Below are positions 1-24,449 of a DNA stretch of 24,449 nucleotides, piece by piece (the stretch's first letter is position 1; the number at the start of each line of letters is the position of its first letter). The notes beneath the pieces are model-generated. The model was not told where the DNA came from and did not search any database. It saw only the letters and a program-made list of their open reading frames with translations. This DNA is from a virus. The DNA is taken from positions 1-24,449 of the IMG/VR virus record IMGVR_UViG_3300006802_000544; one strand, 5' to 3'. The position numbers and the translations under genes are program-made.

Positions 1-84
1 CCAAACAGAAGGTTGACTGCTGGATATTGGGCTTGTCGTGCTCATAAAGATTTCGGAAAGAACGTTCCCGGAAGGTTTTGGTAG
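1..84 (+). CDS. C-terminal fragment of an unidentified protein (5' truncated by window edge)
   Basis: Frame 1 is open from the first base to a TAG at 82-84 and encodes 27 residues rich in aromatic and basic amino acids (it contains AHKDFGKNVPGRFW near the end). The stop codon overlaps the GTG start of the next gene in a TAGTG junction, which is the same tight coupling seen throughout the window and supports this being a real gene end. I do not recognise the family from this short tail, and the true start lies outside the window. Confidence 0.6.
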   Translation, partial: PNRRLTAGYWACRAHKDFGKNVPGRFW

Positions 85-644
85 TGAATAGAATATTTAA
101 AAATTGGAAGTTGTTTTTAACAGAATCGCAAAACGATTTTATTGAACTTAAAAATAAAAATTTCAAAAATTGCTGGCAGGTGGATTCGTTCCTATCCAAC
201 AATTATACAAAAGAAACAGATCTGGAATGTGTTGGGATTGGAACAGATAAAATTGTTTTAAGAGACAAGACAAGCCCAGATTATGTTATAAAAATAGAAA
301 AGAAAGATCCAATAAAAGAGAATTCTGCTATGGAAACTGTTGTGTGGAAATATCTTAAAGACACTCCTTTTTCTAAAATTCTTGCTCCGATAATTCCTAA
401 AGAAGGTTATTACCACATGAAATATTCAAATAAAAGCGGAAACTATGAAGATTTAGAAAATGCTTTATTTGAAATATCACAAGAGACCGGTTTCAAATTC
501 CAGAATTTGAAATATTGGTTCCTGTCGGATGCCAACCGAGATAACATAAGAGAAATCGACGGTAGAACTGTTTTGATCGATTATGATGATGTGTGGCCGT
601 GGGTTTTTAAAAATAAGCAAAATTTAAAAGATTTGGCAAAATGA
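84..644 (+). CDS. small kinase-fold protein (protein kinase/aminoglycoside phosphotransferase-like)
   Basis: The 186-aa product shows a compressed kinase-like core: a glycine-containing loop (GIG, residues 51-53), a VIK lysine (Lys70), an alpha-C-type Glu84, a catalytic-loop pattern Asp149-x4-Asn154, and Asp166 in IDYDD at the DFG position. The D+5 Asn and N+12 Asp spacings match the kinase superfamily. The substrate cannot be read from sequence. I chose GTG at 84 over TTG at 78 because GGAAGG at 70-75 is 8 nt upstream of 84 and the TAGTG overlap couples it to the preceding gene. The N-terminus (NWKLFLTES, residues 7-15) resembles the short LxE-containing capsid-targeting peptides of T4-type internal proteins, so it could be a packaged enzyme; that is inference. 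It overlaps the next gene by 4 nt. Confidence 0.55.
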   Translation: MNRIFKNWKLFLTESQNDFIELKNKNFKNCWQVDSFLSNNYTKETDLECVGIGTDKIVLRDKTSPDYVIKIEKKDPIKENSAMETVVWKYLKDTPFSKILAPIIPKEGYYHMKYSNKSGNYEDLENALFEISQETGFKFQNLKYWFLSDANRDNIREIDGRTVLIDYDDVWPWVFKNKQNLKDLAK

Positions 645-913
645 ACTTTCCTTTTGCTGAGAAACAAATAACCAAAAATATTTTTTTAAGAGAGTTTAAG
701 CAGAACATCTCTTCCGATGAACTTATCTGGCATCTTGATAAAGAAGACCGAGAGATCACCATCCTCGAATCAAAAGGGTGGAAGCTTCAACTGGATAATC
801 AGCTTCCCCAAAAGCTTGTTGAAGGCAAGACTTATTTCATTCCAAAAATGACCTATCACCGAGTTATCAAAGGCGAAGGCAATTTAAAAATAAAACTTCA
901 CAAAATAACTTGA
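641..913 (+). CDS. small cupin-like conserved phage protein
   Basis: A 90-aa protein that resembles a small single-domain cupin family I recall from phage genomes. Its features are LIWHLDKEDREI (about 28-39), GWKLQLDNQLP (46-56), and a C-terminal FIPKMTYHRVIKGEGNLKI stretch ending in a beta strand. His in LIWH and His in YHRV would be candidate metal or ligand contacts in a jelly-roll. No catalytic function is known to me. The start overlaps the kinase-like gene by 4 nt (ATGA), so the two are probably co-translated. Its TGA stop (911-913) lies inside the TTGACA -35 box of the next promoter. Confidence 0.6.
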   Translation: MNFPFAEKQITKNIFLREFKQNISSDELIWHLDKEDREITILESKGWKLQLDNQLPQKLVEGKTYFIPKMTYHRVIKGEGNLKIKLHKIT

Positions 914-937
914 CAAACTCCTCCAACATGTTATATT
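910..937 (+). promoter_or_regulatory. sigma-70-type promoter driving the first restriction-modification operon
   Basis: TTGACA at 910-915 and TATATT at 932-937 are separated by 16 nt. The -35 box overlaps the stop codon of the cupin-like gene. It belongs to a family of near-identical promoters here (2497, 4546, 8076, 16556), all TTGACA with TATATT 17 nt away; this one is a base shorter. The leader continues into a GGAGG ribosome site at 960-964. Confidence 0.8.
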
Positions 938-972
938 GATAACATAACACAAAGACATTGGAGGACACAATG
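930..972 (+). repeat. 43-nt direct repeat, copy 1 (promoter -10, leader, RBS and ATG)
   Basis: Bases 930-972, from GTTATATTGATAACATAACA through the GGAGGACACA ribosome site to the ATG, are identical to 2518-2560. The two copies flank the restriction-modification operon exactly, so recombination between them would remove the cassette and leave uvsE under the same promoter. Confidence 0.9.
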
Positions 973-1680
973 ACTAATAATTATTTTAAGAAAAAAATAA
1001 AATCTCTCAAAGGAGAGGTTCTTGTACCCAAGGATAATAGGGATAATGATGATGGCTGCTTTGGAAGAGCACTGGAAGAACTTCTGGGCGTAGAGGAGAA
1101 TAATTTTAAATCTGCCGATTTAAAAACCGAAGATGGTGTTAGCTATGAATTAAAGACCACAAATGGCAAAGGTAAAACCACTCTCTTCAGTAAAGAGCCG
1201 GCTTGGAATTCAAATGAAAATTTTAAAAAAATGAGTGATTTTTTTAATCGATATTCATACATTCCTGATCCAAATTTTCCTGAAGTTAGAAAACTAAACA
1301 CAACTATCAAATCCGATAGATGGAATAATAGGGGCTTTAAAGTTATTGTAAAGGACAATAATTTAATTGTAACTCACAAGAACGATGGCAATTGTATGCA
1401 GTGGGATATAAAAAAACTTTTATCATCTGCTAATAATAAACTAAAAAACCTAGTTGTGATTGAAAGGTCAGGTGATGGAAAGATTGTTGATGGAAAAGTT
1501 TCAACTGGGTTCAATTCTTATGTCTTTTCCAAGATGATTTCTAACGGACAAATAGTGATAGAAACAAGATTATCCATGAAAAAAGATTCTACGGGAAAAA
1601 TGTATCTAAAAAATAGAGGAACTTGCTTCAGAATCAGCCCACAAAAATTAGACAAAATGTATAACAAGGAGAAAAAATGA
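970..1680 (+). CDS. MvaI/BcnI-like type II restriction endonuclease (MutH fold)
   Basis: A 236-aa protein with the family signature near the N-terminus: GRALEELLG (32-40), then Asp50, then a D-x(n)-E-x-K site ending in YELKT (Glu60, Lys62), then TLFSKEP (71-77). This is the arrangement of the monomeric CCNGG-cutting enzymes MvaI and BcnI and their relative MutH. Established family knowledge: MvaI cuts CCWGG and BcnI CCSGG as monomeric nickases that cut both strands in turn. The ATG at 970 sits 5 nt after GGAGG (960-964); an in-frame TTG at 958 lies upstream of that site and is not used. It overlaps the methyltransferase by 4 nt (ATGA). The specificity is inferred, not seen; the residues between the motif and the C-terminus show no other recognisable domain. 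Confidence 0.8.
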   Translation: MTNNYFKKKIKSLKGEVLVPKDNRDNDDGCFGRALEELLGVEENNFKSADLKTEDGVSYELKTTNGKGKTTLFSKEPAWNSNENFKKMSDFFNRYSYIPDPNFPEVRKLNTTIKSDRWNNRGFKVIVKDNNLIVTHKNDGNCMQWDIKKLLSSANNKLKNLVVIERSGDGKIVDGKVSTGFNSYVFSKMISNGQIVIETRLSMKKDSTGKMYLKNRGTCFRISPQKLDKMYNKEKK

Positions 1681-2507
1681 GCTTCAAAGTAAAAGAATTT
1701 AAAAACGGTATAATGATTCTAGGGGATTGCTTAGAGGTATTATCAGATAGAAAAGTAAAAGAAATAGAAACTGAAGACAAAAAGGATCCATCTAAAACTA
1801 TAAAAACAATGGTGCCTTTTATACAGAGAAACGAAGTAGAGGTTGTAGTAACGTCACCACCTTACAATCTTTGTAAAAGATATTCCGATTATAAGATAGG
1901 AAAAACAAGCACTAGAATGACTGAAAAATATGAAAAATGGTATGAAGATGATCTTCCTGAGTGGGAATACCAAGGACAACAGCAGGCGGTTATTTTTCAA
2001 TTGATGAGAGTTGCAAGGAGTTCTATTTTTTATAATCATAAAGTTCGTTTTGCTTGGCATGCAAGAAACATCTATCGAACAAATAGCAATCTTCATCATC
2101 CAATGCATTGGTTACATAAGTTTCCAATTTGGTGTGAAATTATTTGGGATCGTTGTGGCATTGGTAATCCTTCTAATCGTTATCATATTCAAGAGGAAAG
2201 AATTTATCAAATTCAAAAGCCACGAAAATGGGACAATAAAGATTTAAAACTTACTAATATTTGGAAGATTCCGCCAAGTAAAAATGACGGACATGTGTGC
2301 ACATTTCCAGAAAAACTAGTTGAAAATTGTATTCTACCCACAACAGATATTGGTGATGTTGTTTTAGATCCTTATATGGGCTCTGGTACCACCGCAGTTG
2401 TAGCAATTAGGCATGGAAGAAGATTTATTGGAATAGAAAAGGATCCCGAATATTTTGAATTGTGCTGCGAAAACATTAAAAAAACTGAGGAAGAACTTGA
2501 CAAATAA
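1677..2507 (+). CDS. DNA methyltransferase of the first restriction-modification pair (TSPPY type, probably N4-cytosine)
   Basis: A 276-aa enzyme with catalytic motif IV TSPPYN at about residues 59-64 and the AdoMet-binding motif I DPYMGSGTT near residues 231-239, giving the beta-class order (IV before I). The closing segment FIGIEKDPEYFELC is typical of motif II. SPPY favours N4-cytosine or some N6-adenine enzymes; pairing with an MvaI/BcnI-like nuclease, whose known partners make m4C, makes N4-cytosine the better guess. The function would be to protect phage DNA from the overlapping nuclease (970-1680). The last codons overlap TTGACA of the next promoter. Confidence 0.85.
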   Translation: MSFKVKEFKNGIMILGDCLEVLSDRKVKEIETEDKKDPSKTIKTMVPFIQRNEVEVVVTSPPYNLCKRYSDYKIGKTSTRMTEKYEKWYEDDLPEWEYQGQQQAVIFQLMRVARSSIFYNHKVRFAWHARNIYRTNSNLHHPMHWLHKFPIWCEIIWDRCGIGNPSNRYHIQEERIYQIQKPRKWDNKDLKLTNIWKIPPSKNDGHVCTFPEKLVENCILPTTDIGDVVLDPYMGSGTTAVVAIRHGRRFIGIEKDPEYFELCCENIKKTEEELDK

Positions 2508-2525
2508 TAACTAACCAGTTATATT
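2497..2525 (+). promoter_or_regulatory. sigma-70-type promoter for uvsE
   Basis: TTGACA (2497-2502), 17-nt spacer, TATATT (2520-2525). It sits inside the 3' end of the methyltransferase gene and shares its -10, leader and RBS exactly with the promoter at 910. Confidence 0.85.
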
Positions 2526-2560
2526 GATAACATAACACAAAGACATTGGAGGACACAATG
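2518..2560 (+). repeat. 43-nt direct repeat, copy 2
   Basis: Identical to 930-972 from the G before the -10 box to the start ATG. The sequences immediately upstream (spacer) and downstream (coding) differ between copies, which marks clear edges to the repeated block. Confidence 0.9.
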
Positions 2561-3502
2561 GATAATTACAGATTAGGCTATGCATGTATATGCATGACAC
2601 TTGGTGCTCAAAAGCCAAGAATTACAACCAATCGCTCAATGATTAAACGAACCTTTCAAGAGAAGGGGATTGCTTATGCTTCTGAACTTGCATTGCAAAA
2701 TGTAAAAGACTTAAAGACAATCCTTGAGTGGAATTTGAAGAACGACATCACATTCTTTCGCATGTCTTCTGACATTTTCCCTTGGGCTTCCGAATACAAC
2801 ATCGAAGACCTTCCGGACTTCGCAGCGATTGAAGAGATTCTATTCGAGTGTGGTCTGTTTGCTGAAGAACACGGAATGCGACTCACAATGCATCCCGGCC
2901 CTTTCAACAAACTGTGTTCTCCAAACGAACAGGTTGTGCTCAACACCATTCGTGACCTTGAAATTCATGGTCGCCTTATGGACTTGTTGTGCCAACCTCG
3001 TTCGCCTTGGGCAAAAATCAACATTCATGTGGGAGGTGCATACAATGACAAACCCATGGCCCTTGCTAACTTTTGCAAGAACTATGCAAGACTATCGGAT
3101 GCAGTCAAGACACGACTGACTGTCGAGAACGACGACAAAGAGTCGCTTTACTCAACCAAAGAGTTGTACGATGGTGTGTTCAAACAAATAGGCATCCCCA
3201 TCGTGCACGATGTGCACCACCATACAATGTGTTCTGGTGGCCAAACTGACTACGAGGCAATGTCTCTGGCCGTTTCAACATGGCCAAAAGGTATACCTCC
3301 AGTCATTCACTATTCTCAGTCTCGCTCTGTGGAACACAACGATCCAAAGATCAAGCCACAGGCACACTCTGACTCTTACTGGACTCCAATCGAGACCTAC
3401 GGGCATCGCATGGACATCATGTTGGAGGCGAAATTTAAAGAACAAGCATTGTTTAAGATGCGTGAGTTGATGGCTCCCGCTCTTTGCATGGCCGCAAAAT
3501 AA
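2558..3502 (+). CDS. uvsE: UV-damage endonuclease (UVDE/UvsE family)
   Basis: A 314-aa TIM-barrel nuclease that nicks DNA 5' to UV photoproducts, starting alternative excision repair. The family blocks are present: YRLGY at the N-terminus with Tyr8 near the lesion-probing position, MHPGPF (His112), NIHVGG (His157), TVENDD (Glu190), VHDVHHH (Asp218, His221), VIHYSQSR (His251) and LEAKFKEQAL (Glu290). These match the metal ligands of the Thermus enzyme (His101, His143, Glu175, Asp200, His203, His231, Glu269). The carboxylated lysine two residues before the last histidine in Thermus is Val249 here. GGAGG at 2548-2552 supports ATG 2558. A phage would use it for light-damage repair of its own DNA. 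Length is normal. Confidence 0.9.
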   Translation: MDNYRLGYACICMTLGAQKPRITTNRSMIKRTFQEKGIAYASELALQNVKDLKTILEWNLKNDITFFRMSSDIFPWASEYNIEDLPDFAAIEEILFECGLFAEEHGMRLTMHPGPFNKLCSPNEQVVLNTIRDLEIHGRLMDLLCQPRSPWAKINIHVGGAYNDKPMALANFCKNYARLSDAVKTRLTVENDDKESLYSTKELYDGVFKQIGIPIVHDVHHHTMCSGGQTDYEAMSLAVSTWPKGIPPVIHYSQSRSVEHNDPKIKPQAHSDSYWTPIETYGHRMDIMLEAKFKEQALFKMRELMAPALCMAAK

Positions 3503-3511
3503 GGAGGAAAA

Positions 3512-4054
3512 ATGAAAGTAAAAACAATTAAAGAGGCGATTGTGGATCTTAGAAAATTAAATAGTGGTCCAACATGCGCTTTCTATATGGCTTGGACTCA
3601 ATTAAGATTGGAGAAAGGTGACACAAGTTATTACCCCGCTCCTCAAGAATTTATAGATTTGCTAGGATATAAAAGCACCGCTGGATTTAACACCATTGTT
3701 GAAGTACTTAAACAAAAAAATTTAATACCAGAAGATTATGAATTTGAATCTTTGTCAGATTTTTTTGACAAAAACGGCAATAAAGTTAAGGTTGGAGAGT
3801 CAGGAATTTATTGTATAAAAGTTTCCAACGGGGTTTACATAGGGCTATCTAAAGATTTAAACGCTAGGCTTAGAAGTCACGATAGGCAAATAAAAAAAGG
3901 CACTCACAGATACATTGGAAAAGAAGAAGATCCTCAATACATTATTTTAGAGAGGGTTCAAAACAATGATCATCTGCGAGATAGGGAGGTGTACTGGGCT
4001 AGACGAGCAATTTCGAAAAACCTTAATGTCTTTAATGAAGAAAATTTTACTTAA
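3512..4054 (+). CDS. GIY-YIG nuclease with novel N-terminal region
   Basis: A 180-aa protein whose C-terminal half is a GIY-YIG nuclease: GIY (98-100), VYIG (108-111), catalytic-type arginine in LNARLRSHD (119-121) with His123, metal-binding Glu159 in DREVYWA, and Asn170. The N-terminal 90 residues are unfamiliar and may bind DNA (a short helical region, LIPEDYEFESLSDFFDKNG, links the halves). It may be a free-standing homing endonuclease or a DNA-processing enzyme; I cannot tell. AAGGAGGAAAA precedes the ATG, identical to the RBS of the next gene, and it follows uvsE by 9 nt in the same operon. Confidence 0.8.
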   Translation: MKVKTIKEAIVDLRKLNSGPTCAFYMAWTQLRLEKGDTSYYPAPQEFIDLLGYKSTAGFNTIVEVLKQKNLIPEDYEFESLSDFFDKNGNKVKVGESGIYCIKVSNGVYIGLSKDLNARLRSHDRQIKKGTHRYIGKEEDPQYIILERVQNNDHLRDREVYWARRAISKNLNVFNEENFT

Positions 4055-4066
4055 TAAGGAGGAAAA

Positions 4067-4549
4067 ATGAAAGCAGAACTACAAAACAAACTATTTGAAA
4101 AATACCCAAAGATCTTCGGACAAAAAGATCTTGACAAGACACAGACCGCTATGTGCTGGGGAATTGCCTGTGGTGATGGCTGGTACAACATTATCGATAC
4201 TCTCTGCTGGCACATTCAACAAGAAGTAGATGTACCGCATAAAGAAATACAGAAATATACAGAGTGGCTAAAAGACCCAGAGCTACCAGAAGAAACTGTC
4301 GAATATTTTCAACAACAAATCGCCAAGCTTAAAGAAAGAATTATTCCACAAGTGGAAGCGACCCAAGTAAAAGAAAAGTATGGCGGTCTTCGCTTCTACA
4401 TAATGGGGGGCAACGAGAATATCGATGCTTTTATCTTATTCGCTGAAAGCATGTCCGAATGCACTTGCGAAGAATGCGGAAGGCCGGGAACTCAAGATAC
4501 CGGCGGATGGATAAAAACTTTATGCGAAGAATGTCGACAAAATACTTGA
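4067..4549 (+). CDS. conserved phage protein with C-terminal zinc site
   Basis: A 160-aa protein of a type I recall as recurrent in phage genomes and without assigned function. Typical pieces are CWGIACGDGWYNIIDTLC (30-47), a central amphipathic region (50-100), QVKEKYGGLRFY (about 100-111), and a Cys-rich end with CTCEECGRPG and TLCEECRQ that forms a probable CxxC...CxxC zinc knuckle. It follows the GIY-YIG gene by 12 nt with the same AAGGAGG ribosome site. Its TGA stop (4547-4549) lies in the -35 box of the dnaE promoter. Confidence 0.6.
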   Translation: MKAELQNKLFEKYPKIFGQKDLDKTQTAMCWGIACGDGWYNIIDTLCWHIQQEVDVPHKEIQKYTEWLKDPELPEETVEYFQQQIAKLKERIIPQVEATQVKEKYGGLRFYIMGGNENIDAFILFAESMSECTCEECGRPGTQDTGGWIKTLCEECRQNT

Positions 4550-4574
4550 CAGAATAAACATAACGCGTTATATT
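4546..4574 (+). promoter_or_regulatory. sigma-70-type promoter for dnaE
   Basis: TTGACA (4546-4551), 17-nt spacer, TATATT (4569-4574), followed by a leader ending in CATTGGAGGACACAATG as at 960 and 2548. The spacer contains an ACATAAC heptamer (4558-4564), also present in the iteron array at 22355-22756. Confidence 0.85.
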
Positions 4575-4601
4575 GTTAATATAAAAACATTGGAGGACAC
4601 A

Positions 4602-7600
4602 ATGAATATTAGAAAACAAGATTTTGTTGGGCTACACGCTCATTCAGGGGTTGGATCCCCTTTCGATGGATTTGGATATCCACAAGACCATATGGACTTT
4701 GCTTATAACAATGGAAGCAGGGCCCTCGCATTAACAGACCATGGAAACATGAACGGTCTGGCTTATCAAGTTCTTCATGCCAAGCGTATGAAGAAGGAAG
4801 ACAAAGACTTCAAGCCTATCTTTGGTGTTGAAGCATACTTCATCGAATCTCTTAGCGATTGGAAAGTAAAATTTGAAGAACACAAAGCAGACAAAGATAA
4901 AGCTAAACAACTCGACACAGACCAGTCCGGAACAACTGTCGAGAATGAAGCAGAGTCAAAGTCTGCTTCTAAGTCAGAGTTGAACCGTAAAAGACACTTG
5001 GTTCTTCTCGCAATGAACCAAACAGGACTGAATAACATTTTTAAATTGGTCTCGCAATCTTATCATGGAGACAACTTTTATCGTAAGCCACGCATTGATT
5101 TGGCTATGTTAGAAGAGCATAATGAGGGCATTATTGCACTCTCTGCTTGTCTTGGTGGTATTTATGCTGGGTGTTATTGGGAGAACCGTGAGCAGGGCTC
5201 TGAGGCCGTTCTAGACTCAATGAGGAACACAACAAATAGGATGCGGCAGATTTTTGCTGACCGTTGGTATGGCGAACTTCAGTGGAATGCAATCCCTGAA
5301 CAACATGAACTAAATCAATATGTTATCCAAATGCATGAAGAATTTGGCATTCCATTAGTTTCAACTTGTGATTCTCATTATCCAACTCCAACCGCTTGGG
5401 ATGATAGAGAACTATATAAGAAAATAGGTTGGCTTGGAAAAGGTAAACCTGAATGGATGTCTGATGAACTACCTGAAAGCGTGGACGAGATTGGCTATGA
5501 ATTATATCCAAAGAACGGCGAACAGATGTGGGCCGATTATAAAAGATATTCGAAAGATGCCGGAGTTTCTTACGATGATGAGATCGTCCGTCAATCAATG
5601 TTGGAAACAGTTAACATCGCTTTTGAAAGGGTTGAGTCTTTTCTGCCTGATAACACTGTACGCTTGCCTAATTTTGTCGTACCTGCTGGCCATCATCCTG
5701 CAGAATACCTTTCTCAACTGGCCTTCGAGGGTTTATTTAAGATTATGTCATCACGTTCTGTCAGGAAAGGGTCGACCACTTGGGTGGAGTACACAAAGAG
5801 ACTCAAACACGAACTTGATGTCATATCAGAGAGAGGGTTCTCAAAATATTTCTTGACAATGAAATCAATTGTGGACAAAACAAATGAAGTACAACTCGCG
5901 GGACCGGGAAGAGGATCGGCCGCAGGGTCTTTGGTGGCTTATGCATTGGGTATTACACAAGTGGATCCTATTAAGTACGGCTTACTATTCTCTCGTTTCC
6001 TTCGTGCTGATGCGACCGACTATCCGGACATTGATTATGATGTCTCTGATCCTATGGTTCTTAAGGAAATTCTTATTGATGAATGGGGTTCCAACACAGT
6101 AGTTCCTATTTCTAACTTCAACACTCTTCAGTTGAAATCTCTTATCAAGGATATCTCAAAGTTTTATGACATTCCTTTTACTGAGGTAAACAAGGTTACA
6201 AACACAATGCTGAAAGAAGCCACTCCTCTTGCAAAGAAGAAACACGGCATCAGAGCAGGTGTTTATACTCCGACATTTGAAGAGGTTTGTGAGTTTTCCG
6301 AAACTCTACAAAAGTTCTTCCTTGAAAATCCAAAAGTAAAATCTCATGTTGAAGGATTGATGGGGCAAATTCGTTCTACTTCTCGTCATGCTGGTGGTGT
6401 GGTGATTGGTGAAGAGTTGGATAAATACATGCCGCTTATCGCTTCTAAAGGTGTAAGACAAACTCCTTGGTCTGAAGGTCAAAATGTTCGTCAACTTGAG
6501 CCAATGGGTTTTATTAAGTTTGATATTCTTGGTCTTGCAACTCTCCGAATGATGGAAGAGTGCATCGAAAGGGTTCTGCAAAAGCACCATGGTATACAAA
6601 AGCCAACCTTTGAGGACATAAAAACATTCTATGATAAAAATTTACATCCGGATGTAATTAACTTGGACGATCAAGAAGTATACGAATCTGTTTTTCAAGC
6701 AGGTAAATGGATGGGTATCTTTCAGTTTACGGAGAAGGGAGCGCAGAATCTTGCGAAACGTGTTCAGCCAAAATCTATTATTGATATCTCTGCGATTACT
6801 TCTATTTATCGTCCCGGCCCTCTTTCTGCTGGCGTGGACAAAGCATATGTGGAAGCTGTTAGAGACCCTTTAAGTGTGAAATATGAAAATGAAATCGTCG
6901 AAGAAATCACAAGAGAAACAAGAGGATTCCTTATCTTTCAAGAGCAAATTGCTCTTCTTGCACACCGCCTTGGCAAAGGCATTGGGCTTGATGATGCTAA
7001 TTTGCTACGAAAGCTGTTGACAAAGAAAGGACTAGACCCCGCAAAACAAGCAAAGAAAGAAGAGATTCTTCACAAGTTTGTTCAGGGCTGTGTTGAGAAA
7101 GGAATAAGCAAGAGAACCGCAGAAGACATGTGGCAGAAGTTTGAATATTTCTCCGGCTATGGTTTCAATAAGTCTCATGCTGTTGCTTATTCGATTGTGT
7201 CTTATCAATGCGCTTGGTTGGCAACCTATTACAATGCAGAGTGGGCTTGTGCTTTCTTGGACAAAGAACCAGAGTCTCGCAAGGAAGCTGCTATCAACAT
7301 TGCAAAGTCTTGGGGATACAAGATTGTTCCTTTGAATATAAACACCTCTGGTCGCCGTTGGACTGCACAAGATGAAACAACTCTTGTTGCTCCTCTGACA
7401 ACTATCAAGGGGCTTGGTGATGCTGCTATTGATGAGATCATCGAAAAGCGACCATTTTCGTCCGTAGAGCAGCTTTTGTTTGACGGAGGTGTGGTTGCAC
7501 GGAAACTCAACAAGAAGGCCTTAGATGCCCTTTGTAGAGCCGGAGCGATGCATTGTTTGATGGATGATAGGTTTACTGGTGATAAACATTTCTGGTCTGC

Positions 7601-8057
7601 TGTTGTGGTTGATAAACCAAAGAACAAGAAGAAGCTCGGAGAAAACATCGAGACTTATCGACCCGAAGGTTCATTTACATCGTCAGAAAGGATCCAGAAT
7701 ATTCAGACTTTGACAGGGATTTATCCCATTAATATGGTTATGACAAACAGGGCTCAAAAAATTATAAATGAATATAAGATACCTCCAATATCAGAATATG
7801 ATGCTGACCTTGGTACTTCTTGGTGTATACCAATTAAGTTAATATCAAAAAAATCAAAAAATGGTAAATGGTTTTACACAATAGATGTCATTGATTCGAA
7901 CTCCGAAGTCACCAGATTGCGCTGTTGGGGTGTGGATCCACAAAGAGATCATATATTCATGAACAAACCTTATGTATTGAAGTATCCAAAGTATAATGAA
8001 ACTTGGGGATTCTCGACTTATGGGCAAGTTGATAAAAAATGGATGATGATTGGATAA
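4602..8057 (+). CDS. dnaE: DNA polymerase III alpha subunit (C-family replicative polymerase)
   Basis: The 1151-aa product has the length and order of bacterial DnaE. An N-terminal PHP domain carries LHAHS (His12, His14), LTDHGN (Asp46, His47), FGVEAY (Glu77) and TCDSHY, so the metal site lost in E. coli DnaE looks intact here and could give proofreading. The polymerase core has GPGRGSAAGSLVAY (about 433-446), the catalytic PDIDYD (about 474-479) and the third aspartate in KFDILGL (about 638). A helix-hairpin-helix lies near 935-955 (IDEIIEKRPFSSVEQLL) and an OB-like region near 1070-1120. A charged, low-complexity stretch (about 85-130) interrupts the PHP domain. Start: ATG 4602 follows GGAGG; the in-frame TTG at 4590 does not. 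It is the sole gene between two strong promoters and is presumably the phage replicase. No clamp or clamp loader is in the window. Confidence 0.95.
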   Translation: MNIRKQDFVGLHAHSGVGSPFDGFGYPQDHMDFAYNNGSRALALTDHGNMNGLAYQVLHAKRMKKEDKDFKPIFGVEAYFIESLSDWKVKFEEHKADKDKAKQLDTDQSGTTVENEAESKSASKSELNRKRHLVLLAMNQTGLNNIFKLVSQSYHGDNFYRKPRIDLAMLEEHNEGIIALSACLGGIYAGCYWENREQGSEAVLDSMRNTTNRMRQIFADRWYGELQWNAIPEQHELNQYVIQMHEEFGIPLVSTCDSHYPTPTAWDDRELYKKIGWLGKGKPEWMSDELPESVDEIGYELYPKNGEQMWADYKRYSKDAGVSYDDEIVRQSMLETVNIAFERVESFLPDNTVRLPNFVVPAGHHPAEYLSQLAFEGLFKIMSSRSVRKGSTTWVEYTKRLKHELDVISERGFSKYFLTMKSIVDKTNEVQLAGPGRGSAAGSLVAYALGITQVDPIKYGLLFSRFLRADATDYPDIDYDVSDPMVLKEILIDEWGSNTVVPISNFNTLQLKSLIKDISKFYDIPFTEVNKVTNTMLKEATPLAKKKHGIRAGVYTPTFEEVCEFSETLQKFFLENPKVKSHVEGLMGQIRSTSRHAGGVVIGEELDKYMPLIASKGVRQTPWSEGQNVRQLEPMGFIKFDILGLATLRMMEECIERVLQKHHGIQKPTFEDIKTFYDKNLHPDVINLDDQEVYESVFQAGKWMGIFQFTEKGAQNLAKRVQPKSIIDISAITSIYRPGPLSAGVDKAYVEAVRDPLSVKYENEIVEEITRETRGFLIFQEQIALLAHRLGKGIGLDDANLLRKLLTKKGLDPAKQAKKEEILHKFVQGCVEKGISKRTAEDMWQKFEYFSGYGFNKSHAVAYSIVSYQCAWLATYYNAEWACAFLDKEPESRKEAAINIAKSWGYKIVPLNINTSGRRWTAQDETTLVAPLTTIKGLGDAAIDEIIEKRPFSSVEQLLFDGGVVARKLNKKALDALCRAGAMHCLMDDRFTGDKHFWSAVVVDKPKNKKKLGENIETYRPEGSFTSSERIQNIQTLTGIYPINMVMTNRAQKIINEYKIPPISEYDADLGTSWCIPIKLISKKSKNGKWFYTIDVIDSNSEVTRLRCWGVDPQRDHIFMNKPYVLKYPKYNETWGFSTYGQVDKKWMMIG

Positions 8058-8075
8058 AAAACTTTATCTAAAAAC

Positions 8076-8104
8076 TTGACAACCGTGTTAAGGCCGGTTA
8101 TATT
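8076..8104 (+). promoter_or_regulatory. sigma-70-type promoter for the second nuclease/methyltransferase operon
   Basis: TTGACA (8076-8081), 17-nt spacer, TATATT (8099-8104), leader with CATTGGAGGACAAC before ATG 8141. Just upstream, 8056-8070 (AAAAAACTTTATCTA) is close to the array repeat AAAAAACTTTACATA found at 22355-22756. Confidence 0.85.
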
Positions 8105-8140
8105 ATAAGTATAATAAACAACAAGACATTGGAGGACAAC

Positions 8141-9061
8141 ATGTCTATTAAAAACTTACAACTGGTAAAAGAATTTGATAATTTATCTGAAATGGTTATC
8201 AACAATAACAAAGACAAGCTAGCAGATAAAATGGTAGAAAAGCTCAGAGTATTTTTAAAGCAAGAACTGTTTGGTGTTTGGTCTAGAAATTTGCTTATAG
8301 GGCAAGAAGATGATACTTTTGAGCTATTAAGATATCTCGCAAAAACTGACAGAAAAGGCCCAAGTTTTAATAAAAACTATAGGACTAAAAACTTTATTTC
8401 CGACCATATTCCGGAATTAAAAAACAATAACTGTCTTAAAAATGTCCTTACTTCTTTGTTTGAAATCAAACAGAAAGGTGTCGGAGCAGGAGAAGTTCTT
8501 TTTTCTTTGTTATTGTCTGACGTTTCAAAACCAGAAGGTAAGATAGGAGACTATACTTACAGAGAAGGCAATAGACGAATAGAGTTGGAACTTAAAGCCT
8601 TAACGTCTGCTGCATCTTGTAAAACAAATAGTGATTCGCGCTTTCAGTTTTCTAATGATAATTTTGAAAGAATTTTTAAACAAAAGAAGATAAAAGGAAA
8701 CGAGCAGATAATGAATGCAACAAAAGAACAGTGGCATGAATATATGAGCGGTCTTTATCCTGAGTGTTATGAATACGAAAAGTTTGAAGCTATCCATAAA
8801 ACGAAAGACAACAAGGAAAAACGCCAGATGATTGGTGCCATAGGACTTAAAAGATATAAAGAGATTGATAATTTTGATAGTCTCTTGGCTTTAAAACCAA
8901 ATGAGAAAGAAGGGGATCTAGAGATTGTTTGTATAAATGATTTTGAAGATTATGACTTTATAAACAAAAACTTAAGTCTCTCGCCAAGCCTTTATAGAGG
9001 TAGAGGGACACAAGCTGTCGGCGATGGCTATATTGATATTAAATATAAAGGAGGAGAATAA
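8141..9061 (+). CDS. probable restriction endonuclease of the PD-(D/E)XK type, unclassified
   Basis: A 306-aa protein directly upstream of a DNA methyltransferase. A conserved-looking core reads KGVGAGEVLFSLLLSD (112-127, Glu118), Asp137 in GDYTY, then IELELKA (147-153) with Glu150-x-Lys152. This gives an E...D...ExK pattern as expected for a PD-(D/E)XK nuclease. I do not recognise the named subfamily or recognition site. The C-terminal half (about 180-306) has no familiar motif. ATG 8141 follows GGAGG (8131-8135); the upstream in-frame TTG at 8129 is not supported. It ends 1 nt before the methyltransferase ATG. Pairing with 9063-10130 suggests a second restriction-modification system; the alternative is an unrelated phage nuclease. 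Confidence 0.6.
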   Translation: MSIKNLQLVKEFDNLSEMVINNNKDKLADKMVEKLRVFLKQELFGVWSRNLLIGQEDDTFELLRYLAKTDRKGPSFNKNYRTKNFISDHIPELKNNNCLKNVLTSLFEIKQKGVGAGEVLFSLLLSDVSKPEGKIGDYTYREGNRRIELELKALTSAASCKTNSDSRFQFSNDNFERIFKQKKIKGNEQIMNATKEQWHEYMSGLYPECYEYEKFEAIHKTKDNKEKRQMIGAIGLKRYKEIDNFDSLLALKPNEKEGDLEIVCINDFEDYDFINKNLSLSPSLYRGRGTQAVGDGYIDIKYKGGE

Positions 9062-9062
9062 T

Positions 9063-10130
9063 ATGACTAATGAATTTGAAACAAAAGGTGTCCGATATCT
9101 TGGATCCAAAAGCAAAATTATACCACTGATAGCAGAAGTTGTCAGTTCACTAGACATAGAAGATAAGACAATGATTGATGTGTTTACAGGAACGACAAGG
9201 GTGGCTCAAGCTTTTCGCTCAATAGGTTGGACGGTTACAACTAGTGATTTGTCTTGGGCGTCAGAAGCTTATGCTAATAACTTTGTTTGTTCTGGAGATA
9301 CTTCTCATTTGCAAAAATATGTCGATGAGCTGAATGCTCTTGAGGGAAAGGCTGGTTGGCTTACTAAAAACTACTGCGATGTTATTACAAAAAGTGGAGG
9401 AGTAGTTCAAGTATGGATGCCAAAGAATGGCAAAAAAGCAGATGCAATACGAGATAGAATCGAAGAGCTAGATATAACTCATCAAGAAAAAATGTGTCTT
9501 ATTTCGTCATTAATATTTGCTTTAGACAAAATAGATAATACTGTAGGCTTGCAACAAGCATACTTGAAAGGATGGAAATCAAAAAGAGTAAACACAGATT
9601 TGAAACTATCTTTACTTCCTTCTATAGAAGGCCCAGAGGGACAGCACATTGTCGGAGACGCATTGAAAATAGAATACCCAAAAGCATCTGTCGCTTATCT
9701 TGACCCGCCCTATACTGCAGCAGACTACTCTACATATTATCACATATGGGACAGTATTACTCGTTGGGACAAACCCGAGGTTTCTTTGAAAACAAACCGC
9801 AGGATTGATAGAGTTAAATCATCTGACAAGCGAGACGAAAATATGAAGAGCCCATGGTATTCTAAGAAGACCGCCCTAGAAGCAACAAAGAAATTGGTGG
9901 ATAGACTGCCGGTCAAATACTGTGTGTTTTCATATAGTGATGAGGGTTTAATAACTTATGATGATATGATTGAGCTTTGTCAAAATTACAAGTCTTATCA
10001 AGTTTATGAAAAAGAGCACGATAGACATGTTATGTCTCGCATTGGAGCCGGTGGTGACAAAGCAGAAAATGCTGATAAAAAGAAAAACGTAGAATATGTA
10101 ATTGTTATTGAAAAAGAAACGGAGGAATAA
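9063..10130 (+). CDS. D12-class N6-adenine DNA methyltransferase
   Basis: The 355-aa enzyme begins with the class signature RYLGSKSKIIPLI (11-23), followed by AdoMet motif I DVFTGTTRVAQAF (39-51) and the catalytic LDPPYTAADYSTYYHIWDS near 213-231. DPPY indicates adenine-N6 methylation, in the alpha (Dam/M.FokI-like) order. An AGGAGGAGAATAAT stretch overlaps the stop of the nuclease gene and places ATG 9063; an earlier in-frame ATG at 9024 lies inside the nuclease gene without a ribosome site. The role is probably protection against the upstream nuclease, or general masking of phage DNA. It overlaps the next small ORF by one base (TAATG). Confidence 0.88.
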   Translation: MTNEFETKGVRYLGSKSKIIPLIAEVVSSLDIEDKTMIDVFTGTTRVAQAFRSIGWTVTTSDLSWASEAYANNFVCSGDTSHLQKYVDELNALEGKAGWLTKNYCDVITKSGGVVQVWMPKNGKKADAIRDRIEELDITHQEKMCLISSLIFALDKIDNTVGLQQAYLKGWKSKRVNTDLKLSLLPSIEGPEGQHIVGDALKIEYPKASVAYLDPPYTAADYSTYYHIWDSITRWDKPEVSLKTNRRIDRVKSSDKRDENMKSPWYSKKTALEATKKLVDRLPVKYCVFSYSDEGLITYDDMIELCQNYKSYQVYEKEHDRHVMSRIGAGGDKAENADKKKNVEYVIVIEKETEE

Positions 10131-10258
10131 TGGAACATCTAACAAACTGTCATGGTGAATGGAATGCTTTATTTGCCATGGCATCATCGCTGCCTATCTT
10201 GGGCATCTTTATAAGATCAAAACTCGGAGGACATCATGAGAATAATATCGATAACTAA
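10130..10258 (+). CDS. 42-aa small protein, possible membrane peptide
   Basis: ATG 10130 shares its A with the methyltransferase TAA and follows GGAGG at 10121-10125 by 4 nt. The 42 residues contain a hydrophobic core (ALFAMASSLPILGIFI, about 13-28) flanked by polar ends (HHENN near the C-terminus), compatible with one short membrane span. It overlaps the following gene by 23 nt. No family is recognised. The strong ribosome site and one-base coupling argue that it is translated, although such a short ORF could also serve only as a translational bridge. Confidence 0.5.
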   Translation: MEHLTNCHGEWNALFAMASSLPILGIFIRSKLGGHHENNIDN

Positions 10259-10442
10259 TAAACATGGGGATATAAGTCTAATAAACCCCAACCAGATAAC
10301 ACGGATATGGGATGAACAGTTTCAAGGAGAGACACAAGTGCTTATAACTTTGTCTTGTGGTCATCTCATCAGAACAAAGTTCACAACAGTCGATCATGCT
10401 CTTGACTACATTCAAAGAGCATCAAGTCATTCAATGACTTAG
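10236..10442 (+). CDS. 68-aa hypothetical protein
   Basis: A short beta-rich protein with the pattern ISLINPNQITRIWDE followed by VLITLSCGHLIRTKF and a C-terminal helix (DHALDYIQRA). The layout is reminiscent of FlbD-like and other small phage proteins in which a conserved NP...I motif precedes a strand, but the match is too weak for a name. GGAGG at 10226-10230 with a 5-nt spacer supports ATG 10236. Its cluster partners are also small and unknown. Confidence 0.55.
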   Translation: MRIISITNKHGDISLINPNQITRIWDEQFQGETQVLITLSCGHLIRTKFTTVDHALDYIQRASSHSMT

Positions 10443-10451
10443 GGAGATAAG

Positions 10452-10712
10452 ATGGATAAATTTACTAGCCTTCTTGGGGGATTTTTATGCTGGGTTGCTT
10501 TAGCAACCATTGTTTTCATAGCAGGTGCGTTGCTTCTTGCTCCTCTAACTAGAACCACAGGGCCAACATATAACTCCACCACATACAAATCCAGTCGACA
10601 GGAAATGATAGGAGCCTGTCTGGAAAGAGCCTATCAAAAAAACGAAAGACTTTATGGCACAAGAACAGCATCCGCAGCGGAGAAAAACTGGTGCCTTAGA
10701 GACCCAAGATAA
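10452..10712 (+). CDS. 86-aa single-span membrane protein
   Basis: The N-terminus has one hydrophobic segment (about residues 6-31, LLGGFLCWVALATIVFIAGA) and a charged 55-residue tail containing two cysteines (CLERAYQKN and NWCLRDPR), which could be periplasmic and disulfide-linked. AGGGAG precedes ATG 10452. No known family; a membrane-disturbing or exclusion role would be speculation. Confidence 0.55.
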   Translation: MDKFTSLLGGFLCWVALATIVFIAGALLLAPLTRTTGPTYNSTTYKSSRQEMIGACLERAYQKNERLYGTRTASAAEKNWCLRDPR

Positions 10713-10726
10713 TAAAAGGAGAAAAC

Positions 10727-11029
10727 ATGACTAAATTTGAATTTTTAACTAACAACACGGCAGCAATCGTAGAAGAATATGAAGAAGCTGCATTCAAAAC
10801 AAAAGAACAACACATGGCTGATTACATCAGGTCCATGAAAGCTTTGGAAGATGCTATGGAGCCTTACAAAGAACAAAAGCGAGAACTGAAATCAGAGTAC
10901 ATCGACAACGGTTGGTTAACAAAAGAAGATGTTTCTTTGACAGTTCGTGCCTATAGATTACTTAAGAGCGAAGTTGACATTGAAGCTCTTATTGATATTT
11001 ACGAAAGCCTAAAAGGAGGTAAACAATGA
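10727..11029 (+). CDS. 100-aa helical protein with GapR/DUF2312-like pattern
   Basis: Mostly helical. The central stretch YKEQKRELKSEYIDNGW (47-63) followed by LTKEDVSLTVRAYRLLKSE and a final IYESLKGG resembles the spacing in DUF2312/GapR-type DNA-binding helical proteins (charged helix, xxEYxxxGxxxKxxxxxxRLLK). This is a visual resemblance only. AAAGGAG precedes the ATG, and the stop overlaps the next start (ATGA). Confidence 0.5.
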   Translation: MTKFEFLTNNTAAIVEEYEEAAFKTKEQHMADYIRSMKALEDAMEPYKEQKRELKSEYIDNGWLTKEDVSLTVRAYRLLKSEVDIEALIDIYESLKGGKQ

Positions 11030-11256
11030 ATTGGATTTATGAAGGATTATATGCTGCTTTTGCACAGATAGGAATCTTTGCTGGTTTCTTGGTGTTAACA
11101 GCGGCAGCTTTATGGAGTTGTCAATACCTAGGTATACCAGAAGGCTATGCGGTATTGTCGTTTTACGGCTTTTTGATTCTATCTTTGAATCTATTTTTCT
11201 CTTGGAAAGCTAGAGAAATAAAAACAGAATTGGAGAAAATAGGCAATGTTGATTGA
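11026..11256 (+). CDS. 76-aa two-span membrane protein
   Basis: Two hydrophobic segments (about 8-32 and 40-62) flank a short polar turn (QYLGIPEGYA), and the tail is charged (KAREIKTELEKIGN). It starts by a 4-nt overlap with the upstream gene after an AAAGGAGG site at 11013-11020. Size and topology fit small phage inner-membrane proteins, but nothing identifies a holin specifically. It overlaps dut by 11 nt. Confidence 0.55.
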   Translation: MNWIYEGLYAAFAQIGIFAGFLVLTAAALWSCQYLGIPEGYAVLSFYGFLILSLNLFFSWKAREIKTELEKIGNVD

Positions 11257-11707
11257 TTACTTCAAAATAAGAGATGATGTAAAAGATCCCGTCCGAGCTA
11301 ATCCCTCGGATGCGGGTCTGGACATTTTCTGGTGTCCAAAGGACGGCAACTCTTTGATAATGGAGATAGGCCCACTGGAGTCTGTTGTTCTTGAGACTGG
11401 CTTGAAGTTTGGTGTTCCTCATGGTTATATGCTCGAGGTCAAAAACCGTTCTTCGATGGCAGCAAAGAAACAGCTTATTGTTGGTGCTTGCGTGATTGAT
11501 CCCGGATATAATGGAGAACTAATGATAAACCTACACAATATAGGTAATGAAATGAGAGTTCTTATGCCCGGCGATAAAATTGCACAAGTGGTGATGATAC
11601 CTGTTGTTCATTTTCGTGCAAGAAAACTTATGACGGATACTCTTTATAATAGTGATATCTGTATCTCGAACAGAGGAACAGGTGGGTTCGGATCAACCGG
11701 AGGATAA
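11246..11707 (+). CDS. dut: dUTP pyrophosphatase (trimeric dUTPase)
   Basis: A 153-aa enzyme carrying all five dUTPase motifs: I SDAGLDIF (21-28), II VKNRSSMA (65-72), III GACVIDPGYNGEL (80-92, with catalytic-type Asp85 and uracil-side Tyr88), IV GDKIAQVV (109-116) and V RGTGGFGSTG (143-152). It hydrolyses dUTP to dUMP and pyrophosphate, limiting uracil incorporation and feeding dTMP synthesis during phage replication. ATG 11246 lies inside the end of the preceding membrane-protein gene, with GGAG at 11232-11235. Length is normal for the family. Confidence 0.95.
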   Translation: MLIDYFKIRDDVKDPVRANPSDAGLDIFWCPKDGNSLIMEIGPLESVVLETGLKFGVPHGYMLEVKNRSSMAAKKQLIVGACVIDPGYNGELMINLHNIGNEMRVLMPGDKIAQVVMIPVVHFRARKLMTDTLYNSDICISNRGTGGFGSTGG

Positions 11708-11709
11708 GT

Positions 11710-12042
11710 ATGCCTAACAAATACGCAAAAGACACGAAGAAATTCACATTTTATGCAAAAGATGAATTGCATGCAAAATTTAAAATAAGAATGCAATTTC
11801 ACAGCCTTACACAATCAGAATTTCTTCGTGCTTGCGTTGAAGCGGTTGTGTCTGAAGATCCTGTGATGGAAATGTTTATTGATCATTTTAAAGAAGATAA
11901 CAATAAACAATCAAAAGTTCAAAGACAAAAAATTAAAAAAGAAAAAGAAAAATCGGAAGAAATATTAAAAGACTTTGGATTAGGCGATGGGGACCTAGAT
12001 GACATCTTTGATATGATAGCAAAAGAACACCCAGAAATTTAA
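11710..12042 (+). CDS. ribbon-helix-helix-like protein
   Basis: The first 50 residues (KKFTFYAKDELHAKFKIRM then TQSEFLRACVEAVVSEDP) look like a strand followed by two helices, the shape of a ribbon-helix-helix DNA-binding domain. They are followed by a highly charged helix (about 58-85, many Lys and Glu) and an acidic end (GDGDLDDIFDMI). Function is unknown; a transcriptional regulator is plausible. GGAGG (11699-11703) lies within the dut stop region, 6 nt before the ATG. It is the last gene before a possible late-type promoter. Confidence 0.55.
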   Translation: MPNKYAKDTKKFTFYAKDELHAKFKIRMQFHSLTQSEFLRACVEAVVSEDPVMEMFIDHFKEDNNKQSKVQRQKIKKEKEKSEEILKDFGLGDGDLDDIFDMIAKEHPEI

Positions 12043-12071
12043 TCAAAACAGTTCTTTTATTTTTTTCTTTC

Positions 12072-12088
12072 CTATTTATAATGAAAAA
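12072..12088 (+). promoter_or_regulatory. candidate late-type promoter element (CTATTTATAATGAAAAA)
   Basis: Bases 12072-12088 match 18178-18194 (CTATTTATGATAAAAAA) at 15 of 17 positions. Both lie 18-38 nt before the start of a non-replicative gene and neither has a clear -35 box. TATAAT (12077-12082) within it could serve as a -10. A phage-specific promoter is inferred. Confidence 0.35.
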
Positions 12089-12110
12089 TGCTTTAAGGAG
12101 ATTTATAATT

Positions 12111-12647
12111 ATGTCTAAAAAATTGTTAAGTGAAGAAGTGGTTCGTCGTTTCGCAAAACTAGCAAATATCCAAAATCTCAATGAAATGTATCAGAACGAA
12201 GAAAAAGAAGAGATGATGCAAGAAGAAGAGATGCCAATGGACGCAGCTGAAGAAGTTGAGATGGACGCTGAAGAAGAAGTTGAAGGTGAGTTGCCTGTTC
12301 CTGCTCAAGAAGAAGGAATGGAAGATTCTGAAGCGATCGCAAGACAAGTAATCGATGCTGTTGCTGGTGCCCTTCGAGACACTCTTAACGTTGACATTGA
12401 AGTTGAAGGTTCTGCAGAAGAAACTGAAGTTGAAATGGGCGAAGAAGAACCAGAAATGGAAATGCCAGAACCAGAAATGGAAATGGGTGAAGAAGAAACT
12501 GAAGTTATGGAAGCTCTCAGCGAAATCGAATATGTTCCCTCTCAACAAGAAATTGTTGAAGAAGTTGCTCGTCGCGTTGCTAAGCGTCTTCTTAAAGCAA
12601 AAAAGGCTCAAGCTGATTTAAACGAAGCTCTCGGTCTTAAAAAATAG
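12111..12647 (+). CDS. highly acidic scaffold-like/structural protein
   Basis: The 178-aa product opens with KKLLSEEVVRRFAKLANIQ, an N-terminus I recall from marine phage structural or prohead-associated proteins (LLSE..VRRFxKLA). It then becomes extremely acidic with repeated EMEMPEPEME and EEETEV units (about 100-135), and closes with an amphipathic helix (EVARRVAKRLLKAKKAQ). A DALA-type helix (ARQVIDAVAGALRDTLNVD) sits in the middle. LSE at residues 6-8 is an LxE site of the sort cleaved by T4-type prohead proteases. I chose ATG 12111, 10 nt after AAGGAG (12095-12100), over the unsupported upstream start at 12081. Transcription ends at the terminator just downstream, so it may be highly expressed alone. 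Confidence 0.6.
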   Translation: MSKKLLSEEVVRRFAKLANIQNLNEMYQNEEKEEMMQEEEMPMDAAEEVEMDAEEEVEGELPVPAQEEGMEDSEAIARQVIDAVAGALRDTLNVDIEVEGSAEETEVEMGEEEPEMEMPEPEMEMGEEETEVMEALSEIEYVPSQQEIVEEVARRVAKRLLKAKKAQADLNEALGLKK

Positions 12648-12677
12648 TTTTATTCTATTTTTAAACGTAAAAATCTT

Positions 12678-12703
12678 GGAGGGGCTTCGGCCTCTCCTTT
12701 TTT
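12678..12703 (+). terminator. rho-independent terminator
   Basis: An 8-bp stem GGAGGGGC/GCCTCTCC (one G-U pair) is closed by a UUCG tetraloop and followed by six T residues. It lies 30 nt after the acidic protein stop and is the clearest + strand terminator in the window. Confidence 0.93.
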
Positions 12704-12715
12704 ATTGGAGATAAA

Positions 12716-13111
12716 ATGTTGGATTACATTATAGTTTTCTTGTTTGGATTTGTCTTTTCTTGGTTTTTCACCTACGTAATGGCTTTAGGAAGTTCTGTTA
12801 AAGTCATTATTGACCTACAAAGAAGTTGTGCAAGCCTATTTATAATTAGTGAACAAGGGCTACAAGAAATTATGGAACTAAAATATATTGCTATGAAAGA
12901 AGCTAAAAGGTCAGAACATAATATAAATGCCCAACGGCGCATAGATAAAACGAATATCGATAGCATTAAAAAATCTATCATGAGAAATTATCTTGTTAAC
13001 TACCCAGAGAAATATTCACATGTAATGCGTTATTCTACTTGGGAAGAGATGCAGCAGTTCGTTAACGACATTGTCAAAGAAAGGAGAATCAACCATGACA
13101 AAAATTTCTAA
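12716..13111 (+). CDS. 131-aa N-terminally anchored membrane protein
   Basis: Residues 3-26 form a hydrophobic segment (IIVFLFGFVFSWFFTYVMAL). The rest is a basic, helical cytoplasmic domain (KYIAMKEAKRSEHN, RRIDKTNIDSIKKSIMRNY) ending in YSTWEEMQQFVNDIVKERR. No known domain. The ribosome site TTGGAG follows the terminator by a few bases, so this gene is either transcribed by read-through or from an unseen promoter. It overlaps the ClpP-like gene by 17 nt. Confidence 0.6.
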   Translation: MLDYIIVFLFGFVFSWFFTYVMALGSSVKVIIDLQRSCASLFIISEQGLQEIMELKYIAMKEAKRSEHNINAQRRIDKTNIDSIKKSIMRNYLVNYPEKYSHVMRYSTWEEMQQFVNDIVKERRINHDKNF

Positions 13112-13781
13112 AAAAGATAAAAAGTCTAAGAAAATCTCAGAAGAGGTTTCGACAGAGGAAGAGGTTTCAACAGAGGAAGAAGAAGCTCAGGGTCAAAAAA
13201 CAAGTATGTTAGATTTGTTAGGAGCGCTTCAGGGTGAAAAACCAGAAAACCCAGAAGCAAGAAGCATCATGTTTGTTGGTGCGATTGATGAAGAAAAATC
13301 TGCAGATTTGATTTCTGCTTTGTTGGTTCTTTCTCAGCAAAAAGCTCCAAACGAAGAACGAGCAAAGGATATTAAAATCTACATTTCCACTTATGGAGGA
13401 AGCGCAGATGAAATGTTGGCAATCTATGATGTAATGAACTACTGCAAACAATTCTGTGACATTGAGACTATTGGTCTTGGGAAAGTAATGTCAGCAGGAA
13501 CTCTTTTGCTTGCGGCAGGAACAAAAGGGAAACGTCGTTTGGGATCTCATTGTAGAGTCATGATTCACTCTGTTAATGGTGGGTCTGTTGGTGAACTTCA
13601 TAGCATTGAAAATGAAATAGAGCAAATGAAAGCACTTCAGGACAATTATATCCAGTGCCTTTCAGACGAAACAAGTATGACCAAAAGACAGATTCAAACA
13701 CTAATTAATAGAAAAGTAAACGTATATCTATCTGCTGAAGAAGCAATAGAAAAAGGTTTGGCAGACGAGGTTTTAAAATGA
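13095..13781 (+). CDS. ClpP-like serine protease (head-maturation or phage Clp protease)
   Basis: The 228-aa protein has a 50-residue Lys/Ser/Glu-rich N-terminal extension (two STEEEVSTEEE units) and then a ClpP/crotonase fold: FVGAIDEEKSADLI, IYISTYGGSADEMLAIYD, the nucleophile Ser133 in GKVMSAGTLLLAAG, His158 in RVMIHS, and SAEEAIEKGLADEVL. Ser-to-His spacing (25) equals E. coli ClpP. The third triad residue, four before SAEEA, is Asn209 instead of Asp. Placed among virion-like genes with no Clp ATPase, it may be the prohead maturation protease; a true ClpP hijacking host ClpX/A is the alternative. ATG 13095 has AAGGAG at 13081-13086; upstream in-frame TTG 13071 lies before that site. Confidence 0.8.
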   Translation: MTKISKKDKKSKKISEEVSTEEEVSTEEEEAQGQKTSMLDLLGALQGEKPENPEARSIMFVGAIDEEKSADLISALLVLSQQKAPNEERAKDIKIYISTYGGSADEMLAIYDVMNYCKQFCDIETIGLGKVMSAGTLLLAAGTKGKRRLGSHCRVMIHSVNGGSVGELHSIENEIEQMKALQDNYIQCLSDETSMTKRQIQTLINRKVNVYLSAEEAIEKGLADEVLK

Positions 13782-14014
13782 GCGACGATAGAAAAATAAC
13801 GGAAGCTTGGTATGATTTTATGAGTCAAAATTCTGACATGGATGATCCCACTTCACCAGATATAGCCAGAGCAGAAGAAGAAATAGCTCAACTGGAAGCT
13901 ATGATTGAAAGTTTAGAAGAAAACATAAAAATGCATAAAGCTAGGATACAATATCTTAGAGAACAAATCTCTTATGATGTTTCCGCATCAAGAGAACCAG
14001 ATATGATGGAGTAA
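13778..14014 (+). CDS. 78-aa coiled-coil protein
   Basis: Residues about 28-66 form one long heptad-like helix (EEEIAQLEAMIESLEENIKM then HKARIQYLREQI) bracketed by acidic, flexible ends. ATGA overlap with the ClpP-like gene couples them. Unknown function; it could be an adaptor, a structural cement or a Rz-like element, none supported directly. Confidence 0.5.
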   Translation: MSDDRKITEAWYDFMSQNSDMDDPTSPDIARAEEEIAQLEAMIESLEENIKMHKARIQYLREQISYDVSASREPDMME

Positions 14015-14017
14015 ACA

Positions 14018-14911
14018 ATGGAAGATAAAATATTTTATAATGAAGGTTCCGCTGCTAAATTGGGATGGACTCCTGATTGGTTTGGGTGTTCAAAACATGG
14101 AGAAAAACTTGTTGCTGCGATTGAAAAGTTTCAAGAAGAACACGGCCTAACTGCTGACGGCTGCTGTGGTCCTACCACTTATCGTCGCATCTATAATCAC
14201 AGAGTTGCAAACTTTGAAGACCATGCTCCAATGTCTCATAAAGATAATTCTGAATCTTTTATTATTTATAATTCAGACTATTTCCCAATTGATTGGCCAA
14301 AGGTAAAGCTTTTCTTTGAAAGCGGTGGACTGAAGCTCCGCAAAGGATGGAAGCCATCAAAATACAAAAGAGATCCAAAGTTTTTCGTTTGCCACTGGGA
14401 TGTTTGTTTATCTTCAGAGACATGTCACAAAGTTCTTGAAAAAAGAGGTATCTCTGTTCATTTTGCTATTGACAATGACGGAACCATCTATCAGTTCATG
14501 GACATGAATGACATTGCATGGCATGCTGGAGGAAAGGTTTGGAATGACCGTTCTGTTGGTGTTGAAATAGCAAACGCTTATTACCCGAAGTACCAAGACT
14601 GGTATGTTAAAAGAGACTTTGGGAAGAGACCTTTGATAACAGATGCACATGTTCACGGAAAGAAACTTCCGGAACATCTTGGTTTTTATCCAATCCAGAT
14701 TGAAGCACTCAAAGCTCTCATGAAAGCTGTTCATCAAGCCACAGGAATCCCTCTCCAGACTCCTTTAGACAGATCAGGCAACACTAACACCAAGGTAAGC
14801 AAGAAAGCCTCTGAGGGTCGTTTTGAAGGGTTTGTAAGCCATTATCATTTGACTACTAGAAAGATAGATTGTGCTGGTTTAGATATTAAGAAGTTATTAG
14901 AGGAATTGTAA
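14018..14911 (+). CDS. endolysin: peptidoglycan-binding domain plus N-acetylmuramoyl-L-alanine amidase
   Basis: A 297-aa modular lysin. Residues about 10-60 form a PG_binding_1 unit (VAAIEKFQEEHGLTADGCCG then TTYRRIY). From about 115 on, an Amidase_2 catalytic domain has VCHWDVC (His126), SVHFAIDNDGTIYQFMD, AWHAGG (His169), VGVEIAN (Glu183) and a closing SHYHL (274-278) to RKIDCAG (Lys282, Cys285), so a His/His/Cys zinc site like T7 lysozyme is present. It would cut the amide between MurNAc and L-alanine at host lysis. No signal peptide is seen, so release would rely on a holin. GGAG lies 6 nt before ATG 14018. Confidence 0.9.
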   Translation: MEDKIFYNEGSAAKLGWTPDWFGCSKHGEKLVAAIEKFQEEHGLTADGCCGPTTYRRIYNHRVANFEDHAPMSHKDNSESFIIYNSDYFPIDWPKVKLFFESGGLKLRKGWKPSKYKRDPKFFVCHWDVCLSSETCHKVLEKRGISVHFAIDNDGTIYQFMDMNDIAWHAGGKVWNDRSVGVEIANAYYPKYQDWYVKRDFGKRPLITDAHVHGKKLPEHLGFYPIQIEALKALMKAVHQATGIPLQTPLDRSGNTNTKVSKKASEGRFEGFVSHYHLTTRKIDCAGLDIKKLLEEL

Positions 14912-16554
14912 TGAGTAAAGAACTTGATAAGCTGATCGAGCAAGTGTTATTGGAAAAAATAACAAATAAACTTGTATCTCCTCCTGCTGACGTTTATTCC
15001 GGATTAGCGAAAGATAAAGCACCAGATGATAAAGAAGATATAGAAAATTGGGCGAAACTTGGGGTTACCGCAGGAGCCCAATCCCGCAAAGATGCCAGCA
15101 AGCAATTTGCGAAATTAGCAGCGAAAACAAGTCCCAATAAAGAACTTGAGACTACTGATCTGGAAGCAGCAATTAAGACCATGGTCGACAAGATTGCATC
15201 CGGACAGAAGTTTACCCCAGTTCAAAAACTGGCAAATAAAGCGATTGAAAAATTAAGGTCAAAAAAAGCAGACGAAAAGATTCGAAAAGCAGTAGATGAA
15301 ATGATTAAGGAGTATGTCCTTGGCTCTGTGGAACAAGGCGATCCTAATGCCGCAGGAAAAGTAAAGGAACTGACGAGTGCAATAACATCATACATAGACA
15401 AACTAGCAGACCAGAGGGTATCTGCTTTTGCCCCACAGCAATTGCCTCCTCGTTCTTTGGAGACAACAGAAGATGTCTTTGAAAAAGGAACAATGCCAAA
15501 AGCTTCTCCTTATCTTGTTGACTTATTTTCGGGCATTGATGGCGACTCCATCCAAGCCAAGCTAAAAAGCATCTCGGACTTCTCCCAAGCAGCACAAAAC
15601 GATGAACTACAAAAATGGGCTAGTGGAAAAGACGAGTTCTCTCCGTTCATTTATGGAAAGGTCTTGACTTTTCTAGCAGAGTTGATAAAGAGAACAGGTC
15701 CAGCCGAAGCAGGCTTTGAATTTGAGAGATGGCTGTCTTTATTGTTAAATCTACCTGTTGCTGGTGCGGAAAAGGGTGCTGCTGATAATTTGGGTAAAAT
15801 CGGAGCAGACACTGTTTACACAAGTGCAAAGTTATACAAAACAATTGTTGGGAAAGATTCACCGTCTCAAGATGAAACAAGGCTCATGAAAACCACATCT
15901 GGTGGAAATAAAATTTATTATTTTATTGGCCATAAACAACTTGGTGGCTCTAAAGGAGAACCAATCCAAGGTTTTCACTTTATCGATGCTATTGATTTAT
16001 ATCTTGTGGAAGTTTCACAGAACGAAAGTGGAGAACTTGAAGGTCGCTTTGTTTACGATAATGCAACCAAGAGATCCGATCCTTGGATTCTATCTACTAA
16101 AGAAGACAAAGGAACTCAAAGAATCTTAACTCCACAAAGTGGCCTGATGTCCAGTGAGATTGAAGCTTTTAAGTTTGCGACGATCTATTTGCCACAAGGT
16201 GAAATCACCAACAACCAACTGCAGACAACAGCCGAGTTGCTAGCGGATAGAGTCAACAAGATTCAAGATAGTCCAATAACAAAAGCAGTCATGGATGCCG
16301 CCACATCAATAAAGAGAATGGAAGCGAACACTGACTCTTATGTTGGAAAGTCGAAACAAAAGAAAGGAAGCGCAACTTCTTACATTGACGAGATAACAAA
16401 AGATTACAGAGGACTCAGAGATCTCTACAATCAGATCTTTAGTTATGGAGAAGAAGGCACAGATAGAAAATCTTCAGAGTTGTTTCTAGAAGAATCAAAA
16501 ACTTCTTTCGATAAACTAATCGAAACAATTATTAAAGAAAAGTTACTAAAATAA
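14911..16554 (+). CDS. 547-aa phage protein with repeated DKLIE-type end peptides (probably virion or internal)
   Basis: It starts with ELDKLIEQVLLEKI (4-17) and ends with SFDKLIETIIKEKLLK, the same amphipathic peptide at both ends, which suggests a docking or encapsulation signal. Between are helical, Lys/Ala-rich regions (about 50-150), a Pro-rich hinge (QQLPPRSLE), and a globular domain (about 250-430) with GFEFERWLSLLLN, KIGADTVYTS and FIDAIDLYLVEVSQ. The last could be a degenerate nuclease-like alpha-beta core (E...D...E-x-S), but a catalytic lysine is not evident, so I do not name it. It begins by a one-base overlap (TAATG) with the endolysin stop after GAGGA. Family unknown to me; position after the endolysin suggests structural or injected protein. 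Confidence 0.55.
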   Translation: MSKELDKLIEQVLLEKITNKLVSPPADVYSGLAKDKAPDDKEDIENWAKLGVTAGAQSRKDASKQFAKLAAKTSPNKELETTDLEAAIKTMVDKIASGQKFTPVQKLANKAIEKLRSKKADEKIRKAVDEMIKEYVLGSVEQGDPNAAGKVKELTSAITSYIDKLADQRVSAFAPQQLPPRSLETTEDVFEKGTMPKASPYLVDLFSGIDGDSIQAKLKSISDFSQAAQNDELQKWASGKDEFSPFIYGKVLTFLAELIKRTGPAEAGFEFERWLSLLLNLPVAGAEKGAADNLGKIGADTVYTSAKLYKTIVGKDSPSQDETRLMKTTSGGNKIYYFIGHKQLGGSKGEPIQGFHFIDAIDLYLVEVSQNESGELEGRFVYDNATKRSDPWILSTKEDKGTQRILTPQSGLMSSEIEAFKFATIYLPQGEITNNQLQTTAELLADRVNKIQDSPITKAVMDAATSIKRMEANTDSYVGKSKQKKGSATSYIDEITKDYRGLRDLYNQIFSYGEEGTDRKSSELFLEESKTSFDKLIETIIKEKLLK

Positions 16555-16555
16555 C

Positions 16556-16584
16556 TTGACAAACACATCATAGGTGGTTATATT
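16556..16584 (+). promoter_or_regulatory. sigma-70-type promoter for groEL
   Basis: TTGACA (16556-16561), 17-nt spacer, TATATT (16579-16584), starting right after the stop of the preceding gene. The leader is short and leads to GGAGG (16598-16602) and ATG 16607. Confidence 0.85.
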
Positions 16585-16606
16585 ACTATAAATCACTGGA
16601 GGAATA

Positions 16607-18175
16607 ATGAAACATTATAACCAAGGTCAAACTCTTAACCAAAAAATCTTGGAAGGAGTTGACATTCTTGCGGACAATGTTGCGACGACTCTCGGTCCTC
16701 GAGGTCGCAATGTTGCCCTATACAACAAAGAACAAGACACACCTGTCATCACAAAAGATGGTGTGACAATCGCTAAGTTCATCACTTTAGATGACCCATT
16801 CCAAAATCTTGGAGCACAAGTTATAAAGCAAGCAGCAGAGGAAACTGTGAACTCTGCTGGAGATGGAACCACAACTGCAACAGTCTTATCTCGTGCAATC
16901 TTGAAAGAAGCACAAAGATATTGCACAGCAGGAGTTTCACCGGTTGAACTCAAAAGAGGCATGGACAAAGCAGTCACTGCAATAACAACTCGTCTAGATG
17001 AAATGGCAAGACCGATTCAGACTGTTGAAGACATTCGTCACATTGCAACTATCTCTGCAAACAACGACAAGTCTATTGGGCAGCTTATTGCAACCGCTAT
17101 CGACAAGGCTGGTAAAGATGGTTCTGTGCTCGTTGAAGAAGCTAGAAGCATGTCTACCTCATTAGATCTTATAGAAGGCTTCAGGTTTGATTCTGGCTAT
17201 GCTAGTAACACATTTATCACAGATGAAAGAAACGCAACTGTAAATTATGACAATCCACTTATTCTTGTTACAGATGAGAAAGTAGAACACGTTGATCAAA
17301 TAATGAAAGTGCTTGAGATTGCCGCTAGAGATAATCGACCTCTTGTTGTTATTTCAAATGACATCGAAGGACAGGCACTCGCTGCAATCATTGCAAATGC
17401 AGTTCGAGGAACAATGAAGATCTGTGCAATCAAAGCTCCACGTTATGGAGAAGAAAGAAGAAACATTCTGAAAGACCTTTGCATTAGCACTGGGGCAGCT
17501 TTCATTTCTAGGGAGAACTCAAAGACCCTTCGAGACATTCAACTTAAAGACTTTGGTCAATGCAATAGAATAAGTGTTACAAAAACTTGGACAACTATTG
17601 TAGGTGGAAAAGGAAACGAACCCCAGATAGATAGTAGAATAGATATGATTAAGTCTCAGATCCAACAAACAGAAAACCTTGCGGAATGTGAAAGGCTTCA
17701 AGAAAGAATCACGCGTCTTGCTTCTGGTGTTGCTGTTATTCGTGTTGGAGCACAAACTGAAGTTGAAATGATTGAGAAGAGACATCGGATTGATGATGCG
17801 CTTGAAGCTGTTCGGTCTGCTCAAGAACAAGGCATTATTCCCGGCGGTGGTGTTGCACTCATAAGAGCAACAAAAGACTTGTTCATCGAAACAGATAACG
17901 AAGAGCAAAATCTTGGTGCTCAAGTTATTCTTCGTGCTTGCGAAGTTCCTCTAAGACAAATGGCAATTAATGCTGGAGAATCACCTGACATTATTGTTTC
18001 TCAAGTCAAAGAACAAGAAGGAGATGTTGGTTATGATTTCTTAAATAGATGCATGGTTGGCACTTACAAAGTTGGAATCATTGATCCTTGTAAAGTAACA
18101 AAGTGTGCCCTAAAGAACGCGACATCCGCAGCTGGAACTTTATTAACAACATCTCACGCTATTGTTGATTGTTAG
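16607..18175 (+). CDS. groL: GroEL-type chaperonin (phage-encoded Hsp60)
   Basis: A 522-aa chaperonin with the nucleotide-site blocks TTLGPRGRNV (27-36), TKDGVTIAK (49-57, Asp51), AGDGTTTATVL (84-94, Asp86), and IDDALEAVRSAQEQG leading to IIPGGGVALIR with the catalytic-type Asp (E. coli Asp398 equivalent). The apical domain is present (EGFRFDSGY ASNTFI). Differences from E. coli include Thr in place of Tyr203 of the substrate-binding groove and a C-terminus ending SHAIVDC with no GGM repeats. No groES-like gene is in the window, so it must use host GroES, a distant phage co-chaperonin, or work as a single ring, as proposed for some jumbo phages. It probably folds phage proteins. It has its own promoter and stands apart from the virion block. 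Confidence 0.95.
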   Translation: MKHYNQGQTLNQKILEGVDILADNVATTLGPRGRNVALYNKEQDTPVITKDGVTIAKFITLDDPFQNLGAQVIKQAAEETVNSAGDGTTTATVLSRAILKEAQRYCTAGVSPVELKRGMDKAVTAITTRLDEMARPIQTVEDIRHIATISANNDKSIGQLIATAIDKAGKDGSVLVEEARSMSTSLDLIEGFRFDSGYASNTFITDERNATVNYDNPLILVTDEKVEHVDQIMKVLEIAARDNRPLVVISNDIEGQALAAIIANAVRGTMKICAIKAPRYGEERRNILKDLCISTGAAFISRENSKTLRDIQLKDFGQCNRISVTKTWTTIVGGKGNEPQIDSRIDMIKSQIQQTENLAECERLQERITRLASGVAVIRVGAQTEVEMIEKRHRIDDALEAVRSAQEQGIIPGGGVALIRATKDLFIETDNEEQNLGAQVILRACEVPLRQMAINAGESPDIIVSQVKEQEGDVGYDFLNRCMVGTYKVGIIDPCKVTKCALKNATSAAGTLLTTSHAIVDC

Positions 18176-18177
18176 CA

Positions 18178-18194
18178 CTATTTATGATAAAAAA
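18178..18194 (+). promoter_or_regulatory. second copy of the candidate late-type element (CTATTTATGATAAAAAA)
   Basis: It matches 12072-12088 at 15 of 17 bases and lies between the groEL stop and the AAAAGGAG ribosome site of the next gene. No -35 box at the usual distance. Function as promoter is inferred from recurrence and placement. Confidence 0.35.
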
Positions 18195-18206
18195 GGAGCA
18201 TCCAAA

Positions 18207-18476
18207 ATGGGTAATGACGAAATATCAGATCTTAAAGAATCAATCATTAATTTGACTATGCAAATTCAACGTATGTCAGACAAACAAGATGAAATGTTAA
18301 CTGATGTCAAAACCATTAAGGATGCTGTTTATCATCCTGAAATTGGATTATACGCTCGTGTTAGAGACTTGGAACAATGGCAAGCAGGGGCCAATAAATT
18401 TATTTGGTCTGTCGGTCTGGCAGTTACAGGTCTCATTCTCGAAGCGATATACTCGGGACTATTCAATGGAGGTTAA
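18207..18476 (+). CDS. 89-aa coiled-coil plus C-terminal membrane segment (XhlA-like topology)
   Basis: The first 60 residues are helical with heptads (SDLKESIINLTMQIQRM to DVKTIKDAVY), then HPEIGLYARVRDLEQWQ, and a single hydrophobic span (about 65-86, IWSVGLAVTGLILEAIYS). That layout recalls hemolysin XhlA/holin-accessory proteins of phages, but sequence similarity is not demonstrated. ATG 18207 was chosen because AAAAGGAG (18191-18198) precedes it; the upstream in-frame TTG (18162) lies within groEL. It abuts the next gene directly. Confidence 0.55.
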   Translation: MGNDEISDLKESIINLTMQIQRMSDKQDEMLTDVKTIKDAVYHPEIGLYARVRDLEQWQAGANKFIWSVGLAVTGLILEAIYSGLFNGG

Positions 18477-18809
18477 ATGCGAGTAAGAATTTCCTATGGG
18501 GTTGAGATCGAGGATATCCCAGAACAAGCAGAGAACCTAGGATACGATGCCTTAAGTGAACTAGAGCAAACGATAGGTTCTTTAAAAAAAGCTTTGGCGA
18601 ACATAGAAGAATGCAGCAATGATTATTCTTTGGTAGTGGAAATAATAGAGAAAGCCAGAGTTAAATTAAATAAATCAGATGCTATTTTATCTGATGTTTC
18701 TTCTATTTTAGAAGGCTTAAATCGATTTTATAACGGAGAAAAAAATGTATCAGACAGGAGATCTACTATGGATCCCAGCGGGAACACTGCTGATGAGAAA
18801 GAGAAATGA
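18477..18809 (+). CDS. 110-aa conserved-type phage hypothetical protein
   Basis: It begins MRVRISYGVEIEDIPEQA, a start I recall from small proteins in marine phages, followed by a helical stretch (SELEQTIGSLKKALANIEE, then VEIIEKARVKLNKSDA, LSDVSSILEGLNRFY). The product seems all-helical and soluble. GGAGG at 18468-18472 lies 4 nt from ATG. Its 3' end overlaps the next gene by 65 nt in another frame, an unusually long overlap in this window. Confidence 0.5.
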   Translation: MRVRISYGVEIEDIPEQAENLGYDALSELEQTIGSLKKALANIEECSNDYSLVVEIIEKARVKLNKSDAILSDVSSILEGLNRFYNGEKNVSDRRSTMDPSGNTADEKEK

Positions 18810-18972
18810 AAAAGATGATCTATTCTCGAACCTAAAAAGAATAGATGTACCAGCAGTTGCAATTTTTAAAGAAAACATCCAAGATGGTTGGGCCAAAGTT
18901 TTATTTGAAAATTGTATTTGGTCAGTGGAGAGAAATCACATCTCACACTTTATAATGGAGCCACAATGTTAG
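18745..18972 (+). CDS. 75-aa SH3-like small protein (MYQTGDLLWIPAG type)
   Basis: A short beta-rich product beginning MYQTGDLLWIPAGTLLM and ending with a strand-turn pattern (WAKVLFENCIWSVERNHI). The GDL(V/L) opening and final W-V-x(n)-HI recall the family to which the tandem MKVGDLV proteins at 23753-24250 belong. The ribosome site AACGGAGAAAAAA precedes it. It overlaps its upstream neighbour by 65 nt and the next gene by 7 nt. Confidence 0.5.
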   Translation: MYQTGDLLWIPAGTLLMRKRNEKDDLFSNLKRIDVPAVAIFKENIQDGWAKVLFENCIWSVERNHISHFIMEPQC

Positions 18973-19244
18973 TTAGATTAATTCAAATTGAAAAAGCTGC
19001 TGGAGCATCTTTGATAGATCTTAAAGAGATTTATGTAAATCCAAGACATGTTATTTCTATTTCTCATGATGTTCAAGCAAACAAAAACTTAATAAGTGAA
19101 GCCATAAAAGCTGGTTTTGATGAAAACGTAAGTTTTAGCCGCATGGTTTTGCAAGAAGGAGGGTCTTCTAGGGTAATAACTGTAGTGGGATCACCTTCCT
19201 TAATAAATGAAAAAATTAACACCAGACAAGTACTTAGAGGTTAA
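18966..19244 (+). CDS. 92-aa conserved-type phage protein (VNPRHVISI family)
   Basis: It contains IYVNPRHVISISHD (about 24-37), NVSFSRMVLQEG (about 60-71) and VITVVGSPSLINEKI (about 76-90), a pattern I recall from short proteins of cyanophage and vibriophage genomes, with no function assigned. ATG 18966 is preceded by ATGGAGCCACA; an in-frame upstream ATG (18912) lies inside the previous gene with no RBS. It stops 1 nt before the glutaredoxin start. Confidence 0.5.
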   Translation: MLVRLIQIEKAAGASLIDLKEIYVNPRHVISISHDVQANKNLISEAIKAGFDENVSFSRMVLQEGGSSRVITVVGSPSLINEKINTRQVLRG

Positions 19245-19245
19245 A

Positions 19246-19533
19246 ATGAAATATTATAAAATTATTTGCTGGAACGAGTGTCCTTATTGTCTTAAAGTAA
19301 AAATGGAGATGATAGAAAGAAAACTTCCTTTCGAATATTGTTCCGTCGATCACAGTAATGTTATGTTAAATTATTATAAAGCTATTTATAAACATGGTAC
19401 TGTGCCAATGATTGTTGAACTTAACACTTCAACAAATGAAGAAAATTTCATTGGAGGGTTTACAGATCTTATCGAGTACTTCGCCAAAGAAAATTCTCAG
19501 GGAAAAGTTTGCTCTCTTGATGGAACTAGCTGA
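19246..19533 (+). CDS. glutaredoxin
   Basis: A 95-aa thioredoxin-fold oxidoreductase with the classical dithiol CPYC motif (Cys12-Cys15), the TVPMI cis-proline loop (52-56, Pro54) and the glutathione-side GGFTDL (70-75). It would reduce phage or host disulfides, for example ribonucleotide reductase (not in this window), using glutathione. AGAGG precedes ATG 19246 at a normal distance. An in-frame upstream ATG at 19207 is not supported by a ribosome site. It overlaps the next gene by 14 nt. Confidence 0.88.
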   Translation: MKYYKIICWNECPYCLKVKMEMIERKLPFEYCSVDHSNVMLNYYKAIYKHGTVPMIVELNTSTNEENFIGGFTDLIEYFAKENSQGKVCSLDGTS

Positions 19534-19876
19534 ATATGATTTTGAGATCAGTGTTGAGTTTACTAATGGAGACAACTCTTACTGGATCCCTACACCTCTG
19601 GAAGAGGTTGAAGAAATAGGCCACAATGGAATCATAGACATTGGAGACGACCAGAGCGATTTTGAAAAACTAATTTCTCTCGTTCATGAAATAGGACATG
19701 TCGTTTATGACCTTGAAAGAAAAAGCAACTCTAAAAGAATAGTAATCTTTGAAGAATCTTTAGCTTGGTATCTTGGATATGACTATGCTTTAAAGTGTGG
19801 GATAGAAATAGATCTACAAGAATATGCAGAAAAAATAGAAATAGCTTTAAATTTATATATAAAGGAGACAAAATGA
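19520..19876 (+). CDS. HExxH zinc metallopeptidase-like protein
   Basis: A 118-aa protein with SLVHEIGHVV (53-62) giving His56, Glu57 and His60 of a zincin site and a candidate third ligand Glu78 or Glu79 in FEESLAWYLG, the spacing used by gluzincin-like small peptidases (ImmA/IrrE type has a related look). N-terminal residues form a short beta region. Start at ATG 19520 is the likeliest, with only a weak purine-rich site (CAGGGAAAAG) upstream, so the N-terminus is uncertain. Could regulate host or phage factors by cleavage; no substrate is visible. It overlaps the cupin start (ATGA). Confidence 0.6.
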   Translation: MELAEYDFEISVEFTNGDNSYWIPTPLEEVEEIGHNGIIDIGDDQSDFEKLISLVHEIGHVVYDLERKSNSKRIVIFEESLAWYLGYDYALKCGIEIDLQEYAEKIEIALNLYIKETK

Positions 19877-20220
19877 TTGTTGATAAACCATGGGGACATG
19901 AAAACATTTGGGCACTAACAGATAAATATGTTGGAAAAGTTTTGCATATAAATGAAGGTTCAAGATTATCTTTACAATACCACAAGGTTAAAGAAGAATC
20001 CATAATGGTTTTAGAAGGAACTCTAGAATTAGTTTTGGAAGAAAACTCAAGAAAACATAAAGAGTCTATAATTATGAACGCTGGGGACACCTTTCACATA
20101 ACCCCACTAACTATTCATAGATTCTGCGCTTCTCAAGGAACAGATGTAAAGATCCTAGAAGTTTCCACCACAGAACTTGATGACGTTGTAAGAATTGAAG
20201 ATGATCACGGGAGACAATAA
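19873..20220 (+). CDS. phosphomannose isomerase type II-like cupin
   Basis: A 115-aa single cupin domain matching the C-terminal half of bifunctional mannose-1-phosphate guanylyltransferase/isomerases: KPWGHENIW (5-13), SRLSLQYHKVKEESIMVLEG (30-49) with ligands Gln35, His37 and Glu42, AGDTFHITPLTIHRF (70-84) with His82, and ELDDVVRIEDDHGRQ at the end. It may interconvert fructose-6-P and mannose-6-P, or act on another sugar. GGAG precedes the ATG, which overlaps the preceding stop. A role in sugar metabolism or glycosylation is inferred. Confidence 0.8.
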   Translation: MIVDKPWGHENIWALTDKYVGKVLHINEGSRLSLQYHKVKEESIMVLEGTLELVLEENSRKHKESIIMNAGDTFHITPLTIHRFCASQGTDVKILEVSTTELDDVVRIEDDHGRQ

Positions 20221-20222
20221 AG

Positions 20223-20804
20223 ATGTTCTGGCTATTAACAACACTTTTGATGGCAAATGATGTAGATAAACAAAAAGACGAGAAAGTTATTTATGTTGCA
20301 CCTGCAAGCATAAGTGATCCTGCATTAGAGATTTATCAACAGTACATTGATAGTCTTGTTATTTCCGCAGCAGGAGTTAAATCCACTTGGGTTAGAAGAG
20401 AAACAGAAATGGATAACATTGTAATTTATGATAAGTATTCTATCGAAACAGCACAAGACACAGTCTGTAATTACATTAATCCTTTAGAGTGTGCAAAGGA
20501 AAATCTTCATTGGGTTTTGATAACAGAGATCTCTTCCGTTGAAAACCATGCTGTGATTAAACTTAAGCTTTACGATGAAAATTCGAAACTTATTTCAGAC
20601 ACGAATCTTTCATCACATTCATTTGAACCTTGTGTCCCAACACCAGATATTACCTATAACCCTAGAGACATCTATGGACTGAAACAGCAAATGTTACAAC
20701 AAGAAATTTTAAAAAATTGCAAAATGTTAGATTTAAAAATTCTTAACGAAGACATCGTTGCAGCTATCACAATGCTGTTTGCTAAGGCACAAGATAAACG
20801 ATAA
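20223..20804 (+). CDS. 193-aa probably exported hypothetical protein
   Basis: The N-terminus is short and hydrophobic (MFWLLTTLLMAND), like a brief signal peptide, and the rest is soluble with five cysteines (near 82, 90, 137 and 165-region), consistent with an extracytoplasmic protein. No domain is recognised; the middle (VLITEISSVENHAVIKLKLYD) is a beta segment. GGGAG at 20209-20213 precedes ATG 20223. It sits directly before the secreted protease, and the two could act in the same compartment. Confidence 0.5.
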   Translation: MFWLLTTLLMANDVDKQKDEKVIYVAPASISDPALEIYQQYIDSLVISAAGVKSTWVRRETEMDNIVIYDKYSIETAQDTVCNYINPLECAKENLHWVLITEISSVENHAVIKLKLYDENSKLISDTNLSSHSFEPCVPTPDITYNPRDIYGLKQQMLQQEILKNCKMLDLKILNEDIVAAITMLFAKAQDKR

Positions 20805-20875
20805 GCCCCAGATTCTCTACGACATCGAAACTTTTTGCTTTTCATAACCTAGTTACTATTAGGGGGGGAAGTAAA

Positions 20876-21634
20876 ATGTTTCGTTTTCTTTTATACACAC
20901 TAATAGCATTGATGCCACCGGCAAATGCTAGCATGGATTTTGTTAATGAAATCCTAAAAAACACAAAATTTGATTTAGGCCCTGAATTTAATGATGCTTA
21001 CACTGCAAACGTAGATGCAAATGCACCTAAAGGACTAAAGGACTCCTACTTATCCTCAGTAGTAATTGAGACTTGGTCAGGAGGAGCGCCAATTGGCTCT
21101 GGTTCAGGAAATTATTTTAAACTTGGAAAAGATAGATTTATTATAACAGCTGCCCATGTTGTTTTAGGGTCTGAGGATGTTATTATCATTGAAAAAAGTC
21201 TCTCATTTACTGAAGCAAAAGTAGTCTATGTTTCAGAAGAAAATGACATAGCCGTTCTAGTTCCAAAAGAAAAACTAAGATTCACCAAGGCTTTGCATTT
21301 TAAGATGGATAAGAAAAATGAGATGGGCGAAAAAGTTTATCACACCGGACATCCTGCAAGAGAAGGTTGGCATATGTCTGAAGGTCTACTTACAGGAACA
21401 AGAGAGGACTTCTTGTTGATCAACACTTTTGCATGGCCCGGTTCATCTGGATCTGTTGTTTTCGACGAATCTGGTAGGGTTATTGGTGTGCTCTCATCTA
21501 TTAGGATCGATGTTATTATGCAAATTTTTCCACAGTTTATAGAACATATTGTCAGCGCCAGCAACATAAAGAACTTGGAGATGGATTTATTGAAGGAAGC
21601 ATTAAGGGATGCAAGAAAATATAGAACAAATTGA
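20876..21634 (+). CDS. secreted trypsin-fold serine protease (S1/V8-HtrA type)
   Basis: A 252-aa protease with an N-terminal signal peptide (about 1-18, hydrophobic LLYTLIALM, cleavage likely after ANA). The chymotrypsin-fold triad is present: His94 in ITAAHVV, Asp124 in ENDIAVL and Ser191 in WPGSSGSVVF. No PDZ domain follows. It would cut proteins in the periplasm or envelope, possibly for lysis, receptor change or exclusion; the substrate is unknown. The ribosome site is odd, a run of seven G (20862-20868) then AAG. It sits beside another apparently exported gene. Phage-encoded secreted S1 proteases are uncommon to my knowledge. Confidence 0.85.
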   Translation: MFRFLLYTLIALMPPANASMDFVNEILKNTKFDLGPEFNDAYTANVDANAPKGLKDSYLSSVVIETWSGGAPIGSGSGNYFKLGKDRFIITAAHVVLGSEDVIIIEKSLSFTEAKVVYVSEENDIAVLVPKEKLRFTKALHFKMDKKNEMGEKVYHTGHPAREGWHMSEGLLTGTREDFLLINTFAWPGSSGSVVFDESGRVIGVLSSIRIDVIMQIFPQFIEHIVSASNIKNLEMDLLKEALRDARKYRTN

Positions 21635-21842
21635 TGTCGGCACCTTGATAAGAGACGGAAGCAAGATAGGAATTATCTATCGTGAGATTAAATCCGGAAC
21701 TTGGACAGACCAACCTTTGTTCAACTGGCAGACTAATTTCGAAATTTATTATGACGATGGGACGGTTTGTGTTATGGGTAAAGAAACTTTATTAAGATTA
21801 GTTTCCGGAGGGAAAGTAGAGATATTGGAGTCAAAAGAATGA
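21609..21842 (+). CDS. 77-aa conserved-type phage protein
   Basis: It reads VGTLIRDGSKIGIIYREIKS (9-28) then LFNWQTNFEIYYDDG and CVMGKETLLRLVSGGKVEIL, a beta-rich pattern I recall from small phage proteins that bear the same VGxLVRDG opening. Function unassigned. It overlaps the protease gene by 26 nt in another frame; AAGGA at 21593-21597 is the best ribosome site. Confidence 0.5.
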   Translation: MQENIEQIDVGTLIRDGSKIGIIYREIKSGTWTDQPLFNWQTNFEIYYDDGTVCVMGKETLLRLVSGGKVEILESKE

Positions 21843-22060
21843 CCTGCTACCCTACTACCCCACTACCCCCCTACTACCCTCCCTATTATTCAATAGATAG
21901 CATAATATTTGCACTTGTCGACAAGTGCATAGAGGTAAACTGCAACTTCAGTCTTCCACAGTCAGAACACGACCAATATTTTAAATACACAATGGCATTG
22001 GTCGACTTTTGGGAAAAAGAAACAAGGAGCATCTTATATTATGAGCTTCAACAAAGGTGA
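21839..22060 (+). CDS. 73-aa hypothetical protein with Pro/Tyr-rich start
   Basis: ATGA overlap with the previous gene. The N-terminus (PTTPLPPYYPPYYS) is Pro/Tyr-rich because the DNA there is a C-rich strand of CTACCC-type units. The remaining residues form a helical domain (IIFALVDKCIEVNC, YFKYTMALVDFWEKETRS). No family recognised. It overlaps the next gene by 20 nt. Confidence 0.45.
   Translation: MTCYPTTPLPPYYPPYYSIDSIIFALVDKCIEVNCNFSLPQSEHDQYFKYTMALVDFWEKETRSILYYELQQR
21850..21883 (-). other. G-quadruplex-capable motif on the minus strand
   Basis: Five C-runs on the + strand (21850-21852, 21858-21861, 21866-21871, 21877-21879, 21881-21883) are separated by 5, 4, 5 and 1 nt. The minus strand therefore reads five G-tracts of at least three with short loops, meeting the standard G4 pattern. 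It is striking in an AT-rich window. It codes for the Pro/Tyr-rich start of 21839-22060. Confidence 0.75.
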
Positions 22061-22355
22061 TCTAGTGTTGGCTTCAAATGGAAGCCAATCTTCTACATGC
22101 ATTATTTTATCCGAAAAATACACCACAACTGCTTATATTTCTTACAGTTTTTATTATAGCTATTGTTTAGAGACTGGTATTTACGGATTGATTTATGAAA
22201 ATGAAATCATAGGCATAGTTGCAGAAAATTTTGCACCGGATTTTCCTTTCGAAAGCCAATTGTTTGACATAGATTATTCTTTTTACGAACACCTCTATGA
22301 GAATTGGTCTTACTTCCCATATTCTACACCAGAAAGTGAAGATGATGAAGAGTGA
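22041..22355 (+). CDS. 104-aa SH3-like small protein with acidic end
   Basis: The start MSFNKGDLVLASNGSQ matches the GDLV opening of the tandem proteins at 23753-24250. A Tyr/Ser-rich centre (SYSFYYSYCLETGIYGLIYE) and an acidic tail (SEDDEE) follow. GGAG (22026-22029) lies 11 nt upstream of the ATG. The TGA stop is immediately followed by the repeat array, so this is the last gene before the non-coding region. Confidence 0.5.
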   Translation: MSFNKGDLVLASNGSQSSTCIILSEKYTTTAYISYSFYYSYCLETGIYGLIYENEIIGIVAENFAPDFPFESQLFDIDYSFYEHLYENWSYFPYSTPESEDDEE

Positions 22356-22540
22356 AAAACTTTACATAACTATGGAACTTCTAAAAAACTTTACATAACT
22401 CATTTAGTTTATGAAAAGGAAGTTCGTCGATCTTCAAGCGTACTTCGGCCTTTGCACAGTTTTTTATCAATCTCTTTTAAAAAAACTTTACATAACTATG
22501 CTTATTAAATTAAAAAATTTTACATAACTCATTTAGTTTG

Positions 22541-22571
22541 TAAAAATAAAATCACGGATTAAGCCCATGAT
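22541..22571 (-). terminator. minus-strand hairpin followed by a T-rich run
   Basis: On the minus strand ATCATGG (22571-22565) pairs with CCGTGAT (22557-22551) across a 7-nt loop, one G-U pair, followed by TTTATTTTTA (22550-22541). It looks like an intrinsic terminator, but it lies right at the expected start of the minus-strand promoter transcript, so it might instead be an operator or cruciform. Confidence 0.5.
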
Positions 22572-22576
22572 AAGGT

Positions 22577-22605
22577 AGTATAACTCATTTTGGCCTGTTT
22601 GTCAA
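22577..22605 (-). promoter_or_regulatory. near-consensus sigma-70 promoter on the minus strand
   Basis: Reading the minus strand, TTGACA (22605-22600), a 17-nt spacer, and TATACT (22582-22577) form an almost perfect promoter. It is the only minus-strand promoter noticed and no minus-strand gene lies downstream. Its -10 region overlaps a degenerate array repeat. Confidence 0.7.
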
Positions 22606-22646
22606 CAAAATTTATTTTACATAACTCATAAAAGAAATGGAAAAAA

Positions 22647-22674
22647 CTTTACATAACTATGCTCTTATGTAAAG
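22647..22674. repeat. 10-bp inverted repeat within the array
   Basis: CTTTACATAA (22647-22656) and its exact inverse TTATGTAAAG (22665-22674) flank an 8-nt loop, so this copy of the array repeat is paired with an inverted half-copy. A perfect palindrome CATGCGCATG lies nearby at 22703-22712. Confidence 0.85.
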
Positions 22675-22782
22675 GAAATGGAAAAAACTTTACATAACTA
22701 TTCATGCGCATGCAATCCTTTTATTTATCAGAGACAAAAAACTTTACATAACTCATTCAAGAAGAAAAGTTTCACAAATAAT

Positions 22783-22811
22783 TTGACAACTGAACTGGAG
22801 CGTGATAGTAG
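22783..22811 (+). promoter_or_regulatory. probable promoter at the right end of the array
   Basis: TTGACA (22783-22788), 17-nt spacer, TAGTAG (22806-22811), a weaker -10 than the others in the family; a TATAAC at 22816 may contribute. The leader reads AACCCAAAAGTC before AGGAGGACAT and ATG 22842. Confidence 0.6.
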
Positions 22812-22841
22812 TAAGTATAACCCAAAAGTCAGGAGGACATA

Positions 22842-23084
22842 ATGACAGCAGGATTATTATACAGTTGTAAGTACAGAACAAATCAATGGAACGACGTGAA
22901 CAACTCTTGGGATCACGGTTGGGACTTGCTTCTATTCATAGGAATAGAAACGATACACAGGAACGATGGACTTGACATACACAACTATCGCTTCCATGAC
23001 ATAATTAAAAATGAAAGTGTTTTGATGGACAAACACTTAACAAGACACTGTAAAGAGATAAAGCCAGAGGATTATCATGAATAG
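22842..23084 (+). CDS. 80-aa hypothetical protein
   Basis: A small soluble protein beginning MTAGLLYSCKYRTNQWNDV, with a His/Asp-rich middle (HRNDGLDIHNYRFHD) and a basic C-terminal helix (KHLTRHCKEIKP). I do not recognise it. A strong AGGAGGACATA precedes the ATG, and it is the first gene after the repeat array, which makes it a candidate for the factor acting on the array; that is speculation. It overlaps the next gene by 8 nt. Confidence 0.5.
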   Translation: MTAGLLYSCKYRTNQWNDVNNSWDHGWDLLLFIGIETIHRNDGLDIHNYRFHDIIKNESVLMDKHLTRHCKEIKPEDYHE

Positions 23085-23334
23085 AATAAAAAAAATAAGA
23101 CAAAATTTAGCGAAGGTTCTTGGAAGAGAGCCAACAATTCACGAAGAGATAGATTATCTAATTTTAGAAGTATGTCGCGATCATGCATATGAATTGAGAT
23201 TAGCATATGACTTAAACCCAAACGAGAACTATAAACAAGCCTACGAATTTGCAGTTAGGTGTTGCAATATGATAGTAGAAAGAAACCCAGAGATTTTCGG
23301 AGAAGATGATGAAGGCTCTGAGGACGACTACTAA
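23077..23334 (+). CDS. 85-aa helical acidic-tailed hypothetical protein
   Basis: Helices include IKKIRQNLAKVLGREPTIHE (4-23) and IDYLILEVCRDHAYELRL, with an acidic end (GEDDEGSEDDY). The phrase LGREPT occurs in sigma-70 region 3, but the rest does not align to a sigma factor, so this may be chance. GAGG at 23067-23070 precedes ATG 23077 inside the previous gene. No family assigned. Confidence 0.5.
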   Translation: MNRIKKIRQNLAKVLGREPTIHEEIDYLILEVCRDHAYELRLAYDLNPNENYKQAYEFAVRCCNMIVERNPEIFGEDDEGSEDDY

Positions 23335-23354
23335 TAAAAGGACAAAAAACGTCC

Positions 23355-23382
23355 TTGCAATTTCCAATTATCATGATAAATT
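23355..23382 (+). promoter_or_regulatory. second-class promoter (TTGCAA-N16-TGATAAATT)
   Basis: TTGCAA (23355-23360), 16-nt spacer, TAAATT (23377-23382) preceded by TGA (extended -10). A 6-bp hairpin AAGGAC/GTCCTT (23338-23356) precedes it. The same layout recurs at 24253-24280. Confidence 0.5.
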
Positions 23383-23411
23383 GTAAACATAACCCAAACA
23401 AATGGAGGTGT
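23371..23411 (+). repeat. 41-nt direct repeat, copy 1 (-10, leader and RBS)
   Basis: Bases 23371-23411, from TCATGATAAATTG to the RBS AATGGAGGTGT, are identical to 24269-24309. Like the 43-nt pair at 930/2518, the repeat covers the transcription start, leader and ribosome site of two different genes. Confidence 0.9.
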
Positions 23412-23414
23412 GCA

Positions 23415-23756
23415 ATGAGACACATCAAAGAATGTAAATTGTGTGGAGAAGAGTTCTCTCTTCATGACCCTAGAAAGAAACGGTGTGGCGGGAAAGTCAA
23501 TCAATGCCCAGACTGTGTGGAAGAGCACGGTCTTGAAATTAAAAGCAGAGTGAGAGCCTTCACAACTGGTGATGGTAAGATGTCTGCTATGCAGATCCTG
23601 CGCTTTCAAAGCGAAGACGATGCAGATGCCTACGGCAAGACTTGGGAAGCCAACAGGGGCTGGAATAACCAACGTCGTGGCGGTCTTAATAATGTAACTT
23701 TCTCCAAGGTCGGAGAGAACATCGGGAACTCTAACCACAAGGGGAAAGCATCATGA
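23415..23756 (+). CDS. 113-aa zinc-ribbon conserved phage protein
   Basis: An N-terminal Cys cluster (CKLCGEEFSLH then CPDCVEEHG) makes a zinc ribbon, followed by VRAFTTGDGKMSAMQILRFQ (about 48-67) and a Gly/Asn-rich end (GLNNVTFSKVGENIGNSNHK). I recall this as a family of unknown function in phages. ATG 23415 follows AATGGAGGTGTGC; the upstream in-frame ATG at 23355 lies before the ribosome site. Its stop overlaps the first MKVGDLV gene. Confidence 0.6.
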   Translation: MRHIKECKLCGEEFSLHDPRKKRCGGKVNQCPDCVEEHGLEIKSRVRAFTTGDGKMSAMQILRFQSEDDADAYGKTWEANRGWNNQRRGGLNNVTFSKVGENIGNSNHKGKAS

Positions 23757-23896
23757 AAGTGGGTGATTTAGTTAAACATAAAGAATACCATGAATATATA
23801 GGAATAGTAGTGGAACTCGGCTATCGAGACATGCTTGTTGCTTGGTGGGATGGAGAAATGTCTTGGACTTACCAAGACCAGATGGAGGTAATATGA
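23753..23896 (+). CDS. 47-aa SH3-like MKVGDLV protein, paralog 1
   Basis: The 47-residue protein reads MKVGDLVKHKEYHEYIGIVV, then a strand (DMLVAWWDGEMSWTYQDQ). A GDLV opening, a G-I-V-V turn and a W-D-G element are shared with the next genes, so this is a member of a small beta-barrel family. ATG overlaps the preceding stop (ATGA) and its own stop overlaps the next ATG at 23893. Confidence 0.6.
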   Translation: MKVGDLVKHKEYHEYIGIVVELGYRDMLVAWWDGEMSWTYQDQMEVI

Positions 23897-24084
23897 AAGT
23901 AGGTGATTTAGTTATGTGGGTCGGCAAGGATAACGACCATGGTTGTATCGGTTTCATTTCAGAAATGTCTACAATTCGTGCAGAGACATATTACACAGTT
24001 ATGTGGGCTGACGGCACCAGAGGTACTTCACTATCGGCCGACGATTTGTTGATGGTAGTAGATGATGAAGTTCCAGAATGGTGA
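23893..24084 (+). CDS. 63-aa SH3-like MKVGDLV protein, paralog 2
   Basis: Starts MKVGDLVMWVGKDNDHGCIG and continues with a YYTVMWADGTRGTSL strand and DDLLMVVDDE. It shares the GDLV and W-x-DG features with its neighbours. GGAGG (23884-23888) precedes ATG 23893. Unknown function, likely a small binding module. It overlaps the next gene by 23 nt. Confidence 0.6.
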   Translation: MKVGDLVMWVGKDNDHGCIGFISEMSTIRAETYYTVMWADGTRGTSLSADDLLMVVDDEVPEW

Positions 24085-24250
24085 TCTTGTCGAGTTCATC
24101 TGGACTTATAGTAGCACAAAATTCATAGGCATTGTTGTGTCTTCTCACAAGTATGCTGGAAAAACTTGGTATAGAGTTTACTGGAATGATAAAGTTATCT
24201 CCGAGATAGCGGAGATTGAACTAAGAAAAATAAAAACGGACATTTTTTGA
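24062..24250 (+). CDS. 62-aa SH3-like NGDLV protein, paralog 3
   Basis: Starts MMKFQNGDLVEFIWTYSSTK and has IGIVVSSHKYAGKTWYRVYW, the same GDLV, GIVV and W-strand pattern. Two adjacent ATGs (24062, 24065) are possible starts; no strong ribosome site is seen, so translation may be coupled to the upstream gene. Unknown function. Confidence 0.5.
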   Translation: MMKFQNGDLVEFIWTYSSTKFIGIVVSSHKYAGKTWYRVYWNDKVISEIAEIELRKIKTDIF

Positions 24251-24252
24251 CC

Positions 24253-24280
24253 TTGCTTTTTTGGCAAGTCATGATAAATT
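24253..24280 (+). promoter_or_regulatory. second-class promoter (TTGCTT-N16-TGATAAATT)
   Basis: TTGCTT (24253-24258), 16-nt spacer, TAAATT (24275-24280) with TGA before it. A hairpin GACCTTGC/GCAAGTC (24249-24270, one bulge) overlaps the -35 region. Same arrangement as 23355-23382. Confidence 0.5.
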
Positions 24281-24309
24281 GTAAACATAACCCAAACAAA
24301 TGGAGGTGT
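24269..24309 (+). repeat. 41-nt direct repeat, copy 2
   Basis: Identical to 23371-23411 and again covers -10, leader and ribosome site. It contains an ACATAAC heptamer (24285-24291), as in copy 1 (23387-23393), also found in the iteron array. Confidence 0.9.
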
Positions 24310-24312
24310 CCA

Positions 24313-24449
24313 ATGGGATACACAAGCGATGTTGCAATAGCAATACATAAAGACTTACAAGGTGAGTTCCTCACTTTTCTCAAAACAGAAAAAGTTATGG
24401 CTGAAATCTTCGGAGACTGTTCTTACTTTAACTTAGACAAAGATTATCA
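24313..24449 (+). CDS. N-terminal part of a MGYTSDVAIAI-type phage protein (3' truncated by window edge)
   Basis: ATG 24313 follows AATGGAGGTGTCC and opens a frame of 45 codons up to the window edge: MGYTSDVAIAIHKDLQGEF and a helix (FLKTEKVMAEIFGD). MGY(T/S)SDV starts are common among small phage proteins of unknown role. The 3' end is outside the window. Confidence 0.6.
   Translation, partial: MGYTSDVAIAIHKDLQGEFLTFLKTEKVMAEIFGDCSYFNLDKDY

Follow-up and report, generated by a model that had tools for sequence, protein, structure and literature searches.

The finding of two adjacent genes for exported-looking proteins in a phage, one of them a protease, raised the question of what a virus might do in the envelope of its host with such a pair, and whether the two proteins work together at all. 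The locus lies in a 24.4-kb IMG/VR virus record (24,449 nucleotides; the whole stretch is referred to below as the window). Its genes and the hairpin described below between 13071 and 21842 lie on the plus strand. The original prediction placed open reading frames at 20223-20804 (193 aa, here called the partner) and 20876-21634 (252 aa, the protease), and both were found. Its reading of the second as a trypsin-fold protease with a complete His94-Asp124-Ser191 triad was borne out by a match to Pfam Trypsin_2 (PF13365; E 1.4e-18, 68.5 bits against a curated cut-off of 27.6) and by the triad itself, which was unchanged across 31 divergent aligned homologues. In profile alignments the three residues (codons at 21155-21157, 21245-21247 and 21446-21448) matched the HtrA triad position for position, the serine motif PGSSGS aligning with HtrA PGNSGG. 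The AlphaFold2 model (all structure predictions were of single chains) had a mean pLDDT of 79.3, with most of the core above 90 and poor regions at residues 17-44 and 212-222. The fold nearest to this model was DegS without its PDZ domain (DegS-deltaPDZ; Foldseek E 4.4e-14), for which VIA-align gave Z 22.2 and an rmsd of 3.3 over 192 residues, and the remaining HtrA members scored 1-2 Z units away. No PDZ domain was seen in the protease: the Pfam search gave no PDZ match, 61 residues follow Ser191 and the model ends with one helix. Because a PDZ domain belongs to the definition of MEROPS family S1C, we class the protein as HtrA-like rather than as a full HtrA. Among the cellular proteins of Myxococcota that match the protease profile, open frames range over 317-1285 aa, with most at about 400-600. 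In close relative pairs (L098/L100 and L099/L101), dN/dS was about 0.06-0.07, indicating purifying selection on both the protease and the partner.

Single-protein scans of viral contigs gave no relatives, and these were reached through the GroEL encoded upstream in the window, followed by alignment and profile scans. Through GroEL, 80 related loci were recovered, of which L001, on a 191.7-kb contig referred to here as G001, was the closest at 85%; the protease was present in 17 of these loci and the partner in two, and the subsequent scans brought the set to 84 viral protease homologues. Since G001 encodes a T4-type terminase, portal, major head and tail sheath, we assign the window by gene content to a group of large T4-like myoviruses with genomes of about 190 kb. 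Cultured phages yielded only distant matches to the protease (17 of 50,697 records, 24-31% identity) and none to the partner. A scan of bacterial genomes with the protease found only distant proteins, 25-41% identical over part of the length, and the same scan with the partner gave no match; nor was the partner found among 235 Myxococcota genomes.

As to the host, one G001 lipoprotein carries HYDIN-like Ig repeats and weakly matches VWA. Relatives over its full length occur in Myxococcota (matches in 96/140 genomes, best 2.8e-67), with shorter matches in Bdellovibrionota (98/144), weak ones in Bacteroidota (38/148) and no match in 150 Pseudomonadota genomes; phylum names were taken from the record titles of the centre genomes. 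This is evidence, although not proof, that the host of G001 belongs to the Myxococcota, and by kinship with G001 the window probably has a marine Myxococcota host. The lipoprotein adjoins a membrane-anchored metzincin-like protein (the two together at G001 71165-73257, minus strand; L084 11165-11677 and 11671-13257), which has the motif HELGHAFGMRH...MMHP and matches Pfam Peptidase_M10 at E 0.0005, under the cut-off. The metzincin-like protein appears to be a second exported protease, and its neighbour, being widespread in Myxococcota, would serve as the host clue.

Two further observations concern protein N-termini in this virus group. Five small ORFs on the minus strand of G001 (61718, 68559, 176748, 178910 and 179169; loci L084 and L089) share a motif like MKITKxxLxxIIxEE, which resembles the T4 capsid-targeting leader and could mark head-packaged proteins. 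In the window, the ORFs at 958, 2546, 4590 and 8129 are listed from TTG and begin MEDTM or MEDNM, because the sequence TTGGAGGAT-ACA/AAC-ATG carries their Shine-Dalgarno; the true start is probably the ATG four codons in.

The original prediction ascribed a signal peptide to the protease and described the neighbouring protein as exported-looking and Cys-containing, and comparison with relatives agreed with it on both counts. Of 79 protease homologues, 97% had a hydrophobic N-terminal 8-mer, as did all 14 partner homologues, compared with 0-15% in nine neighbouring gene families from the same loci treated in the same way, so that export signals are more frequent in the two proteins than chance would predict from sequence. 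The protease signal occupies 20876-20929 (MFRFLLYTLIALMPPANA|S) and the short signal of the partner 20223-20255 (MFWLLTTLLMA|ND), both cleavage sites being placed by eye; in several partner homologues the stretch ends A-x-A ahead of an acidic residue. Nearly all of the 84 viral proteases begin with a signal or an anchor, in most cases a short lipobox, and a simple motif found a lipobox-like Cys in 54 of them, for the most part after only 6-11 residues (for example MLFLLSC and MLLSLILAC). The window protease lacks the lipobox Cys by which bacterial lipoproteins are recognised, and its signal is of the cleavable type. In five relatives (L188-L190, L192 and L198) a signal-anchor-like start (MRYIKVIILGIITLSMMGIGPFIGK) replaces the lipobox while the surrounding cassette is unchanged. 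Lipobox signals this short are unusual by E. coli standards. Similar starts occur on other G001 proteins (MLLLGVLFAC and MKYLLPLLMLSC), and because a related cellular lipoprotein of a Myxococcota genome (L229) also begins with one (MLLLSLLVAC), they are plausible in the likely host. The protease would therefore be expected, on these signals, to be exported in vivo.

The partner has four cysteines, at residues 82, 90, 137 and 166. Cys82 and Cys90 are kept in 15/15 relatives and Cys137 and Cys166 in 12/15, the latter two being jointly missing in L097, L102 and L173. Such paired loss beside an invariant pair is what two disulfides formed in an oxidising compartment would lead one to expect, and the partner probably carries two. 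By sequence it gave no convincing family in Pfam, NCBIfam, PHROG or PDB, and its AlphaFold2 model was too poor to use (pLDDT 44.5), making the fold matches meaningless. The spacing of the cysteines and the strand pattern had given the idea of an LpoB/TolB/CsgG-like domain, which was dropped when hhalign against Myxococcota LpoB returned a probability of 0.1%.

Homologues of the partner were found only directly upstream of the protease. In all 15 records that carry it, it is the next gene upstream, at a gap of 50-82 nt, and a scan started from the partner gave only two records, both of which also have the protease. The homologue sets were collected through the protease or GroEL, so that copies of the partner elsewhere could have been missed by this count. 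Thus the co-occurrence expected of the gene pair held in other phages, but the pairing is not general: the partner is absent from 69 of the 84 viral protease homologues, most of which bear a lipobox-like anchor. Two changes are needed to map partner presence on the tree, and the partner could have been gained just once, in one branch. We conclude that the protease-partner pair is real but confined to one branch. The original prediction had named two findings that would speak against it, genes unlinked in relatives and a cytoplasmic protease, and neither was encountered. The lipobox Cys is missing in 11/15 carriers, and cassette members without the partner have a lipobox or membrane-anchor-like start on the protease. 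However, a lipobox-like Cys is kept, along with a PPANA-type site, in four of the 15 carriers, so that partner and lipid anchor do not strictly exclude each other, and because the carriers are essentially one branch a tie between partner presence and anchor loss is no more than suggestive.

The gene neighbourhood of the protease was similar at nearly all loci: GroEL, a coiled-coil membrane protein, three small genes, glutaredoxin, then optionally an M78-like gene, a cupin and the partner, followed by the protease and a 77-aa gene. In the window, the cassette is headed by GroEL (16607-18175; Pfam Cpn60, 1.5e-64) and continues with the coiled-coil protein, which has a C-terminal membrane segment and was identified by inspection and synteny, with no significant family match (18207-18476). 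The glutaredoxin-like gene follows (19246-19533; Pfam Glutaredoxin, 2.4e-6), then a cupin of the mannose-6-phosphate isomerase C-terminal type immediately upstream of the pair (19873-20220; Pfam E 3.4e-10). Downstream, the near-constant 77-aa gene overlaps the protease 3' end (21609-21842; a family of 45 in the loci, with no Pfam match). A ClpP-like protease, a further proteostasis gene, lies nearby (13071-13781; Pfam CLP_protease, 5.1e-38); ClpS is encoded in G001, and Hsp20-like genes adjoin the protease in some relatives. Certain distant protease homologues (e.g. L180, L183-L187, L196 and L199-L202) have other gene contexts with no GroEL beside them. An exported protein of 384-396 aa with no Pfam match (F40, of 392 aa) lies just upstream of the partner in L098 (6141-7319), L100 and L171, and in L126 and L181, which lack the partner, a protein of the same type precedes the protease, suggesting that the site upstream of the protease collects exported genes.

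Immediately before the protease start, a hairpin at 20836-20873, built of an inner stem (20848-20853/20858-20863) and an outer one (20836-20843/20866-20873), pairs the Shine-Dalgarno region, with a minimum free energy of -12.7 kcal/mol and a z of -2.8. Most homologues have a stem at this position, L182 and L103 among them, with the G-rich Shine-Dalgarno as its 3' arm; TAnTTA is nearly invariant in the loop region, and the hairpin is also present in homologues with other gene contexts (L180, L183, L194 and L195). As variable loop length shifts the pairs in a MAFFT alignment (A5), an arm-swap test was chosen over a covariation count. Across 34 homologues the two arms co-varied: own arms paired at a mean of -12.9 kcal/mol and swapped arms at -10.0 (sd 0.4; 0/500 permutations), a difference from which relatedness was not removed. 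Many copies of the motif read ACTATAGGG, and a role as a general phage promoter was considered; this is unlikely, the window and G001 having one copy each, before the protease, and none outside this gene. Rfam gave no match at the window hairpin. A stem that pairs the Shine-Dalgarno and has support across relatives is what would be looked for in a translational operator or RNA thermometer, and the hairpin is possibly one of these. In L007 (5950-5982) the stem has 14 pairs and a z of -5.1, and copies of this type have a T-run after the stem and could be attenuators. Unrestrained HtrA activity harms cells, over-activated DegP in the periplasm inhibiting the growth of E. coli (PMC7529758), and this would explain a tight translational control of the protease.

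The original prediction had included neither the HtrA/DegS-like fold, nor the cassette headed by GroEL, nor the hairpin on the Shine-Dalgarno. Several known systems come close. With the DegS/HtrA family (MEROPS S1C; E. coli DegS, DegP and DegQ) the phage protease has in common the trypsin fold, the His-Asp-Ser order and a predicted envelope location, with profile matches down to E 1e-12 and a fold match at Z 22. It differs in having no PDZ domain, a length of only about 250 aa and 17-25% identity, in the lipoprotein-like appearance of many relatives, and in being phage-encoded beside GroEL. Small phage-encoded Trypsin_2-type proteases are likewise known from Rhizobium phage AF3 (annotated as an HtrA protease/chaperone, and a fold match to our protease in BFVD), from Rhizobium phage 16-3 (p036) and as PHROG 9683, which 29/31 members of the protease family match. 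However, identity to these is at most about 31% over the core, the cultured phages are without the partner, and neither the GroEL cassette nor the hairpin was seen there. As for the hairpin, a phage gene with a Shine-Dalgarno-masking thermometer has been reported, blyA of the SPbeta prophage (PMC10586365), as an example of the fourU type. The fourU elements also have a short stem pairing the Shine-Dalgarno just ahead of the start codon, whereas the hairpin described here has a C/T-rich 5' arm and a conserved TAnTTA in the loop and is tied to one gene family.

Among possible roles the original prediction had named changes to host surface proteins, help with lysis and exclusion of rivals. We propose, with a probability of about one half, that the envelope-targeted PDZ-less HtrA-like protease is the envelope arm of a phage proteostasis or takeover module. 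Computation establishes the fold, the triad, the signal or anchor at the N-terminus, the cassette, linkage to the partner and the hairpin; from these we infer export in vivo, protease activity in the host envelope, a complex with the partner, substrates and a purpose. With its Shine-Dalgarno inside a hairpin, translation of the protease would be held back or conditional; the host would export the product through its short signal, and the host envelope would be its site of action. Most relatives would tether it as a lipoprotein, and a few would do so through a membrane anchor. In the window's own branch, signal peptidase would release it, or it would be only loosely held, and a second exported, disulfide-bonded protein would be co-produced from the gene directly upstream. 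This partner would most likely bind the protease or its substrates, as an anchor, an adaptor or a restraint. The main job would be to cleave host or misfolded envelope proteins during infection, as the extracytoplasmic arm of a set that includes the phage GroEL, ClpP and glutaredoxin and, in relatives, Hsp20 and ClpS. The proteostasis part of this is built on the neighbours, and adjacent phage genes need not share a pathway. A more specific form is a two-protein envelope effector, in which a PDZ-less HtrA-type protease, having given up its lipid anchor in one branch, is steered by a disulfide-bonded partner that is exported on its own, is made under the control of a gene-dedicated RNA hairpin, and reworks the envelope of a Myxococcota host during infection; taken as a whole this is speculative and we hold it only tentatively.

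The place of the partner in this proposal could be questioned, as it may be an unrelated exported gene that entered this upstream site on a single occasion and has simply been inherited since, sharing no function with the protease. The distribution of the partner fits a single gain in one branch, most protease homologues do without it, and a second exported gene, F40, is found at the same place. Against this, no gene intervenes between partner and protease in any of the 15 carriers, even though protease identity falls to about 35% and other neighbours come and go, and the lipobox Cys is also missing in most carriers. We regard such a passive partner as possible, if somewhat doubtful. The presence of F40, also exported, at this site would also suit superinfection exclusion, in which a protease in the envelope, given reach or specificity by the partner, cuts proteins of the host surface or periplasm on which incoming phages depend; envelope targeting is conserved (lipobox, membrane anchor or signal peptide), and a branch-specific accessory gene suits an arms race. 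However, the protease keeps company with genes of the GroEL/ClpP/glutaredoxin type and not with receptor-binding or immunity genes, the dN/dS of about 0.06 in close pairs indicates purifying selection, and no known exclusion protein of this kind was found in the literature, all of which make exclusion unlikely.

Roles in lysis or in host signalling appear weaker. A protease that loosens the links between outer membrane and peptidoglycan late in infection would agree with the lipoprotein-type start of most relatives, with a hairpin over the ribosome site that could delay synthesis, and with an endolysin (PG_binding_1 plus Amidase_2, Pfam 1.7e-19) at 14018-14911, about 6 kb upstream. But this endolysin lies outside the constant GroEL-to-protease cassette. 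In G001, the closest long relative, the protease is at 101 kb, whereas small membrane proteins of holin/spanin type, recognised by inspection and unmatched in PHROG, are at 179-181 kb; this separation of about 78 kb argues against a dedicated lysis gene. Neither protease nor partner matched a lysis PHROG. We consider a lysis helper improbable. More improbable still is an unrestrained mimic of DegS, lacking the PDZ domain, that cuts a host anti-sigma factor and so sets off an envelope stress response suiting the phage. DegS without its PDZ domain is constitutively active and is the closest fold (Z 22.2), and membrane-anchored versions of the protease are known (L188-L190, L192 and L198); yet with other HtrA members scoring so near, DegS is not singled out. 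In E. coli, a lipoprotein residue at +2 other than Asp directs the protein to the outer membrane, and in the lipobox signals that most relatives carry this residue is mostly not Asp, which by that rule points to the outer membrane.

Since phage HtrA-like proteases are already annotated, the protease is not a new kind of protein; what sets it apart as a new form is its anchoring in the envelope, together with the partner, the cassette and the hairpin. The literature searched held no description of such a protease-partner pair in a phage, and to our knowledge the phages of Myxococcota are poorly known. Lysis proteins and exclusion proteins are the main known means by which phages act on the host envelope. 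A tethered or secreted protease that is conserved in a phage lineage and comes with an accessory partner and its own translation switch would be another such means, working on the envelope from inside, and the set of protease, partner and hairpin makes a simple, testable system.

Follow-up and report, generated by a model that had tools for sequence, protein, structure and literature searches.

Direct repeats of an asymmetric site upstream of an early-type promoter, a candidate regulatory region in an uncultured phage lineage

The DNA analysed here, referred to as the window, comprises the 24,449 nucleotides of IMG/VR virus record IMGVR_UViG_3300006802_000544. Near its 3′ end lie 486 non-coding bases (22356-22841) without a credible gene, flanked on either side by small genes of the same direction, in agreement with the original prediction of a gene-free stretch of about 490 nt. 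A 54-amino-acid open reading frame at 22678 was rejected as a gene, its frame passing through the repeats described below. The genes flanking the array do not match any known family, and no Rep or initiator gene is found beside the repeats. The features of the region are as follows, G002 and G004 being two related genomes.

22041-22355, plus strand: last gene before the array, encoding a small KGDLV-type protein with homologues in G002 and G004
22354-22371, plus strand: repeat copy 1, GAAAAACTTTACATAACT, its first bases lying in the upstream gene's stop codon, an overlap also found in G002
22383-22400, plus strand: repeat copy 2, AAAAAACTTTACATAACT
22480-22497, plus strand: repeat copy 3, AAAAAACTTTACATAACT
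22512-22529, plus strand: repeat copy 4, AAAAAATTTTACATAACT
22550-22592, plus strand: central block, ..ATAAGGTAGTATAACTCATTTTG, common to G002 and G004 by alignment
22609-22626, plus strand: repeat copy 5, degenerate, AATTTATTTTACATAACT
22641-22658, plus strand: repeat copy 6, AAAAAACTTTACATAACT
22665-22673, minus strand: inverted half copy, reading TTATGTAAA on the plus strand
22682-22699, plus strand: repeat copy 7, AAAAAACTTTACATAACT
22703-22712: 10-bp palindrome, CATGCGCATG
22736-22753, plus strand: repeat copy 8, AAAAAACTTTACATAACT, at a position which holds a GGWCA-N5-TGWCC operator in G002 and G004
22783-22811, plus strand: predicted early promoter P2, TTGACA-N17-TAGTAG, with TG preceding the -10
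22842-23084, plus strand: first gene after P2 (80 aa), with homologues only in the closest relatives of the window
23077-23334, plus strand: second gene after P2 (85 aa), its product modelled as a helical bundle
23340-23360, plus strand: putative early-regulon operator GGACAAAAAACGTCC (15-bp dyad 23340-23354), abutting a -35 TTGCAA
24238-24258, plus strand: putative early-regulon operator GGACATTTTTTGACC (15-bp dyad 24238-24252), abutting a -35 TTGCTT

The array holds an asymmetric site of approximately 20 bp in eight direct copies, all on the plus strand (22354-22753). The core TTTACATAACT is unchanged in all eight, and seven copies differ by at most one base from AAAAAACTTTACATAACT, while the copy at 22609 is four bases removed. 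The array had been predicted as eight near-identical repeats plus a degenerate one; it is real, but holds seven near-identical copies and one degenerate copy. A candidate ninth copy at 22762 carries six mismatches and is not credible, and no further close copy occurs outside the array in the 24.4 kb record. Base composition predicts 0.016 occurrences of TTTACATAACT in the window, against eight observed, and the commonest 11-mer in 1,000 dinucleotide shuffles of the array stretch reached one to three copies, against eight in the real sequence. A chance origin of the array is excluded. The copies are spaced 29, 97, 32, 97, 32, 41 and 54 bases apart, and a duplicated block is present (22382-22417 and 22511-22546; 92% identity). 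The predicted inverted half copy and palindrome are likewise present, neither being kept as such in relatives. The 29, 32, 41 and 54 spacings, which had been read as near whole helical turns, were confirmed as values, but the phasing is weak (short spacings pooled over relatives, data non-independent; R = 0.36, p ~0.03 at 10.5 bp). A TTGACA lies within the G002 counterpart of the central block, which may represent a second, weak promoter within the array.

The window is a fragment, and its close IMG/VR relatives are contigs of 184-192 kb with essentially all genes on one strand, two of which (G001 and G004) carry short terminal repeats at their ends, suggesting that they are complete genomes. 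G002 contains matches to a gp23-type major head protein, gp20-type portal, tail sheath, UvsX, DnaB-like helicase, primase and gp32. The lineage, with genomes of ~185-190 kb, looks like that of a T4-superfamily myovirus, though its polymerase is DnaE; as the window itself is without T4-type markers, this assignment is made by synteny with relatives such as G002. The lineage is known here from metagenomes only and represents an uncultured phage. A search of the phage collection returned no close isolate, and neither a counterpart of the array nor a close relative of the amidase was found among the isolated phages. Elsewhere in the window, positions 958-2507 harbor a gene for an MvaI/BcnI-family restriction endonuclease (Pfam match) and, behind it, what looks by eye like a gene for a DNA methyltransferase; the two may form a restriction-modification pair carried by the phage. 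A phage-encoded GroEL, whose identity to records of the phage collection is ~44% at most, is found at 16607-18175, and G002 contains a weakly Cpn10-like gene.

A search for the repeat core among relatives, as had been proposed, identified the same site at the same gene junction, often letter for letter. The 17-mer is present at this junction (protease, GTLIRD protein, small genes, array) in G001, G002, G003 and G004, whose DnaE proteins share 87% (G002 and G004) and ~58% (G001 and G003) identity with that of the window. Variants of the core are found at the same junction in L140 (AAATACTTTACATAACT) and in L149 and L148 (GAACTTTACATAATTAA), while L151 carries TTTACATAACT. Syntenic arrays are thus found in the window, G001-G004, L140, L149 and L151, with a diverged form in a further clade. 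The genes downstream of the array differ from clade to clade; the array and its promoter stay, the -10 of the P2 counterpart being TACAAT in G002, G004 and L015 (TAGTAG in the window). The 67 copies collected give the consensus cAAAAAACTTTACATAACTAT, and the bases upstream of position -8 are hardly conserved, indicating that the recognized element is ~20 bp long and does not amount to half a sigma-70 promoter. An array of sigma-70 promoters was rejected, no -35 hexamer being conserved at a fixed distance from the core in these copies.

Several further sequence elements were observed in and around these arrays. The arrays of L136, L140 and L141 (near L136:18530) contain an inner block, CCCATTAGTTCGAGAC-GATCTCCAACTTG, which G001, G003 and L140 share almost unchanged in diverging surroundings. 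In L237/L238 (G029), an extra conserved half, TTTTrAGTAAg, is located ~20 bp upstream of the site. A single copy of AAAACTTTACATAACTAAATAATTACTCGTAA, which has the core in common and resembles a promoter element, is located 53-55 nt upstream of a gene in another phage group (L008, L011, L013, L016, L020-L026 and others). Single-copy 17-mers in ~20 marine contigs, with a gene starting 53-55 nt further on, occur in a different context and were taken as coincidence.

A second set of copies on the same strand (group B, the array at the junction being A) is located 13-20 kb downstream in G001, G002 and G004. In G029, which belongs to the L149 clade and carries a variant site of its own, three copies lie at the junction, one 15 kb and three 19 kb downstream; one B copy in L237/L238 has an 11-bp inverted repeat on its two sides (GGGACAGGGAC...GTCCCTGTCCC). 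Each 184-192 kb genome carries seven to ten close copies, in two to four groups. No copy with two or fewer mismatches occurs on the opposite strand, and all are in the early block defined below, except for one two-mismatch stray in G002. Copy orientation always follows transcription, which is weak evidence in genomes transcribed entirely one way. Furthermore, all nine repeat groups of G001-G004, one of them a single copy, sit 52-125 bp upstream of a sigma-70 promoter with TTGACA and an extended -10, a placement matched at only 5-18% of non-coding positions. For the two downstream groups of G029, the promoter lies 88 and 134 bp further on. The repeats are found at gene starts but not throughout the genome, the two together being the distribution that the original prediction had associated with a promoter or operator family.

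The block between the two sets is marked by a second element, a 15-bp dyad, GGWCA-N5-TGWCC, which was found in G001, G002, G004, G037 and the window and is almost limited to the early-gene block: all 25 dyads of G001 fall within 152.7-169.7 kb, and 13 of the 14 in G002 within 91.5-113 kb. The promoters of this block are of host type and its genes are small accessory ones, from which we infer that it is expressed early. The A and B arrays lie roughly at its two borders, although the three B groups of G001 lie within its last 4 kb and not strictly beyond its end. In G001, 21 dyads are located 15 (8), 24-25 (6) or 35 bp (7) upstream of a recognizable promoter -35, a 10-bp periodicity (Rayleigh p ~1e-9), and the dyad looks like a DNA operator contacted on one helical face, the apparent regulon operator of these T4-superfamily phages. 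The dyad is at 35 bp in all six dyad-bearing promoters nearest a repeat group, and within G001 in four of four such promoters as opposed to 3/17 of the others, both associations having been noticed post hoc. P2 has no dyad, and by comparison with G002 and G004 repeat copy 8 occupies its place.

The dyad-promoter units resemble the promoter early stem loops (PeSLs), cassettes of early promoters located where T4-type genomes are shuffled (as cited in PMC4503421). Many of the dyads are, however, of the form GGACA/TGACC or GGTCA/TGTCC, in which an RNA stem would be broken and the DNA dyad is kept; these mismatches, together with the phasing at 15, 25 and 35 bp from the -35, point to a protein operator. 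The TTTACATAACT repeats are furthermore an element separate from the dyad-promoter units. In a higher-GC relative, G052 (L227-L236, mainly 45-55 kb), the dyad is absent and some twenty copies of GTTACATTAC(A) are found, many of which make up the -10 part of a TTGACA promoter within a small-gene block.

The array is not present in all relatives, its distribution on the amidase tree requiring at least three changes. It is absent from L134 and L135, which are sister to the clade of the window (support 88/88, not strong), and from L143, at the junction where its close relative L149 has the array, with the dyad and promoter intact. These three contigs are fragments, and no array was found elsewhere in them. 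G037 (~185 kb) keeps the dyads and contains neither the repeats nor an equivalent iteron family.

Identical, oriented sites are thus conserved in synteny at the edges of one regulon, with a promoter 40-140 bp downstream. The original prediction offered a replication origin, a partition site or a multi-operator switch, of which the partition site found no support and the switch is best supported, in that the copies are located at two to five places per relative genome upstream of early sigma-70 promoters. We suggest, with a probability of roughly one half, that the array comprises binding sites for one protein which controls the early regulon at its borders. A single sequence-specific protein, probably phage-encoded, would occupy the identical asymmetric sites (cAAAAAACTTTACATAACTAT) on duplex DNA, and the array would form a cis-regulatory nucleoprotein region before the first operon of the early regulon. 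At the opposite end of the 13-20 kb block, the smaller matching group would serve the same role for the last operons. The bound protein could modulate initiation at the downstream early promoter, stop read-through from the upstream genes, or both. The promoter linkage of nine out of nine groups and the independent definition of the early block by the dyad argue for this reading, while up to eight sites over 400 bp would be unusual for simple operators.

Phyletic profiling for the binding protein yielded no DNA-binding candidate. The two sources proposed originally found no support. The protein encoded at 11710-12042 is weakly ribbon-helix-helix-like, with weak fold matches only, and is conserved family-wide, being equally present whether or not a relative carries the array; the strand with which it is predicted to contact DNA varies, while the site stays constant. 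In the 22842-23334 region, a by-eye likeness of the 23077-23334 product to sigma region 3 was not borne out, the model being a generic helical fold. The repeats were also considered as promoters for a T7-like single-subunit RNA polymerase encoded by the phage; a search for such an enzyme with PF00940 gave no match in six genomes, nor in the control set. The T4 late-promoter sequence TATAAATA, tried as a marker of the late region, was rare on the coding strand and not useful. The exact core turned up in only four papers of the open-access literature, to which the search was confined, and no title or abstract among them pointed to a similar array.

Among described features, the iteron cluster of T4 oriE comes closest; it is a group of direct repeats which relatives conserve in syntenic regions and which appears dependent on an early-mode promoter (PMC3016281). 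The array may accordingly be read as an oriE-like origin, in which the repeats would serve as iterons for a phage initiator or accessory protein and leading-strand synthesis would be primed by an early transcript begun at P2 or within the array. We regard this as the main alternative, though tentative and, on balance, doubtful. It shares with oriE co-oriented, syntenic direct repeats in non-coding DNA beside a putative early promoter, in a phage whose relative G002 looks T4-superfamily, and the main cluster is the AT-richest stretch of the window and among the AT-richest of G002 and G004. The AT-richness is, however, unexceptional in G001 and G003, and only one exact DnaA box occurs in the five arrays. 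The T4 repeats are evenly spaced 12-nt units, while those described here are ~20 bp and uneven, and the array was therefore not filed as oriE; in T4 itself the role of the iterons is undefined and their link to origin activity unproven (PMC3016281). The second groups 13-20 kb away, with one to three copies at second sites, also differ from oriE. The absence of the array from L134, L135 and L143, and of the array or equivalent iterons from G037, makes it unlikely to be the sole replication origin, although T4 has several origins, such that the loss of one could be tolerable. The suggested GC-skew analysis was uninformative because every gene is on one strand; the cumulative skew is nearly monotone. 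Iteron origins of plasmids and satellites (RepA_N-type, PLE; PMC7145576) similarly comprise multiple direct repeats in AT-rich DNA outside genes, but here no Rep gene is adjacent, the spacing is irregular and the array is missing in relatives.

It is improbable that the sites function as stoperators, where a phage protein on asymmetric sites would block elongating RNA polymerase and insulate the early block on both sides. The repressor sites of mycobacteriophage L5 are likewise asymmetric and located at promoters and in intergenic DNA, with an orientation which correlates with transcription and the reversal of which abolishes function (PMC9283540), and the first copy abuts a stop codon in the window and in G002. 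The L5 sites are, however, 13 bp long, bound by a temperate repressor and dispersed (more than 20) along the genome, as opposed to two to five clustered loci in a large phage, and single-strand gene usage renders orientation uninformative here. Furthermore, no repressor homologue was found, and profiling gave no candidate for a monomeric repressor with a helix-turn-helix and a stoperator domain.

There is an equally small chance that the paired arrays act as boundary elements, where one phage protein would bind both and, by bridging or silencing, insulate a 13-20 kb early-gene domain. To our knowledge, no such domain-level control has been described in phages. An RNA-level signal, such as a boxA-like antitermination or processing element in transcripts across the array, is very unlikely. 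The single orientation of the repeats and CUUUACAUAA, which we take to resemble boxA slightly, would be consistent with it; the repeats have, however, no hairpin partner that recurs consistently, RNA structure is not in excess (window array z = -0.03; clusters mixed), and most copies are upstream of their accompanying promoter. No Rfam family or tRNA match was found for the array. The least probable explanation is that these are recombination repeats, or the product of passive expansion at either edge of a variable gene island, for while the repeats roughly bracket small variable genes and gains and losses do occur, identical sites across lineages with 58%-identical polymerases and the tight coupling to promoters indicate selection on a binding site.

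These phages offer a combination of features, as the exactly conserved site, the natural array-less relatives and the second, phased operator together mark out one early regulon. Whether the array is an origin or a switch can be tested by comparing relatives with and without it.
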